64,000 nucleotides of DNA. Origin: Lentisphaera araneosa HTCC2155. GTDB taxonomy: Bacteria > Verrucomicrobiota > Lentisphaeria > Lentisphaerales > Lentisphaeraceae. The notes under the pieces are model-generated. The model was not told the DNA's origin, did no database searches, and saw only the letters and a list, made by a program, of their open reading frames with translations. Below are positions 1 to 64,000 of this stretch, piece after piece; the stretch's first letter is position 1; the number at the start of each line of letters is the position of its first letter. The stretch covers positions 1-64,000 of the forward strand of contig NZ_ABCK01000022.1 in NCBI RefSeq assembly GCF_000170755.1, read 5' to 3'. The translations under genes and the position numbers were made by a program.

Positions 1-297
1 TGCATCAATATGACAGCTCACGTGAGAAGCTGGATTTATGTTGTCATCGGAGAGGTAAAGCTCAATAGCATGCCTCCGGAACTCCAGGCAATTGTTAAGC
101 AAGCGGCAGTGGATATGCAGACTTATGAAAACGAACTCTTTTTAGCAGAAGAAGAAAAGCTCAAAGAAAAACTCACTAAGGCGGGTATGACTTTGGTTGA
201 CTCCGATCAAAAGGCCTTTGCGGAAATCGCCAAAGTAGCCGTTATGGAAAGTTTAACAGCTGAACAAAAGGCTCTTCTTGAAAAAATCAAAAACTAA
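1..297 (+). CDS. dctP: TRAP transporter solute-binding protein DctP, C-terminal fragment
   Basis: The reading frame is open at the left edge, so only about the last 98 residues are present. The visible part (a short hydrophobic beta segment, then a long Lys/Glu-rich helix with SMPPELQAIVKQAA and a final LTAEQKALLEKI) matches the C-terminal helices of periplasmic DctP-family binding proteins. In TRAP systems this protein captures an organic acid or sugar acid and delivers it to the DctQM membrane pair. It overlaps the dctQ start by 20 nt, and dctM follows, which confirms the assignment. The ligand-binding core is off the window, so the substrate cannot be read. Confidence 0.85.
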   Translation, partial: CINMTAHVRSWIYVVIGEVKLNSMPPELQAIVKQAAVDMQTYENELFLAEEEKLKEKLTKAGMTLVDSDQKAFAEIAKVAVMESLTAEQKALLEKIKN

Positions 298-796
298 AAC
301 TTGTAAAGCCTTAGTGGATGGCATTTTAAAATGTCTGCAGCTTTTCTTCAATAGCCTCGCTGTTTTGTGCTTAGGCGGCATCATTTTTGTGGTCTTATTT
401 CAAATTATTGCGCGCTACGCTTTACCACAAGCGCCCGTGTGGACGGAAGAGTTGTCGCGCTTTCTTTTTATCTTCTCAATTGTCTTTGCATCGGCTACGG
501 TGATCATTAAGGGACGTCATGTGAACCTGGAATTATTTCATCATCGTTTATCGAAAAAAGGCACTTTGATTTGCAATTTGTTTTTTAATTTTTTACTGAC
601 GGGTTTCAGTGTCATTATTATTCCTTTTGCCTGGAAGTACACTCAAGTAGGCAGTCGCCAAACATCACCAGCCATGACAGTGAATATGAGTCTCATTTTT
701 TCGTCGACAGTTATTTTCTTTGGCCTCGTCGCTCTTTGTACCATCCTATTAATTTTGAGAGATGCTTTATCACTCATGATCAAAGAGGAGGTTTAA
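278..796 (+). CDS. dctQ: TRAP transporter small permease DctQ
   Basis: A 172-residue membrane protein with four predicted transmembrane segments (about residues 24-45, 62-82, 100-120 and 140-160). It carries the DctQ hallmark in the second segment region: a PVWTEELSRFLF motif followed by a conserved GRHV stretch. In TRAP transporters this small subunit pairs with DctM in the inner membrane. The best start is a TTG at 278 inside the end of dctP, so translation is probably coupled to dctP. A GAGGAG ribosome site at 785-790 near its end serves dctM. The family is clear; the substrate is not. Confidence 0.9.
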   Translation: MKKSKTKTCKALVDGILKCLQLFFNSLAVLCLGGIIFVVLFQIIARYALPQAPVWTEELSRFLFIFSIVFASATVIIKGRHVNLELFHHRLSKKGTLICNLFFNFLLTGFSVIIIPFAWKYTQVGSRQTSPAMTVNMSLIFSSTVIFFGLVALCTILLILRDALSLMIKEEV

Positions 797-797
797 G

Positions 798-2072
798 ATG
801 GAAATTGGATTACTACTAGGGATTTTTGCCGTATTGCTTTTTATTGGCTTTCCCATTGCTTTTTCATTAGGTATATCCACAATGACCTACCTTATTATGG
901 CTGATATACCCCTCACCATTTTACCTCAACGTTTTTATGCGGGTATGGACTCTTTTGTACTCCTTTGTATACCCGGATTTATCCTTGCAGGGAATTTGAT
1001 GAATGCGGGTGATATAACTAATAAAATAATTAAATTCAGTGATGCCTTATTTGGGCATATACGCGGAGGCCTCGGCCTCGCCAATGTCGGCGGCTCCATG
1101 ATCTTTGGCGGTATTTCAGGCACGGCGATTGCCGACACGACTAGTATTGGGGCAGTGATGATCCCAGGTATGGCTAAGCGTGGTTACGATAAGCCTTTCG
1201 CGGCTGCGGTTACGGCTGCATCATCTACTGTAGGACCGATTATTCCTCCAAGTGTGCCGATGATTATCGTGGGTTCTTTGACTAGTATTTCAGTGGGAAA
1301 AATGTTCTTGGCGGGAGCGATCCCCGGTTTGTTGCTTGGTGCTGCGATGCTCGCAACGACCTACATTATTTCCATTATGAAAAATTATCCCAAGGGAGAG
1401 AAGTTTAGCTTTAAGCGCCTCCTACTGGAAGGAAAGGCCGCTTTTTGGGCACTGCTTCTCGTGGTGATAATTCTTTACGGCATCATCGGCGGGATCTTTA
1501 CGCCTACGGAGGCCTCGATTGTAGCGTCTCTTTATGCTTTGTTTGTGGGTTTATTTGTGTACAAGACACTGAGTTTTAAAAAGCTCCCGATAATTTTACT
1601 TGATACGGTTTTGGGAACCGCGGCCTTAATGACCTTGGTGGGCATGGCGAATGTTTTTGCGTGGATTCTCGCCAGTGAAAATATTCCTCAAATGCTCGCT
1701 AATGGAATTTTATCAATAACTGATAATCCCATTTTGGTGATCCTCTTTATCAATATTCTCTTGCTTTTTGTTGGGAGTTTTATGGAGACAATTGCGGCAC
1801 TTATTATTCTTTTTCCTTCACTCTTAAAAGTAGCCGAGGGCGTAGGAATGGATCCAGTTCACTTTGGTGTGATGGCGGTGCTCAACCTAATGATTGGTTT
1901 AACTACACCTCCGGTAGGTGTTTGTCTCTTTGTTGCTTCTGAAATAGCCGAGACACCGCTGAAAAAAGTGATCAAGGCTTTATTTCCTTATTTAGCCTGT
2001 AACTTAATTGTTCTGTTGTTGGTGGCCTACATACCACAGATTTCGCTGTGGTTACCAAGTTTGTTTAAGTAA
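798..2072 (+). CDS. dctM: TRAP transporter large permease DctM
   Basis: A 424-residue polytopic protein with about 12 hydrophobic segments. It shows DctM family signatures, including GGISGTAIADTTSIGAVMIP near residue 100 and an AASSTVGPIIPPSVPMII segment that is the usual substrate/ion-path re-entrant region. It forms the Na+-coupled transport channel with DctQ. The ATG at 798 lies 1 nt after the dctQ stop and is preceded by GAGGAG, so the three genes form an operon. The gene ends just before a 19-bp tandem repeat. The operon probably imports a monomer released by the polysaccharide enzymes downstream; that link is inference from position only. Confidence 0.93.
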   Translation: MEIGLLLGIFAVLLFIGFPIAFSLGISTMTYLIMADIPLTILPQRFYAGMDSFVLLCIPGFILAGNLMNAGDITNKIIKFSDALFGHIRGGLGLANVGGSMIFGGISGTAIADTTSIGAVMIPGMAKRGYDKPFAAAVTAASSTVGPIIPPSVPMIIVGSLTSISVGKMFLAGAIPGLLLGAAMLATTYIISIMKNYPKGEKFSFKRLLLEGKAAFWALLLVVIILYGIIGGIFTPTEASIVASLYALFVGLFVYKTLSFKKLPIILLDTVLGTAALMTLVGMANVFAWILASENIPQMLANGILSITDNPILVILFINILLLFVGSFMETIAALIILFPSLLKVAEGVGMDPVHFGVMAVLNLMIGLTTPPVGVCLFVASEIAETPLKKVIKALFPYLACNLIVLLLVAYIPQISLWLPSLFK

Positions 2073-2075
2073 GAG

Positions 2076-2253
2076 AAGGTATCGGCGCTGGCTCAAGGTA
2101 TCGCCGCCGGCTCAAGGTATCGCCGCTGGCTCAAGGTATCGCCGCTGGCTCAAGGTATCGCCGCTGGCTCAAGGTATCGCCGCTGGCTCAAGGTATCGCC
2201 GCTGGCTCAAGGTATCGCCGCTGGCTCAAGGTATCGCCGCTGGCTCAAGGTAT
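2076..2253. repeat. 19-bp tandem repeat, nine full copies
   Basis: Nine head-to-tail copies of a 19-bp unit (AAGGTATCGCCGCTGGCTC) run from 2076 to 2246, followed by a partial tenth to 2253. Only copies 1 and 2 carry substitutions, which suggests recent slippage expansion. It fills the gap between convergent dctM and the SUMF1-domain gene, and the stop codon of that gene lies in the last partial copy. The unit resembles the dispersed GGTATCGCTTCGCTCAAGG family seen near 17.5 kb and 50.4 kb. Confidence 0.95.
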
Positions 2254-4725
2254 AGGTTTTAGAGAAATAGATTTGAGGGCAATACCACTTTGGGGAGGCT
2301 GATTGCGTTGGAACTTCAGGATGTTTTTACCAGGATTGAGTTTTACCTTAATTGGAGCACTGTCTTGCCATTCTCCTAGAGTAAAGGGTAAGTTGATTTC
2401 GTGGCTTGTTTGGTTTAACTCAAGAGAAAGGTTTTGACTATGCTTATTCGTCAGGACTAAGCAACTTAGCAGGTAATCCCCAGCTTTATCAACATTGATT
2501 TCATATTCAAATTCCGTGTATACTGCTTGAAGCGGTCCCTGAGGATCATTTTTGGGACTTTGGGCGTAATAGTTTTTATCGTAGGTATCAGCTACTCTTT
2601 CGAGAACATTCCCATAGATATCGTAAAGGCCCCAGGGGTTGGCCTTTTTTTGACCCACTTCATGGGACTTGTTGGCCCCATTGCTCTTGGCCCAAGCATA
2701 GCTTTCCAAGAGTGATGAGTCTCTGCCAAAAAACCATTTGTTCGTACTTCCAGCCCGAGCGGCAAATTCCCATTCAGCTTCAGTAGGTAAGCGAATATCG
2801 CGTTTCGTTTTCAGAGAGAGATTTTCGCAAAACTTTAAAGCCTCTTGCCATGAGATATTATCGGCTGGGTAATTGGAGCCCTTAGTAGAGCGACTAGAAT
2901 TGTAGCCCATGATAGCCTCGAACTGAGCTTGAGTGATTTCATACTTCCCCATATAGAAGCCTTTTGTTATATTGACTTTGTGTTTAGGAAGTTCCACACA
3001 ATGCCATTTACCATCTGTTTTACTTTCTCCCCCCATTACAAATGATCCTGGCTTAATATAGACAAAGTCAATCTTGAGCTCATCGTTAATCTTTATAGAG
3101 AGTTCTTTGGAGGGAGCTCCACCATCATGGCTTAAAGCAGCTCTAAAGCCCCAGTTTTCATACCGGCCATAACCACTACTTGGTAAGCGCCACCCAGATG
3201 AACAGGCTTTTTCATCACCTTTCCATGAGCCACCGCGTAAAAGCGTTATGCCCTTTAAATCAAAGCGTGGTAAAAATACTTGAAAACCCTGTTCAAAGTT
3301 TTTCATTGTCGTAATACCTTTAGCTTCATTTTCCTTGTAAGCTGAAGCAGGAATAGAAATACTGCCATCAATATGGTACAATACTTTTTTAGCTAATGTA
3401 GTGAGTTGCGCAGCCATTTTTTTATCATAAGCTTTGCCGTCGGCTTCTCCTAAGTTAGCTCCTACAGCTTTGAGAGTTGTTGATTTTAATTTTTCAATAA
3501 TCATGGCTTGTTTATCTAAAGCTCTCTGATTCCATAAACCTGGTTTTTCTTTGTCGTGTACTCCATAAACCCTTTTTTCTCCACTCACATCTCCAGCCCA
3601 TTGAGCACGCTTGACTTGTATGAATTCATAAGGGGCCTTACGAGCCTGTGTGCTGGAAAGAAAATCTTTATCTTTGACATAGAGGGTTTTTGTCCAACCT
3701 GCACCCCAGCCACCACCAAGGCAAACGACCCAGCCATCGCTCGTGAAACGGGCTAAAGCACCATGTCCACGACTAGGACGCGCAATTGTAGGTACACCAA
3801 AAGCGCGAAGGATAAAGCGACCAAAAAAAGCTCGTCGTCCGCAGATCCCACCATTCATCAATATATTTTGGTATTTTTGTAATTCAGACAAATCATATTT
3901 GACATCACCAGAGCCGTATTTAACATCTGTACTTACGATGCGAACATAACGCCATGCTTCATTAGTCGAAGTAATATGATCGGGGCGATAGTTACGCATC
4001 ATTTTTCGGCCCCAGGCTAGAGTCTCATTGGGCTCATCGCCATTCACCACCATGCGTAATTCCCAAATACTTAATTTAGAGAACTTAGAATCCAGCTCTC
4101 CCTTCATGTAAGCTTGTTCATAATGCTTATATCTTTTAATTGGGTCGACAAATTCAGGAGCCTCAAGTTTTGCCAATGGATTACTCTGTTTGATGGGAAC
4201 GGAGTGTTCCAAACTAATGGCTAGGGCTAATCTTTGAAATAAACCAGACTCAGCTCCAGGGTGCGCATGGCGAATACCTTTATAAATTTTTATCGCGGGT
4301 CCATACTGCGCGGAACCAAAACTTCTTCCTTTTGATGGACGTTTTGCGCCATCAGCAATCAACATTTGAATCATTAATCGGGAATCAGATAATAAGTCGT
4401 CAATTAATTTTTCTTGAGCACTGCTTTGTTGTGCAAACTCAGCTAAGCCTTGAGGGCTAGCCTCATTTAAAACGACAAATTTGGCTAATTTTGCATCGTA
4501 TGTTTCTTGCGTAAGAAAAGCTTCTCGCTGCGAATTTGTGTTCAGCTTATTAACCGGACGAAGAAGTTCTTTTTGTAATTGAATCATTGATGATTCATAA
4601 CTTGATTCTAATTGTTTCCCTTTCAGAGAAAGTGATGTTTCGGTCTCCGCAAAACTTAGCAAGGACAAAGTGAACAGTAGAAATATTCCTGTCCTTTTAA
4701 GAATGGAAAATGTAGTTTTATTCAG
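2245..4725 (-). CDS. Exported SUMF1-domain protein with transglutaminase-like region, start codon disrupted by IS256 element
   Basis: About 826 residues if read from the CTG at 4725; the first standard alternative is a TTG at 4668. The N-terminus read from 4725 is a good signal peptide (NKTTFSILKRTG, then a hydrophobic stretch to SLLSFA). Numbering from 4668: residues 265-325 look transglutaminase-like (GGICGRRAFFGRF, a later GHGA and GWGAGW). Residues 475-510 hold RGGSW and WGFRAAL, normally the end of a SUMF1/FGE domain. Residues 535-712 hold the usual front of that domain (GSFVMGG, RLPTEAEWEFAARAG, GNV, DPQGP). A C-terminal beta domain resembles a carbohydrate-binding module. The SUMF1 halves are therefore in swapped order, and the catalytic Cys pair of true formylglycine-generating enzymes is not visible. 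Promoter and ATG were separated from the gene by the adjacent insertion, so expression is doubtful. Confidence 0.8.
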   Translation of the reverse strand: MNKTTFSILKRTGIFLLFTLSLLSFAETETSLSLKGKQLESSYESSMIQLQKELLRPVNKLNTNSQREAFLTQETYDAKLAKFVVLNEASPQGLAEFAQQSSAQEKLIDDLLSDSRLMIQMLIADGAKRPSKGRSFGSAQYGPAIKIYKGIRHAHPGAESGLFQRLALAISLEHSVPIKQSNPLAKLEAPEFVDPIKRYKHYEQAYMKGELDSKFSKLSIWELRMVVNGDEPNETLAWGRKMMRNYRPDHITSTNEAWRYVRIVSTDVKYGSGDVKYDLSELQKYQNILMNGGICGRRAFFGRFILRAFGVPTIARPSRGHGALARFTSDGWVVCLGGGWGAGWTKTLYVKDKDFLSSTQARKAPYEFIQVKRAQWAGDVSGEKRVYGVHDKEKPGLWNQRALDKQAMIIEKLKSTTLKAVGANLGEADGKAYDKKMAAQLTTLAKKVLYHIDGSISIPASAYKENEAKGITTMKNFEQGFQVFLPRFDLKGITLLRGGSWKGDEKACSSGWRLPSSGYGRYENWGFRAALSHDGGAPSKELSIKINDELKIDFVYIKPGSFVMGGESKTDGKWHCVELPKHKVNITKGFYMGKYEITQAQFEAIMGYNSSRSTKGSNYPADNISWQEALKFCENLSLKTKRDIRLPTEAEWEFAARAGSTNKWFFGRDSSLLESYAWAKSNGANKSHEVGQKKANPWGLYDIYGNVLERVADTYDKNYYAQSPKNDPQGPLQAVYTEFEYEINVDKAGDYLLSCLVLTNKHSQNLSLELNQTSHEINLPFTLGEWQDSAPIKVKLNPGKNILKFQRNQPPQSGIALKSISLKPIP
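4717..4724. repeat. Target-site duplication of IS256 element (left copy)
   Basis: TTTATTCA at 4717-4724 is repeated exactly at 6119-6126 outside the other end of the element. Read on the minus strand, the duplication is TGAATAAA, which supplies the TG of the original ATG plus codons 2 and 3 of the interrupted gene. Confidence 0.93.
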
Positions 4726-6118
4726 ATAGAGTCCCGTTGTTTCTGTAAATTGGTGTTGACCAATTTTAGTTAAACAGATAGATAAACTCTTTTTGTAGCT
4801 ATCCAGGTTTCATCTAATTCCATAAGAATAGCGGATGCTAATCTAAGAAGTGAAGCTTCATTTGGGAATATAGATACGGTTCTAGTTCGCCTGAGAATTT
4901 CTCGATTCTGTCTTTCAACCATATTGGTCGTTCTCAGTTTTGTCCAACAAGAACGCTCGAGATCGAATACAGAAAAGCCTTCAGGAAGTGCAGATTCCAT
5001 CCATTCAGATAAATGTGAAGCCTTTTCTTCATACTTTAAGCAAGTAAGCTTTAAAAGCCTTTCAGCCTCAAGCTTTGAAGGTGCATTAAAGATATCTCTA
5101 ATATCTTGAGCTACTTCTGAGCGCATAGCTTTCTTAGGGACATAAGCACCAGCATTTTGCTGTAAGTGAAATTGACATCTCTGCCATGGGATAGAACCAA
5201 ATACAGTCTTTAACGCTGCTTTTAGGCCCGAATGACTATCACTGGTAATCATCTTGAGGCCATGGAGTCCTCGAGCATTCAATGACAGAAAAAAGTTCCT
5301 CCAATGAACTTCCGCTTCACTTAAAGAAACACTTGTTCCGAGGACTGAACGTTTTCCTGATTCATCTATTCCATAGGCAATAAGTAAAGCACAATCTCGA
5401 ACAGTCTTATCTACTCTAACCTTCTCGTATCTCGCATCCACCAAAAGATAAGAATATTTACCTAAAGGACGGTTGCGCCACTTTTCTAAACTCTCATCTA
5501 GCTCAGTTACCACACGGGATACCTGTGATTTACTTACAGATAGACCACATATTTTCTCTAAAAGTTTAGTCACCTTTCTAGTCGATGTCCCCTGAATATA
5601 ACTCTCTGCCATAGCTGTCATTAAAGCTCGTTCACTTCGCAAGCCTTTCTCCAAAGAACTTGGATAAAAATCAATTTCACCTCTGACTTGAGGGATATTA
5701 AGCTTCATTGCTCCAAGTCGAGTGTTTACAGTTTTATTTTTATAGCCATTAGCATAACCCAAGCGACTTTCATTACGTTCATATGGATCAGCTTCAAGAG
5801 AATTACTTCTCTCCACTTTCATCGCTTCATTTAATAAAACTCTCATCGCTTCAAGCATTCCGCTTTCGCCGTTTTCTGTAACTTGTTGGATCATTTCTAA
5901 TAAGACGCTACTGTTTTCTTGTGTAGAGTGGTGCATAATAATTCCTTGTGGGTTGTTTTGGTACAACACCACTCTGCATCTTCTTTACCCCGAGTTACAA
6001 ACAACTTCCTCAATTTCGCTCCGACGAGAAAGTTCCCATTCTCGCGAAGTCTCGGAAGCTATTCATAACTCTTAAAGTAGAGCAATAGCAGAATTTACAG
6101 AAAATTTGGGACACTACC
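4725..6118 (-). mobile_element. IS256-family insertion sequence, 1394 bp
   Basis: Imperfect terminal inverted repeats begin at 4725 (GATAGAGTCCC) and 6118 (GGTAGTGTCCC on the opposite strand). Both contain TTTCTGTAAATT starting 15 nt from the end (4740-4751 and 6092-6103). An 8-bp direct repeat, TTTATTCA, flanks the element at 4717-4724 and 6119-6126, which fits the 8-9 bp duplications of the IS256 family. The single transposase gene is intact, so the copy is probably young and possibly active. It sits on the start codon of the SUMF1-domain gene. Confidence 0.93.
4770..5936 (-). CDS. IS256-family (mutator-type) transposase
   Basis: 388 residues from the ATG at 5936, which has an AAGGA ribosome site just upstream; a longer GTG-started frame from 5972 is less likely. 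The protein shows the IS256/MULE DDE fold: first Asp in LLVDARYEKVR, second Asp in ITSDSHSGLKAA, the CQFHL motif, and the catalytic Glu region in NMVERQNREILRRTR with the downstream FPNEASLLRL signature. Length is normal for the family and no frameshift is seen. It cuts and joins the ends of the surrounding element. It is oriented with the SUMF1-domain gene, so read-through transcription of that gene from the element is possible. Confidence 0.96.
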   Translation of the reverse strand: MHHSTQENSSVLLEMIQQVTENGESGMLEAMRVLLNEAMKVERSNSLEADPYERNESRLGYANGYKNKTVNTRLGAMKLNIPQVRGEIDFYPSSLEKGLRSERALMTAMAESYIQGTSTRKVTKLLEKICGLSVSKSQVSRVVTELDESLEKWRNRPLGKYSYLLVDARYEKVRVDKTVRDCALLIAYGIDESGKRSVLGTSVSLSEAEVHWRNFFLSLNARGLHGLKMITSDSHSGLKAALKTVFGSIPWQRCQFHLQQNAGAYVPKKAMRSEVAQDIRDIFNAPSKLEAERLLKLTCLKYEEKASHLSEWMESALPEGFSVFDLERSCWTKLRTTNMVERQNREILRRTRTVSIFPNEASLLRLASAILMELDETWIATKRVYLSV

Positions 6119-6126
6119 TTTATTCA

Positions 6127-6389
6127 TGTCATCATCTCTGATAGTTAATTGATTGTTTATAAGGATTTTGCAAAGAATATTATCGTCTAAATCAATAAAA
6201 TGACAGCTTATCAAAATATAGTTAAAACTCATCTATTAGTAGAGCTCTAGTCACGCAATAGAATTTCATGACAATTGTATTAGGAGCCTGACTATATGTT
6301 AAGATATTGCTAATAAATAAGCTGATCACAATAAAGATCTTCTTAGTACGTTTAAGAGAGTGAATTATTGTCAATAATGGGATGTGTTA
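6127..6389. promoter_or_regulatory. Original divergent promoter region of the SUMF1-domain gene and the SASA gene
   Basis: This 263-bp AT-rich gap has no gene. Before the IS256 insertion it separated two divergently transcribed genes, the SUMF1-domain gene (minus) and the esterase gene at 6390 (plus). The minus-strand leader reads AGAGATGATGAC just before the lost ATG, a plausible ribosome site. No copy of the two-box ECF motif is present here, and I could not pick a definite -10/-35 pair. Confidence 0.5.
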
Positions 6390-7598
6390 ATGAAATTTTT
6401 TTATGCCTTAATTAGTTTGTTAGTTGTTTTTGGAATAGAAGCCAAGCCGCTAAAAGTGTTTATCTTGGCTGGCCAGTCCAATATGCAAGGGCATGCCAAG
6501 GCCTCGGTGATTGATTATATGAAAGAGGATCCAAAAACCTTAGATCTCTATAAAAAGATGCACGAAAAACGATCCAAGATTAAGGTCTGCGATGAGGTTT
6601 TTATCTCTTATTTAACAGGTAATGGCAATAATAATATGGAAAGCCACGGACCTTTGACGAGCGGTTTTGGCGCAAGGCGCAATCCCAAGGTTTCGGATGA
6701 TAAAATCGGCCCTGAGTTTACTTTTGGTATCGTCATGCATGACTTGCTCAAGGAGCCGGTTTTGATTATCAAAACGGCTTGGGGCGGCAAATCGCTTTTT
6801 AAAGATTTTCGACCTCCAAGTGCAGGGCCCTATATCCCAAATAAAATGGATATAAAGAAAAAACGCTACGATACAGTCGAGCAAAAAAAGCAATTAGAGA
6901 AGGATACTGGTCATTATTATCGGCTCATGATCAATCATATTAATACTGTACTTAAAGATATTAGACGTGTTTACCCTAGGTATAAATCCAGTCAGGGCTA
7001 TGAACTCGCCGGTTTTGTGTGGTTTCAAGGCTGGAATGATATTGTCAATCGTGATGTCTATCCATATTTACAAAAGGGTGCTAAGGGAAAGCGCTTTGAT
7101 GCTTACACTAATAATTTAGAACATTTAATTCGCGATCTCCGCAAAGATTTAAAGGCCCCTAAATTGCCTGTTTGCATTGGAGTTATTGGAGTTGGAGGAA
7201 TAAACAACGAACGCCATCAGGACTTTAGAGACGCCATGGCGGCACCTGCTCAAAAGAATGAGTTTAAAGGAAATGTAGCTTTGGTGCAAACCGCCTTGTA
7301 TTGGGACGAGCGCTTGGGCGTCATAGACGAAAAACGCAGTAAGCTGCGTCAAATGGCTTATTTATTGCGAACAAAGAACAAAAACCACGCCAATAAAGAT
7401 GGCAAGATGAATGCCAAAGAGCAAAAGCAATTCATTGAAAAATACCGCGCAGAACTGATCTCTAAAGAAGATGAAGAACTCTTTGCGCGTGGGGCGTCCA
7501 ACGCAGGCTATCATTATTTGGGTTGCGCTAAAACGATGGCACAAATTGGCGAAGCTTTTGCAAAACAAATTTATACACTGCAAAAGGAGCAGAAATAA
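6390..7598 (+). CDS. Exported SASA/SGNH-type carbohydrate esterase
   Basis: 402 residues beginning MKFFYALISLLVVFGIEA, a clear signal peptide; an upstream in-frame GTG at 6384 adds only two residues. The block FILAGQSNMQGHA carries the nucleophile Ser of the sialate O-acetylesterase (SASA, formerly DUF303) family. GFVWFQGWND and a C-terminal YHYLG provide the other expected landmarks, the latter the likely catalytic His. Such enzymes remove acetyl groups from sugars outside the cytoplasm, which suits a sulfated-glycan locus. An insert near residues 320-375 (NKDGKMNAKEQKQF) resembles an EF-hand-like loop. Its TAA overlaps the ATG of the next gene, so the two are co-transcribed. Confidence 0.88.
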   Translation: MKFFYALISLLVVFGIEAKPLKVFILAGQSNMQGHAKASVIDYMKEDPKTLDLYKKMHEKRSKIKVCDEVFISYLTGNGNNNMESHGPLTSGFGARRNPKVSDDKIGPEFTFGIVMHDLLKEPVLIIKTAWGGKSLFKDFRPPSAGPYIPNKMDIKKKRYDTVEQKKQLEKDTGHYYRLMINHINTVLKDIRRVYPRYKSSQGYELAGFVWFQGWNDIVNRDVYPYLQKGAKGKRFDAYTNNLEHLIRDLRKDLKAPKLPVCIGVIGVGGINNERHQDFRDAMAAPAQKNEFKGNVALVQTALYWDERLGVIDEKRSKLRQMAYLLRTKNKNHANKDGKMNAKEQKQFIEKYRAELISKEDEELFARGASNAGYHYLGCAKTMAQIGEAFAKQIYTLQKEQK

Positions 7599-8173
7599 TG
7601 AAAACCTTTCCTATACATTACCTAATGATCAGTTTAATCTTTCCCTTATTGCTCACAGCAAAAGCCCCTGATTTAACTCAGGGGCAGGGCGTACCCGCAA
7701 AGGGGGTCAAAGACTGGAATCTGGGGCCAACTGGGGCTCGCGGTTGGATCTATAGTGATAAATATTCGACTTCTGAAGCTCGGCAGATTTATGTGACTGC
7801 AGTTGAAAAATCTTCTCCCGCGTACAAAAAGTTATTTGTTGGAGATGTGGTGCTCGGCGTAGGAAGAGAAAAGTTCAATGATGATCCGCGTAGGGTCTTT
7901 GGCCGGGCGATTGCCAATGCAGAGGCAAAGAAGGGGGGCTTAGAACTTCTCGTTTGGCGACAAGGAAAAAATCTCTCAGTTAATTTAAAACTGCAAAGTA
8001 TAGGGAAATATTCATCTACGGCTCCTTTTAATTGCTCCAAGTCCGATATGATTTTAAAGCAGGCCTGTGAATTCATTGCTCAAGACTTAAAGAAAAATAA
8101 GAGGCGTTCCAATTGGATTGTGCGTTCATCCAATGCACTCGCACTTCTTGCAAGTGGTGATCCTAGCTATTTA
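7598..8173 (+). pseudogene. DUF6288-type PDZ/HEAT protein, 5' part (split by insertion)
   Basis: 192 codons with a signal peptide (MKTFPIHYLMISLIFPLLLTAKA) and one PDZ-like domain (about residues 30-135; LGPTGARGWI, then SPAYKKLFVGDVVLGVG). The frame runs on to a stop at 8219-8221, but codons after 8173 belong to the inserted element. The homologous continuation starts at 10059 in the matching frame: ...GDPSYL here joins TLIKKEVAEAAKY there. The intact ancestor would have been about 795 residues with PDZ, an alpha/alpha-barrel-like DUF6288 region and HEAT repeats. The function of DUF6288 proteins is unknown; they are common exported proteins in PVC bacteria. As it stands only a truncated secreted PDZ fragment can be made. 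Confidence 0.8.
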
Positions 8174-10051
8174 GTGCCTGACCGAAATGAACCTAAGTCT
8201 TTTAAGTATAATAATTTATAAGGAAAATAAGTTGTGAGTTTTTCTAGAAAACAGTATTAAAGCACCCTATAAAACTTTTGTTTAAATGTATAGTACTTCA
8301 TCATAAACTACTTTTATCCAATAGGATACAGATAAAATAAAAGAACCCAAGGTGTCATATAGCATGCGTAATTTTACAAGTACACAAGCAGAATTAGGAG
8401 AAAACCCACTTCTCGGAGTCACGCCAATTGAACAAGTGAGACTCGACACATACTGCCGTGATGAAATAACCAAAACTCTTCGTGGTTTACAAGAAATTTA
8501 TCGAAACAAAGTTTTACTCAAAGAAATCCAAGATGTTTTGTCTGAATTAGTTCCTAAAGGAACATCCTGGAATGATGGACGTAAAGGAATGGATCTCTGG
8601 GTTGTTTTTGTTTTAGGCACTTTGCGTTTGAGCTGTAATTGGGATTATGACAAGCTCAAAAGTTGCTATGATTATCATCACAAAATTCGGGAGATCTGTG
8701 GAGTTGATCTTTTTTGTGATGTCGACATAGTTACAGGACGCCAAACATACACGATAACGTTAGCCTTTTTACAAAAGAAATTGCCAATAAAATTAGTAAG
8801 CTCGTAGTTGCTTTCAGCCATGAATTACTTTTCCCAGAAGAACGAGAATTACATAGTCGTTGCGATTCTTTTGTTTTGAAACGAATGTTCATTTCCCCAC
8901 TGATTTGAATCTATTAAAAGATTCTGTACGCAAAGTATTGAGCATCGGAGGCAAATTGGCTTCATCTTTGAAAATCACTGGCTGGCGTGAAGTAAAAAGC
9001 CAGCAAAAGAAATTCCATAGCCTTTATAATAAACTGAGCAAGATGCGTCACTCTAACTCGAAGAAAGAAGAGCGAAAGGAAAAACGTCGCTTAGAAATAG
9101 AGGAGATAATTAAGGATTACCTTAGTGTGGCTCGAGCTCATTTACTCAAAGCAAGAACTCTCCAGAATTCTTTAGATGAAGAGTGTCCCAAGCTTCAGTT
9201 AAACATGGATTACACGGACTTATTCATTAAGCAAATAAGTCGTAGAGTTCTTAATGGAGAGACTATTTCACCCGATGAAAAGGTGTATTCGATTTTTGAA
9301 CCTCACACAGAATGGATATGCAAAGGAAAAGCTGGGATCGTCAGGAACTGGCGTGAAGGTATGTGTAGTTGAAGATCAGTTTGGCTTTATTCTCGACCAT
9401 AGGATCATGAAGGGCGAGCAGGATAAAGACGTGGCGGTTGAAATGGTTCGTAAAAGTAAGGAGCTGTACCCTGGGCTGACATCGATGAGTTTTGATAAGG
9501 GTTTTTATTCAAAGGTAGATAAGGATGGTCAAAATAATCACTCCCGCATTGAAGCATTAGAGGTAAGAGCTCACCTCCCTGTAAAAGGTCGCCGAAATAA
9601 AGCTGCTCAAGAGCGTGAAAGTAAGGAGGCCTTTGTCGTCGCTCGCAAACAACACCCCGCAGTTGAATCAGCTATTAACGCTCTTGAAAGTCATGGTTTT
9701 GACCGATGCCCTGATAAGGGTACTCCTAATTTCGAACGTTATGCCGCTATGGCGATAAGTGCCAGTAATATCCATCATCTTGGTGCTATCATCATGGCCA
9801 GAGAAATCAAAGTCCTACGTAGAAAAAGAAAAAGCGCTTAAAGCTCTTCATAATAATAAAAACGCCATTCACGACGTACTTTCTCCTGCCTTGACTTAGT
9901 GAATAAATAGAAAAAAAGCCTTTGTTCTGACGCCTAGGCCTTAAAAAAATGATAATACTATGACTGCACGACACGTATAGCCATATTTTGAATTTTTATA
10001 TTAACTTAAAATCATCAACAAACTCATAAACACTGGGTTTTCGGTCACGCA
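8174..10051 (+). mobile_element. Decayed ISNCY-like (IS1202/ISDol1-type) insertion sequence, about 1.88 kb
   Basis: Ends are supported by short inverted repeats: TGCCTGACCGAAA from 8175 and TGCGTGACCGAAA on the minus strand from 10051. A 7-bp direct repeat, CTATTTA, flanks the element at 8167-8173 and 10052-10058. Removing the element with one repeat copy rejoins the host gene exactly in frame. Size and 7-bp duplication fit what I recall for the ISDol1 group, but the subgroup is not certain. The transposase is broken in three frames. Confidence 0.82.
8364..9841 (+). pseudogene. ISNCY-family DDE transposase, frameshifted
   Basis: Three consecutive reading frames encode one protein. Frame 3 (from the ATG at 8364) ends at 8807 after WNDGRKGMDLWVVFVLGTLRL. 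Frame 1 covers about 8860-9372 with FETNVHFPTDLNLL and EKVYSIFEPHTEWICKGKAG. Frame 2 covers about 9330-9841 with CVVEDQFGFILDHRIM and the later MSFDKGFYS. The order and the SIFEPHTEWI block are typical of ISNCY transposases. At least two frameshifts are needed (about 8760-8860 and near 9335), so the element cannot move by itself. Confidence 0.85.
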
Positions 10052-10058
10052 CTATTTA

Positions 10059-11870
10059 ACTCTAATCAAAAAAGAAGTTGCGGAAGCCGCAAAATATCAA
10101 GGTATCCGAACGAATAGTTATTACTCATGGTTTTATGGCCCCGTTACAAGTCTTATTTCCGAGTACACGATTGCTACAGGGGATAAACGCTACTTAAAAG
10201 ACTTGAAGCGCATAACCATGGAAATTGTCGAGGGGCAGAGTCCCGTAGGTTCTTGGGGGCATAAGTTTGTGGATCCCAATGGTCGCTTAAGAGGCTATGG
10301 CATGATGAATGCGCCCGGAGTTCCGCTAACAATATCTTTGGTTCTTGCACGTAAAGCCGGTGTACACAATTCTCAAATTGATACAGCCATAGATAAAAGC
10401 TGTAAGTTATTGCGATTTTATGTGGGCAAGGGGGCTATTCCCTATGGTGACCATCATCCCTGGACACAAACTCATGATGATAATGGCAAAAATGGCATGG
10501 CGGCAGTTTTGTATAATTTATTGAATGATGCCGAAGCGGCAGAATACTTTTCTCGAATGAGTGTGGCGACTCATTCGGATGAACGTGAAATGGGGCACAC
10601 AGGCAATTTCTTTAATATTCAATGGGCTATGTCATCTGTAGCTCTTTCCGGCCCCCAAGCAAGTGGTGCTTGGATGCGTGAGTACGCTTGGTATTATGAC
10701 CTAGCCCGGCGCTGGGATGGTGGTTTCATTCATCAGGGGGCACCCAAGGATCAGAAGGATGCCTACAGAAATTGGGATACGACTGGTGTTATGGCCTTAG
10801 CCTACGCACAATCGAAACGCCAAATCTACTTAAGCGGAAAGAAGTCACAAGTTATCCCCCAAATGTCCAGTTCAGAAGCAGAATGTGTCGTTGCCTTGGG
10901 GCGTGGTTGGACTAAAAAAAATAAGGACAAATTCTTGAGTGAAAGAAGTGATAAAGCTTTAGTTTTATCACTTAGATCTTGGTCACCAGTGATGAGGATT
11001 CGAGCCGCCAGTGAATTGGCCAAAAGAAACCCCAAAGACCTCAGGCCTTATTTAGAACTTTTGGATTCAAGTGACCTGTACGCGTCCTTAGGAGTCTGTG
11101 AACTTATGATTCATCTGAGAGGCAGAGCCCAAATCGCCGTTCCGTACTTGATTCGCTTGTTAGATCACCCCGACTTGTGGCTTCGTATAAAAGCGGCAGA
11201 TGCCCTTGCAGCCATTGGTCAAGCTTCAATCAAAGCCGTACCGAAAATGCTCAAAATGTTTGCAGAGACATCCCCGGAAGATCCACGGGGAATGCTTCAG
11301 CGTTACCTCTGTTTTGCCTTGTTCAGTCGACGAACGGGGCTTTTGGGGAAATCTCTTAAGGGCGTGGATAAAAAAGAACTCTTGAAGGCGGTACAACTCG
11401 GTTTGAAAAATGACGATGGCCGAGCAAGATCAAATCTTGGGAGCGTTTATGAAAATATCGAGTTCGAAGAACTTAAACCTATACTTCCGGCTATTATTGA
11501 GGCGATTGAGACCCCGGCGCCAAGCGGCATTATGTTTGCCGATGGGATTCGTACAGCCGGTTTAAAGCTCTTATGTACGCACAAAGTGGATGTGGGTTTG
11601 GGCTTAACTGTGGATTACATTAAGAATCAAAAAAAGCACGGCAGTCAAAAACGCATCAAAGAATTAATAAAGTACGTGGATTCTTATGGTGCTCATGCGA
11701 AGAAATATATAGCGAATTTGCAAGATATTATCGAATATTTCGAAAATGAAGAAGAAGGTTTCCCCAAACACCTAAGTAAACAAAAGGCGCAGGATTTGAA
11801 GGACTTGATTGAACGAATCAAAAAATCCAATGACAGCCCAAGCTTAAAGAGTCTCAAAACGATTGCATAG
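10059..11870 (+). pseudogene. DUF6288-type PDZ/HEAT protein, 3' part (split by insertion)
   Basis: 603 codons open from the element edge; the first usable start is a TTG at 10203, so translation of this part alone would lack the front and any signal peptide. It contains the DUF6288 core (LISEYTIATGDKRYL, SPVGSWGHKFVDPNGRLRGYG, PLTISLVLARKAGV, a later HTGNFFN and WDGGF) and, from about residue 240, HEAT-like repeats (RIRAASELAKRN, VPYLIRLLDHPDLWLRIKAADALAAIGQA). It belongs with 7598-8173 as one original gene. The sequence is otherwise undamaged, so the disruption may be fairly recent. Downstream it converges on a gene fragment at 11874. Confidence 0.8.
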
Positions 11871-11873
11871 AGC

Positions 11874-12047
11874 TCATTTTTTTTGAATATGAAAATCAAC
11901 ACGATTACCCACAGGCATGATAATTCGCATACGAGAAGGAGGCTGTCCTTCTTGAGCTCTCTGCAAGATACTGGCGTATGGGTAAATGCTCTTTATCCGC
12001 CTATCTGGCAAAGCTCTTGACCAAGCGACTATTAATCTGGCGATGAA
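11874..12047 (-). pseudogene. Degenerate 3' gene fragment, family unknown
   Basis: A 57-codon stretch ending in a TGA at 11876-11874 encodes ...RALPDRRIKSIYPYASIL and, further on, IIMPVGNRVDFHIQKK, bounded upstream by stops. It looks coding, and a diverged relative lies at 52099-52195 on the plus strand (VLPDRRIKSMYLYSSIL), so it is a dispersed remnant. I do not recognise the family. A hairpin (12064-12076) and the group II intron lie immediately upstream of it. Confidence 0.45.
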
Positions 12048-12570
12048 TTAGATTTACTTTTGAGTGCTGAAAGCACGGTATAGTACGCCTATGCGTACAC
12101 AACATCAGCGAGGTGAAAGACCTCGTCAGGGTTGACCGTCAGCCCTGTAGTCGAAGTCAACTGCGTCGTTGTGAAACGGGGTGGGTAGTAGGGCCTAGAC
12201 GAAATATCAGTCCGTAGGATGACGAACGCGTTTCGGCCGGTCAGGGTGTCGAGCCTGCTGTGTCATGGCGAAGACCAGAGAGCGGGAGGAAGAGCTGCGT
12301 AGCCTGAGGGCGAAGTAAGCCAACTGCTCAAGTTGTACACGCTGAAGAAAGACGGAAAGAAAAGCGGTGTATAAACGCTGACAGGTGATTGGTGATGGAA
12401 TGGTATGAAGATGTTGTGGATTAAGTAGGGAGACCTGTGTGGTCAGTACGGATTAATCCGCCACGCAGGAGTCAGAGCCCTCATAGTAGCGATGAAGGTG
12501 GTGAAAGCCACTGGAGCAAAGGGGGGCAGGAAGGTGAAACTGAGAAGAAAAGAATAGAAGGAATATAAGA

Positions 12571-13911
12571 ATGTCAGAAATGGCTAAACAAATATTACGA
12601 CGAGATGAACGCTTTGTTGAAATACAAGCGTGGGCGTCACCTTCTGTCTGGACGGATCAGATGCTGAAAACTCTTCATAGAGGAGTTGAAAGAGGTAAAT
12701 GGTACAGCTTATCCGATAAGTTGATGCGTAAGAATAATATCATGGAAGCTTGGGAAAAAGTCTGCTCAAATAAGGGCTCACATGGAGTGGATATGATATC
12801 AACTGAACGCTACGAGTCAGAGTTAGAACATAATAACGCTAAGCTTCTCGAAGAACTGCAAGATGGAAGGTATGATCCCCGTGCAGTGCGTCGTGTGGGA
12901 ATCCCAAAAGGAGATGGTCGAAAGACAAGACCTCTGGGAATACCCACAGTGCGTGATCGAGTAGTTCAAACAGCTCTGAAACATGTGATAGAGCCGATAT
13001 TTGATATCGACTTCTCGCCCTACAGTTTTGGATTTCGTCCAAAGCTGGGTTGCAAGGATGCACTTAGACGAGTGAATGAATTGTTAAAGCAGGGCTATCT
13101 CTATGTTATGGATGCCGACATCCAAAGCTACTTCGATACTATACCACATGAGAAACTCATGAGTCGAGTCAAGGAAAAGATCATTGATGGTAAAATTCTT
13201 GATCTGATCGAACAATTCCTCAAAGCCAATATCTTTGATGGTCTCAAACATTGGGAACCTGAAGAAGGTACACCGCAGGGAGGAATTATCAGTCCTCTGT
13301 TAGCAAATATCTATCTTGATCCCTTTGATCACAAGATGACCGAGGCTGGATTCGAGATAGTGCGCTATGCAGACGATTTCCTGATCATGTGTAAAAGTAA
13401 AGAATCAGCCAAAAGGGCATTGCGCAAAACGCGAAGGTGGATGAAAGCCAATGGGCTGAAACTTCATCCAGAAAAAACGCGAATTGCCGACATGACAGAG
13501 AAGTGCGAGTACTTCGAGTTTCTCGGATACCATTTCGAGAGAACGCGAAATACACATCGCATTAAACGTTGGCCAAGGAAGCAGAGCCTGAAGAAATGCA
13601 AAGATGCCATACGCAAGAAAACGAGGAGAAGCAATAAGGACTCAATAGAGGACATAATTGCTTACCTTCGGCCAAATCTTGTCGGATGGTATCAATACTT
13701 CAAGCACTCCACTGTGTATGCAATGCGAGGTATAGATGAATTTACACGCAGAAGACTGCGCAGCATTATAGCCAAATATAATCGCAAGAAAGGTTCTCAT
13801 CGCATGATTGATACTCGTAAATACAATAAAGCCTACTTTACAGATCTAGGCTTCTTTTCACTGGAAGAAGTTTGGAAACTGGAATTTCAGTCTCTTCGGA
13901 GTAAGCACTGA
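12571..13911 (+). CDS. ltrA: Group II intron-encoded reverse transcriptase/maturase
   Basis: 446 residues. RT blocks are all visible: KTRPLGIPTVRDRVVQ (RT2), DADIQSYFDTIPH (RT3), GTPQGGIISPLLANIYLD (RT4) and the catalytic RYADDFLIM (RT5), then GLKLHPEKT and FEFLGYHF (RT6/7). The C-terminus holds the maturase (GIIM) helix region, including LVGWYQYF. No HNH endonuclease Cys/His cluster follows, so target DNA is probably cut by reverse splicing only or primed from replication forks. It works with the surrounding intron RNA for splicing and retrohoming. The gene is complete with no frameshift, so the intron may be mobile. Confidence 0.95.
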   Translation: MSEMAKQILRRDERFVEIQAWASPSVWTDQMLKTLHRGVERGKWYSLSDKLMRKNNIMEAWEKVCSNKGSHGVDMISTERYESELEHNNAKLLEELQDGRYDPRAVRRVGIPKGDGRKTRPLGIPTVRDRVVQTALKHVIEPIFDIDFSPYSFGFRPKLGCKDALRRVNELLKQGYLYVMDADIQSYFDTIPHEKLMSRVKEKIIDGKILDLIEQFLKANIFDGLKHWEPEEGTPQGGIISPLLANIYLDPFDHKMTEAGFEIVRYADDFLIMCKSKESAKRALRKTRRWMKANGLKLHPEKTRIADMTEKCEYFEFLGYHFERTRNTHRIKRWPRKQSLKKCKDAIRKKTRRSNKDSIEDIIAYLRPNLVGWYQYFKHSTVYAMRGIDEFTRRRLRSIIAKYNRKKGSHRMIDTRKYNKAYFTDLGFFSLEEVWKLEFQSLRSKH

Positions 13912-13916
13912 CTGGA

Positions 13917-13991
13917 GAGCCGTATGCGGGAGAACCGCACGTACGGTTCGGAAGGAGGGGAGACTCCGCAAGGAGTCTTCCCTACCCTTAT
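13917..13991 (+). ncRNA. Group II intron domains V and VI
   Basis: Domain V is a 33-nt hairpin at 13917-13949 starting GAGCCGTATGCGG and ending GTACGGTTC, the most conserved catalytic piece of group II introns. Domain VI follows as a GC-rich stem around a GCAA loop at about 13957-13983 and should carry the branch-point A. The maturase stop overlaps the region just upstream. Confidence 0.85.
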
Positions 13992-13997
13992 AATTAG

Positions 13998-14160
13998 CCT
14001 AGCTCGTGAGAGCTAGGTATATGTGAAACAAAAAATCACGAGTTCTGAAGGAACGGCATAGTGCTCTAATCCATGCTTACAGCATTCATAATATGACTAT
14101 GTACATTATTATCCCAAGGCTTACGCCATTGGGCTAAATTGAGTCATGCTTTCAGCATTA
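13998..14160. repeat. Array of short hairpins between intron and propeller gene
   Basis: Five small palindromes in 160 bp: CCTAGCTC/GAGCTAGG (13998-14017), GTTCTGAAGGAAC (14042-14054), ATGCTTACAGCAT (14073-14085), CCCAAGGCTTACGCCATTGGG (14113-14133; given as its two arms CCCAA and TTGGG), and ATGCTTTCAGCAT (14146-14158). The same layout of different hairpins recurs at 17993-18078 and 25641-25731. No gene is seen in 13992-14285 apart from the leader of the next gene, with an AAAGGA ribosome site at about 14275. Confidence 0.7.
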
Positions 14161-14285
14161 TATTAAACTAGTAAAAAATCAAAGACTTGTTGTTATCGTC
14201 ATAAAAAATGCCTAAATTTTTAAAGATTTAAACTTAAATGAAATAATCGTATAAAGTAAAAGTATTTAAACATCAAAGGATAATT

Positions 14286-17180
14286 ATGAAACTAGTACCA
14301 AAATTTCTCTTTTCGTGCTCACTCATCATGAGCTTCGCAGGAACTGGCATGGCGCAAGGTACGGCCACTCCACCAGAACGCATTAAAATAGCCAATGGCT
14401 TCAAAGTCGATTTACTTTACTCAGTCCCCAGGTCTCAGGGCTCATGGGTAGCAATGTGCACCGACGATAAGGGTAGACTCATCGTCAGTGACCAAACTGG
14501 TGGCATTTATCGTTTCCCCGCCCCGGCAACGGGAAAGAAACTTGATGCTTCAAAAATTGAACAAATCACTTATGCACCAGTAAGCACACTAAAGAAGGGA
14601 GCTAAACGAAGCAAAGCTGAAAAATCACTCCCCTTACTCGGTCATGCTCAGGGCTTATGTTATGCCTTTGATAGCCTTTATGTCGTTGTTAACGGCCGTA
14701 ACACACCTACGGGTTCCGGAATTTATCGTTTGCGCGATACCAATAATGACGACCGTTTCGATAAGATAGATGTGATTCGCAAACTGGATTCCACCGGTGG
14801 CGAGCATGGACCCCATGGTATTATCAAATCTCCTGACGGCAAACACCTTTTAGTTGTTATGGGTAACCAAACTGAGTTGCCACGTGATTACAGTCATTCA
14901 CGTGTACCAGAACTATGGGGCGAAGATCAGCTTTTAAAACCTATCGAACACTTTATGGTGGGCTCAAAAGCACCACTTGGTCACGTTGCACAAATTGATC
15001 CGGAAGGTAAGACATGGGATGTCATTGCCACTGGTTTCCGCAACCAGTACGATATTGATGTAAACCAGCAGGGTGAACTCTTTACTTTTGACGCAGACAT
15101 GGAATGGGATCTAAATACTCCTTGGTACCGCCCAACTCGTGTTAATCACATTATTGATGGTGCTGACTACGGCTGGCGTAACGGTACGGGTAAATTCATG
15201 GATTACTGCAGCGACACTTTTGGAGCCGTTGTTGACATCGGACCAGGTTCCCCAACGGGCGTAAGCTTTGCTTACGGTGCTAAATTCCCAGCTAAGTATC
15301 AACACGCTTTTTATATTAGTGACTGGTCATACGGTAAACTTTATGCCGTACACATGACTCCTAAAGGATCGACTTATACGGCGAGTATCGAAGAATTCGC
15401 CAGTGCTCAGCCATTGCCTTTAACAGATCTTCTTATTCACCCTGATGGCAATATGTACGTCACTATTGGTGGCCGCGGTGTTCAGTCAGGACTTTATCGC
15501 ATTCGTTACACAGGTTCAGAGTCAACAGCTCCTGCCAAGGCCTTGGTCGGTGGTGAAGATGCTCGCGAAAAACGCAGAGAACTTGAATCGTTTCTTCAGG
15601 ATGGTGCGAAGCCCGCAAATACCGCTCAGTTAGGTCAAGTTTGGAAGGCTTTGGGCTCCAGTGATCGCGGCATCCGTCACGCGGCACGTGCGACTATGGA
15701 AAAACAAGATGTCTCGAAATGGAAAAGTCGTGCTCTAAGTGAAAAAGATGCTCAAACTGCCTTAGCCGCACTCATTGCTTTAGCTCGTAAAGACAAAAAT
15801 TCTTCTGCGGAGATCTTAAGTCAGCTCATGAGCTTTGATTACAAGTCTTTGAAAAAGCAGCAAAGATTGGATTTATTACGCGCTATGACTCTAGCTATGA
15901 CTCGTGGAGGCAAGCCTAATAAGGCTCTATCCGGTCAGCTTGTATCTTATTTAGATCAGGTTTATCCGGCCATCACTCCAGAAGAGAATCGTGACCTCTC
16001 ATTATTAGTGGGCTTTTTACAAGCTCCTTATGCTGCGCGTAAGGGGATTGAACTGCTAGTTGAAGCTTCCGGTCAAGAAGAGCAAATCGGCTATGCACTC
16101 AATCTTCGTTACCTCAACGTCGGATGGACCCCGGAATTACGTAAGCAGTATTTTGAATGGTTTGTTCTAGCGGGTGGCTACTCAGGTGGTGCAAGATTCA
16201 AAAACTACCTTAAAGATGTTAAGAAGCACGCTGTTGCCTCTGTCCCCAAGGCAGAACTGAACAAAGAACTTCAGGCAGTTATTAATAAGAAGTCAAAAAG
16301 TACTGGCCCACGCTTTAGTCTGAAGGCCCGTAGCTTTGTTAAAAACTGGACGAACAAGGACCTCAAAGAGCTTGCTGGCAAGGGCGTAGAACCGGGCAGA
16401 AACTACAAGAATGGTCGTCAAATGTTTGGCACAGGTAGCTGTTACGCTTGTCACCGCTTCAATAATGAGGGCGGGGCAGTTGGTCCTGATTTAACATCTG
16501 CTCGCGGAAAGTTCGGTGCCTATGATTTACTGGAAGCTATCGTTGACCCAGGCAAAGATATCAGTGATCAGTACGGTGCAAGCATCTTCAAATTGAAAGA
16601 CGGCAAAGTTATTACTGGTCGCATTATGAACATGCGTCATCCTGAATATTGGATAAATACTGACATGATGAACCCTAGTGCAAATACCAGAGTTAATGTA
16701 AATAAAATTGAATCCATCGAAGAGTCGCCAATTTCTATGATGCCTCCGGGCCTTCTCAATACCATGACTAAAGATGATATCCAGGATCTTCTCGCCTACC
16801 TCATCTCAGGCGGCGACCCTGATCATGAATTTTTCAAAGGCAGTCAAAGTTCAGCGGGAGCTAAGCAGCTCTTCAATGGTAAAGACCTCTCTGGATGGAA
16901 GGGCGATTCCAAACTTTGGAAAGTCGAAGATGGTGTCATCTATGGTAGTACTCATGGTCATAAGATTCCTTTGAATTCATTCCTCGTATGGGAAGGTGGT
17001 GATGTTGAAGACTTCCACCTCACTTGGGAAGCTAAATTTGAAGGCAATAACTCCGGTATGATGTACCGCGCTTTTTGGAATGACGAGAGCATTTATCGCC
17101 TTAGTGGTTATCAATGCGACATGCACCCGAAACCTGAATTTGTAGCCATGCTCTATGGTGAAGGTCTTGGCGTGAAATAA
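14286..17180 (+). CDS. Exported beta-propeller / HEAT / cytochrome c / DUF1080 protein, ended by an internal stop
   Basis: 964 residues with a signal peptide ending GTGMAQG. Residues 40-410 form a six-bladed-propeller dehydrogenase-like domain of the PVC membrane-bound type (DNNDDRFDKID-like spacing, GEHGPHGI, HVAQIDPEG, GFRNQYDI, GADYGWRNG). Residues 430-640 are HEAT-like helices. A c-type heme motif, CYACH, lies at about residue 719 with GPDLT behind it. From about residue 859 a DUF1080 (3-keto-disaccharide hydrolase-like) domain begins (LFNGKDLSGWKG). A TAA at 17178-17180 cuts this last domain in the middle, and homologous coding continues in the same frame to 17474. It would act in the periplasm in oxidative sugar metabolism; this is inference from domain content. 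Intact ancestor: 1062 residues. Confidence 0.82.
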   Translation: MKLVPKFLFSCSLIMSFAGTGMAQGTATPPERIKIANGFKVDLLYSVPRSQGSWVAMCTDDKGRLIVSDQTGGIYRFPAPATGKKLDASKIEQITYAPVSTLKKGAKRSKAEKSLPLLGHAQGLCYAFDSLYVVVNGRNTPTGSGIYRLRDTNNDDRFDKIDVIRKLDSTGGEHGPHGIIKSPDGKHLLVVMGNQTELPRDYSHSRVPELWGEDQLLKPIEHFMVGSKAPLGHVAQIDPEGKTWDVIATGFRNQYDIDVNQQGELFTFDADMEWDLNTPWYRPTRVNHIIDGADYGWRNGTGKFMDYCSDTFGAVVDIGPGSPTGVSFAYGAKFPAKYQHAFYISDWSYGKLYAVHMTPKGSTYTASIEEFASAQPLPLTDLLIHPDGNMYVTIGGRGVQSGLYRIRYTGSESTAPAKALVGGEDAREKRRELESFLQDGAKPANTAQLGQVWKALGSSDRGIRHAARATMEKQDVSKWKSRALSEKDAQTALAALIALARKDKNSSAEILSQLMSFDYKSLKKQQRLDLLRAMTLAMTRGGKPNKALSGQLVSYLDQVYPAITPEENRDLSLLVGFLQAPYAARKGIELLVEASGQEEQIGYALNLRYLNVGWTPELRKQYFEWFVLAGGYSGGARFKNYLKDVKKHAVASVPKAELNKELQAVINKKSKSTGPRFSLKARSFVKNWTNKDLKELAGKGVEPGRNYKNGRQMFGTGSCYACHRFNNEGGAVGPDLTSARGKFGAYDLLEAIVDPGKDISDQYGASIFKLKDGKVITGRIMNMRHPEYWINTDMMNPSANTRVNVNKIESIEESPISMMPPGLLNTMTKDDIQDLLAYLISGGDPDHEFFKGSQSSAGAKQLFNGKDLSGWKGDSKLWKVEDGVIYGSTHGHKIPLNSFLVWEGGDVEDFHLTWEAKFEGNNSGMMYRAFWNDESIYRLSGYQCDMHPKPEFVAMLYGEGLGVK

Positions 17181-17474
17181 CTAAGACGTGGAATCATTGC
17201 TAAGCGCGGTCAAAAAGTTGAAGTTGACGCCAATAGAAAGGTGAAAGTTACTGGAGAAACAACTAAACCTGAACAGCTGGATCTGACTCAATGGCAAACT
17301 TACGAAGTCATTTGCAAAGGCAATCGCCTCATTCACAAGATCAATGGTAAAGTCACTGTAGATATTACTGACAATCATCCGGAAGCACTCAAAAAGGGCA
17401 TGATTGGCATGCAGCTCCACAAAGGTGTACCCATGAAAGCTTGGTTTAAAAATATTCAGTTAAAAAAGTTTTAG
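17181..17474 (+). pseudogene. Remainder of DUF1080 domain after in-frame stop
   Basis: The frame of the previous gene continues past its TAA for 97 codons (RRGIIAKRGQKVEVDANRKV, then ...GMQLHKGVPMKAWFKNIQLKKF) to a TAG at 17472-17474. This is the second half of the DUF1080 beta-sandwich, whose typical end is a G-xx-LQ-H-G then F-RNI-xL-K pattern. No frameshift is needed; one base change in the stop would restore the protein. It is either a recent nonsense mutation, a sequencing error or a read-through site. Confidence 0.8.
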
Positions 17475-17479
17475 TTTTA

Positions 17480-17830
17480 TGAGGGGGGCGCTTCGCTTAG
17501 GCTAAGGCACTTAGTGCTTGGGTAGCGCTTCCGCTTGGTTGGCGCTTCCGCTTAGGTCGCGCTTCGCTTAGGTATCGCTTCGATCAAGGTTTTAGGAATC
17601 AGGTCACAGGAAAATAGAGTTGCCCCTACGACAGACGTTTGATATAAAATAATGTCCGCCTTTATGGAAATACCCTGGGAGCCCCGCATTTCAATGTGGC
17701 GTTAAGCTGCATATAAAAAATATTCATCCACAGATGTCGCAGATTTACACAGATAGGTATCGCTTCGCTCAAGGTAGCGCACTTCGTGCTTAGGTAGCGG
17801 CAGCAAGTTGCCTTAGGGATAAGGTGATAG
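17480..17830. repeat. Interspersed short repeats (GCGCTTCGCTTAGG family) and a longer shared block
   Basis: A gene-free stretch. Between 17487 and 17590 and again at 17756-17815 there are variants of GGTATCGCTTCGCTCAAGG, each with a small palindromic core such as GCTTCGC, CACTTCGTG or GCAGCAAGTTGC. Between them, 17650-17756 holds a block (TGTCCGCCTTTATGG, GGGAGCCCCGCAT, CATCCACAGAT) that is repeated with changes at 50478-50560 and 50740-50775. The whole region therefore shares its build with 50395-50790. Confidence 0.75.
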
Positions 17831-17992
17831 ATAAAACTCTTCTGTATTATTTAGTGATTTTCTGTGGTTAAAGTTACTTTGTTTAATTCAAAAAACCTGA
17901 ACCACTAAAGAGCACAGAAAAGCACAAGAATCCTAATGAATTTACATAAATAATACGAGTACCTAATTAAAAATGTTTTATGATATATGCGT

Positions 17993-18078
17993 CGTTCCTT
18001 TAGAACGGGATGGGGCTTAAATGTAAGGTCCTATGGTTAATAACCATAGGCTGAATTATGCTTTGTGCCTTTGGCACA
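17993..18078. repeat. Hairpin array
   Basis: Three palindromes in 86 bp: CGTTCCTTTAGAACG (17993-18007), CCTATGGTT/AACCATAGG (18030-18050) and TGTGCCTTTGGCACA (18064-18078), separated by GGATGGGGCTTAAATG-like linker. It is related in build to 13998-14160, where GTTCCTTCAGAAC occurs on the other strand. No coding potential is seen. Confidence 0.65.
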
Positions 18079-18149
18079 ATTACAGTTAAATACTTTAGGT
18101 TTGAATGAAAATAATTGCCCAAATGCTTCTATGTTTTTTTGTGAAAAGC

Positions 18150-18240
18150 TTGAGCGAAGCGCTACCTTAAGCCGACAGGCGCCATGTAAGCACGAAGTGC
18201 GCTTCCTAAGGCAACTTTTTGCCGCTACCTTGAGCGAAGC
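18150..18240. repeat. Inverted copies of the GGTATCGCTTCGC repeat family
   Basis: Here the family appears on the minus strand (TTGAGCGAAGCGCTACCTTA, CACGAAGTGCGCTTCCTAAG, then TTGCCGCTACCTTGAGCGAAG), facing the plus-strand copies at 17756-17815. The two groups form a large inverted pair around the hairpin array at 17993-18078. 18241-18380 has no gene; an AGCAATCGGCGCTCC motif at about 18321 recurs as CGAATCGGCGCTCC near 18437. Confidence 0.65.
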
Positions 18241-18379
18241 AATCCCTATCTGATTTTATCCGTGGTTGAATTAATTTCTACAAAAAGCCTCTTTGCGGCG
18301 TCCACAATAGGGTGCCAATTAGCAATCGGCGCTCCTATAGTAGTCCAAGTAATTAAATAGATAAAAATAATGAGGGGGT

Positions 18380-18586
18380 CTGGGGGAGAAATTTTAGAAT
18401 TAAAAAAGGAACATATAAATTTAATCATTCTCGATACGAATCGGCGCTCCTGTCTTTTAAAGACTTTCTGGGCATTTCGACCGGGAATGTTTACCAGCGG
18501 GACGAATACTCAGAAAGCTTCAGGCACGAATGCTATAGGAATTTCGCATGCTGTTTTTTAAATCTATATATTCCCTAGGAGTAAAA
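18380..18586 (+). other. 5' non-coding end of IS110 element, possible bridge RNA locus
   Basis: About 200 bp without a gene lies directly before the IS110 transposase start. IS110-group elements express a structured bridge RNA from the non-coding end next to the transposase start, so this is where it would be. The stretch contains CGACCGGGAATGTTTACCAG and other segments that could pair, but I did not establish a fold or the element boundary. Confidence 0.3.
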
Positions 18587-19845
18587 ATGTATAATACAAG
18601 AACTAAAAATCCATCTGAATATCAAGTTATTATTGCGATCGACTGGGCTGATCAAAAACATGACCTACGAATTCTTAAGGATTGTGAAGAAGAATGTAAA
18701 GTTATCAGTAGCGATTTACTTACTCTCAAAAACTTCTTTGATACACTCATACTTGAAACTGTTAATGGTTCCATTGCCATTGTCATCGAGAGCTGTCAAT
18801 CTGCACTGATGAATTTATTAATATCATTCACAGAGTTTGATATCTATGTGGTTCATCCTACGACTGCTTCAAAGTTTGCTAAAACATTTCATTTGAGTGG
18901 TGCTAAAAGTGACCGAGCAGATACTAAATCATTACTTGAACTGTATTTAAAACATCCTGATAAAGTTCAAAAAGTAGACTCATCTTTTTCAAAGGGGAAA
19001 CTGAAGCGACTTAATATAAAAAGGCGTGATTTAGTAGGTGATAGAACTCGTTTAACTAATCAATTAACTGCGTTATTGAAGATTTATTACCCAAACGCCC
19101 TCAAAGTCGTGGGCAATCATTTATATGCAGATATGTTTCTAGACTTTTTAGATAAATATCCAAGCCCGCAGGATGTCATTAATGCTCATCAAATCGGCAT
19201 TACCAAATTCTTTAACAAACGCAGTACCAAGCATAGTAAACAAAAGAGAGAGTTCAAATATTACGCTCCTCCATAATTGTTGTTAATGATGAAGATGAGT
19301 TGGATTACTACATATTTGAGATACAACAATTCTGCCACAGAATCAGGAGTTTAAATAAGGTCATTAAAGCTTATGACGAAAAAATTGAGCAAGCTTATCG
19401 CAGTAATGAGGACTATGAAATGTTTCAATCTTTCCCAGGAGCAGGCCCTAGTATCGGCCCACGTCTTATGGCTTTCTTTGGGGGCGATCGAGATAAATTT
19501 AAGTCTGTAAATGAGGTTCTTAAAATTAGTGAAATAGCTCCTGTGACAATTCAGAGTGGAAAAATGAATATTGTCCGAAGACGTTTTTTATGTGATAGGT
19601 TCACTCAACTTAGTTTTGTGGAGTTCGCAAATAATTCCATAAGATCGTCAATATGGGCACATGAATTTTATTATCATAAGAAAGCTCTTAACATACCTCA
19701 TTTCACTATACTTAGAGCTTTGGCCTACAAATGGATTCGTATCATGTATCGCTGCTGGAAAACGAGAACTCCATATAATGAAAAGACCTATCTGGAAGTA
19801 TTGGAGAAAAGACAACCTGCATGGTTTCAGAAATTCGTTAATTAA
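18587..19845 (+). pseudogene. IS110-family (DEDD) transposase, frameshifted
   Basis: The start is the ATG at 18587 with AGGAG at 18577-18581. The first frame (to 19276) gives the RuvC-like DEDD domain: AIDWADQKHD, IVIESCQSALM and GAKSDRADTKSLLEL. A shift of one frame near 19277 is needed to reach the second part (about 19283-19845), which carries the IS116/IS110/IS902 helix-hairpin-helix block FPGAGPSIGPRLMAFFGGD and the Ser-containing C-terminal domain. Total coding length, about 415 codons, is normal. The break would inactivate it unless frameshifting occurs. The nearby target looks rich in short repeats, a common choice for IS110 elements. Confidence 0.85.
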
Positions 19846-19926
19846 CCTCGTATTCTAGTTGTAAGTGCACTCAGAAAAGCCCGGAAATTAACTTATTTTA
19901 CTGATTCATAATGAGTGACAAATATT

Positions 19927-21084
19927 TTAAATTCGGTCTTCGTGTTTTTTTGCGAAGTCAGCAAGTTTTTGATTTACCTTTGGGGACAATGTTTGTTCTT
20001 CAAGAAAACGGTAAGCCCGGCGTGCAATAAAGAAGTCTTTAACCTCTAAGAGTGCGCTTAGGTTCAATTCGAGTTTATCCGAGAATAAATTCTTATTTTC
20101 GATGAATTGAAGAGTAAGGTGCACAGTGTAATAAGAACTTTTGCTGAGTTTCTCTGAAAGTAAGAGAAGGGTTTCATCATCTAAGGCATCTTCATTAGCG
20201 AGTTCATCAATGATGATTGCCGCATTATAATTTTCCATTTCCGGTAGAGCCTGAATGGTTTTTTGGTAATAATCATTTTTGTTTTGAGTAGCCGTCTTTA
20301 GGTAAGTTAGACCCAAATCGATTTGATCAATACCCGCTTCTGCTAAAGCATTGGCCGTGGTATCCACATAGTCTTGTGTATAAATCTTCTCTCTCATAAG
20401 ATAATTCAGAATAAACTCGATTTTTAACCAATCTTTATTATCGAGAGTTTTTTGAATATAAGCCGGCGTGCAATGGAGTTCGGTCTCTGTCTGCAGTATG
20501 GGTACGATCTCGGTATTTGCATAAGTCCACAAGACCCAGGTAGTCCAGGCGGCATCTTTCACTACGGCATCTTTGACTGTTGCGGGCGTCGCAATCGATT
20601 CCCCATCCACATCTTCATCGTCAGCTTCAGGAAGTACATCTTTCTTTTCCTTAGGCTTATCGGGTTCTTTCGCTAAGTAGGCTAAGGAATGCTCCTGCAA
20701 GATGGATTTTTTATCTTTCAATATTTTATCCAGCATCTCGTAATCTTCGGCAGTAAAGGGTTCGTGCTCAACTTTGGTCAGGGGCTTTTTCTCAGGATAA
20801 GTAAGATGAGAATAATTACCTGCATCATCCCAATACATAGTGACTTCAACCAACTTGCATTTATTATCGAGACAAACGGAATTGATCAAATCCATTGAGT
20901 AGCCGGTAGGGTGGCCATGATCGTCATAATAAGCCAATAATTCATGTTGCTTTTTGGCTTCCTTAGGGTAGACAGGATCAATCAATTCAATGCCTTTATA
21001 CACCTGATTTTGAGTTGAGGTGCACGATGATACGAATAAGCATAGAAGACTTATTAGGACAAGTGGTACATTAAATAATTTCAT
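19927..21084 (-). CDS. Conserved lipoprotein partner of ApbE, function unknown
   Basis: 385 residues from the ATG at 21084; an earlier in-frame start at 21138 lies inside apbE and is less likely. MKLFNVPLVLISLLCLFVSSCTST is a lipoprotein signal with Cys21 as the lipidation site. Residues 30-110 hold a repeat-like motif (HELLAYYDDHGHPTGYSMDL, then LVEVTMYWDDAGNYSHL). The middle is acidic (LPEADDEDVDGES), and the C-terminal half is helical and HEAT-like. It starts 2 nt after the apbE stop, so the two form an operon. Pairing with a flavin transferase suggests it may be a flavinylated or redox-chain partner, but I see no clear D-x-T/S-G-A-T/S flavinylation motif. Family unknown. Confidence 0.7.
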   Translation of the reverse strand: MKLFNVPLVLISLLCLFVSSCTSTQNQVYKGIELIDPVYPKEAKKQHELLAYYDDHGHPTGYSMDLINSVCLDNKCKLVEVTMYWDDAGNYSHLTYPEKKPLTKVEHEPFTAEDYEMLDKILKDKKSILQEHSLAYLAKEPDKPKEKKDVLPEADDEDVDGESIATPATVKDAVVKDAAWTTWVLWTYANTEIVPILQTETELHCTPAYIQKTLDNKDWLKIEFILNYLMREKIYTQDYVDTTANALAEAGIDQIDLGLTYLKTATQNKNDYYQKTIQALPEMENYNAAIIIDELANEDALDDETLLLLSEKLSKSSYYTVHLTLQFIENKNLFSDKLELNLSALLEVKDFFIARRAYRFLEEQTLSPKVNQKLADFAKKHEDRI

Positions 21085-21085
21085 T

Positions 21086-22081
21086 TTAAGCAAGTCCAAA
21101 ACCTTCTGTGTGTTGTATATGCCCCTTTTTATTGACAAAGAGGGCGTCGGCTTGAGGAATTTGTTTAATTAAACTCATGCCCTTTTCTTGACCAAGGACA
21201 AACAGCGCAGTTGAAAGAGCATCGGCTTCCATGGCACTGGGGGCCAAAACCGAGACACTGGAAAGCTCAGTAGGGGAGTAACCCGTTCGCGGATCAAATA
21301 AATGATTGTGGCGAAAATCCTCAGAGAACTTCACCTGATAATCTCCGGAACTCGAAAGGCAACGGTTTGTTAGATTGATTTTGCCCAAGTATTCATCTTT
21401 ACGGCTGTGCTGAATGCCAATTTTCCATGCCTCTCTATGTTGTGGTTTGCCAAGAGGACTCAATTCTCCGGCATCGATAAGTGCATGCTCGATACCGTGG
21501 TCTTTTAAGGCTTTTTGAGCCACATCAGCAGCTAAACCCTGAGCAATACCATTGAGGCTTATCTGTCCACCGGCCTTATTCATACAAATCAGTCCATCCT
21601 CAATTTCCATAAATTGCCAACCGACCTTTTCTTTGACTTTAGCGATAGCTCTAGGCTCTGGCAATTGACCCTTTAAAGCATTCTTTCTGAATAAACGCCA
21701 TAGGGGTTGAATAGTCACATCGAAAGCCCCTTCACTCAATTTAGAAAGCTCTTTGGCTCTTTTTAAGACATCGACTAAGAGTGGATCCGGATTGCGGAGA
21801 ATGCCTTCGCGGTTGACTTGGTTTAACTGGCTATCGGGACGATAAAGACTCATTAAGTTCTCGACTTTATCAATTTGAACTAAGGCTTCATCCATTGCTT
21901 GTTCAGCGACTTTGCTATTATGGTGGAAAACTGTAAAAGTCATTTCTGCGCCCAGCGCAAAAGAGCGGCGGACATGCTTTTGTAATCCTTTTGTTTGAGC
22001 CTGGCTATTGCCCCCTAGGAGCATGAGTGATGCACCTGAGCTCAAAGATAAAAACTGTCTTCTATTCAATAAATTATTCAT
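21086..22081 (-). CDS. apbE: FAD:protein FMN transferase ApbE, Tat-exported
   Basis: 331 residues. The N-terminus NRRQFLSLSSGASLMLLGG is a twin-arginine signal. ApbE landmarks follow: FTVFHHNSKVAEQAMDEAL, VENLMSLYRPDSQLNQVN, GAFDVTIQPLW, SLNGIAQGLAADVA (the family usually has GGIAKG), LIDAGE, DPRTGYSP and the AMEADALSTALFVLG block with its metal-binding Asp. The enzyme attaches FMN from FAD to Thr/Ser of partner proteins in the periplasm. Upstream, at 22105-22133, lies the two-box ECF-type promoter shared with the FAD oxidoreductase genes. It heads a two-gene operon with the lipoprotein. Confidence 0.92.
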   Translation of the reverse strand: MNNLLNRRQFLSLSSGASLMLLGGNSQAQTKGLQKHVRRSFALGAEMTFTVFHHNSKVAEQAMDEALVQIDKVENLMSLYRPDSQLNQVNREGILRNPDPLLVDVLKRAKELSKLSEGAFDVTIQPLWRLFRKNALKGQLPEPRAIAKVKEKVGWQFMEIEDGLICMNKAGGQISLNGIAQGLAADVAQKALKDHGIEHALIDAGELSPLGKPQHREAWKIGIQHSRKDEYLGKINLTNRCLSSSGDYQVKFSEDFRHNHLFDPRTGYSPTELSSVSVLAPSAMEADALSTALFVLGQEKGMSLIKQIPQADALFVNKKGHIQHTEGFGLA

Positions 22082-22104
22082 GTATATCCTATAAATCTTC
22101 TAAC

Positions 22105-22133
22105 ACTTAATTTGTCAAAAAAGAATACCTGCC
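22105..22133 (-). promoter_or_regulatory. Two-box ECF-type promoter of apbE
   Basis: On the minus strand GGCAGGT (22133-22127), a 12-nt spacer and CAAATTAAGT (22114-22105) precede the apbE ATG by 23 nt. Four other promoters in the window have the same boxes and the same 12-nt gap. Counting GGCAGG as -35 and TTAAGT as -10 gives a 17-nt spacer. Confidence 0.72.
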
Positions 22134-22224
22134 GCCGTATTTATTATTTTTTAGATGAATTATTTCAGTATGGTCCAATTTAGTGAAAGGGAATTGAGCT
22201 TTCGCTGTTTTCTTTAAGTACCAA

Positions 22225-22378
22225 CTCTGCGTCTCTGCGTCTCCGCGACTCTGCGTGCAGATAGTAAAAGTTAATCAGATCTAAAAACTGAGTACAGGAA
22301 TTAGACTTCTCTAAAGATACTATTTTAATAATAGCTCTCACTCAAAGAAAATCACGCGGAGGCGCCGAGGCGCGGAGA
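22225..22378. repeat. GC-rich inverted repeat in the apbE / oxidoreductase gap
   Basis: A run of CTCTGCG / CTCCGCG words at 22225-22260 faces its approximate reverse complement (CACGCGGAGGCGCCGAGG, then CGCGGAGA) at 22353-22378, with about 90 AT-rich bases between. It stands out sharply from the AT-rich surroundings. The gap 22134-22462 holds no gene. Confidence 0.6.
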
Positions 22379-22462
22379 AAGAAGTATAGTAAAAAAAAGG
22401 TTCATTTGAATATCACAATTTTAGAATAAGCATTTTTTTTCTCATTTTTTTGTAAAAAGTGC

Positions 22463-22491
22463 GGCAGGTTTGTTTTGTAGTCAAATTAAGT
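22463..22491 (+). promoter_or_regulatory. Two-box ECF-type promoter of FAD oxidoreductase 1
   Basis: GGCAGGT at 22463-22469, a 12-nt spacer, and CAAATTAAGT at 22482-22491. The start codon is at 22524. This is a perfect match to both consensus boxes. Confidence 0.75.
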
Positions 22492-22523
22492 AGTACAAGA
22501 ATTTAAAACTAGGGAAAAAATTA

Positions 22524-25500
22524 ATGAGCATAACTTATTACCTGAAGCTCGCAGTCATCTTTGCGCTATTGCCACTCTCCAGCTACTCACTTGATAAACT
22601 TGTCGAATCCAAGTCGACTCTTCCACTTGCCTATGATGTGGATGTACTTGTTGCCGGTAGCTCACTAGCCGGAATTGAGGCCGCCTGTGCTGCGGCAGAT
22701 AAGGGAGCCTCTGTATTGGTGATTGAATCCCGCCCTTATCTTGGTTATGATATCTGTGCCAATCAAAAATTGTGGTTGGAGAGTGATGGAAAGCCACAGA
22801 CCGACATCACTAAATGGATATTTGATAATAAACGCCAAACCACACCTCTAAAGGTCAAAGGCCTCTTTGATAGAGTTCTCCTTAAAAGAAATATTCAGTT
22901 TTTGACCGGTAGCTTTCCAGCGGAACTCCTAGTTGATGAAAAGGGCAAGCCGGCCGGCATGACCATGGTGAACCGCAGTGGACGCCAGGCCATTCGTGCA
23001 AAAGTTATTATTGATGCAACGCCTCATGCGGTTTTAACTCGCCAGTTACCCAATGCCTTAAGCGAATTTCAGCCAGGTGAAAAACAATCATCTTTTACCG
23101 TTATTGGCGGGGACTTAAAAAAGGCAAACGAAATTATTCAGGGCAAACAAGTTCCAAATGTTGAATTTACGTCAAAAGTTCAAATTAAGAAAAAAAAGAA
23201 GAAGAAAGTATCGGTCACAAAAAAGTTTTCAGCCTATCACTACGATGCCAAAATTGATTTAAAAGAAGACAATTATCGCGAACGCAGCAAAGCCATCCAC
23301 AAGATTAGATCCATGGTTTCTGATCCAAAGATGGCGGATCATTCAGAGGGTTTACTGATATTCCCTGAGCGCATGATTAAAACTGCATCGAATAGTGATG
23401 ATAGTTCTGCCGTAGAAAATTATCTTCCCAAAGGATTTGATAATCTTTTTGTCCTAAATGCTTATGCCGGAATTGAGGATAAAGCTGCCCGTGATCAACT
23501 CTTAAAGAGTCCTTATAAATTTGCTCCCATTGGCAAAAAAATTGGCGCCACAGCGGCTGAACTGGCGACTAAGACAGTCGTACCCAGTAAAATTGACTAC
23601 TTAGCCTCCACAAGTGAAAAGGGAAAACTCGCGGTCTCAGGACTTGCCAATAGTTTTCGTTTTAATGATCGTCCTCAATTGGAACTTTCGGACCATGATC
23701 TTCCCGTTTTAGGTCGCTGGGATGTGGTCGTCGTCGGCGCCGGAACATCGGGTGCTCCTGCAGCCTTAGGGGCGGCCAGAGCGGGTGCTAGAACTCTAGC
23801 AATCGAATACATGGATGAGTTAGGCGGAGTTGGAACTGCCGGTATGATCTCAACGTATTGGTATGGCTTTCGCTTTGGTTATACTGCGGAAGTGGATAAA
23901 GCTTTAGGCACAAAAGAAAGCTGGAATCAAATTCAAAAATCAGAATGGCTCCGTCAGCAATTACTCAAAAGTGGCGCTGAGCTGTGGTTTGCCAGCTATG
24001 GCTGTGGTGTAGTTATGAAAGGCAACAAGGTCTCTGGTGTAATCGTAGCCACGCCCTTTGGTCGAGGTGTTGTTTTAGCTGACGTCGTTGTTGATGGTAC
24101 CGGTAACTCAGATATGGCTGCGGCGGCAAAAGCCAATACTCATTACAGCATTACTAAACACGGCGACTTATCAGTTCAGATTTCCAATTATGCCGTTCGT
24201 AAACTAGGCGCAGGCACTAATAATCCAGCGCGTTATATGCTCAATGATAACGATATCTTTGATCGTTGGCACCTAAAATTATCTGCTAGGCAAGAAGCTT
24301 ACAAGGCCTTAAGTTCTCATGATATGGGGCAACTGATACCTTCACGCGATCGTCGTCGCATCGTTGGTGAATACACTTTAACCACTGAAGATATTCTTAC
24401 GAAGCGTACTTTCCCGGACACCATCAGCCATCACAAGAGTAACTTCGATGCTGGAGCGCATCCGGATACCGAAATGTTCCTAATAAAAGATATGAAGGGC
24501 CCCGTTTTTACTTGTGATATGCCTTACCGCTCAGTTATACCGAAGGGTCTGGAAGGACTTCTGGTTATCGGCCTGGGAGCAAGTGCTGACCGCGATGCCA
24601 TGACTCTCGTTCGCATGCAGCCCGATTTACAAAATCAGGGCTACGCTGTGGGCATGGCCGCTGCCATGGCTGTACTGACTACAGGTGGCAATGTACGCGA
24701 TATCGATATAAAAGCCCTGCAAAGAGATCTTGTCAACAACAACTGCCTGGACAAAAGAGTTCTTACAGACCGTGATTCCTTCCCCTTTAGTGAAGAAAAA
24801 ATTAAACAAGCGGTGAAAACCCTACACAAACTGACCATTGATGTTCACCAAAAACCAGAAAAGGACGATACTCATACAGCTTTAGCCGTGGTGATCAGTC
24901 ATCCACAAGAATCAATTGCTTTACTAAAAGAGGCTTATGCAAAAAGTTCAGATTCTAAGGTCAAATTAAACTTTGCTCGTATCTTAGCTATACTTGGTGA
25001 TGACACAGGAAAAAACACTCTCATCGATGCTGTCAAAAAATCACCTAATTGGGGGGCTGGTTGGGACTACAGCAATCAGCGTAAAGATGCCAATACTTTT
25101 GGTCCTGTAGATCGCATAGTCATTGCTCTGGGGTTTTTAAACTCAGCGGAAGTTCACGCACCCCTATTAGAGAAGATGGATCAATTGACACTTAAGAGTC
25201 CGCTATCTCATTATAAGGCTGTTTGTCTTGCCTTAAGAATGAACAAAGATCAGTCCTTGGCTGAACCCTTAGCTCGTTTTCTAAAAGAGAAAAAGCTCAA
25301 GGGCCACACCCAAACCCTGACTTATTATAATGGGAAAAATAAACAGAAAAATGCTTATGTGCGTCAGGGGGTCAATACAAAAGGCGGCGCAATGGTGAAT
25401 AATAAATTTAAAGAGCTCCTAATCGCGGCACTTCTTTTTGAATGTGGCGATTACCAAAATCAAGGACGTGAGATCTTAGAGGCCTACACCAAAGATGTGA

Positions 25501-25565
25501 ATGGGCATTTTGCCGAGTACGCAAATAAAGTCTTGACCCATGGCACAGCAATGAGCGCGAAGTAA
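22524..25565 (+). CDS. Exported FAD-dependent oxidoreductase with two dinucleotide-binding modules (paralogue 1)
   Basis: 1013 residues with a signal peptide (MSITYYLKLAVIFALLPLSSYS). The first Rossmann module at about residues 38-70 has VDVLVAGSSLAGIEAACAAA. The second, better preserved, at about residues 398-430 has WDVVVVGAGTSGAPAALGAA followed by LGGVGTAGMIS, the FAD-dependent oxidoreductase (PF12831-like) signature. The last 200 residues are HEAT-like. A Lys-rich run (KKKKKKK) lies at about residue 223. Homologues in PVC bacteria are secreted and of unknown substrate; oxidation of a sugar or sugar derivative is inference. Its promoter belongs to the two-box family, shared with apbE and the paralogue at 27917. 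Confidence 0.85.
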   Translation: MSITYYLKLAVIFALLPLSSYSLDKLVESKSTLPLAYDVDVLVAGSSLAGIEAACAAADKGASVLVIESRPYLGYDICANQKLWLESDGKPQTDITKWIFDNKRQTTPLKVKGLFDRVLLKRNIQFLTGSFPAELLVDEKGKPAGMTMVNRSGRQAIRAKVIIDATPHAVLTRQLPNALSEFQPGEKQSSFTVIGGDLKKANEIIQGKQVPNVEFTSKVQIKKKKKKKVSVTKKFSAYHYDAKIDLKEDNYRERSKAIHKIRSMVSDPKMADHSEGLLIFPERMIKTASNSDDSSAVENYLPKGFDNLFVLNAYAGIEDKAARDQLLKSPYKFAPIGKKIGATAAELATKTVVPSKIDYLASTSEKGKLAVSGLANSFRFNDRPQLELSDHDLPVLGRWDVVVVGAGTSGAPAALGAARAGARTLAIEYMDELGGVGTAGMISTYWYGFRFGYTAEVDKALGTKESWNQIQKSEWLRQQLLKSGAELWFASYGCGVVMKGNKVSGVIVATPFGRGVVLADVVVDGTGNSDMAAAAKANTHYSITKHGDLSVQISNYAVRKLGAGTNNPARYMLNDNDIFDRWHLKLSARQEAYKALSSHDMGQLIPSRDRRRIVGEYTLTTEDILTKRTFPDTISHHKSNFDAGAHPDTEMFLIKDMKGPVFTCDMPYRSVIPKGLEGLLVIGLGASADRDAMTLVRMQPDLQNQGYAVGMAAAMAVLTTGGNVRDIDIKALQRDLVNNNCLDKRVLTDRDSFPFSEEKIKQAVKTLHKLTIDVHQKPEKDDTHTALAVVISHPQESIALLKEAYAKSSDSKVKLNFARILAILGDDTGKNTLIDAVKKSPNWGAGWDYSNQRKDANTFGPVDRIVIALGFLNSAEVHAPLLEKMDQLTLKSPLSHYKAVCLALRMNKDQSLAEPLARFLKEKKLKGHTQTLTYYNGKNKQKNAYVRQGVNTKGGAMVNNKFKELLIAALLFECGDYQNQGREILEAYTKDVNGHFAEYANKVLTHGTAMSAK

Positions 25566-25594
25566 ACATGGACTTTTTGGTATGTAGTTCACGA

Positions 25595-25772
25595 TTTATC
25601 GTGCGTAATTTAAAAATAAAAACATAATTACCCATAAAGCGGGGCAAAGCCCCTAGTCGCCTGGTCAAGGATTGGCAAATCCTTGCAGGGAGAGCTCGAG
25701 AGGGACAGCGTCCATCTCGTGTGCGAAGCACCAGCCTCTTTATCGTGAGTGATTTAAAAATAAAAAAAACAT
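25595..25772. repeat. Hairpin array bracketed by direct repeats
   Basis: Imperfect direct repeats of about 32 bp (TTTATCGTGCGTAATTTAAA from 25595; TTTATCGTGAGTGATTTAAA from 25739) enclose four palindromes: GGGGCAAAGCCCC (25641-25653), AAGGATTGGCAAATCCTT (25667-25684), a CGAGAGGGAC/GTCCATCTCG stem (25697-25719) and GTGCGAAGCAC (25721-25731). It resembles a small non-autonomous insertion or amplified structured RNA. It is transcribed, if at all, between the oxidoreductase and the next sulfatase. Confidence 0.65.
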
Positions 25773-25782
25773 TGAGTAAAAT

Positions 25783-27324
25783 ATGAAAAAGCTAAAGCAC
25801 ATTATCACATTTAGATCAAGTCTAGTTTTTAGTTTACTAGCGCTATTCAGTACATCTCTGATTGGAGTCGAAAAGCCAAACGTCATTGTGATCTTAGCCG
25901 ATGACCTCGGCTACTCTGATCTGGGAATCTATGGCGGAGAAATCCAAACCCCAAATATCGATCAACTAGCGCGGGAAGGTGTACGCTTTACGGGGCTAAA
26001 GAATGCCTCGCGTTGTACACCATCACGAGCTTCCTTCTTGACCGGTCGCTATTCCCATGCGGTTGGCGTGGGGGCAATGTCGAAAGATGAGAATTTACCC
26101 GCTTATCGCGGTCAGCTCTCCGCCGATGCACCGACCATCGCAGAAATCATGAAAGCGCAAGGCTATGCGACGGGCATTGTCGGCAAATGGCATCAGACCT
26201 ATACCGGCAAGTCGAAACAAAAAGCGCTGTACCCTCTGGATCGCGGTTTCGACTTTTTTTACGGCACTTGGTGGGGAGCGAAGGATTACTTTAGCCCGAA
26301 ATTCATGATGAAGAATGATGAACACATACCCGATAGTACTAAATACCCAGATGACTTTTATCTAACTCACGCGCTATCGGATTCTGCGATTGAATTTGTT
26401 GAAGCGCAGAATGAGCAGAAGAACCCCTTCTTTTTGTACCTCGCTCATTATGCACCTCATGCGCCGATTCAGGCTCCTAAAGAAAGAATCCAAAAATGTG
26501 TTGAGCGTTATAAAGCCGGTTTTGTGAAACTCCAACAGGAGCGATTTGAACGTCAGAAAAAATTAGGCGTAGCGCCTAATAATGCCACTCTTCGCGATCA
26601 AACTAATAATTGGAATAGACTCAGTGAGAAAGATAAAGACGCATGGATAAATACCATGGCAACCTATGCAGCTATGATTGAAATTATGGATGATGGCATC
26701 GGTGAACTATTTGATGTCTTGAAGAAGAATGGTCAATACGATAATACTTTGATCTTATTTTTAAGTGATAATGGCTCGACTCCTGAGCACAAAGGAAAAA
26801 GGTCAGCAGCTCTTCTTTGTTCTGCACTCAGTAATACGCCATTCAACGGATTTAAGGCCCATGCACTTGAAGGAGGAATAGCTTCGCCACTCATTGTCAG
26901 CTGGCCAAAGCAACTTGCGGAACACGCAAATCAAATTCGTCATGGTCACTGCCATATTATCGATATCTTGCCCACTTGTCTGGAAGCAACTGGGATCAAT
27001 TTCCCCGAGTCATATAAAGGGCTAACTCCAGTGCAGCCGGATGGCATAAGCTTGATGGCTGCGGTAAAAGGAAAAGAATTAGAAAAGCGCACATTCTTTT
27101 GGGAACACCATCAAAGTCGGGCTGTTTATCAAGATGGCTGGAAATTAGTTGCAGATAAAGGTCCATGGAAACTTTATAACCTGAACAATGACCCAGGAGA
27201 AAAATCCGATTTGTCTAAGCAGTACCCGGAAAGAACTGAAGAACTTAAAGCGATGTGGACAAAATGGGGCACAGATTACGGCGTGATTCGCGTACCATCA
27301 AATAAGAAGAAGAAAAAGAAATAA
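25783..27324 (+). CDS. Exported sulfatase, FGly type (CTPSR)
   Basis: 513 residues with a signal peptide ending near LFSTSLIG. Metal-binding N-terminus NVIVILADDLGYSDLG, activation motif CTPSRASFLTGR with the Cys converted to formylglycine, GKWHQ with catalytic Lys/His, and FLSDNGSTPEH for the C-terminal metal ligands. It belongs with arylsulfatase-A-like S1 enzymes; the substrate subfamily cannot be fixed by eye. The C-terminus is an NKKKKKK tail. The sulfatase at 34891 is a close paralogue, sharing a long block (WWGAKDYFSPKFMMKN) almost unchanged. It needs a formylglycine-generating enzyme; the only SUMF1-type gene here is damaged, so a true maturase must lie elsewhere. Confidence 0.93.
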   Translation: MKKLKHIITFRSSLVFSLLALFSTSLIGVEKPNVIVILADDLGYSDLGIYGGEIQTPNIDQLAREGVRFTGLKNASRCTPSRASFLTGRYSHAVGVGAMSKDENLPAYRGQLSADAPTIAEIMKAQGYATGIVGKWHQTYTGKSKQKALYPLDRGFDFFYGTWWGAKDYFSPKFMMKNDEHIPDSTKYPDDFYLTHALSDSAIEFVEAQNEQKNPFFLYLAHYAPHAPIQAPKERIQKCVERYKAGFVKLQQERFERQKKLGVAPNNATLRDQTNNWNRLSEKDKDAWINTMATYAAMIEIMDDGIGELFDVLKKNGQYDNTLILFLSDNGSTPEHKGKRSAALLCSALSNTPFNGFKAHALEGGIASPLIVSWPKQLAEHANQIRHGHCHIIDILPTCLEATGINFPESYKGLTPVQPDGISLMAAVKGKELEKRTFFWEHHQSRAVYQDGWKLVADKGPWKLYNLNNDPGEKSDLSKQYPERTEELKAMWTKWGTDYGVIRVPSNKKKKKK

Positions 27325-27336
27325 AGACGCTCTTGG

Positions 27337-27521
27337 GCGCACCGCCGGCGCTCCCAAGAGAAGTTTGGCAACGTGAATATTGGGATCGTTTTATACGTAA
27401 TGAGAATCATTTTTTAAAGGCTATAGAGTACATTCATCAAAACCCGGTGAAGGCCGGTTTATGTACCAGTGCGGAAGAGTGGCTGTGGTCGAGTGCTTAT
27501 AAAAGTAACACGAGTGAGTGA
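27337..27521 (+). pseudogene. Truncated RAYT transposase copy (C-terminal piece)
   Basis: Codes for VWQREYWDRFIRNENHFLKA, then IEYIHQNPVKAGL, nearly identical in DNA to the end of the intact RAYT at 47535-48236. The homology begins inside a REP sequence (CGCCGGCGCTCCCA at 27346-27359), at the same point where a REP lies within the intact gene. HUH and N-terminal parts are absent, so this is a remnant carried with its REP-rich 3' flank. Confidence 0.85.
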
Positions 27522-27576
27522 TTTCATATACTCTTGATAAGAGTTATTAAGTGGGGGTTTGATATAGCTTTGTTAA

Positions 27577-27740
27577 TGCCGGCGAGTCGCCAGCGCTCCC
27601 GTGTGTTTTCGTGTTTAAAAAACTTAGATCTTAATTTATGTATGCCGGCGGGTCGCCAGCGCTCCCAAGTGAGCATGCAATGGAGTACTCATGCCGGCGG
27701 GTCGCCAGCGCTCCCAAGTGAGCATGCAATGGAGTACAGA
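27577..27740 (-). repeat. Three REP hairpins downstream of the RAYT remnant
   Basis: REP units on the minus strand at 27577-27600, 27643-27666 and 27692-27715 (ATGCCGGCGGGTCGCCAGCG core). The last two are part of a roughly 49-bp tandem duplication (GTGAGCATGCAATGGAGTAC follows each). The flank AACTTAGATCTTAATTTATG before the second REP recurs at 48345-48364, so this locus copied the downstream side of the intact RAYT locus. 27741-27844 holds no gene. Confidence 0.85.
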
Positions 27741-27844
27741 AGAGTATAGGGATTGCGGGTTCCGCTAAGGCTGATTGATTAAATGATAAGCATCAAAGTT
27801 AGAGTTATTTACTAAAAAAATGTCAAAAATCAAAAAAAAAGCAC

Positions 27845-27873
27845 GGCAGGTTTTTCTCTGAGGGGAATAAAGA
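27845..27873 (+). promoter_or_regulatory. Two-box ECF-type promoter of FAD oxidoreductase 2 and the degradation operon
   Basis: GGCAGGT at 27845-27851, a 12-nt spacer, then GGAATAAAGA at 27864-27873, the weakest second box of the five (6 of 10). The extended upstream part GCACGGCAGGTTTT is identical to the one before the pseudopilin gene. The ATG lies at 27917. Confidence 0.65.
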
Positions 27874-27916
27874 GTTGACAAGAAGGAATATTTTTAAAAA
27901 TTTAAGGAAGTAGTAT

Positions 27917-30916
27917 ATGAGGCCCTCATTTATTTTCACAGTCATAGTACTGAGTATGTTATTATTGGTGGAAAGCCAAGCACAAACTAAAACCGTGAGT
28001 GAATCTGAACGCCAGATTCCTCTGTCTTATGATGTGGATGTCATTGTCGTTGGTGGTACTCTACGAGGCGTTGCCGCTGCAGAAGCAGCTGCTAAGCAAG
28101 GCGCGAAAGTCTTTCTTGTAACTGACCGTCCTTATTTAGGCGAAGATGTCTGTGCCACTCAAAGACTTTGGATTAAGTCCGATCAAAAACCAACGACTGA
28201 ATTGGGTGGGTCAATTTATGGCAAGGCCCGCAAAACAAAAAATGGCTACTCAATTGTTACACCAATGGATGTTAAGCGTAAGCTGGACGAGGCTCTATTA
28301 AATAAAAAAGTCCCTTACCTTTATGGCAGTTACCTAACTGAAATTCTTCATGACCCAAATGGTGAAGTCGCCGGCATTGTAGTGGCTAACCGTTCTGGTA
28401 GACAAGCGATTCGTGGGAAAATCATCATTGATGCGACTGACCGGGCTTTTGCGGCGCGAATGGCAGGTGCAGATTTTACGTCGTACCCAGCGGGTCCTCA
28501 AAAGTTCAAACGTATTATTATTGGCGGTGAGCCAAATAAAGAAGCAAAAGATTTAGGTTTTCAGTACACCGTTGTGCAAGTAGCTAACAAGCCGAAAACC
28601 ATAAAAAATTCCTACGCAGTTTATGAATACGATTTAGAAATCTCCATGAAAGATGGTTCATTTAAATCCTTTATTAAGGCTGACAAGATTGCCCGCGATA
28701 AAAGCTATCATTTTGGTCAGGCGACTTATTCTGAGAAGTTATTCCAGATTCCACCAGATAACTTAAAATCGATCAGATCTCATCAGGGCTCATGGGAAAG
28801 TGCTAAAAGCATTCCAATTGAAGCCATGACACCAAAAGGTTTAAAGCATCTTTATGTTCTCGGTGGCTGTGCCGATGTCTCACGTTCAGCAGCGGAACAA
28901 TTACTTAGACCGCTCAATAGTTTACAGCTCGGTCAAATATTGGGTGCAAAGGTCGCTAAAAAAGCCATAGAGAGAGAATTAGCTCCTGCAAGTCAACTTG
29001 TTGTTGCCGGTCATGGTGGCAAAGCGACAATTCAGGCTGAAGTTGGTGATGTTTTAACTGGCTTGCGCTGGAAACCTTCTGAGGGTTCAGTCCGTAGCCC
29101 TGCCAGAGCTTTACCGGTAATTGGTCGTTACGACACTGTCGTCGTTGGTGGTGGCACAGGTGGAGCCGCAGCCGGGATTGGCGCTGCTAGAGCAGGGGCT
29201 CGTACACTTGTTATTGAACATTTACACGGACTTGGTGGCGTTGGTACTCTTGGTCGTATAGCCATTTATTATAACGGCAATAAAGCCGGCTTTAATGCCG
29301 AAGTGGAAAGAGAAATTACGGCACTGGCGGATGAAAAGTTTAAGCCGCGAGGCCACCATAAAAACATTCCCTTTGACATTGAAACCAAGATGGAATGGTT
29401 GCGCAAAGAAATCAATAAAGCCGGAGGTGAGGTATGGTACCTGACTTTGGGTGTTGGCTCAGTCCTTCAAGATAAGCGTTTTACGGGCGTTGTTGTGGCC
29501 ACACCAGAAGGCCGTGGCGTCATTCTCGCCAATACCGTCATTGACTCGACTGGTAACTCAGTTATTCCTCATTGCGCCGGGCTTGAAACTCAGATGATTG
29601 ACAATGAGCATATTTCCGTTCAAGGAACGGGTTTACCTCCCTGGCACCCCGGTGATAATATGATGAATTCAGATTGGACTTTTGGTCACGATGATGACGT
29701 TTTGGATATTTGGCGCATGCATGTTGTAGCAAAACAAAAATTTAAAAACGACTATGACTTAGGGCAACTGATTGATTCTCGAGTCAGACGTCGTATCTAT
29801 GGCGATGTCTACATCACCCCGATGGATATCCTCAATAAGCGAGTCTACCCGGATGTGATAACTGTGGCCAAAAGTGACTTTGATAATCATGGTTTCTCTA
29901 GACATAACATGTTTATGGTTTATCGCCCGGCAAGAGAGTACATGTACGGCAACATACCTTACCGGGCTTTATTGCCGAAAGGCTACGATGGCATCCTAGT
30001 AACCGGGCTTGGAATTAGTGGTGATGGCGATGCCATGCCAGTCATACGTATGCAACGCGACATCGAAAACCATAGTTATGCCGCAGGTTATGCTTCCGCC
30101 ATGGCGGCTCGTAACCAATCGACTGTGCGAAAGATTGATATCAAAGAACTGCAAAGACACTTAGTTGACATTGGTACCATCCCTGAAAAGTATATTGATG
30201 CGAAAGACAGTTTCCCTTTAAGTGAGAGTACGATTCGCGAAGCGGTAAAAAGTCTTGGCAAGGATTACTCAGGAATTGAGAAGATTTTAACTCAAGTCGA
30301 TACCGCTATTCCAATGATGCAGGGGGCTTACAAAGCTGCAAATGATCCTGAAGTTAAATTGCGTTACGCTCATGTACTTGGCCTTTTTTACGACGCTACA
30401 GGTGTTGATGATTTGCTAAGGGCAGTCAGTAAAGCAAAGTGGGATAAAGGCTGGAAATTTAAAGGTTGTGGTAACTTTGGTCCAACTACAAGTCCACTTG
30501 ATAACTTAATTATTGCACTGGGACGTACAGGCGATGAAAGAGCGCTGGCAGTACTCATTAAAAAAGCTGAGCAGCTCAATACAAAACATGCCCTCTCGCA
30601 CTTTCGTGCGCTATCAGTCGCCTTTGAAGCGCTCAAAAAGCCAGAAGCAGCAAAAGCACTCGTCGGACTTTTGGAACTCCCTAAAACAAAAGGCAATGCC
30701 TTTTTGGACATAAATAAAGTTAATAAAATAACGCCTGCCAATAATTATGATTGTACGACTCGTGAGGTTTCATTGAGAGAGCTCATTGTCGCACGGGCCT
30801 TGTACCGTTGTGGTGATTATCAGGGGATGGGTAAGAAGACCCTTGAGGCTTACAGCAAAGATTTCCGTGGACATTATGCGATTCACGCCAGAGCTATTTT
30901 AAAAGAACAAAATTAA
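27917..30916 (+). CDS. Exported FAD-dependent oxidoreductase with two dinucleotide-binding modules (paralogue 2)
   Basis: 999 residues; signal peptide MRPSFIFTVIVLSMLLLVES then QAQ. First module: YDVDVIVVGGTLRGVAAAEA (about residue 38). Second module: YDTVVVGGGTGGAAAGIGAA (about residue 405) with LGGVGTLGRIAI. HEAT-like helices end the protein. It matches the 22524 gene along its length, including GRQAIRGK and the MQRDIENHSYAAGYA region, so the two are ancient paralogues. It is first in a run of same-strand genes with 19-120 nt gaps leading into two GH105 enzymes and several sulfatases. Probable role: oxidation of a sugar intermediate in the periplasm (inference). Confidence 0.86.
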   Translation: MRPSFIFTVIVLSMLLLVESQAQTKTVSESERQIPLSYDVDVIVVGGTLRGVAAAEAAAKQGAKVFLVTDRPYLGEDVCATQRLWIKSDQKPTTELGGSIYGKARKTKNGYSIVTPMDVKRKLDEALLNKKVPYLYGSYLTEILHDPNGEVAGIVVANRSGRQAIRGKIIIDATDRAFAARMAGADFTSYPAGPQKFKRIIIGGEPNKEAKDLGFQYTVVQVANKPKTIKNSYAVYEYDLEISMKDGSFKSFIKADKIARDKSYHFGQATYSEKLFQIPPDNLKSIRSHQGSWESAKSIPIEAMTPKGLKHLYVLGGCADVSRSAAEQLLRPLNSLQLGQILGAKVAKKAIERELAPASQLVVAGHGGKATIQAEVGDVLTGLRWKPSEGSVRSPARALPVIGRYDTVVVGGGTGGAAAGIGAARAGARTLVIEHLHGLGGVGTLGRIAIYYNGNKAGFNAEVEREITALADEKFKPRGHHKNIPFDIETKMEWLRKEINKAGGEVWYLTLGVGSVLQDKRFTGVVVATPEGRGVILANTVIDSTGNSVIPHCAGLETQMIDNEHISVQGTGLPPWHPGDNMMNSDWTFGHDDDVLDIWRMHVVAKQKFKNDYDLGQLIDSRVRRRIYGDVYITPMDILNKRVYPDVITVAKSDFDNHGFSRHNMFMVYRPAREYMYGNIPYRALLPKGYDGILVTGLGISGDGDAMPVIRMQRDIENHSYAAGYASAMAARNQSTVRKIDIKELQRHLVDIGTIPEKYIDAKDSFPLSESTIREAVKSLGKDYSGIEKILTQVDTAIPMMQGAYKAANDPEVKLRYAHVLGLFYDATGVDDLLRAVSKAKWDKGWKFKGCGNFGPTTSPLDNLIIALGRTGDERALAVLIKKAEQLNTKHALSHFRALSVAFEALKKPEAAKALVGLLELPKTKGNAFLDINKVNKITPANNYDCTTREVSLRELIVARALYRCGDYQGMGKKTLEAYSKDFRGHYAIHARAILKEQN

Positions 30917-30935
30917 AGGAAAATATAAAGGACTT

Positions 30936-32075
30936 ATGAAAAAACTTATCGTACTGCTTTGTGCAGTCTTAGTGGCCAGTACTTATGCTCAAGAAGCTAA
31001 ACCCTTGCCGGTGAAGTCAGCCATTGAAATGGCTGAGACAGTTATCGCTGAAACGGCTTTAGAAAAGGGCCAAAAGCCAAGGCGTTATAATTACTGGATG
31101 TACCAAAATTATATGATAACAGAGGGAATAAAGGCGATGGGCGAGGCTTTAGGTCGCCCGGACTTCAGTTCTTATCAAGATAAACAGATGCTGTACTTTC
31201 TCGAAGAGTACAAAAATATTAAACCCATGACTGGCATGTACCTACATCCAGGAACCATGTGGCACTGTGGTATGGTCGCTAGCCTTTATGATATAAAAAG
31301 GAAAAGTGATCATCCGGAAATTGATCGAGGAATTAGCTATTTTCAAAAGATGTTAAATAATGCACCTAAAGTAGCTGGTGGTACCTTAGCTCGATATAGA
31401 CCTGAGTGGAAATCTAAGGCGATTCAAATTGATGACTTGTACATGGTTACCCCATACTGGGCACGTAAATCGGTTGATCATGACGAAGCTAAATATCTTG
31501 ATTTGGCGATCGAAGAAACCCTTAGTTATTACAAGCATCTGTGGAATGCTGAGACAAAATTATTTCATTGTCTATGGCTCGAAAAAAAGCCGGAAGTTAA
31601 AATTCCGCACTGGGCTAGAGGCAATGGCTGGTTTGTTCTGGGCATCACGGATTTGCTAAATTTCGTGCCCGAAAACCATCCGAAACGAGCTGAGCTTTTA
31701 GAGGTCTATAATAATGTAATGCTGGGTCTTATGGCGCGTCAAAATAAAGATGGCTTATGGCATCAGGTATTAGATCACCCGGAAAGTTATACCGAGACAT
31801 CGAGCTCCGGCATGTTCACTTACAGCCTATTGCACGGCTCTGCCAAGGGCTGGCTGCCGCCATCTGCTCGCACTGCCGGTATTAAAGGCTGGAACGGACT
31901 GCAGACAAAACTAACAGACAATAATCAACTAGAAGATGTTTGTAGGAGTACCGGTATGTCTGAGGACCTCGACTACTACTTTAACCGTGAGCGGATTACT
32001 CACGATCAACACGGCATAGGCCCCTTCCTATTGTCAGCATCAGAAATCATTAAGCTTAAGTCAAACAAGCTCTAA
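30936..32075 (+). CDS. GH105 unsaturated glycuronyl/rhamnogalacturonyl hydrolase (copy 1)
   Basis: 379 residues, signal peptide MKKLIVLLCAVLVASTYAQE. The six-hairpin fold of GH88/GH105 is recognised from NYWMYQNYMITEGI, QIDDLYMVTPYWAR, HCLWLEKKPEVKIPHWARGN followed by GWFV, the MARQNKDGLWHQVLDHP block and ETSSSGMFTYSLLHG. The Asp in QIDD and the RGNGW loop are the expected active-site region. Such enzymes hydrolyse the unsaturated uronyl end left by polysaccharide lyases, usually inside the cell, but here a signal peptide indicates export. It follows the oxidoreductase by 19 nt with an AAAGGA ribosome site and is followed by a tandem copy. Confidence 0.92.
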   Translation: MKKLIVLLCAVLVASTYAQEAKPLPVKSAIEMAETVIAETALEKGQKPRRYNYWMYQNYMITEGIKAMGEALGRPDFSSYQDKQMLYFLEEYKNIKPMTGMYLHPGTMWHCGMVASLYDIKRKSDHPEIDRGISYFQKMLNNAPKVAGGTLARYRPEWKSKAIQIDDLYMVTPYWARKSVDHDEAKYLDLAIEETLSYYKHLWNAETKLFHCLWLEKKPEVKIPHWARGNGWFVLGITDLLNFVPENHPKRAELLEVYNNVMLGLMARQNKDGLWHQVLDHPESYTETSSSGMFTYSLLHGSAKGWLPPSARTAGIKGWNGLQTKLTDNNQLEDVCRSTGMSEDLDYYFNRERITHDQHGIGPFLLSASEIIKLKSNKL

Positions 32076-32080
32076 TTCAT

Positions 32081-32190
32081 AAAATATAAGTGATTCAATT
32101 AAAGGAAAATATTAGCGACTTATGAAAAAACTTATCGTACTACTGTGTGCAGTCTTAGTGACCAGTAATTATGCTCAAGAAGCTAAAGCG
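32081..32190 (+). repeat. Leader cassette copy (ribosome site plus signal peptide)
   Basis: About 110 bp covering the upstream leader, the AAAGGAAAAT ribosome site and the signal-peptide codons of the second GH105 gene. It is nearly identical to 33271-33380 before the next sulfatase and partly to 30912-31005 before the first GH105 gene. The first 48 nt of the 32081 and 33271 copies match exactly. Confidence 0.85.
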
Positions 32191-33261
32191 CTACCACTGA
32201 AAGCCGCTATTAAAATGGCTGAGACTGTGATCGCTGAAACGGCTTTAGAAAAGGGTCAAAAGCCGACGCGTTATAATTACTGGATGTACCAGAACTACAT
32301 GATTGCCGAAGGCATCAAATCCATGGGCGACACTTTGGGCCGCCCAGAGTTCAGTGAATATAAAGAGAAACAACTCATGTATTACTGCGATTCATTCAAT
32401 AAAATTAAGGATAAACGTACAAAACAACATTATCTCAAACCAAATTCTCTATGGCATAGTGGTATGGTTGCTAGTTTCGTTGAAGCACAAGCAACAAGCG
32501 ATCACCCTGAAATCACCCGTGGAATATCTTACTTCCAAGGCATGCTGAATAAAGCGCCTAAAATTGCAGATGGAACACTCACTCGCTATAAACCTCGATG
32601 GAAGTCAAAGGGTGTGCAAATTGACGATTTATATATGCTTGCCCCCTATTGGGTACGTAAATCCAAGCAAAGTGGCAATCCAGAATACCTTGAGAAAGCC
32701 ATAGAAGAAACTCTCAGTTATTATAAATATTTGTGGAATTCGCAAACAAAATTAATGCATTGTCTATGGCTGGAAAAGAAGCCAGAAGCCAAAATTCATC
32801 ATTGGGGGCGTGGCAATGGCTGGTTTGTTATGGCTATTACTGACTTGCTGCACTTTGTCCCTGAAAATCATCCAAAAAGAGCCGAGCTCCTAAAGATCTA
32901 CAACAATGTTATGCTTGGCCTTATGGCTCGTCAAAATAAAGACGGCTTATGGCACCAGGTTTTAGATCGCCCAGAAAGTTATACCGAGACATCCTGTTCC
33001 GGCATGTTTACTTACAGCCTTTTACTCGGCTCTAATAAGGGTTGGTTGCCGGCATCTGCTCGCACTGCTGGCATAAAAGGTTGGAATGGACTGCAAACAA
33101 AGTTAACGGATAAAAATCAACTCAAAGACGTCTGTGTCGGAACCGATATGTCCGAAGATGTGCAATACTTCTTTAAGCGTCCCCGGGTTACCCACGATCA
33201 ACACGGTACAGGACCCTATCTACTTGCCGCATCAGAACTTATGAAGCTTAAGAAAAAATAA
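32122..33261 (+). CDS. GH105 unsaturated glycuronyl/rhamnogalacturonyl hydrolase (copy 2)
   Basis: 379 residues, the same length as copy 1 and similar throughout: signal peptide MKKLIVLLCAVLVTSNYAQE, QIDDLYMLAPYWVRKS, KIHHWGRGNGWFV, MARQNKDGLWHQVLDRP and ETSCSGMFTYSLLLG. The two arose by tandem duplication. The differences cluster in residues 80-110, which line the substrate entrance in this fold, so the copies may cleave different oligosaccharides (inference). The active-site Asp and RGNGW are kept in both. It has the leader cassette also found before the next gene. Confidence 0.92.
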   Translation: MKKLIVLLCAVLVTSNYAQEAKALPLKAAIKMAETVIAETALEKGQKPTRYNYWMYQNYMIAEGIKSMGDTLGRPEFSEYKEKQLMYYCDSFNKIKDKRTKQHYLKPNSLWHSGMVASFVEAQATSDHPEITRGISYFQGMLNKAPKIADGTLTRYKPRWKSKGVQIDDLYMLAPYWVRKSKQSGNPEYLEKAIEETLSYYKYLWNSQTKLMHCLWLEKKPEAKIHHWGRGNGWFVMAITDLLHFVPENHPKRAELLKIYNNVMLGLMARQNKDGLWHQVLDRPESYTETSCSGMFTYSLLLGSNKGWLPASARTAGIKGWNGLQTKLTDKNQLKDVCVGTDMSEDVQYFFKRPRVTHDQHGTGPYLLAASELMKLKKK

Positions 33262-33270
33262 TAAATGATA

Positions 33271-33380
33271 AAAATATAAGTGATTCAATTAAAGGAAAAT
33301 ATTAGCGACTTATGAAAAAGCTTATCATACTACTTTTTGCAGTCTTAGTGACCAGCACTTATGCTCAAGAAACTCAAGCC
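33271..33380 (+). repeat. Leader cassette copy in front of a sulfatase
   Basis: Same 110-bp leader, ribosome site and signal-peptide codons as 32081-32190, now fused to a sulfatase. The encoded similarity continues past the signal peptide into AETAVAKTALKK, which resembles AETVIAETALEK of the GH105 genes, then stops where the sulfatase domain begins. Confidence 0.85.
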
Positions 33381-34853
33381 TTGGCTGAGACGGCAGTCGC
33401 GAAAACGGCTCTTAAAAAGCAACCGAATATATTGTTTGCTATTGCCGATGATATGTCGCATGCCAGCGCCTATGGACACAAATGGGTAAGCACACCCCAT
33501 TTCGATAAACTCGCTCGCGAAGGGATACTGTTTAAGAACGCATTTACCACTAATCCGAAGTGTGGACCATCGCGTGCTGCAACCTTGGGCGGACGCCATT
33601 TCTGGCAGATGAAAGCCGGATCGTGTCATTGGAATGTGTGGCCGAATGAATTAAAAATTTATACCGACCTCTTGGCAGAAGCGGGTTACCACGTTGGCTT
33701 GACCGGTAAGGGCTGGGGACCTGGAGACTACAAGAAACGCGGTGGGCGTGTTCATAACCCTGCGGGAAAGGCCTACAATACGCAGAAGAAAAAATTCCAG
33801 GTGGGCATAAGCGACAATAACTATTCAGGCAATTTTAAGGAGTTTCTCAAAAAGCGAAAATCAGGGCAGCCGTTCTGCTTCTGGTATGGAGCAAAAGAAC
33901 CTCATCGTGGGTATCTAACTGGTTCGGGAATTAGAAGCGGTCTTGATCCTAAAACAGTGAAAGTACCAAGTTACTACCCAGACCATGCTGATGTGCGCAG
34001 CGACTTTCTGGATTATGCTTTGGAGGTGAACTGGTTTGATAAACACCTCGGCGAGATTGTTGAATACCTGCGCGAGATTGGGGAGCTGGACAATACTCTG
34101 ATTATTGCAACTAGTGATAACGGAGCACCCTTTCCACGGATCAAGGGACAGATATACGATGAAGACTTTCGTTTGCCAATGGCTGCACGTTGGGGGGCTG
34201 TCCACAAAGGTGGAGCAGTTGTGGAGGACTTTGTGAACAATATCGATATTGGTCCAACCTTTCTTGAAGCCGCAGGCGTAGAAATTCCGGAGGAGATGTC
34301 TGGCCGAAGCTTTGTTGATATTTTCAAAGCAAATACAAGCGGTTTTGTTGATCCGAAACGCGACTTTGTTTGTGTGGGACGCGAGAATCATGATTTAGGC
34401 CGGGAAGGGGATCTGGGCTATCCCGTGCGCGCCATACGGACTCGAGACTACCTGTATGTACATAACTTTGCTCCGGATCGGTGGCCGGCGGGCAACCCTG
34501 AAACAGGTTTTACAAACTGTGATAGCTCGCCGACGAAAAGTCTGATCCTCAAGTTGCATAAAGAGGGTAACAGTCAGTACTTTGAGGCAAATTTTGGAAA
34601 GCGGCCTCAAGAGCAGTTGTTCAAGTTGTCAGTAGATCCAGAGTGCATGAAAAATCTAGCTCAGAACCCGGAGTATTCTAAGATAAAAAAAGAACTCTGG
34701 GAGCAGCTGAAGACGACATTGATAGAGACCAAAGACCCTCGCATCCTAGGCAAGGGCAAGGTGTTTGATGATTATGAATATATCGGCAGTGACAAAGCTA
34801 AGCACTCATGGAAAGCCTATATAGAGGGCTGGTGGAAACGACAAAGGTATTAA
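33312..34853 (+). CDS. Exported sulfatase, FGly type (CGPSR), with GH105-derived leader
   Basis: 513 residues. After a signal peptide and linker copied from the neighbouring GH105 genes, the sulfatase begins at about residue 36 (QPNILFAIADDMSHASAYGH). Activation motif KCGPSRAATLGG; the usual GKWH is replaced by GKGWGPGDY. TSDNGAPFPRIKG supplies the C-terminal metal ligands. The pattern (DDMSH, CGPSR, NGAPFPR) is that of the heparan N-sulfatase-like S1_8 group. It follows the second GH105 gene by 50 nt. Its N-terminus is an evident domain graft rather than a native sulfatase signal peptide. Confidence 0.92.
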   Translation: MKKLIILLFAVLVTSTYAQETQALAETAVAKTALKKQPNILFAIADDMSHASAYGHKWVSTPHFDKLAREGILFKNAFTTNPKCGPSRAATLGGRHFWQMKAGSCHWNVWPNELKIYTDLLAEAGYHVGLTGKGWGPGDYKKRGGRVHNPAGKAYNTQKKKFQVGISDNNYSGNFKEFLKKRKSGQPFCFWYGAKEPHRGYLTGSGIRSGLDPKTVKVPSYYPDHADVRSDFLDYALEVNWFDKHLGEIVEYLREIGELDNTLIIATSDNGAPFPRIKGQIYDEDFRLPMAARWGAVHKGGAVVEDFVNNIDIGPTFLEAAGVEIPEEMSGRSFVDIFKANTSGFVDPKRDFVCVGRENHDLGREGDLGYPVRAIRTRDYLYVHNFAPDRWPAGNPETGFTNCDSSPTKSLILKLHKEGNSQYFEANFGKRPQEQLFKLSVDPECMKNLAQNPEYSKIKKELWEQLKTTLIETKDPRILGKGKVFDDYEYIGSDKAKHSWKAYIEGWWKRQRY

Positions 34854-34890
34854 GCTCAAAAAAACTCAGTTAAAAATAATTGGAGAAACA

Positions 34891-36471
34891 GTGAAGAAAC
34901 TTAAATGTATCATAAAATACAGTGTACTCGCTGCCATGTTGGCCACACTGTTCTGTAGCACTCTTACTGCGGCAGACCCGTCTTCGCCTATGAGCTACGA
35001 CGTGGCAAGCAGGCCGAATATCATCGTCATCTTAGCCGACGATATGGGCTATTCGGATCTGGGCTGTTACGGCGGCGAAATTCAAACCCCGAATATTGAT
35101 GCCTTGGCGCGTGAAGGAGTCCGGTTTACCGGCTTCAAGAACACCGCCCGTTGTACGCCGTCACGCGCATCTCTGCTGACCGGTCGCTACTCGCATTCAG
35201 TCGGGGTGGGCGCTATGCAGCAAGACCAGCATTTACCCGGTTATCGCGGGCAACTTTCGGCCGATGCTCCGACCATCGCCGAAATCCTGAAACCGCACGG
35301 CTACGCAACCGGAGTTGTCGGGAAATGGCACCAAGCCGTCACCGGCAAATCGAAACAGAAACCGTTGTTCCCGCTCGACCGCGGCTTCGACTTTTTTTAC
35401 GGCACTTGGTGGGGTGCGAAGGACTATTTCAGCCCCAAGTTCATGATGAAAAACAGTGAACATATACCGGACAGCACTACATATCCCGCGGACTTTTATC
35501 TGACCCATGCGCTCTCCGATTCCGCGATTGAGTTTGTGGATGCGCAGGTCGGTCAGCAGAATCCATTCTTTCTGTACCTCGCGCACTACGCGCCACACGC
35601 CCCGATTCAGGCACCGGCGGATCGGATCCAAAAGTGTATCGACCGCTATAAAGCTGGATTTGTTAAACTTCAGCAAGAGCGCTTTGAACGTCAGCAGGAA
35701 TTGGGAGTGGCGCCCGATAATGCAGCAACCATTGACCAGTCCAGTAAATGGAACACGCTCAGTGAGGCAGATAAAAATGAGTGGGTAACCACGATGGCAA
35801 CCTATGGCGCCATGATTGAGATAATGGATGAGGGGATCGGGCAACTGATTGATGTTTTGAAGAAGAATGGTCAATATGACAATACCCTGATACTCGTGCT
35901 CAGTGATAACGGTTCAACACCCAATCATAAGGGGACGAGGAATTTGGCTAATCTTTGTGCCACACTCAGCAACACGCCATTCAGCGGAGTCAAAGCCCAT
36001 GCCCTTGAGGGAGGTATCTCTTCACCACTGATCGTCAGTTGGCCGGATAAGCTGAAAGAATATGCCGGTCAAATTCGGAATGGACGCTGTCATATTATCG
36101 ATATTTTACCGACCTGTCTGGATGCAGCTGGGGCCAAATTCCCCGATGCATTTAAAGGAATTAAGCCGGTGCAAGCGGATGGAATAAACTTGATGGCTGC
36201 GGTAAAAGGGGCTGAATTAGAAAGTCGCCCCTTTTTTTGGGAACATCTACAAAGCCGTGCTGTTTACCGTGATGCTTGGAAATTGGTTGCAGATAAGACG
36301 CTGTGGAAACTGTATGATCTGAGCAAGGACCCTGCCGAGCAATGCGATTTATCCAGTAAGCATCCTGAACGGGCTTCCGCACTCAAAGCGCTCTGGACCG
36401 AATGGGCAGAAGAGTATGATGTGATTCCTTGGCCTTCAGCCAGGAAGAAATTGCCTGCTAAATCACAGTAA
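34891..36471 (+). CDS. Exported sulfatase, FGly type (CTPSR)
   Basis: 526 residues from a GTG start at 34891 with GGAGA seven nt upstream. Signal peptide MKKLKCIIKYSVLAAMLATL then FCSTLTAAD. Core motifs NIIVILADDMGYSDLGCYGG, CTPSRASLLTGRYSHS, GKWHQAVTGKSKQK and LSDNGSTPNHKG. It is a close paralogue of the 25783 sulfatase at protein level, but its first two thirds are more GC-rich and use different codons, so the duplication is not recent or came by transfer. Its leader resembles that of the 39438 sulfatase. Position within the run between GH105 and GH99-like genes suggests one shared substrate. Confidence 0.93.
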   Translation: MKKLKCIIKYSVLAAMLATLFCSTLTAADPSSPMSYDVASRPNIIVILADDMGYSDLGCYGGEIQTPNIDALAREGVRFTGFKNTARCTPSRASLLTGRYSHSVGVGAMQQDQHLPGYRGQLSADAPTIAEILKPHGYATGVVGKWHQAVTGKSKQKPLFPLDRGFDFFYGTWWGAKDYFSPKFMMKNSEHIPDSTTYPADFYLTHALSDSAIEFVDAQVGQQNPFFLYLAHYAPHAPIQAPADRIQKCIDRYKAGFVKLQQERFERQQELGVAPDNAATIDQSSKWNTLSEADKNEWVTTMATYGAMIEIMDEGIGQLIDVLKKNGQYDNTLILVLSDNGSTPNHKGTRNLANLCATLSNTPFSGVKAHALEGGISSPLIVSWPDKLKEYAGQIRNGRCHIIDILPTCLDAAGAKFPDAFKGIKPVQADGINLMAAVKGAELESRPFFWEHLQSRAVYRDAWKLVADKTLWKLYDLSKDPAEQCDLSSKHPERASALKALWTEWAEEYDVIPWPSARKKLPAKSQ

Positions 36472-36553
36472 GTTAAGCAAAGTATAAAAACTCATGTGTC
36501 AATGCGTATATTAATAACAATACTCAAGTAATTAAAGGAACAATTTAAACTAT

Positions 36554-37657
36554 ATGAATAAATATAAACTAAGCTGTGGGCAGGAATTAAGCTATCCACT
36601 AAACACGCTATCAGCGAAAGCAAGGACTTTCACGTCCTTTGCCAAGCACTTCCTTTGCCTATGTTTTTTAACGATAAACTTGAATGCTCAAGATGCAGAA
36701 CAAAAAGGGCGTCCAAATGTTACTCCGGTACCGGTATCAGAACGTCAGGTAGGAATAGCTTATGGACTGTGGATGGATCACAAGCAATGGAAAGGTAATA
36801 ATTGTTGGGGAACACCGGCATTGGGTAAGTATGATTCTCGTGACAGGCGGGTTATCCGCAAACATGCAGAATGGCTTTATGACGCCGGAGTTGACTTTGT
36901 TTGGCTTGACTGGTCAAATAATATTAATTACGACTCGGCAAAAGTCTGGGAAGGCGGGCACCAAGATGTGATTGAAGATGCCACTGCAATCTTGTTTGAT
37001 GAATATGCCAAGCTTGAGAAGAGGCCGAAGATAAGTGTGTTTATCGGTGTGACGCTAGCTCCCGAGGCTGTAAAGGATGGGCGTCTTCAAAAAAAGGCTG
37101 ACCAGTTCTATACCATGTATGTGGCAAATCCCCGTTACCGTTATTTGCTTCAGGACCATGAAGGAAAACCCTTGTTGGTTGTGTATGTCAATACTCCGAC
37201 TCCATGGCCGAATGGTATTCCGGATTGGGATGATGAACGTTTTACGGTGCGTTGGATGACAGGGTTTGTGTCAGAGCAAAAGAGTCTATTAAACAATGAT
37301 AAGGATAGAGTGAGTAAATACGGCTACTGGTCGTGGGAGGATCGAGGTAAACAGACATATCCGATTCGTAATAACTATCCGGAAGCCATGGTGATTTGCG
37401 CCGCAACTCGCAGCCAGAAAGTTAAATATATTCCTCCGAGTGGACGCCGTAATGGTGCGACCTTTAAAGAGCAATTCGCTCGGGCACGGGAGATAGGACC
37501 AAAATTCGCAATGATTGTTTCGTGGAATGAATGGGTGCGAGCAGAACAGCCGACCACAGAGATCAGTAAAGATATCGAACCATCTAAGGAATTCGGACAT
37601 TTCTATCTTAAGCTGATGAAAAGTGAGATTGCCAAGTTTAAGGGGATTAAGAAATAG
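36554..37657 (+). CDS. GH99/GH71-like TIM-barrel protein
   Basis: 367 residues. An unusually long N-region precedes the hydrophobic signal core (HFLCLCFLTINLNAQD at about residues 32-47). The mature part begins VGIAYGLWMDHKQW and shows barrel-strand motifs DFVWLDWSNN, RPKISVFIGV, PLLVVYVNTP and MIVSWNEWVRAEQPT, with a closing DIEPS...FGHFYL. These match GH99/GH71-like domain proteins found beside sulfatases in PVC and Bacteroidota loci. SWNEW and the LDW Asp are the candidate catalytic region. Substrate unknown. A second, diverged member lies at 45697. An AAAGGA ribosome site precedes the ATG. Confidence 0.72.
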   Translation: MNKYKLSCGQELSYPLNTLSAKARTFTSFAKHFLCLCFLTINLNAQDAEQKGRPNVTPVPVSERQVGIAYGLWMDHKQWKGNNCWGTPALGKYDSRDRRVIRKHAEWLYDAGVDFVWLDWSNNINYDSAKVWEGGHQDVIEDATAILFDEYAKLEKRPKISVFIGVTLAPEAVKDGRLQKKADQFYTMYVANPRYRYLLQDHEGKPLLVVYVNTPTPWPNGIPDWDDERFTVRWMTGFVSEQKSLLNNDKDRVSKYGYWSWEDRGKQTYPIRNNYPEAMVICAATRSQKVKYIPPSGRRNGATFKEQFARAREIGPKFAMIVSWNEWVRAEQPTTEISKDIEPSKEFGHFYLKLMKSEIAKFKGIKK

Positions 37658-37779
37658 ATGCAGATATTCTGAATGCGGGGAAGTATACCATATCTCCACG
37701 GACCAAACCTTTCGAAGATACCTTGGCAAGACCTTGAGCTAGAAGAGCTGACTTAAAATTTAATCAAGATCAATTAATT

Positions 37780-39276
37780 ATGAAAAATACAAAACAAGCT
37801 AACCCGCCCCGTCAAAATGGCCTTTTCAGAGGTGGCTTGAAGGCCCTGTATCGTACGTTAACGGTCGTAGCTGTGTTGTTTTCAGCAAGCGCCGCGTCTG
37901 CCGAGGAGACGCATTCTCCCAACATCCTCTGGATCATAGCCGAGGATATGTCTCCCGATCTGGCTTGCTATGGCAATAAGGTCGTGACAACGCCGAACAT
38001 TGACTCCTTGGCGGCCAAAGGGATGAGGTTCAGCAATGTCTTTACCACTGCCCCTGCGTGTTCTCCGAGCAGGACGGCACTCGCAACAGGAGTCTATCAG
38101 ACGACGCTCGACGCCCATCACATGCGCTACAGTTCCGAGCTCAGATCGAACCTCCCCAAAGCGGTCAAGGTATTGCCGGAGTTGATGCGCGAGAATGGAT
38201 ACTACACGGGGAACATCAAAGGTATTTGCGGTACGGGGACAGGGAAGGATGACTGGCAATTCAATGTACCGGGGAAGTCATGGGACACCCATTCATGGAA
38301 GGAGTTGAGCAAACGCCAGCCTTTCTTTGCTCAGATCAATTCCTCCCAATCCCATCGCGGATTCTCGTCAACCAAGAACATTGCAAAAGAGAAAATCAAG
38401 ATTCCTCCGTACTATCCGGATCACCCTGTGAGCAGACATGACTGGGCCGGATACTACAATGAGATCAATAAGTTTGATCGGCAAGTCGGTGATATTCTGA
38501 AACGTCTTGAGACCGAGGACCTCGCGAAGAACACGATCGTCTGCGTCTTTGCGGACCATGGCAGGCCGATGATTCGCGGAAAGAACTGGCTGTATGACAG
38601 TGGAACGCAGATCCCGCTGGTTATCTACTTCCCCGAAGGGATGAAGAAACCCAAGGCGTACCAAGCGGGAAAGACGAACACCGAGCTACTCAGTGCCATC
38701 GATCTGGTGGCAGAAACCGTTCTTATGGCCGGCGGCAAGATCCCTGCTTGGATGCAGGGCAGAAGTTTCCTCCGAAAAAACTCCAAACCGCGGAATTACA
38801 TCCACACCGCTGTCGACCGTATCGGGAATGTCGACACATGCAGCCGAGCTATTCGAAGCGATAGATTCAAATACATCCGGAACTTCAAGACGCCCGGATC
38901 GATCAATGAATGCACGACAGCATACCGTCGAGCATCGCATTCGATTTACCACCTGTTGAACATCATGGAAGACAAGAATCTACTGACGCCTGCCCAGGCT
39001 CAGCTTCTGAAGCCTCTCGCGGATGAGGAATTGTACGACCTGGTGAATGACCCATACGAAACGGTTAACCTCATCGGCAACAAGGATTTAGAATCAATTC
39101 ACAACAAGCTCAAAGAACAAATGGCGGAATGGATTGAATTCAGTAAAGACAAAGGCCTTGAAAAAGAGAGCGCCGCCATCGTTGAGCATTTCAGAGAATA
39201 CGGTAAGACTACAATGAAGAGCAGAGCGAAAAGTATTCAGAAAAGGCGATTGTCAGTCGAAAAGTACTTTGAGTAA
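37780..39276 (+). CDS. Exported sulfatase, FGly type (CSPSR), compositionally distinct
   Basis: 498 residues, signal region ending LFSASAASAEE. Motifs: NILWIIAEDMSPDLACYGN, PACSPSRTALATG and FADHGRPMIRGKNWLYD, the S1_8-type pattern. The GKWH block is replaced by NIKGICGTG. Visibly higher GC than neighbours through about 37900-39080 and many G/C third positions (for example around 38050-38200), consistent with acquisition from another genome; this is an impression from reading, not a computed value. The family is certain, the substrate is not. Confidence 0.92.
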   Translation: MKNTKQANPPRQNGLFRGGLKALYRTLTVVAVLFSASAASAEETHSPNILWIIAEDMSPDLACYGNKVVTTPNIDSLAAKGMRFSNVFTTAPACSPSRTALATGVYQTTLDAHHMRYSSELRSNLPKAVKVLPELMRENGYYTGNIKGICGTGTGKDDWQFNVPGKSWDTHSWKELSKRQPFFAQINSSQSHRGFSSTKNIAKEKIKIPPYYPDHPVSRHDWAGYYNEINKFDRQVGDILKRLETEDLAKNTIVCVFADHGRPMIRGKNWLYDSGTQIPLVIYFPEGMKKPKAYQAGKTNTELLSAIDLVAETVLMAGGKIPAWMQGRSFLRKNSKPRNYIHTAVDRIGNVDTCSRAIRSDRFKYIRNFKTPGSINECTTAYRRASHSIYHLLNIMEDKNLLTPAQAQLLKPLADEELYDLVNDPYETVNLIGNKDLESIHNKLKEQMAEWIEFSKDKGLEKESAAIVEHFREYGKTTMKSRAKSIQKRRLSVEKYFE

Positions 39277-39437
39277 TACACCTGGATTAAGAATTGCTAA
39301 GATTGAGGAATCGTTTGATGGCAACTGCTCGAAAAAATGGTGTGTCTTTCATAAGGGCAAGCCGTTCGTATGGCAGATAAGTGGAGTAGAATAATATGAA
39401 AATCAGTAAGCACAAAAAATGGAAGTTTGGATAAATA

Positions 39438-41069
39438 ATGAATAAACTTAAGTGTAAAATTAAATTTAGAGTGATGCTTGTCATGTTGGTAGCACCAATT
39501 TTCTGTAGCACTCTTGCTGCGGTAGACAAGCGAAGTGGAATGACGCCGGCCAAGGATAAACCAAATATTATTATCATTATGACCGATGATATGGGGTTTT
39601 CGGATCTCGGCTGCTATGGCGGCGAGATCGAAACACCGAATCTTGATATGTTGGCGAATAAGGGGGTGCGTTTTACCCAGTTCTATAATGCGGGTCGCTG
39701 TTGTCCAACCCGTGCCAGTTTGTTGACGGGCTTGTATCAGCACCAGGCGGGTATCGGAGGAATGATGGGGGACCGGGGGGCGGAGTGGCCGGGATTCCGA
39801 GGTCATTTGACTGAACGTTGTGTTACCTTTGCTGAAGTTTTGAAGACTGCCGGTTACAATACTTATCAGACGGGCAAATGGCATGTTGGTGACAAGAAAA
39901 AGGAGTGGTGGCCCCTCGCACGTGGCTTTGACCATAGCTATAGTTGTCCGCAAGGTGGAGGGTTCTTTTTTAAACCCTCTTCATTCAAAGAAAAACGACA
40001 AGTCGTGCGTGACACGGAAGTGCTTTATGATCAGAAGAATGACCCGCCGGCAGATTGGTATGCGACGGATGCCTGGACAGATGAAGGCTTAAAGTTTATT
40101 GAGTCGGAAGCGAAGGAAAACAGACCTTTTATCTGGTATCTGGCACATAATGCACCACACTTTCCCTTGCAGGCGAAACCTCAAGATATTGCCAAATACC
40201 GCGGAAAATTCATGCAGGGTTGGGACAAGCTACGCGAACAGCGTCATAAGCGTTTAATTGACTTGGGAATCATTGATAAGCAATGGAAACTTTCGCCAAG
40301 GGAAAAAGGTATTCCAGCTTGGGACTCTTTATCCGGCAAAGAAAAGTACCAACAGGATCTGCGCATGGCAAGCTATGCCGCAATGATTGATTGCGTCGAT
40401 CAGAATGTCGGCAAGATCATCACCAAGCTTAAAGAGCTTAATCAATATGATAATACCCTGATACTCTTCCTGCACGACAATGGTGGTTGTGACGCGGGTG
40501 GGGCCATGGGTGAAAACACTGGTAAGGGTACCTGCGGGACGGCGAAGTCATTTGCCTATTATGGTGCTTGCTGGGCGAATGTATCCAATACTCCGTTCAG
40601 AAAATATAAAAAGTATATTCATGAGGGTGGTATTTCCACGCCACTTATTGCTCATTGGCCAGAAGGTATAGCAAAAAAACTTCAGGGAAAGCTGATAACA
40701 GAGCCCGCCCACGTAATTGATATTATGGCAAGCTGTGTTGATCTGTCCGGGGCGACTTATCCCACAAGCTTCAAAGGACATGCGATCATTCCCATGGAAG
40801 GAACTAGTTTACGTCCGCTGTTTGAAGGAAAAAGTCTTGAACGTAATGACGGTCTATTTTTTGAACACTATGGTCACCGCGGCGTCCGCAGAGGATCTTG
40901 GAAACTGGTGGCAACAAGGCAGGGAAAATGGGAACTCTACGATATGGTGAGTGACCGTACTGAACTGAATGATCTATCCTCAAAAATGCCGGAAAAGGTA
41001 AAAGAACTTAGTCGCCTCTACAATAAGTGGACGGAACGCTGTTTTGTCCAAAAGCTGAAAGGGGAATAA
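39438..41069 (+). CDS. Exported arylsulfatase, FGly type (CCPTR)
   Basis: 543 residues. Signal peptide MNKLKCKIKFRVMLVMLV then FCSTLAAVD, almost the same leader end as the 34891 sulfatase. Motifs: NIIIIMTDDMGFSDLGCYGG, GRCCPTRASLLTGLYQHQAG, GKWHVGDKKKEWWPL, HNAPHFPLQAKP and LFLHDNGGCDAGG. The activation motif reads C-C-P-T-R, where the first Cys is the formylglycine site. This matches the large S1_4/arylsulfatase group. It is the last enzyme gene of the run before the pseudopilin, which has its own ECF-type promoter. Confidence 0.93.
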   Translation: MNKLKCKIKFRVMLVMLVAPIFCSTLAAVDKRSGMTPAKDKPNIIIIMTDDMGFSDLGCYGGEIETPNLDMLANKGVRFTQFYNAGRCCPTRASLLTGLYQHQAGIGGMMGDRGAEWPGFRGHLTERCVTFAEVLKTAGYNTYQTGKWHVGDKKKEWWPLARGFDHSYSCPQGGGFFFKPSSFKEKRQVVRDTEVLYDQKNDPPADWYATDAWTDEGLKFIESEAKENRPFIWYLAHNAPHFPLQAKPQDIAKYRGKFMQGWDKLREQRHKRLIDLGIIDKQWKLSPREKGIPAWDSLSGKEKYQQDLRMASYAAMIDCVDQNVGKIITKLKELNQYDNTLILFLHDNGGCDAGGAMGENTGKGTCGTAKSFAYYGACWANVSNTPFRKYKKYIHEGGISTPLIAHWPEGIAKKLQGKLITEPAHVIDIMASCVDLSGATYPTSFKGHAIIPMEGTSLRPLFEGKSLERNDGLFFEHYGHRGVRRGSWKLVATRQGKWELYDMVSDRTELNDLSSKMPEKVKELSRLYNKWTERCFVQKLKGE

Positions 41070-41235
41070 TGAGAGTGTCTGCTGAACCTGAACAGTGAAT
41101 TACAAAAGTATGATGTTTATGAATATTGCTTAAATACTACAAGTTATCAGAAGAGAAACCATATATATTTAATGAATAAAGAACTGTGCGCATAGGCTTA
41201 TTTTATTGAAACTTCAAAAAAAATAAAAAAAGCAC

Positions 41236-41264
41236 GGCAGGTTTTGTTTGACTGCAAATTAAGT
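41236..41264 (+). promoter_or_regulatory. Two-box ECF-type promoter of the pseudopilin gene
   Basis: GGCAGGT at 41236-41242, a 12-nt spacer, and CAAATTAAGT at 41255-41264: perfect in both boxes. The ATG is 49 nt further on. The region 41070-41235 has no gene. Confidence 0.75.
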
Positions 41265-41313
41265 ATTGATGAGTCACAAAATTTTATCTCAATGAGAGCT
41301 TAAAGGAATATAT

Positions 41314-42105
41314 ATGAAAAGACAGTTTACATTAATAGAGCTCTTAGTTGTCATGGCAATTATCGGCATACTTGCTTCACTACTGCTTCCATCGCTAAAA
41401 TCGTCAAGGGAAAGATCTCGTCGAGTTGTCTGCAAAAGTAACCTAAGGCAAGTCTATACAGCGGCATTTATGTATCATGATGATAGTGGCTTTTTTCCTG
41501 TGGGTGGTGCGACAGTACTCAACAATACGCCTTGGAATCCCAATGGTTGGTCACAAACAGAGACCTATATTAGAGATATTATTCCCTATCTAAGTGCATC
41601 GAATCTAACAAGTTCTGAACGCCCGGCTGTATTAATGTGCCCAAGTAATTCTAGTATTGCTTTTAATTCAACAGAATCAACAACTTACATCTATACTGGG
41701 AACTTCCAAGAAGATGAAAGTTGGGTCATGTTTAGGGGTCTAGGTCGTCAAACAACGAGCACGACATGGCTAGACGGAGGTCCTAAAATACCAACGAAAA
41801 GAAGAACGTTTGCTACTTACGATGATCCGAGTCAAACCACTGTTTTTGCCGACATAAACCAATTTGTTAATAATAGTAATAAAATAATCAGAGTAAATCA
41901 CTCTCTACAAGGGGGGAACAAATTTAAATATGTATCAGAGATTTATTTACATTCAGCAGGAGGCAACCGCAATACCTTAGACGGCGCGGTAAGATGGATA
42001 AAAGTAAATCAACTGGGTTATGATAGAGTCTCGAATGAAGACGCTTTTCCCAACACTTCTGGAAGTCGAAAATATGGCGCTGGTTCTCATTCTTTTTATT
42101 GGTAG
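41314..42105 (+). CDS. PVC-type pseudopilin (prepilin N-terminal cleavage domain)
   Basis: 263 residues beginning MKRQFTLIELLVVMAIIGIL, a textbook prepilin-peptidase site (cleavage after R3/Q4 area, Glu at +5) and hydrophobic helix. SNLRQVYTAAFMYHDDSGFFP and a late LDGAVRWIKVNQ resemble the general-secretion-pathway-G / DUF1559-like proteins that are greatly expanded in PVC bacteria. These are thought to build pseudopili for secretion or surface attachment. It carries its own copy of the two-box promoter, so it seems co-regulated with the flavoenzymes. Ribosome site AAAGGA at 41301-41306. Confidence 0.9.
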   Translation: MKRQFTLIELLVVMAIIGILASLLLPSLKSSRERSRRVVCKSNLRQVYTAAFMYHDDSGFFPVGGATVLNNTPWNPNGWSQTETYIRDIIPYLSASNLTSSERPAVLMCPSNSSIAFNSTESTTYIYTGNFQEDESWVMFRGLGRQTTSTTWLDGGPKIPTKRRTFATYDDPSQTTVFADINQFVNNSNKIIRVNHSLQGGNKFKYVSEIYLHSAGGNRNTLDGAVRWIKVNQLGYDRVSNEDAFPNTSGSRKYGAGSHSFYW

Positions 42106-42212
42106 AGCAAGTACTTAGAATTTAAAGTTGTGGTGCAGAAATTGAAAAATATTTTTATCGGCGGCCATCTAGTGAATTTACCAAAATCACAAAGATTATA
42201 ATCAGGTTTTTT

Positions 42213-44039
42213 ATGCGACTCCTTTTATTTATCGCTTTATCACTGTGCCTAAATGGCCAAGAGAAAGCAAATGTCATCCTCATTTTAGCCGATGACTTAG
42301 GTGTTTCCGATACCAGTTTAGGAGGCTCAAAGCTCTATCAAACGCCCAATTTAGAGAGGCTGGCTAAACGTGGAGTTTACTTCACCAATGCCTACGCTGC
42401 CAGCCCCCTTTGCTCGCCAACTCGCTCCAGTATTCTTACTGGGCAAAACCCAGCTAGAACAGGTTTCACGGCCCCTCATGGGCATTTGGAAAATGTTGTT
42501 TTAACTGCCCGGGCTGGCAAAGCTGCTGCGCCTTCAAAGAGACAAGTTTCGCCCGTATCAGTCAATAGATTATCGACAGAATATTTAAGCCTTGGCAAGG
42601 TTTTTAAAAATGCCGGATACAAAACAGCCCACTTTGGCAAATGGCACCTTGGCAAATCACCTTACTCACCCTTGGAGCACGGATTTGATATAGATATCCC
42701 CCATTGGCCGGGACCTGGACCTGCCGGTTCCTTTGTCGCACCTTGGAGATACCCTAATTTCAAAGAGAATTATCCCGGTGAGCATATTGATGATCGTTTA
42801 GGTGATGAAATCGCAAAATATATTAGCGAAAATAAAGACCAGCCCTTTTTTATTAATTTTTGGCAATTCTCTGTTCATGCGCCATTTAATGCTAAGCAGG
42901 AACTTATTGATAAATACAGAAAACTCATCGATAAAAACAATCCTCAACATAACCCCGTTTATGCTGCAATGGTTGAATCTATGGATGACAGCATAGGCAA
43001 AGTCATAGATGCCCTCGAAACAAATAAACTGATGGAAAAAACAATCATCGTCTTTTTTTCAGATAATGGCGGAAATATTCATAGTGTTGTCGATGGTACA
43101 ACGGCCACAAGTAATAAACCTTTCCGCGGGGGTAAAGCCTCTATATACGAAGGAGGAACACACGTACCCGCTATTGTCGTTTGGCCAAATCAAACAAAAA
43201 CCGGCGTTAGAAATGACAGTTTAATTCAGAGTGAAGATCTTTATGCAAGTATCTTAGAAATGGCTGCTTTACCGGTGGATTACCAGCAGGCAAAAGATTC
43301 CATTAGTTTTGTGCCCGTTTTAAAAGGTCAGGGAGCCAAAAGAAAACAAGTTTTCACCTACTTCCCACATTCACCAAATGTTCCCGATTGTGTACCACCA
43401 TCTGCAGCCTTGAGGATCGGTGATTGGAAACTCATCAAAGTCTTTCATGACAATCCCGATTTAACTGACCGATTTGAACTTTATAATCTTGCAAATGACC
43501 AAGGAGAGATGCTTAACCTCGCTTCTCAAAACCCTGAAAAAGTTAAAAGTATGAATGAAGTCATTGATCAGTACCTTAGCAAGAGTGCATGTATAAAGCC
43601 TATCAAAAACCCCAAATATAATAGTAAATTCATACAATCTTCCGGAAAATTAAAAGCTCGTGGTCATGGTATTTTTTCCAAAGATAAAGCAGGCTTGTAC
43701 ATAAGAAAATACGCCGATAATCAAGATATGAGTTTCACTTTACCCACTCCTGCTCTCAAAGCAGGGAAATATACTTTGCAAATGGATATTCGATCGCTAT
43801 CGGCTAAAGGAGATATTTTGGTCAAAGGCTTTTCACCAGGAACGAAAGTTACTGATTTTACAAAAATCAATTTAGTCGATGACGGTTTATGGCACCAAAG
43901 TACACATCCTTTTACAGTGATAAAAACCCCATCCAAAGTGATGAAGTTTATCCTAGATTTTCCTCAGGGGCAACTTCATTTGAGATCCCTCAAAATACTC
44001 GATGAAAATAAAGATCAAGTTATCAATCTAAAGTTTTAA
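42213..44039 (+). CDS. Exported sulfatase, FGly type (CSPTR), with C-terminal beta domain
   Basis: 608 residues with a short signal peptide (MRLLLFIALSLCLNGQ). Motifs: NVILILADDLGVSDTSLGGS, PLCSPTRSSILTGQNPARTG, GKWHLGKSPYSPLEHGFD, FSVHAPFNAK and FFSDNGGNIHS. After the sulfatase core, at about residue 470, comes an extra beta-rich segment (KLKARGHGIFSKDKAGLYIR, then YTLQMDIRSLSAKGDILVKG), which looks like a carbohydrate-binding or jelly-roll module. The core resembles S1_16/S1_20-type enzymes. The gap of 78 nt to the next sulfatase suggests one transcript. Confidence 0.92.
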   Translation: MRLLLFIALSLCLNGQEKANVILILADDLGVSDTSLGGSKLYQTPNLERLAKRGVYFTNAYAASPLCSPTRSSILTGQNPARTGFTAPHGHLENVVLTARAGKAAAPSKRQVSPVSVNRLSTEYLSLGKVFKNAGYKTAHFGKWHLGKSPYSPLEHGFDIDIPHWPGPGPAGSFVAPWRYPNFKENYPGEHIDDRLGDEIAKYISENKDQPFFINFWQFSVHAPFNAKQELIDKYRKLIDKNNPQHNPVYAAMVESMDDSIGKVIDALETNKLMEKTIIVFFSDNGGNIHSVVDGTTATSNKPFRGGKASIYEGGTHVPAIVVWPNQTKTGVRNDSLIQSEDLYASILEMAALPVDYQQAKDSISFVPVLKGQGAKRKQVFTYFPHSPNVPDCVPPSAALRIGDWKLIKVFHDNPDLTDRFELYNLANDQGEMLNLASQNPEKVKSMNEVIDQYLSKSACIKPIKNPKYNSKFIQSSGKLKARGHGIFSKDKAGLYIRKYADNQDMSFTLPTPALKAGKYTLQMDIRSLSAKGDILVKGFSPGTKVTDFTKINLVDDGLWHQSTHPFTVIKTPSKVMKFILDFPQGQLHLRSLKILDENKDQVINLKF

Positions 44040-44117
44040 CACTTGTCTTTAATTGCGCCCTCCAGTAACCCGGCCTTTTGTTTGTAAGCCTTATCATTAA
44101 TCAAAAAAAAGAAAAAA

Positions 44118-45563
44118 ATGAAAATAGAAATGACAAAAAACCTTAGCCTTGTTTTGATTCTCTTGGCATCGATGGCTTATGCCGGTGAACGACCCAATAT
44201 TATTATTATCGTTACTGACGATCACGGCTATGCCGACTTCGGGGCCTATGAAGGTGCCTCTCCAGATTTGAAAACGCCTAACTTAGACGCTCTTTCAAGT
44301 GCGGGTGCAGTGGTGACAAATGGCTACTCCACAGCTCCACAATGTACGCCTTCGCGAGCCGCTATTGCCACATCCAGGTATCAAACTCGATTTGGTTTAG
44401 ATGATAATGATTTAGCACCTATGGACATAAATGAAAAGACTATAGCAGAAAAATTAAAAGACTCAGGTTATGCAACAGGCTTTGTTGGCAAATGGCATTT
44501 AGGCCCTAAAACAGGTAATAAGCTATGGATGGAGAAGAACTACCCTGAAGGTTTGAAACAAAAAAAGGCTAGTATTCCCGAAAACATTAGCCGTCCGTAT
44601 TATCCTATGAGCCGAGGTTATAGCGATTACTATGATGGTTCAAAATCTGTTTACTTAAGGAATTTTGATTTAGAGGGGAAGGCCATAAAACATGAACGTG
44701 AAATCGATAAAAAAACCTTCCGAGTTGATAAGCAGACCGATGCAGCTTTAGCTTTCATTGATAAAAATCATAAAAAACCTTTTTTTCTGCACCTGAATTA
44801 CTTCGCTCCTCACGTTCCCATGGAAGTTGTCAAAAAGCATTTTGATCGTTTCCCTGGTGACATGACTGAACGTCGCCGTTGGGGCTTAGCATCTTTAGCG
44901 GCCATTGACGATGGTATTGGAGCTGTCATGGAAACGTTAAGGAAATATAAAATCGAAGAGAATACGATTGTTTTTTACTTTGCTGACAATGGTGCGCCCC
45001 TTAAAATCAAGAAAAAAGATCTTCCCTACAAAGCTAGAGGCGGTTGGTCCGGCTCTTTAAATGGTGAGCTTGTCGGTGAAAAAGGTATGATTTCAGAAGG
45101 GGGTGTGCGTGTGCCGTACCTCGTCTATTGGAAGGGTAAAGTTCCTGCACAAGTTTATCGCAAAGCTGTGAGTACCATGGATGCAGGTGCTACCGCTTTG
45201 GCTCTGGCGGGTGTGGAAGTGAAAAAGGGCGAGCTCGATGGTGTGAACCTGATGCCGTATTTATCGAAGGGCAACAAGTCAAATCCACATCAATACCTTT
45301 ATTGGAGGTTTTGGGGTCAGTCGGTCATTCGTTCAGATAAATGGAAATTTTTCGAACTGGAAAATGGCGTTCAGATGCTTTTTGATATGACGGATCCACT
45401 CCCCGAAAGAAAAAATCTGATCAAGACTTACCCCGAACTTGCCGCTGATTTACAAAAGAACTTAGCGACTTGGAGAAATCAGCAAAAATGGCCAGGCTTT
45501 GTAAAGAGCTATGGTCGTGAAGCCCAGTTTTTTAAACATTATTTTAAGCTCCATGAAGAATAA
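44118..45563 (+). CDS. Exported sulfatase, FGly type (CTPSR)
   Basis: 481 residues; MTKNLSLVLILLASMAYAGE is the signal peptide, so the second ATG (44133) is a possible start. Motifs: NIIIIVTDDHGYADFGAYEG, PQCTPSRAAIATSRYQTRFG, GKWHLGPKTGNKLW, FFLHLNYFAPHVPMEVVKKH and FYFADNGAPLKIKKKD. DDHG in place of the common DDMG/DDLG is a subfamily feature. It lies between the 42213 sulfatase and the TSP3-tailed GH99-like gene on the same strand. Confidence 0.92.
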   Translation: MKIEMTKNLSLVLILLASMAYAGERPNIIIIVTDDHGYADFGAYEGASPDLKTPNLDALSSAGAVVTNGYSTAPQCTPSRAAIATSRYQTRFGLDDNDLAPMDINEKTIAEKLKDSGYATGFVGKWHLGPKTGNKLWMEKNYPEGLKQKKASIPENISRPYYPMSRGYSDYYDGSKSVYLRNFDLEGKAIKHEREIDKKTFRVDKQTDAALAFIDKNHKKPFFLHLNYFAPHVPMEVVKKHFDRFPGDMTERRRWGLASLAAIDDGIGAVMETLRKYKIEENTIVFYFADNGAPLKIKKKDLPYKARGGWSGSLNGELVGEKGMISEGGVRVPYLVYWKGKVPAQVYRKAVSTMDAGATALALAGVEVKKGELDGVNLMPYLSKGNKSNPHQYLYWRFWGQSVIRSDKWKFFELENGVQMLFDMTDPLPERKNLIKTYPELAADLQKNLATWRNQQKWPGFVKSYGREAQFFKHYFKLHEE

Positions 45564-45696
45564 ACTTTGTGATAAGCACTTCATATTCTCGGGTCAATAA
45601 GCCTTTTCCCAAGAATAAAAACAAGACAATTACCTTAATGTAGCTAATGGATTCAGCATACATATAAATAATCAATAAAAATTCCCGGAGTACCAT

Positions 45697-46962
45697 ATGA
45701 AGAATGGGATATCTAGCAAGCTTTTAGTCATGACTTGCTTGCTGTCAATAATTAGTCAGGCAGATACTAAAAAAGCATCTGTGATTAAGTCTACAGCCTC
45801 TACAACTAAGCTTGAGATTCAGGATGCAACAGACAAAAAAAATCTAGTCGGCATCAACTACTCGACCTGGCATTCATTGGCCTTTAGAAGAAACCAACCT
45901 ATCCGCAATATCCAAAATATTCATAGAGGAAAAGGGAAGTTTGGTCACCGAGGATCATGGCACTTCTGGGCGGAACCCGCAGTCGGTTACTACCGTGGCG
46001 ACAATGCGATGGTCATGGACTACCACTTTGAGCTATTCGAGGAAGCAAAAATTGATTTTATTATACTGGATGTCACCAACATCTATCCAAAATCGAAAAT
46101 CAAGGATGAGTACATATACAAGCCTTTTGAAGTTATGGTGCAAGTGATGCGAGATCGTCAGCAGGCAGGTAAGGAATCGCCACGCATTGTCATGTGGTCT
46201 CCCGGCGTGCTCGCCGAAGAACTCGACGAACGCTATTTCTCTAAACCCGAATACAATGATCTCTGGCTCTATCTCGACGATGGTCAAGGAGCAAAACCGC
46301 TTTTCCTGAGTAGATTGGATAGAGACCAAATCCCTCAGCAGATCAATGATCAACTGACGATTCGTACGATGTGGGGGCTGCGCAGTAAACCAGCCGATCG
46401 CGAATGGTCTTTTCTCATGAATTATCCTCAAACTGTGGCAACAATTGATGAAAAACCCGAACAGCTAGTCGTATGCACCGCCTTACAAAAGAACTACATG
46501 TCCAATGAAAAGTCTGCCACTCCACGTGAACAGGGCAAGACTTTTCAGCGTCAGTGGTCACGAGCCTTTGAAATACGCCCTAAATTCATCGTCATCACTT
46601 GGTGGAATGAACTCATTGCCCAGCGTCAAAAAGATGGAAAAGATGGCCAAGTTCAGTTTGTCGATATGTTCCGTCCCGAATACTCTCGTGATATAGAGCC
46701 TGTTAAAGAACCTTATGGGGATATGTACTTTCGTTTTATGCGGGATTATATAAAAGCTTATAAGAAGGGAGAGCCAATGCCGATGGATTTACTCGAAGCT
46801 TTGGATAAGGGTTCTGATCGAGAAGATTTTGATATGGATGGTATACCCAACAGCGTCGAAGGCAGCAAGGATAGCGATGGCGATGGCATCAGCGATCAAT
46901 GGGATCTAGACTCAAACAACGATGGCATTCCTGATGCTAAAAAGCCTCTTGAGAAGGAGTGA
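45697..46962 (+). CDS. GH99/GH71-like protein with C-terminal calcium-binding TSP3 repeats
   Basis: 421 residues with a signal peptide (KLLVMTCLLSIISQADT region) after a CCCGGAG ribosome site. The barrel part begins LVGINYSTWHSLAF and shows FIILDVTNIYP, SPRIVMWSPG and FIVITWWNELIAQRQK, with a closing SRDIEPVKEPYGDMYFRFM, parallel to the 36554 protein (LDWSNN, SWNEW, DIEPS). The tail DMDGIPNSVEGSKDSDGDGI plus DSNNDGIPDAKK is a thrombospondin type 3 Asp-rich calcium-binding linker, often used for surface display. 45564-45696 holds no gene. Substrate unknown. Confidence 0.75.
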   Translation: MKNGISSKLLVMTCLLSIISQADTKKASVIKSTASTTKLEIQDATDKKNLVGINYSTWHSLAFRRNQPIRNIQNIHRGKGKFGHRGSWHFWAEPAVGYYRGDNAMVMDYHFELFEEAKIDFIILDVTNIYPKSKIKDEYIYKPFEVMVQVMRDRQQAGKESPRIVMWSPGVLAEELDERYFSKPEYNDLWLYLDDGQGAKPLFLSRLDRDQIPQQINDQLTIRTMWGLRSKPADREWSFLMNYPQTVATIDEKPEQLVVCTALQKNYMSNEKSATPREQGKTFQRQWSRAFEIRPKFIVITWWNELIAQRQKDGKDGQVQFVDMFRPEYSRDIEPVKEPYGDMYFRFMRDYIKAYKKGEPMPMDLLEALDKGSDREDFDMDGIPNSVEGSKDSDGDGISDQWDLDSNNDGIPDAKKPLEKE

Positions 46963-46982
46963 ATAAGTCTGAGTTGGCTAAT

Positions 46983-47509
46983 GGGAGCGCCGGCGACCCG
47001 CCGGAATTGTGATTTTAAATATCTCACCTAAATGGGAGCGCCGGTGACCCGCCGGCCTATTTAAAAGTAAGCATAATGGGAGCGCCGGCGACCCGCCGGC
47101 ATAAATAAAAAAGCAAGCATAATGGGAGCGCCGGCGACCCGCCGGCATAATATTACATGTGCGTCTGCGACCCGCCTCATTGTGATTTTTAAGACCTCAC
47201 CTAAATGGGAGCGCCAGCGACCCGCCGGCATAAAACACAAAAAACATACCTCAAACCATATTTTATTTGCATTAGATAACACTAAGTAAGAAATTTAAAT
47301 GCGACCCGCCGCCATATATAAAAAAGTAAGCATAATGGGAGCGCCAGCGACTCGCCGGCAGATATGAAAAGTAAGCATAATGGAAGAGCCGGCGACCCGC
47401 CGGCATAAAAAAAACTTATACTCACACACTATATTTATTTGCATTACAAAACACTAAGTAAGAACTTCAAATGGCGCGCTTACATGGGAGCGCCGGCGAC
47501 TCGCCGGCA
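46983..47509 (+). repeat. REP array upstream of RAYT, about ten units
   Basis: Plus-strand units of GGGAGCGCCGGCGACCCG / CCGGCATAA at about 46983, 47034, 47078, 47123, 47161 (partial), 47207, 47301 (partial), 47337, 47380 and 47486. Each has a GCCGGCG-ACC-CGCCGGC hairpin preceded by GGAG, the tetranucleotide style recognised by RAYT proteins. Many are embedded in a longer unit with TAAGCATAAT before the hairpin. The block has no genes of its own. Confidence 0.93.
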
Positions 47510-47534
47510 TGATAATGCAAATAAGGGGGAAAGA

Positions 47535-48236
47535 ATGAGAGAAGAATTTAAAAATAGCGAGGCTTGGTTTAGCCGGGATTATTTACCTCATTACGATGTG
47601 GCGAATAAATACCAAATGCTGACTTATCGCTTAGCGGATTCTCTTCCAAAGCAAGTTCTCCTTACAATCACTCATAGCGCCGGCACCTCGCCGATATATG
47701 ATAAGAAAGTTATGCATGATGGGAGCGCTAGCGACCCGCCGGCATACGAGAACATGACCCCACAAGAAAAAATAAAATACTCTCAAATAGTGGAACAATA
47801 TCTCGACAAGGGCTATGGCTCATGCCTTCTCAAAGATTCGCGCAATGCGCAAATAGTGCTAGATACATGGAAATTTTTTGATAGCGATCGCTATGACCTT
47901 ATTGCCTACGTAGTGATGCCCAATCATGTGCATGTTTTGATCAAGACTTACGAGGGCTGGCCCATAGCAAAAGTACTACATTCTTGGAAAAGTTATACGG
48001 CGAAAGAAATTTTAAAGAATGAACATGAAGAGGGTTCGAGTACTCATGCCGGCGGGTCGCCAGCGCTCCCAAATAAAGTTTGGCAACGTGAATATTGGGA
48101 TCGTTTTATACGTAATGAGAATCATTTTTTAAAGGCTATAGAATACATTCATCAAAACCCGGTGAAGGCCGGTTTATGTGCCAATGCGGAAGAGTGGCTG
48201 TGGTCCAGCGTACATAGATTTAATAAGCTGAAGTAA
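47535..48236 (+). CDS. rayT: REP-associated tyrosine transposase (RAYT, Y1/HUH family) containing REP-derived peptides
   Basis: 233 residues from the ATG at 47535 (GGGGGAAAG ribosome site); the frame is open further upstream only through a REP. HUH motif in MPNHVHVLIK, catalytic Tyr candidate in IEYIHQNPVKAGL, and WQREYWDRFIRNENHF and WLWSS typical of RAYTs. Three REP sequences lie inside the coding frame: at 47675-47695 (SAGTSP), 47720-47744 (GSASDPPA) and, inverted, 48046-48070 (HAGGSPALP). The protein would nick and move REP units flanking it. A truncated copy is at 27337. It is probably functional since the frame is intact, but the inserts could affect folding. Confidence 0.9.
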   Translation: MREEFKNSEAWFSRDYLPHYDVANKYQMLTYRLADSLPKQVLLTITHSAGTSPIYDKKVMHDGSASDPPAYENMTPQEKIKYSQIVEQYLDKGYGSCLLKDSRNAQIVLDTWKFFDSDRYDLIAYVVMPNHVHVLIKTYEGWPIAKVLHSWKSYTAKEILKNEHEEGSSTHAGGSPALPNKVWQREYWDRFIRNENHFLKAIEYIHQNPVKAGLCANAEEWLWSSVHRFNKLK

Positions 48237-48300
48237 TCGGCGAGTCTTGTGAAGAATTATCTTAGAGACAGGGACATGTAAATCGGGATAGGTTTATTTA

Positions 48301-48443
48301 TGCCGGTGGGTCGCCAGCGCTCCCATGCTTTTTTTGTGGTTAAAACTTAGATCTTAATTTACGTATGCCGGCGGGTCGCCAGCGCTCCTAAGTGAACACG
48401 AAGAGTTATCGAATTTTAATGCCGGCGGGTCGCCGGCGCTCCT
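48301..48443 (-). repeat. Inverted REP units downstream of RAYT
   Basis: Three minus-strand REPs at 48301-48325, 48365-48389 and 48421-48443 (GCCGGCGGGTCGCCAGCGCT style). Upstream units point the other way, so the RAYT gene is bracketed by oppositely oriented REPs. The last lies 12 nt from the end of the anti-sigma gene and may act as a transcription barrier between the convergent genes. Confidence 0.92.
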
Positions 48444-48455
48444 ATAAAAAACGCG

Positions 48456-49772
48456 CTAATTGCCATCTTCCATAGTTAATTCAAGCCTAGGGCCGGAAGC
48501 CTCGGGATTGAGGCTGCTGGCAAAGCCGTGAACTAGGGTTCCACCCAGAGTGCTACAAGATAAAATAAAGCCGACTTCAGAAGATTGATTAGACTTGATG
48601 AAATTGACTAGCTCGGGTGATTCGAGCCTAACGGTAGTTCTTAGATTTGCTCTGGAGATTTTAAAGCTGGCTAATGGCAAGGCATTTTTAATTTTTGGGG
48701 CATCAGCCCATTTCAAAAAGCCCGTTCTTTGCCATTGCTCATCTTGACCATCCTTGATGCCATATAAGTGGAAAGTACTTTCTGTAGGCATTGTTCCGAC
48801 TTCACCAAGGCCGGTTGGTATTGAGTTTAAACTCAAACTGACCCTTGCAATATTGCTCAAATCCAGCTCATCGACTTTGAAAGCAAAAAGTGCGCGCCGA
48901 TTTACATCACCTTTCTTGTTCTTTTTAACCATGAGGAAATTTTGATTGAGACGGCTTTGTTGATTATTAAAAACAATTGATGTTTCATGACCAATTGAAC
49001 TCAAAATATGGGAATTAGCTTCATTTTTGAGAAAGCCCTCAAGATCAGAGTCTTGAAGAAGGTCGACTAAAGTGGAGGCATTCATTTGCGATGCTTCGGC
49101 GTCGCCCAAATGTTTAACTTCACCCAATTCGTGGTGCAAAGAGATTTCTCCTTCCAAAACTTTGAAATCAGCAGATTTTTGATCATCTGAAATACGAACA
49201 GAAAAACGCGTGCCATGATCAATGGCATAACCATTGGGGGTATTGACTCGGAAGCCCTGAGCTGACTCTCTCACATACATAGAGATATTGCCAGAAATCA
49301 ATTTTACTTCCATAGCGGAAATGAGCTCGATTTTGGCAGGCGCTTCCAGAGTTAAATCAGCTCCGGATTTAAAGGCCAAAGTCGCCACACCTGATTTCAA
49401 ATCGAGGGTGCCGGCATGGAGCTCTGAACCGGGCAGGGTGGCTTGACTACTTTCCCAACCGGCGTACTCGCTAGATTGAATCACAGCAATCGTATTTGCT
49501 GAATTAAAAAGGAAGAAGGCGGGAAGACAAATAAGCATGGCCGCGGCAGCCGCAAACCATAGAAAAGGATTGGAGCGCTTTTTTTGAATGTTGACGATAT
49601 TCATGCCTTCTTGGGAATGACTGCGCAAGCCGGCATCCATCATCGTGTAGTCAAGGTACCTTTGACGCAGCTCGGCATTGGCTTCGAGAAGACTTTCCAA
49701 TTCCTTGAATTCATCTTCGGAAATATTGTCGAGGAAGTATTTATGAAGTAGTTGATCGAATTTTTTACTCAT
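48456..49772 (-). CDS. FecR-type anti-sigma protein with C-terminal DNRLRE/CBM96-like domain
   Basis: 438 residues from the ATG at 49772, which overlaps the sigma stop as ATGA. Order: a cytoplasmic helical segment of the FecR/anti-sigma kind (FDQLLHKYFLDNISEDEFKE, RQRYLDYTMMDAGLR); one membrane helix (FLWFAAAAAMLICLPAFFLF, about residues 67-87); a FecR beta domain (LKSGVATLAFKSGADLTLEA, NTPNGYAIDHGTRFSV, LEGEISL); and a last 190 residues with VNRRALFAFKVDELDLSNIA, SLSLNSIP, FLKWADAP and ELVNFIKS, which resemble DNRLRE/CBM96 beta-sandwiches. It probably holds its sigma partner at the membrane and responds to an external glycan; the ligand is unknown. Confidence 0.85.
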   Translation of the reverse strand: MSKKFDQLLHKYFLDNISEDEFKELESLLEANAELRQRYLDYTMMDAGLRSHSQEGMNIVNIQKKRSNPFLWFAAAAAMLICLPAFFLFNSANTIAVIQSSEYAGWESSQATLPGSELHAGTLDLKSGVATLAFKSGADLTLEAPAKIELISAMEVKLISGNISMYVRESAQGFRVNTPNGYAIDHGTRFSVRISDDQKSADFKVLEGEISLHHELGEVKHLGDAEASQMNASTLVDLLQDSDLEGFLKNEANSHILSSIGHETSIVFNNQQSRLNQNFLMVKKNKKGDVNRRALFAFKVDELDLSNIARVSLSLNSIPTGLGEVGTMPTESTFHLYGIKDGQDEQWQRTGFLKWADAPKIKNALPLASFKISRANLRTTVRLESPELVNFIKSNQSSEVGFILSCSTLGGTLVHGFASSLNPEASGPRLELTMEDGN

Positions 49773-50299
49773 GATTGCAGTGCCTTTTGTGAGTTCACAC
49801 ACTTGAAGAGAAGGTCTCTTAAACGACCCAGTTTTTTGTAGAGTGAATTGACTGAAACAGATTGATTGCTGGCTAAAACTTTTACTGAGCCGTGATTTAA
49901 ATAGGGGGCCATAACCAATTGTTGATCCTGCTCAGATAACTTTTTTAAGCATTTCCCAACGGCATTTTGCCTCCAGGTATATTCTGCCTCATCAATTTTT
50001 TCAGCATCGTCGGCAAGTAAGTTCACTAGAGTCTCGCTAAATACCAAACGTTCATTTTTTTTCTTTTGCATTAAATTCATGCATTTAAAACGGATAATTG
50101 TTTTACCCCAGGGGAAAAAGCCATCTTCGCCATCGAGTTGATCGAGTTTTTCCCACATCACGATGCTGGCCTCCTGTAAAACGTCGTCGACATTTCTCCA
50201 GCTCGGCAATAGACTCCTAGCAAAGACGCGCAGGGCATTTTCGTGCTTTAAAAAAAGCTTCAAAAAATCAGCCTCTTTAAGTTCTGTTTTCTGGTCCAT
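49769..50299 (-). CDS. ECF-type RNA polymerase sigma factor (Rhodopirellula/Verrucomicrobium family)
   Basis: 176 residues. Region 2: FLKLFLKHENALRVFARSLL, WRNVDDVLQEASIVMWEKLD, GDGFFPWGKTIIRFKCMNLM. Region 4: CLKKLSEQDQQLVMAPYLNH, SVKVLASNQSVSVNSLYKKL with GRLRDLLFKCV. The family is the one found beside FecR-type proteins in planctomycete and verrucomicrobial genomes. It is co-transcribed and translationally coupled with the anti-sigma gene. Its own promoter carries the GGCAGGT-N12-CAAATTAGT motif seen before four other transcription units, so it is likely autoregulated and the controller of that set. That link is inference. Confidence 0.92.
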   Translation of the reverse strand: MDQKTELKEADFLKLFLKHENALRVFARSLLPSWRNVDDVLQEASIVMWEKLDQLDGEDGFFPWGKTIIRFKCMNLMQKKKNERLVFSETLVNLLADDAEKIDEAEYTWRQNAVGKCLKKLSEQDQQLVMAPYLNHGSVKVLASNQSVSVNSLYKKLGRLRDLLFKCVNSQKALQS

Positions 50300-50330
50300 A
50301 ATAAAATTCTCTTAGCTTGCTTTCATGTAT

Positions 50331-50358
50331 ACTAATTTGCTTAAATGAAAAACCTGCC
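50331..50358 (-). promoter_or_regulatory. Two-box ECF-type promoter of the sigma/anti-sigma operon
   Basis: On the minus strand GGCAGGT (50358-50352), a 12-nt spacer and CAAATTAGT (50339-50331) lie 32-60 nt before the sigma ATG at 50299. Upstream GACGGCAGGTTTTTC resembles the GCACGGCAGGTTTT of two other promoters. Confidence 0.75.
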
Positions 50359-50394
50359 GTCAAAACTCAAAAAAAGTAAATATTTTTATCGACT

Positions 50395-50790
50395 ATCGCC
50401 TCAAGGTAGCGCTGCGCTCAAGGTGACAGGGATTAGGTGACAGGTTTCAGATAATTAACTAATTGGCTTGTGGCAACACTTGGGAGCCCCGCATTCCAAT
50501 GCGGCATTAACTACATATAAAAATATTTAACCACAGATTCACACGGATTCACACAGATAGGGATCGCTTCGCTTAGGTTTAATCTTTTTATCATGTGCAA
50601 GCGCCATTGGTCTGAGCGTGCAATGATATAAAAGTTAAAAGGACTGACGCTTATGTATCGCTTCGCTTAGGTTGCGCTTCGCTTAGGAGGCGCTTCGCTT
50701 GGTAGCGCCGATTGCTAATCGGCTCAAAGCGCGGAACTAAATTTTTTTTGTCCGCCCGTATGGCAATACCTTGGGAGAGTCACATTAGAG
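50395..50790. repeat. Interspersed repeat block like that at 17.5-17.8 kb
   Basis: Gene-free. Contains GGTAGCGCTGCGCTCAAGG (about 50404), a GGGAGCCCCGCATTCCAATG block with a following ACCACAGATTCACAC (50490-50555), ATCGCTTCGCTTAGG repeats at 50563, 50656, 50671 and 50687, a CGCCGATTGCTAATCGGC hairpin (50705-50722) and a TGTCCGCCCGTATGGCAATA block (50749-50768). All have relatives at 17480-17830. 50791-50982 shows nothing beyond an AT-rich leader. Confidence 0.72.
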
Positions 50791-50982
50791 CTGGGGCTAT
50801 TTAAAGTAAGGTCGCGCAAGGATGTAAGTTTTTATTCTTAAGAGCTTAATTATGTGATTTTCTCAGGGCCTAATTTGAACTTAGAAGCCATTTTTGATAA
50901 AAGTTTTTCGTCTAAAAATTCAGCAATCTGTCATTCATTGTCCTTATCTCTACAATAAAAGAATGATTACTATTTTATAATA

Positions 50983-51912
50983 ATGAAAGTGAGTATAAGA
51001 AAGATGAGAAGTATAAGTTTAATTTTTATATCCATTCTAAATGTGGCATTTGCTGCAGATTTAGAATTTGTCAATAAGGATGGTGCTGAGTTTAATAGTG
51101 AGGGTATTCAGGCGCTGATGGTGACTGAGCATTTAAAAGCGCAGGGGAAGTTGATACAGGATGGAGCAATCGCTATGAGATGGGCTTCATATGGCAACTG
51201 TCAGGAGGTCTGGCAGACGGATAAATTCACTATCATATGTGGGACACGTGGAGTTTGGAAATATGATAAGAAAAATACTCGCGCGATTTATTTTGAGCCA
51301 AAAATGCGACCCCTGGAAATTCATTCCTGCCAGCCATTAAAGGATGGGGGCATTCTTATCGCAGTGAATAAAGTTCTCTTAGAACTCAATCCAGGGGGAA
51401 AAATAACAAGGATGATCAAAATACCCTATTTGCGCAGTGAACAACGCCTGCAGATGAAAACAGTGAGAAAGCTCAGTGATGGAGGCTACGTCATTTCTGG
51501 CTGTGCTCAAAACAAAATTTATATCTTAAATAAAAAGGGTATGGTGACACGCACAATTGATTTAGATAAAATAGAGCTCCCCGCTAAAGTGCGAAGAATT
51601 CATGGTGTTGCCGTATTGGATAATGGCAATGTGCTGGTCGGAACAGGCTATGGAGCCTCTCTTGTTGAAATAGACAAGAAAGATAAGCTCGTGTGGTCTC
51701 TGACGGCAGAAGACCTTCCTACAATTGGTTTGAAATATGTCGGTAGTTTTGTCATTCGTGAAAACGGTAACATTATTGTCGCAGCTTATAATAGTGCTTA
51801 CCCGATGTTCGAAGTCGATCGCAAAAAGAACCTTGTTTGGAAAGTCCGACGCGACAAAGAAAAGGGCATCGATTTGCCAACGGCCATTAACTTCGCAAGT
51901 GCTGATTTTTAA
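50983..51912 (+). CDS. Exported beta-propeller protein
   Basis: 309 residues from the ATG at 50983, or 302 from the ATG at 51004, whose product MRSISLIFISILNVAFAADL is a cleaner signal peptide. After a short helical start the sequence repeats a blade pattern: QPLKDGGILIAVNKVLLELN, RKLSDGGYVISGCAQNKIYI, AVLDNGNVLVGTGYGASLVE and VIRENGNIIVAAYNSAYPMF, each a D/N-G-G/N-x-I/V-V strand followed by an E/V-D-xx-K turn. This is typical of NHL/PQQ-like seven-blade propellers of PVC bacteria. The final DKEKGIDLPTAINF suggests a closing strand. No catalytic motif is seen; a sugar-binding or scaffold role is only a guess. Confidence 0.75.
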   Translation: MKVSIRKMRSISLIFISILNVAFAADLEFVNKDGAEFNSEGIQALMVTEHLKAQGKLIQDGAIAMRWASYGNCQEVWQTDKFTIICGTRGVWKYDKKNTRAIYFEPKMRPLEIHSCQPLKDGGILIAVNKVLLELNPGGKITRMIKIPYLRSEQRLQMKTVRKLSDGGYVISGCAQNKIYILNKKGMVTRTIDLDKIELPAKVRRIHGVAVLDNGNVLVGTGYGASLVEIDKKDKLVWSLTAEDLPTIGLKYVGSFVIRENGNIIVAAYNSAYPMFEVDRKKNLVWKVRRDKEKGIDLPTAINFASADF

Positions 51913-52098
51913 TCGGTATTCAAACTGCGGATTTCGCAAATACGCACGCTAAAGAGGCTGTGTGAAAAATAAATACAGTTTACACTAGGGCACACGCCCG
52001 ACAGAATGTAGCATGCACCGTGAGGTGCATGAAAGTTGAATTTAATAAAGTAAGTGCCCAAACTTGGGTCCGACACTCTATACCAGACTCACATCCGC

Positions 52099-52195
52099 GA
52101 GGTCTTGCCAGACAGGCGGATAAAAAGCATGTACCTATACAGCAGCATCTTGTATGATTAGCATTATACCTGTGGTTAATTGTGAAAACCAATCA
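52099..52195 (+). pseudogene. Degenerate fragment related to 11874-12047
   Basis: VLPDRRIKSMYLYSSIL is followed by stops and, in another frame, IIPVVN, matching in order the ALPDRRIKSIYPYASIL and IIMPVGN of the fragment at 11874-12047. A hairpin (ATGCACCGTGAGGTGCAT at about 52013-52030) lies upstream. The rest of 51913-52665 contains no convincing gene; 52380-52560 has a GC-rich, structured look that I cannot assign. Confidence 0.4.
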
Positions 52196-52665
52196 AGAAT
52201 ATCAAGCTTATGATTCTTAACATACTGTAAATCATGATCTTACAGTTAACGCAATGACTTAAGATTTGTCCCTGCGGTTTTTTTGGCTCATCTCAGAAGG
52301 AATGTCGTTGCACTTCTATGTAGATTCAAAGGTATAGGAATCGTATCTCGGGCCCACTCTTGGACCATATTGATTTACACCTAGAAGTGAATCCTCTGAG
52401 TCAGTAGGAACTGATGAATAAAGCCGATGGCGAGAGCTCAGCATCCATCCGCGAACGGGCTGTAGAGGAACAATTCTGCGTACTTAACTAGTACTCATAC
52501 TATCACCACACCCAGTAGCGAAGTATTGTTACACGGATGGAAATGTGATTTTTAAATGACTTTAGCAGTGCGAACAATCTTTCTACTCAGCGATCTTCCT
52601 ACTGGATTTATTTCTTATTTTCCCTATTGAATTCCTGCTCAACTCACCTATAGTGAAATAGCCTT

Positions 52666-53027
<362 letters not shown>

Positions 53028-53032
53028 TAAAG

Positions 53033-53064
53033 GCCGTGAATTATTTTATAATTCACGGCTTTTT
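53033..53064 (+). terminator. Rho-independent terminator of ssrA
   Basis: An 11-bp perfect stem GCCGTGAATTA / TAATTCACGGC (53033-53043 and 53049-53059) is followed by TTTTT at 53060-53064. 53066-53178 holds more GCTTAGG-type repeat sequence and no gene. Confidence 0.93.
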
Positions 53065-53178
53065 ACTTTTTATATTACATTTAACCACATGCAGATCGGA
53101 CTTGGGGAAACAAGAGGGGTCGCTGACGCTTAGGTTGGGCTCGTTCCGAGCTTGGGGTCCAGGCGGTGTATTTTGTGA

Positions 53179-54609
53179 TCAGGCTTTTTTCTTCTTGGAC
53201 TTTTTCTTTTTGTTATTCTTGACCGGTTTTGGATTATCGAGATCCATATCGTCGTTCATGTCTTTCATGAGTTTTTTGAGTTTGCCAGTGAGCTCTTGGA
53301 TTTTTGCTGCGTACTCAGGGTTTTTAGCCAAATCCTTCATTTCTAGAGGGTCTTTGGCAGTATTGTAGAGGCGACTGACTTTAATGGTGGGGTAAACAAT
53401 GAGTTTGAAGTCGCCGTCTTGGATCATGCGTTGAGTATGAGTGTACTTACCATAAATGGGGGCATATTGAACTTTTTTAGTACCTTCGATAAGGGGCATG
53501 ACGCTATTGAATTGCACGTGTTTGGGTTTTGCGATCTTCGCAAGGTCGAGAGTGGTGGCCATAGCATCTTGAAGGTAGATGGGAATATTGAATTCTTGTT
53601 CAGCTTTGATGCCAGGACCAGCGATGAAGAAGGGGACCTGCATGGAATGATCGTACATGTTTTGCTTACCCACGAGTCCGTGGTGGCCAACTGAGAGTCC
53701 GTGGTCGGCAGTGAAGATGACATAAGTGTTATCTTTCATGCCACTTTTTTCGAGAGCGTCGAAAATGCGTCCGATCTCACGATCCATGTGAGTGGCGAGG
53801 GCAAAATATTCCTGACGGTGAACTTTTACGGCAAACTCGGTACGAGGAGAAGGCATGAGACGTTCGTCACGCAGACCAACTGGGTTACAGCCCATTTCTT
53901 CGTCGTAGGGGTAGTTACTCAAATAACTCTTTGGAACTTCGATTGAGTCGAGGGGGTACATATCGATGAATTCTTTGGGAGCTTGACGCGGGTCGTGAGT
54001 GGCGTTGAAGGCAATGTACATAAAGAAGGGCTTGTCATCTTTTGCGGCTTCGTTGATGAAATCAACACCGTGATTGCCGACGACTTCTGACCAGTGTGTA
54101 CCACCAGACCAAAAACCACCTTGAGCTTTGTCCCAAGGTTTCCAACCATTGAGGTAATCATCCATATCTTTGGGGCGATTGTAGCCCGAGCCCTTGGGCA
54201 TGCCACCACGAGCATCGCGAACAACATCAAAACGCGGTTGGCCTGGAACGTGCCATTTGCCTGTCATGTAAGTTTTGTAACCATTCTCTTTCATGATTTC
54301 TGACCAATGAGGGAATTCATTGATACCTTTTTGGGCTTTGTTAACAAAGAGGCCCGAGTTGAGCATGGCGCGACTGGCGACGCAAACGGCGCCGCCCCAA
54401 GCACCCATATTATAAGCACGATTAAAACTCGCACCAGAAGCCATGAGTTTATCGAGGTGAGGAGTTTTACAATTGTATCGTTGCATGGCACCAATAGTGT
54501 CGAGGCTCATGTCATCGGCAAATACGAAGAGGAAGTTGGGTTTCTCATTTTGTGCCGTGACACTCAAAACCATGAGTGAGCTACAGATAAGGTTTAAAAT
54601 TTTGTTCAT
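53179..54609 (-). CDS. Exported sulfatase with variant activation motif CVASR
   Basis: 476 residues; signal peptide MNKILNLICSSLMVLSVTAQ. NFLFVFADDMSLDTIGA, then AVCVASRAMLNSG in place of C-x-P-S-R, TGKWHVPGQPRFD, FFMYIAFNATHDPRQAP and FTADHGLSVGHHGLVGK. C-x-A-x-R is a recognised variant of the formylglycine motif, so it is still likely active. The core resembles choline-sulfatase/iduronate-2-sulfatase-like enzymes (S1_7/S1_9 type). The C-terminus is lysine-rich (NNKKKKSKKKKA). Its ATG overlaps the stop of the upstream sulfatase, so it is third in a coupled operon. Confidence 0.92.
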   Translation of the reverse strand: MNKILNLICSSLMVLSVTAQNEKPNFLFVFADDMSLDTIGAMQRYNCKTPHLDKLMASGASFNRAYNMGAWGGAVCVASRAMLNSGLFVNKAQKGINEFPHWSEIMKENGYKTYMTGKWHVPGQPRFDVVRDARGGMPKGSGYNRPKDMDDYLNGWKPWDKAQGGFWSGGTHWSEVVGNHGVDFINEAAKDDKPFFMYIAFNATHDPRQAPKEFIDMYPLDSIEVPKSYLSNYPYDEEMGCNPVGLRDERLMPSPRTEFAVKVHRQEYFALATHMDREIGRIFDALEKSGMKDNTYVIFTADHGLSVGHHGLVGKQNMYDHSMQVPFFIAGPGIKAEQEFNIPIYLQDAMATTLDLAKIAKPKHVQFNSVMPLIEGTKKVQYAPIYGKYTHTQRMIQDGDFKLIVYPTIKVSRLYNTAKDPLEMKDLAKNPEYAAKIQELTGKLKKLMKDMNDDMDLDNPKPVKNNKKKKSKKKKA

Positions 54610-56102
54610 TTTTTCTCCTTTTTAGATTTTTTCTTTTTAGATATTGCTTTGACTTTAAATTTTTCTGGCTGATCGGGGTGACCTTGCTTGTGAATCTTTG
54701 AGGGAAAGGCGGACTTTTTATCCCAGGGATTAGTCTCAAGTTTAGTGTAAGTGGGATCATTATCAGTCTCAGGAAAAGTTTTGATGGCTTGACTCAAGCG
54801 ATCGAGTACCGCTTTATATTCCGGGTTATTGATTAAGTCATTGAGTTCCGCAGGATCTTTCTCGAGGTCGTAAAGTTTTTCGGGTTTGCGGTCAGTGCTG
54901 ATAAAGAGTTTGTAGCGAGTATCGCGAACGACGCGATCGCGGAAATAATAGACGTTTTCAACTCCCTTGTCAGTCATACGTGCAGGTTTTGAGCCCATGG
55001 CCATGATCCATTCGCGTTGACTTTTAGGTGCGCCAAGAAAGACTTCTTTGGCAGATTTACCATCATAAGTATAGTTGGGATCGATTTTAGCCCCTGCGAA
55101 GTCGGCAAAAGTTTGGTGCATATCGGTGAAGTCGACAATCGCTTTGGAGGTTTTTCCTTCAGGAATGATTCCAGGCCAGCTCACAATGAAAGGAGTATTG
55201 ACGCCATTTTCAGTTGTCTTAGTTTTTCCACCTTTGACTTCGCGTCCATTCATATTGTTATTGATGCCACCCGAAGTGCCATTATCACAAGTCCAAACAA
55301 TGATGGTGTTTTCGCGAATTTTCAGATCGTTGAGGTGATCGACGAGCTTTCCAGTGAGCAGATCAATGTAGTGAACCATAGCTTTGTGTTTCGCATATTT
55401 ATCTTTGACATTAGGTTCCAGAGGGGTGTGAACGAGAGGACCATGAGGCAGGGCCATGGGGTAATAGATGAAAAAAGGCTTGTCTTTGTTTTCGCTGATA
55501 AAATCGAGTAAGAATTGATTATAGATATCGGGACCAAATTTACCGGGGTAGGTTTTGCTGCCTTCTTTAGTGTGGATATAGGGATTCCAGTAGCGTTGAG
55601 TACTGATATTTTCATGCTTTTTATCAGTTGAACCTTCGCAGCCAGTCCACATGCAGTAGTCATCAAAACCGTGCTTAACCATGGCGTCGGGATGAATGCG
55701 AAAATCATTGAGTTGCCATTTACCGGCGACGGCAGTGGTATAACCGGCAGATTTCATGGTACGGGCAATGGAAGGGTTTTTATTCCAGTCGTAGTAACCA
55801 GCGCCCCAACGTGGAGAGTCCCAGTGATTAACCCAGCCACTACGATAGGGGTATTGGCCGGTCATGAAGGCGACACGGCTCGGTGTGCACTGAGGCATGG
55901 AGTAGGCATTATCAAATTTTAAACCTTGTTCAGCTAATTGATCGATGCGAGGTGTTTTGATGTTTTCACCTCCATAACAGTTGATCCATTCTTTGCCGAG
56001 GTCATCTAAGAGGACAAAAATGATATTGGGTTTGTCTGTGGCTTCACGAGCTTGGAGCGCTAAGCCACAAAAAATCACGAGAGTGAACAGGGATTTGATC
56101 AT
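54606..56102 (-). CDS. Exported sulfatase, FGly type (CTPSR), GKWQ variant
   Basis: 498 residues; signal MIKSLFTLVIFCGLALQARE. NIIFVLLDDLGKEWINCYGG, PQCTPSRVAFMTGQYPYRSG, AGKWQLNDFRIHPD (the usual GKWH His is Gln), YYPMALPHGPLVHTP and WTCDNGTSGGINN. Tail: KKKKSKKEKK. The DDLGKEWI opening marks a subfamily common in Lentisphaerae and planctomycetes. Second gene of the coupled operon: its start touches the stop of the first sulfatase, and its end overlaps the start of the third by 4 nt. Confidence 0.92.
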   Translation of the reverse strand: MIKSLFTLVIFCGLALQAREATDKPNIIFVLLDDLGKEWINCYGGENIKTPRIDQLAEQGLKFDNAYSMPQCTPSRVAFMTGQYPYRSGWVNHWDSPRWGAGYYDWNKNPSIARTMKSAGYTTAVAGKWQLNDFRIHPDAMVKHGFDDYCMWTGCEGSTDKKHENISTQRYWNPYIHTKEGSKTYPGKFGPDIYNQFLLDFISENKDKPFFIYYPMALPHGPLVHTPLEPNVKDKYAKHKAMVHYIDLLTGKLVDHLNDLKIRENTIIVWTCDNGTSGGINNNMNGREVKGGKTKTTENGVNTPFIVSWPGIIPEGKTSKAIVDFTDMHQTFADFAGAKIDPNYTYDGKSAKEVFLGAPKSQREWIMAMGSKPARMTDKGVENVYYFRDRVVRDTRYKLFISTDRKPEKLYDLEKDPAELNDLINNPEYKAVLDRLSQAIKTFPETDNDPTYTKLETNPWDKKSAFPSKIHKQGHPDQPEKFKVKAISKKKKSKKEKK

Positions 56103-57634
56103 TATTTCTTTTCCTTTTTAGATTTTTTCTTTTTACTTTTAGTCTTTTTGGCTTTAGCGCTTAGTGGAGAACTCCAGGATTTACCTAAACGATCGAGAGA
56201 TTTAGTTCCGTACTCAGAACCTTCGTAGCTGCTTTTTACTGATTCATGCCAAGCAAGCATATCTTTTTTGAGTTTTTCTACGAGCTCGGGGTTTTGAGCT
56301 GCCACATCCGTTTTTTCTGAGGGATCAGATTTGAGGTTGTAGAGTTCGTACTTTTTACCGCCATTGTAGCTGAGGAGTTTGAAGTCGCCTTTGTGCCAAA
56401 CAATGCGCGAGCTAAACATGATGCCAATTTCTTTGTCTCTTGTAAAGTCTTCATTATTAATGATCGGCATGAGTGATCGGCCGTCAGTAGCGTAAGAAGC
56501 TTGGGGGTGTGGGATATGTAGAGCGTCGAGAATTGTGGGCATGTAGTCCGAAGTAATACAGGGTGCGGAGATTTTGCGGGCTTCTTTGACTTTCGCCGGC
56601 CAAACCATGACGGCAGGAACGCGAACGCCACCTTCGTAGAGGTCGCGCTTGCGACCACGGAAGTGACCGGCACTGCCATTATCGGGACGTTCTTTACTTT
56701 CGGGGCCATTGTCGGAGCAAAACCAAATCATGGTATTGTCTGCAACGCCTTTATCAGCAAGGTGTTTTCTGAGGCGGCCAATTTGTTCATCCATGGCCGT
56801 GACACAACCTGCGTAGTTGCGGAGGTGGATGGGGTGACCTTTATACATTTCTTGGTGACGGGGACCAGCTACGCAAGGGAGGTGAGGTGTGTGAAACCAA
56901 ACAACGGAAAGGAAGGGTTTTTCGTCAGCGACAGCTTGGTCAATAAAAGGAAGGACACGATCCATGATCACACGGCTATCATCACCTTTGAGGTTGTCAG
57001 TAATTTTCTTGCCCTCGATATCCCAGTAGAAAGTTCCGTAGGGTTTAGATTCTTCACCTTCTTTGACGTATTCCCAGCCGAGGTGCTTACTCTCACCCTG
57101 ATCAAATTTAGCGGGTAGAATCATTGGATCGTAAGTGGGCACTTTAGATTCTGTTACGAAGGCATCCTCATAACCATGAAGTTTAGGTGGGTTAAATTCT
57201 TTTGTGTTGCCGGGTTTGCCACGATTGGCGTCTTTTTCCGTGTGAGTTAGGGTGCCCAAATGCCATTTACCGAAGTGACCAGTCGCATAGCCTTGTTCAT
57301 TTAGGACTTCGGGGAGGGTGATTTCTTCTGGGCGTAGGAAGCCTTGGTTGGCAGTTGGCACGCCAGTACGGTAGGGGTTGCGGCCAGTTAGGACACTAGC
57401 GCGAGTGGGGGAACAGACACTTGAAGCTGAATAAAAGCGATCGAGTTGGAGGCCTTCTGCCGCCATTTGGTCGAGGTGAGGTGTTTTGATGACTTTACTA
57501 CCGTTAAATCCTGTGTCGCCCCAGCCGAGGTCATCGGCCATAATGAGGATAACGTTGGGTTTTGCGCTCTCCGCAGAAATAAAAGGAGAGAATAGGGCTG
57601 CACTTGCAGCGATAAGTAGGGATTTTGTTTTCAT
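56102..57634 (-). CDS. Exported sulfatase, FGly type (CSPTR), first gene of coupled operon
   Basis: 510 residues; signal MKTKSLLIAASAALFSPFISAESA. NVILIMADDLGWGDTGFNGS, SVCSPTRASVLTGRNPYRTG, FGKWHLGTLTHTEKDANRGK, VVWFHTPHLPCVAGPRHQEM and WFCSDNGPESKERPDNGSAG. Tail: KKTKSKKKKSKKEKK. It matches S1_16-like exo-sulfatases. Its AACA leader and AGGTGTTACATG start region sit at 57634; 57635-57852 has no gene and no two-box motif, so this operon may have a different control from the 22-46 kb set. Confidence 0.93.
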   Translation of the reverse strand: MKTKSLLIAASAALFSPFISAESAKPNVILIMADDLGWGDTGFNGSKVIKTPHLDQMAAEGLQLDRFYSASSVCSPTRASVLTGRNPYRTGVPTANQGFLRPEEITLPEVLNEQGYATGHFGKWHLGTLTHTEKDANRGKPGNTKEFNPPKLHGYEDAFVTESKVPTYDPMILPAKFDQGESKHLGWEYVKEGEESKPYGTFYWDIEGKKITDNLKGDDSRVIMDRVLPFIDQAVADEKPFLSVVWFHTPHLPCVAGPRHQEMYKGHPIHLRNYAGCVTAMDEQIGRLRKHLADKGVADNTMIWFCSDNGPESKERPDNGSAGHFRGRKRDLYEGGVRVPAVMVWPAKVKEARKISAPCITSDYMPTILDALHIPHPQASYATDGRSLMPIINNEDFTRDKEIGIMFSSRIVWHKGDFKLLSYNGGKKYELYNLKSDPSEKTDVAAQNPELVEKLKKDMLAWHESVKSSYEGSEYGTKSLDRLGKSWSSPLSAKAKKTKSKKKKSKKEKK

Positions 57635-57852
57635 GTAACACCTAGTTTTATATTGATTTGCTACTATATGCGTTCAGTGATTTGGTCTTTGGACGTCAGA
57701 GGAAAGAAAAAACCACTTTTTTTATAAAAACTTTTGATTTCACCAGGATTCTTCTCACTAGATGACTTTTTCAGCTGAGCTAATCGATGAATCTTGTAAG
57801 ATTCGAGGAGGCTAGTACATTCGATTTTTAAATGAAATTTAAGAGCTGATTG

Positions 57853-59601
57853 ATGCGGACTTCACAAAAACCCCAAGGACATAAGAGTTTAGCAGAACGC
57901 AAAGCGACTGGTGCGCATTACACGCCTAAAGCCCTCGCCGATTTTATGGCGAGGCAAGTCTTTGATTTTTGGTCAGGCAAGAGCAAGGATGATTTAGTCA
58001 CCGTGCTCGAGCCGGCTGTGGGTGATGGACAACTCATTCAGTCTTTATTAGATGTACTCATTGCGGAAGGCTACTTAAATATTCAGGTGGTGCTTTACGA
58101 TACAGATACAGCGGCGATTAAGTGTTGTCAGCAGATTTTAGAGAGAGCCTACCCCAAAGTGAAGTTTACTTTTTATGAGCGAGATTTTTTGGCGGATTTT
58201 CTAGCGAAGAAACGCAAGCGTAAATATGACTTAGTTATTGGCAATCCGCCCTATGTGCGAACTCAAGAAATGGGGGCTGATGCCTCGCAAGAACTGGCGC
58301 GCGAGTTTGCCTTGTCAGGTTGTGTGGATTTATCGCATGCCTTTATTTTAGCCGTAGGCAAGAGCCTTAAAAAAACGAGTAAATTCACTCTGCTTATCAG
58401 CAATCGCCTTTTGAGCCTCAAGGGCGCTTGGGCGATTCGTGAGCACATGAGAAAGCAATTTGCGATCGACCACTTATGGGACTTCGGTGATAGTAAATTA
58501 TTTAAAGCAGCCGTCCTGCCTTTGGTTTTTGTCGCGGGTTTAGGACGTCAAAAACAAGTGCCACCCTTTACGAGTATCTACGAAGAGAAAGATTTAGATA
58601 TTGACGATGCCTGTGAGAGGGAGCTCTTTGATAATATTGATAAGGACGGCTTGGTGAACTATCAAGGTTTGAATTTGCGAGTTTCGCAAGGAGATCTGGA
58701 TTTTGGTGAAGGACTACAATCGCGGTGGACGCAAAAAACCATCCTTAAAGATGGCTGGTTAAAAGAAGTCGAGCGTCATACTTTCGGTCGCTTTGGGGAC
58801 ATTAATAAGATTTCGGTAGGGATTAAATCTACCGCCGACAAAGTCTTTATTAAACAGGATTGGTTGGGCATGAGTGATGACGAGCGGCCCGAAATGCTCA
58901 TGCCATTGATTACTCATTTTGAAGCGGATCAGTATACGGCCGAAGTCAACCCTAGTTCCTTTGTGCTATATACACATGAGACGAGGGATGGCGAGAAGCG
59001 GGTGATCGAATTAGATGATTACCCCAAGACAAAGACTTATTTAGAAGCTAACGCACAAGTTTTAAAAGCTCGAAAGTATTTACAGGAATCAAAAACTCGT
59101 CGTTGGTATGAGGTATGGGTGGCACATGATCCCGCAAAGTGGCAATACCCAAAGATCGTTTTTCGTGATATTTCAGCTAAGCCACTCTTTTGGTTAGATG
59201 AGTCTGGTGCGGTAGTTAATGGTGATTGTTACTGGATGTCGAGTCAAGGCTTAGAAAATCTGGATTTAATTTACCTTGCTTTGGCGGTGGGAAACTCATC
59301 CTTTATCGAAAAGTTTTATGATGCAAATTTTCACAACAAGCTGTACTCAGGTAGGCGCCGCTTCATTACTCAGTACGTCAAAGAGTTTCCCTTGCCCGAC
59401 CCCAAGACAGAGGGATCTAAGATGATTATTGAGCTCGTGAAAAAAACTTATGAGTCAGGAGTTTTTGATGATGAAGTCAAGAAACAAATTAGTGACCTAG
59501 TGGACTGCGCCTTTAATGTGGCGGATTTAGGCACAAAAAAAGCCTTGAAAAATCAAGGCTTTGAAGTGGTGGGGGAAGGATTCGAACCTTCGAAGGCGTA
59601 G
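57853..59601 (+). CDS. N6-adenine DNA methyltransferase, type IIG/Eco57I-like
   Basis: 582 residues from the ATG at 57853; a TTG lies one codon earlier. KATGAHYTPKALADFMARQV and VLEPAVGDGQLI form the SAM-binding motifs, and LVIGNPPYVRTQEMG is the NPPY catalytic motif IV. The C-terminal half looks like a TaqI/Eco57I-type target-recognition region (NSSFIEKFYDANFHNKLYSG and RRRFITQYVKEFPLP). No nuclease PD-(D/E)XK motif is seen at the N-terminus and no separate endonuclease lies next to it, so it may be a solitary methyltransferase. The last about 11 codons (VGEGFEPSKA) are read through the antisense of tRNA-Tyr, and the tRNA terminator lies in its 3' end. Confidence 0.88.
   Translation: MRTSQKPQGHKSLAERKATGAHYTPKALADFMARQVFDFWSGKSKDDLVTVLEPAVGDGQLIQSLLDVLIAEGYLNIQVVLYDTDTAAIKCCQQILERAYPKVKFTFYERDFLADFLAKKRKRKYDLVIGNPPYVRTQEMGADASQELAREFALSGCVDLSHAFILAVGKSLKKTSKFTLLISNRLLSLKGAWAIREHMRKQFAIDHLWDFGDSKLFKAAVLPLVFVAGLGRQKQVPPFTSIYEEKDLDIDDACERELFDNIDKDGLVNYQGLNLRVSQGDLDFGEGLQSRWTQKTILKDGWLKEVERHTFGRFGDINKISVGIKSTADKVFIKQDWLGMSDDERPEMLMPLITHFEADQYTAEVNPSSFVLYTHETRDGEKRVIELDDYPKTKTYLEANAQVLKARKYLQESKTRRWYEVWVAHDPAKWQYPKIVFRDISAKPLFWLDESGAVVNGDCYWMSSQGLENLDLIYLALAVGNSSFIEKFYDANFHNKLYSGRRRFITQYVKEFPLPDPKTEGSKMIIELVKKTYESGVFDDEVKKQISDLVDCAFNVADLGTKKALKNQGFEVVGEGFEPSKA
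59535..59560 (-). terminator. Terminator of tRNA-Tyr inside the methyltransferase 3' end
   Basis: Minus-strand stem AGCCTTGA / TCAAGGCT with a TTTT loop (59541-59560) followed by TTTTTT (59540-59535), 7 nt past the tRNA end. On the plus strand it encodes KKALKNQGF of the methyltransferase. Confidence 0.85.
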
Positions 59602-59648
59602 CCGGCAGATTTACAGTCTGCTCCCTTTGACCGCTCGGGAACCCCACC
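59567..59648 (-). tRNA. tRNA-Tyr (GTA)
   Basis: 82 nt on the minus strand. The acceptor stem GGTGGGG (59648-59642) pairs with CCCCACC (59574-59568), discriminator A at 59567. The anticodon loop CTGTAAA has GTA at 59614-59612. A long class II variable arm and a T-arm GGTTCGAATCC follow. CCA is not encoded. It overlaps the end of the convergent methyltransferase gene by 35 nt. Confidence 0.97.
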
Positions 59649-59855
59649 AGGGGTTTTGAAGTGCCTTATGTTAATTCAGAAAATATTTCCTGCAACACTA
59701 AAAATACGATTTTTTGAGTAATTTATTTCGAAAGCGTAAAAATTACATTTTTTTCCGTTTTTCTGCTTAAGCTAGCGCTAGAAAAAATACGATGAGTGTA
59801 TACTTTAAATAAATTTTATACAATTATCGTAAACTTTTTCTATTTGGGGGCCAAA

Positions 59856-61400
59856 ATGGCGAGTTCTAAGTTTTCTAATGACCTTTTGATCATTTATAAG
59901 ATATCTCAGTCTTTATTGAGACATAAGAATGTAAACACACTGCTTAATGAAGTTTTGGACATCTTAGAAACCGAGATGAATACTGAACGAGCGACTTTAA
60001 CTTTATTTCACACGAATGAAAATGCGCTCATTATTGAGGCATCGAAAGGCCTAAGTGCGCAAGAGAAAGCCCGTGGTCGTTATGCTCTCGGTGAGGGTGT
60101 AACTGGTTTAGTAGGCTTGAATCGCCAAGCGATTGTGATCCCCAATATTGCCGAAGAAGAAAGTTTCCTCGATAGAACGCGTGCACGTAAGAAAAATGAT
60201 ATTGGCTTTGTGTGTGTACCGGTTATGCGCAACGATGAATTGATTGGTACAATCTCAGTCGACTTAGAAGCAACGCCTAATATTGACTGGGAACGTAAAA
60301 AACAACTTTTAGAAATTATCGCCAACTTATTAGCAGATGCGATTTTCCAAATCCGTGAAGGTATCGAAGAGAAAAACACTTTAAAAACTGAAAATAGCCG
60401 TTTACAGAAAGAACTCGGTAATCGCTACAACCCCAGTAACATGGTGGGTAACTCCCGCGTTATGCAAAAGGTTTTTGAGAATATCAACCTCATGGGCAAT
60501 GCTCATGGCTCCATTTTGATTATGGGCGAGAGTGGTGTTGGCAAAGAATTAACTTCCCGTGCAATTCACTTTAGCGGTATTCGCAAAATGAGTACTTTCC
60601 TTTCCTTGAACTGCAGTGGTCTCCCTATCAACATGGTAGAAAAAGAACTTTTCGGCGTCGAACGCGATGGTCGCTTGATCAAAGCGGGTATGCTTGAGAA
60701 AGCTCACGGCGGCACTCTGTACATTGATGAACTCACTGATACGTCGATGGAAATCCAGCATCAGTTGGAAGATTATCTTCAGAACCAAACTTTTAAGAGA
60801 GTGGGTGGTACGGAAACTCTCAATTCAAATGTTCGTCTGATTGTAGGTACCTACAAAAATGTGGATGAAGCAATTGAGAATGAAGAGATTTCAGAGAGCT
60901 TTTACTACCGTTTAAGTGTGAATACTTTAGTTGTGCCGCCACTTCGCGACCGCAAATCTGATATTACTTTACTCGCGGATTACTTTCTCGACGAATTTAA
61001 CCGTTCCTACGGTAAAAAAGTTGTACGTATCTCAACTCCAGCTATCAATATGGTTATGGCTTATCACTGGCCGGGTAACGTGCTCGAGTTGAAAAACTGT
61101 GTGGAACGCGCGGTTCTCAGTACAGATGACGATGTGATTCACGGTTATAACTTGCCCCCTTCGCTTCAGGCTGCAGGTCTCAATGAAGACGATCCTGATA
61201 ATAATACTGTGACTGACTTACAAGCTTCTTTAGAAACTTATGAGAGAGAACTTTTGGTTGAAGCTCTTAAACGTCACCGAGGTAATGCCGCTGCGGCAGC
61301 ACGGGCGCTCAATACGACACCACGTGTACTCAACTACAAATTTAATAAACTCAATATTAATCTCAAAGACTTCAAAAAGTCTTCGAGTAGCCGTTTCTAA
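59856..61400 (+). CDS. GAF-AAA+-Fis regulator of NifA/NtrC type lacking the GAFTGA loop
   Basis: 514 residues from the ATG at 59856 (GGGGGCC ribosome site); the frame also has an earlier in-frame ATG at 59796. GAF domain about residues 15-165 (RATLTLFHTNENALIIEASK, GEGVTGLVGLNRQAIVIPNI). AAA+ domain from VGNSRVMQKVF: Walker A GESGVGKE, Walker B GGTLYIDEL, sensor VPPLRDRKSDI, HWPGNVLELKN. Fis-type HTH: HRGNAAAAARALNTTPRVLN. The GAFTGA sigma-54 contact loop that should follow ELFG is absent (ELFGVERDGRLIKAGMLEKA), so it may not drive sigma-54 promoters. It lies 3 nt before recQ and is probably co-transcribed with it. Confidence 0.88.
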   Translation: MASSKFSNDLLIIYKISQSLLRHKNVNTLLNEVLDILETEMNTERATLTLFHTNENALIIEASKGLSAQEKARGRYALGEGVTGLVGLNRQAIVIPNIAEEESFLDRTRARKKNDIGFVCVPVMRNDELIGTISVDLEATPNIDWERKKQLLEIIANLLADAIFQIREGIEEKNTLKTENSRLQKELGNRYNPSNMVGNSRVMQKVFENINLMGNAHGSILIMGESGVGKELTSRAIHFSGIRKMSTFLSLNCSGLPINMVEKELFGVERDGRLIKAGMLEKAHGGTLYIDELTDTSMEIQHQLEDYLQNQTFKRVGGTETLNSNVRLIVGTYKNVDEAIENEEISESFYYRLSVNTLVVPPLRDRKSDITLLADYFLDEFNRSYGKKVVRISTPAINMVMAYHWPGNVLELKNCVERAVLSTDDDVIHGYNLPPSLQAAGLNEDDPDNNTVTDLQASLETYERELLVEALKRHRGNAAAAARALNTTPRVLNYKFNKLNINLKDFKKSSSSRF

Positions 61401-61403
61401 TCA

Positions 61404-63716
61404 ATGAATGAATTACGTGAAGGGCTCAAGAAGTTCTTCTCCTTTGATACCTTTCTCGAGGGTCAAGATCAAGTTATTGAGCAAGTGTATAAGGGTGACG
61501 ATATTTGTGTCGTTATGCCCACTGGTGCAGGGAAATCCCTGTGTTACCAACTTCCCGCTTTAGTTAGACCCGGTTATACGGTGGTGATTTCACCACTGAT
61601 TGCTTTGATGAAAGACCAGGTTGATGCCCTCAAGAATAAGGGGATTGCCGCCGAGTACATCAATAGTACTCAGAGTCAAAGTATGCAAAATGCCATACTT
61701 ATGCAGGCTCAGCAAGGAATGATTAAATTGCTCTACGTGGCTCCTGAACGCATGAGATCTCAGGCCTTCCGCGATTTACTTAAAGATTATCCCCCGGAAA
61801 GCTTAGTGGTGGATGAAGCTCACTGTATATCGCAATGGGGGCACGATTTCCGCCCAGATTACACGCGCTTGGGTGAATCAGCCGAGAAACTTGGAATTAA
61901 ACAAATTTGTGCCTTTACGGCAACGGCAACTCCACGAGTCAGAGAAGATATCAAAAAACAACTGCACCGCCCCGCGATGGATGTGGTGGTCACAGGTTTT
62001 GCTCGGCCCAATTTGAGTCTAAGTATAGAAGATTGCTCCAAAAAGGATCAGAAACTCGAAAAAATTCGCGAACTCATGGAAGATCGCAAGCCAACAATCA
62101 TTTATTGCGCGACTCGCAAAGCGGTGGAAGAAGTGATGGACGGCTTATCCGTGCGAGGTTATCATGGTGGAATGAGTGATAAAGATCGCAATGATGCACA
62201 AGATTACTTTTTGTATGACCCGAATCCCGTTTTAGCCGCGACTAATGCTTTTGGTATGGGCATTGACCGAGCCGACATTCGTCAGGTGATTCACTACAAC
62301 TTTCCTGGCGCTCTAGAAGCCTATTATCAAGAAGTTGGGCGTGCAGGCCGAGATGGTGAACAATCTACTTGTGTTTTATTATTCTCTTTTGCGGATCGCT
62401 ATACACATGAATTTTTGATTGACCTCAATAATCCCGATGAAGCGATTATAAAAAGCACTTGGGATACTCTGCGCAAGATGTGTCGAGATACAGGAGAAAA
62501 TCACTTTGAGATGACTTTGAGTGAATTGGCGGAGTCGATTCCCAAAGCTAAGGGTGACCAACAACTTTCGGGTGTGATGAAAGAGTTGGAGAAAAGTAAT
62601 TATATTCGTCGTGGCTTTCGACAAGAAAATACGGGAAAAATGGGTTTTGCTAAGAGTCGCGAAGAACTGCTCGCTGACTTTCCGACGGCCAAGACTCAGC
62701 GAGCGATTTTTATTCATCGCTTTTTAGATCGCTATGGTGAGTCTCTGATGAATGGGGCGATGATTGATATTTCCTATTATCAGATGTGTTCGATTACGGG
62801 TTTAAAGCCAGAGCAAGTCAAACGCGTGTTGAACGCACTTAAAGGCGAACAAATTCATTGGGAACCGCCGTTTTCTGGCAGAAGCTTTGAAGTTTTATCA
62901 CAAGATGAATTAGAAATTGATTTTTCGGGTTTGAGAAAGAGGCGCGAATCAGAGATTGAACGCCTGGATGAAATGATCACTTATGTTCATACTCGTGATT
63001 GTCGTCAGGATTACCTTATTAAATACTTTGGTGCGGATGATTCAACTTGGCGCTGTGGAACCTGTGACCGTTGTCAGCCTGCGTCAGGCACAGGTGGGGA
63101 ATATCGTCGTCTAACTGAAGTTGAGACGCGTCAGGCGCTGCGTTTGATGGAGGCAGTGGACAATTTTAGCGGTTATTTAGGTTTATCGAAAATTGCCATG
63201 CTAGTGACTGGCAGTCGCGATGCCTCGATTATTGGTAGTCGCTTGAAGGATTCTGATCATTATGGCTGTTTGGATATGTTGGATCAATCTCACGTACGAG
63301 AGCTCTTGCAAAGTTTGGAGGGTAAGGGCTTGGTGAAACGCACCAAAGATAAGTACCCCGTTTTAAAAGTGACCACCATGGGGCATGAATTCATCGAAAG
63401 ACCGAAAGCGCTTGAAATCATGGTTCCAGGTAAAAAGAAACGCATCAAACGCGAACCTTCGCGGGCGACGGCAGCGATTCAACGCAAAAAGAAAGTTGAG
63501 GGCGGTGACCTGTACGAAGAAATGCGTCAATTGCGCAATCAGCTCGCTAAACGCGATGACGTGGAGCCCTGGTTAGTGCTGAGCAATGCCGCACTCAAAG
63601 CTTTGGAAGATGAAAAACCTGCTGATTTAGAAGCCTTTCGAAAAATTAAAGGCATTGGTGATTACCGAGCCGCACGTTACGGCAAAGACTTTTTAGAGCT
63701 TATTGCAGGGAAATGA
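61404..63716 (+). CDS. recQ: ATP-dependent DNA helicase RecQ
   Basis: 770 residues, somewhat longer than E. coli RecQ. Motif 0 and I: FFSFDTFLEGQDQVIEQV and MPTGAGKSLCYQLPAL; motif II VVDEAHCISQWGHDFRPDY; TATATPRVREDI; motif V/VI ATNAFGMGIDRADIRQVIHY and YQEVGRAGRDGE. Zinc site CRQDYLIKYFGAD followed by CGTCDRC; winged-helix RQC region; a C-terminal HRDC domain (LYEEMRQLRNQLAKRDDVEP, IKGIGDYRAARYG). It unwinds DNA 3' to 5' in recombination and replication repair. Coupled with the preceding AAA+ regulator. Confidence 0.96.
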   Translation: MNELREGLKKFFSFDTFLEGQDQVIEQVYKGDDICVVMPTGAGKSLCYQLPALVRPGYTVVISPLIALMKDQVDALKNKGIAAEYINSTQSQSMQNAILMQAQQGMIKLLYVAPERMRSQAFRDLLKDYPPESLVVDEAHCISQWGHDFRPDYTRLGESAEKLGIKQICAFTATATPRVREDIKKQLHRPAMDVVVTGFARPNLSLSIEDCSKKDQKLEKIRELMEDRKPTIIYCATRKAVEEVMDGLSVRGYHGGMSDKDRNDAQDYFLYDPNPVLAATNAFGMGIDRADIRQVIHYNFPGALEAYYQEVGRAGRDGEQSTCVLLFSFADRYTHEFLIDLNNPDEAIIKSTWDTLRKMCRDTGENHFEMTLSELAESIPKAKGDQQLSGVMKELEKSNYIRRGFRQENTGKMGFAKSREELLADFPTAKTQRAIFIHRFLDRYGESLMNGAMIDISYYQMCSITGLKPEQVKRVLNALKGEQIHWEPPFSGRSFEVLSQDELEIDFSGLRKRRESEIERLDEMITYVHTRDCRQDYLIKYFGADDSTWRCGTCDRCQPASGTGGEYRRLTEVETRQALRLMEAVDNFSGYLGLSKIAMLVTGSRDASIIGSRLKDSDHYGCLDMLDQSHVRELLQSLEGKGLVKRTKDKYPVLKVTTMGHEFIERPKALEIMVPGKKKRIKREPSRATAAIQRKKKVEGGDLYEEMRQLRNQLAKRDDVEPWLVLSNAALKALEDEKPADLEAFRKIKGIGDYRAARYGKDFLELIAGK

Positions 63717-63774
63717 TTTTGTTAAGTCATGCGGTGCACTAGATTAGCCGACAAATTAAAAATAGTGAATAAAT

Positions 63775-64000
63775 ATGATTAGAATTGGTGATTACAATAC
63801 TTTGCCAGTAGCTCGCTTTGTGGACTTTGGTGCCTACTTGGGAGATATAGAAACGGCAGGGGAAGTTTTACTTCCCAAACGTTACTTTCCAAAAGAGATA
63901 AACGTAGGCGATAAGCTCGAAGTCTTTGTGTACACGGATTCGGAAGATCGAATTATTGCCACGACTGAAAAGCCTTTGGCGCGCGTCGGTGAATGCGCTT
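63775..64000 (+). CDS. cvfB: CvfB-type S1 RNA-binding protein, N-terminal part
   Basis: The ATG at 63775 opens a frame that is still open at the right edge (75 codons). MIRIGDYNTLPVARFVDFGA, EVLLPKRYFPKEINVGDKLE and VFVYTDSEDRIIATTEKPLA match the first S1-like domain of CvfB/YitL proteins, which are RNA-binding and usually about 280 residues. Separated from recQ by 58 nt. Confidence 0.88.
   Translation, partial: MIRIGDYNTLPVARFVDFGAYLGDIETAGEVLLPKRYFPKEINVGDKLEVFVYTDSEDRIIATTEKPLARVGECA

Follow-up and report, generated by a model that had tools for sequence, protein, structure and literature searches.

In REPtrons, as RAYT/REP systems are called (Nunvar 2010, PMC2817692; Corneloup 2021, PMC8266576), the gene of a Y1 HUH protein stands between inverted sets of its own REPs. 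The locus of Lentisphaera araneosa HTCC2155 described here is built likewise, but its REPs lie within the gene too, and the REP head is GGGAGC instead of GT(A/G)G. Because of this head, the Lentisphaera RAYT was not filed with the GTAG-type RAYTs (groups 2 and 3), in which GT(A/G)G stands beside the palindrome. According to the main text of Di Nocera 2013 (PMC3733652), GTAG/CGTC REPs occur within ORFs and are read in frame, e.g. in Opitutus terrae and R. conorii; the hosts named in that main text are repair, replication and RNA genes, not RAYT genes, and it describes no recurrent pair of loops. The same text treats the Rickettsia palindromic elements (RPE), palindromic repeats found in frame in many proteins, which it ties to CGTC repeats and reports without association to transposase genes. 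Their likeness to the present case is one of kind, and in Lentisphaera, unlike in RPE, the repeat presumably owes its movement to the protein that hosts it. A literature search of the accessible main texts returned no description of REPs within RAYT genes, nor of RAYTs that recurrently carry their own REPs at fixed loops. REPs inside genes are already known; their recurrence in the RAYT's own gene at two fixed loops is, as far as searched, apparently undescribed. The best explanation overall, which we consider likely, is that the RAYT gene has taken up copies of its own left and right REPs, in frame, where it encodes two surface loops.

The window, i.e., the whole stretch of DNA analysed (64,000 nucleotides), contains a RAYT gene whose 233-residue product matches Pfam Y1_Tnp (1.5e-8) and scores 97.4 bits against the NCBIfam equivalog REP_Tyr_transpos (NF047646; cut-off 80). 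In line with NF047646, the gene is bracketed by cognate REPs in inverted orientation (ten + upstream, three - downstream). The best Foldseek match is 4er8, E. coli TnpA-REP in complex with a REP hairpin (E 2.4e-8). The HUH motif reads H131-V-H133, and the candidate catalytic Tyr154 lies within helix 144-165; in some RAYT paralogues the candidate tyrosine is replaced by Phe or His. Two loops bracket the catalytic core, the N-loop (about residues 47-75) and the C-loop (about residues 166-182), which together make up 27% of the residues. The reading frame has no internal stop. The nearest relatives of the window include Lentisphaera marina, a member of the same genus; comparison with its gene gave a dN/dS of 0.10 (dS about 1.0), and the window's RAYT gene is, judged by these substitution rates, under purifying selection. 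In two paralogous RAYTs, L058 (G000:C15) and L004 (G000:C6), one and the same conserved Trp codon close to the N-terminus is replaced by a stop (TAG, TGA).

REPs were searched in the 64-kb window with the 24-mer GGGAGCGCCGGCGACYCGCCGGCA, allowing up to three mismatches, which yielded 16 matches, compared with none in 100 dinucleotide shuffles. The features of the locus are as follows.

46983-47006, + strand: upstream REP, left type (24-mer search)
47034-47057, + strand: upstream REP (24-mer search)
47078-47101, + strand: upstream REP, consensus (24-mer search)
47124-47147, + strand: upstream REP, consensus (24-mer search)
47161-47176, + strand: upstream REP, degenerate
47207-47230, + strand: upstream REP (24-mer search)
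47301-47315, + strand: upstream half REP GCGACCCGCCGCCAT, degenerate, adjoining a 40-bp stretch duplicated at 47434
47337-47360, + strand: upstream REP (24-mer search)
47382-47405, + strand: upstream REP (24-mer search)
47486-47509, + strand: upstream REP directly ahead of the start codon (24-mer search)
47535-48236, + strand: RAYT gene, Y1/HUH REP-associated tyrosine transposase, 233 aa (ATG 47535, stop 48234-48236)
47676-47693, + strand: in-gene REP 1, degenerate, N-loop, peptide SAGTSP (18-mer core, 2 mismatches)
47721-47744, + strand: in-gene REP 2, N-loop, peptide GSASDPPA, decayed hairpin GCTAGC (2 mismatches)
48047-48070, - strand: in-gene REP 3, C-loop, peptide HAGGSPALP, intact, right type GCTGGC (1 mismatch)
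48301-48324, - strand: downstream REP, right type GCTGGC (24-mer search)
48366-48389, - strand: downstream REP, right type (24-mer search)
48420-48443, - strand: downstream REP (24-mer search)

The pattern searches thus bear out the first-pass annotation as to the ten REPs upstream in one orientation (two of them degenerate), the three downstream in the other, and the three within the open frame, which encode the peptides listed and leave the frame open throughout. Its description of the in-gene REPs as hairpin units holds for the C-loop copy, which is intact, identical in L. marina and oriented opposite to the gene, but not for the two N-loop copies, both of which have decayed as hairpins. 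Only the 18-mer core, with two mismatches allowed, detected the copy at 47676; for this core, 0.06 chance matches are expected per window. The copy at 47721 has GCTAGC where L. marina retains GCCGGC, and single-stranded folding gave -3.4 kcal/mol, compared with -9.8 for the consensus, so that the REP hairpin is lost. Amid the upstream REPs, a 40-bp direct duplication (47262-47301 and 47434-47473, 90% identical) may belong to a longer repeat unit.

In the window and L. marina taken together, REPs in + orientation mostly carry GCCGGC (left, upstream) and those in - orientation mostly GCTGGC (right, downstream); the T subtype makes up 8 of 9 - REPs and 1 of 11 + REPs (p 0.0009). The C-loop REP is of the right subtype in both species, and the N-loop REP is of the left subtype in L. 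marina, its counterpart in the window being the decayed GCTAGC. These subtypes support local spread from the neighbouring array. We suggest that the RAYT, acting on single-stranded DNA hairpins, would copy REPs over the short distance between the flanking arrays and its gene, into the latter.

Breakpoints in related copies coincide with in-gene REPs. The window holds a second RAYT, with its own REPs.

27294-27509, + strand: second RAYT, C-terminal fragment, 72% identical, starting inside its own C-loop REP
27577-27715, - strand: three right-type REPs (27577, 27643, 27692) downstream of the RAYT fragment

On the downstream side, this fragment and the L. marina RAYT share homologous flanking sequence. 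The L. marina gene starts at its N-loop REP (L160 6900-9000), which is adjoined by a group II intron (Rfam RF00029; RVT_1, GIIM) and an IS110 element; the N-terminal part of the RAYT was not found upstream within the stretch examined. The L160 intron is flanked on both sides by a 43-bp duplication consisting of a REP plus 19 bases. The window has counterparts at 12146-13991 and 18312-19889, namely a related group II intron and an IS110-type element with 90% identity, and the end of the IS110-type element abuts the REP-head-like GGCGCTCC at about 18328.

Comparison was extended to some 95 RAYT loci spread over many phyla and to a second sample of 25 from the window's phylum, about 120 in total; as these loci share ancestry, locus counts are not event counts. 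Of the in-gene REPs that match their flanks at 0.8 or more, 31 out of 34 fall within the N-loop or C-loop; the last three stem from tandem gene copies that were merged in the scan (L086, L117). In the second sample 7 of the 25 RAYTs carry in-gene REPs, every one in the N-loop or C-loop. The arrangement is recurrent rather than a one-off accident, because relatives in many phyla carry REPs in the same two loops. It is also not required, because most RAYTs of the group lack an in-gene REP (e.g., L072, L073, L106, L120); L171 has flanking REPs of a GAGCTC type and none in its C-loop. In the comparison with RAYTs without inserts that the first-pass annotation had proposed, the C-loop, measured from the helix of the candidate catalytic tyrosine to the W-x-x-x-YWDR strand, had a median length of 30 residues with a REP and 17 without (p 9e-11), 17 residues being the length in most of the RAYTs that have no REP there.

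In-gene palindromes from 23 loci showed an identity of 0.946 to their own flanks and of 0.543 to those of a different RAYT locus, with a maximum of 0.665 in 2000 permutations of the cognate match; in E. coli rayT no 11-mer is common to the gene and its flanks. In a tree from which the loop columns had been left out, and many forks of which are weak, the presence of a C-loop REP changed at least 15 times and that of an N-loop REP at least 6 times. The inserts are cognate REPs, confined to two loops and gained and lost repeatedly across many phyla. The cleanest case is the N-loop of L094, where a whole inverted REP doublet lies in frame and wholly within the ORF, giving 54 residues compared with 30 in the sister L120 without the doublet (97% support). 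Such inverted doublets are known as REPINs (Bertels and Rainey 2011, PMC3116915). Chance resemblance of GC-rich coding sequence to REPs, for which the copy at 47676 might speak if taken alone, has next to no credence left: it is refuted by the shuffles, by the cognate match and by the insertion relative to the empty sister site in L094/L120. REPINs are mostly extragenic, whereas the L094 doublet is read as protein.

Two stricter rules did not survive the comparison. A fixed orientation, the N-loop REP with the gene and the C-loop REP against it, applies in the Lentisphaeraceae only and is broken outside that family (L090, L094, L100, L178, L179, L195). The Arg-rich third reading frame is rare (1/37), yet it is used in L178 and L195, which leaves a bias rather than a rule. 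In L178 the N-loop has four tandem REPs encoding an Arg-rich peptide, with one more REP in the C-loop. Four further RAYTs (L153, L155, L003, L149) have a second REP type, GGGAGC with CCGCATTC or CCGCTCTC palindromes, which is read in another frame and occurs in up to three tandem copies per C-loop.

The view that the inserts are residues common to all homologues irrespective of REPs, which would have contradicted the first-pass annotation, was ruled out, since the inserted peptide varies with the locus's own REP: in the C-loop it reads AGGSPALP in the window and L. marina, AGETPALP in L058, AGEPPALP in L060, AGRMPALP in L064 and AGWQPAIP in L146. One clade is an exception, in that its peptide SFTGRWAxxHNxELxLGxP (the RW clade) outlives the hairpin; this peptide is probably a fossil insert. 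That it has the same length with and without a hairpin would also suit an origin of the REP from the gene, in which a native palindromic coding stretch, NAELELGVPG, became a REP copied by the RAYT. We regard this as very improbable, considering that a GGGAnC head is common to the REPs of RAYTs without an in-gene copy, that unrelated in-gene REP sequences fill the same loop elsewhere, and that the C-loop of the RW clade exceeds the 17-residue state by about 6-8 residues, near the length of one REP.

The structure prediction suggested in the first-pass annotation points to the reason why insertions survive. An AlphaFold2 model run on 35 homologues assigned low confidence to the REP-coded stretches and high confidence to the core (pLDDT about 51 for residues 51-70, 61-74 for residues 161-180 and 95-98 for the core). 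Of 141 distinct REPs, 79% are stop-free in all six frames, compared with 55% of shuffled REPs and 11% of window DNA. Under the preferred reading, the survivors among new insertions would be those that keep the frame in a disordered loop, aided by REPs being stop-free in most frames.

Elsewhere in the genome (6,023,180 bases in 81 contigs), a census by pattern searches found 57 REP matches, of which 13 lie in real ORFs of five genes: seven in three RAYTs, five in an RHS-repeat protein and one in the tail of an ABC ATPase. REP-derived peptides, which the first-pass annotation had proposed to look for in other proteins, were thus found in two other RAYTs and in these two further proteins, and its idea that the element spreads into coding DNA stands, although to the limited extent of these five genes. 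The RHS-repeat protein (1999 aa; L055 24-6023; G000:C6:131523-137522) has five in-frame REPs, all read as GxAGxSPAS (GSAGGSPAS and variants); most of the REP sites fall on gaps in its homologues L166 and L167, the latter bearing different, likewise REP-like peptides at two of them. The C-terminal tail of the ABC ATPase (L061 1705-3525) looks built of REP-derived peptides, and a relative (L161 2584-3017) has five REP-like palindromes in the matching tail region.

These comparable in-frame REPs in RHS and ABC proteins, together with the loop-only placement, the low pLDDT of the loops and the decaying N-loop copies, are what one would expect if REPs were neutral selfish insertions that land anywhere, are spared by purifying selection only in disordered loops and then drift. 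This explanation, which we hold to be a tentative one at somewhat below even chances, has to face two observations: synonymous codons within the REP drift less than the rest of the gene, and in-gene palindromes follow the current flanking type. Regarding codon identity, five divergent pairs sharing an in-gene REP were compared, with p values uncorrected for codon bias or horizontal transfer. In the pair of the Desulfogranum marinum gene L086 with L110, 8 of 8 codons within the REP are identical, compared with 34% of same-residue codons outside (p 0.0003); identity within the REP also exceeds that outside in L129/L070 (p 0.0005) and L060/L144 (p 0.0056), whereas the test is borderline for L001/L063 (p 0.05) and not significant for L003/L155 (p 0.19). 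Across the five pairs, 34-68% of codons outside the REP are identical, and nearly all of those inside. Regarding flanking type, L178 shares the C-loop insert and has both sides of its stem altered (GAG/CTC to AAG/CTT), as in its flanks, and L091 and L104, whose flanking REPs are mainly of another type, retain the peptide and have lost the hairpin.

Because REP codons are conserved beyond the peptide in three of the five pairs, the palindrome is apparently maintained or renewed and not just tolerated. The tolerated in-frame loop insert of the first-pass annotation is accordingly upheld as to the insert, by the AlphaFold2 model, the loop lengths and the empty site, while 'tolerated' is an incomplete description. 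The codon patterns and the agreement with the flanking type would fit upkeep of the palindrome by the RAYT, by selection or by renewal alike. One form of this would be a selected regulatory site: the gene would curb its own product, either through binding of the RAYT to the hairpin in its gene or mRNA or through slower transcription or translation at the hairpin. The codon conservation in the first four pairs agrees with it, as do the decayed hairpins of L091 and L104 and the strand-specific binding of single-stranded REP hairpins by TnpA-REP (PMC8266576); we nevertheless find it rather unlikely, since most group members have no in-gene REP, homogenisation with the flanking REPs predicts equal conservation, and the window's N-loop copies have decayed. 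Equally doubtful is the broader proposal that many RAYT systems maintain in-gene REPs as one of their parts, with a recognition hairpin fixed beside the catalytic helix, for self-limitation or as the inner end of a mobile unit, and changing with REP specificity. According to the insertion model that we prefer, the palindrome would persist where the RAYT still recognises the hairpin, by renewal or gene conversion from the flanks or by regulatory binding; once the REP type of a RAYT changes, the in-gene hairpin would decay and leave a fossil peptide.

With its in-frame insertions and an empty sister site, this is a REP system caught writing repeats into its own coding sequence. The long-standing question whether RAYTs truly move REPs thereby becomes testable from sequence. 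Loci with the same peptide with and without the hairpin are natural experiments on a regulatory role, and the case shows how selfish hairpins can turn into loops of a protein.
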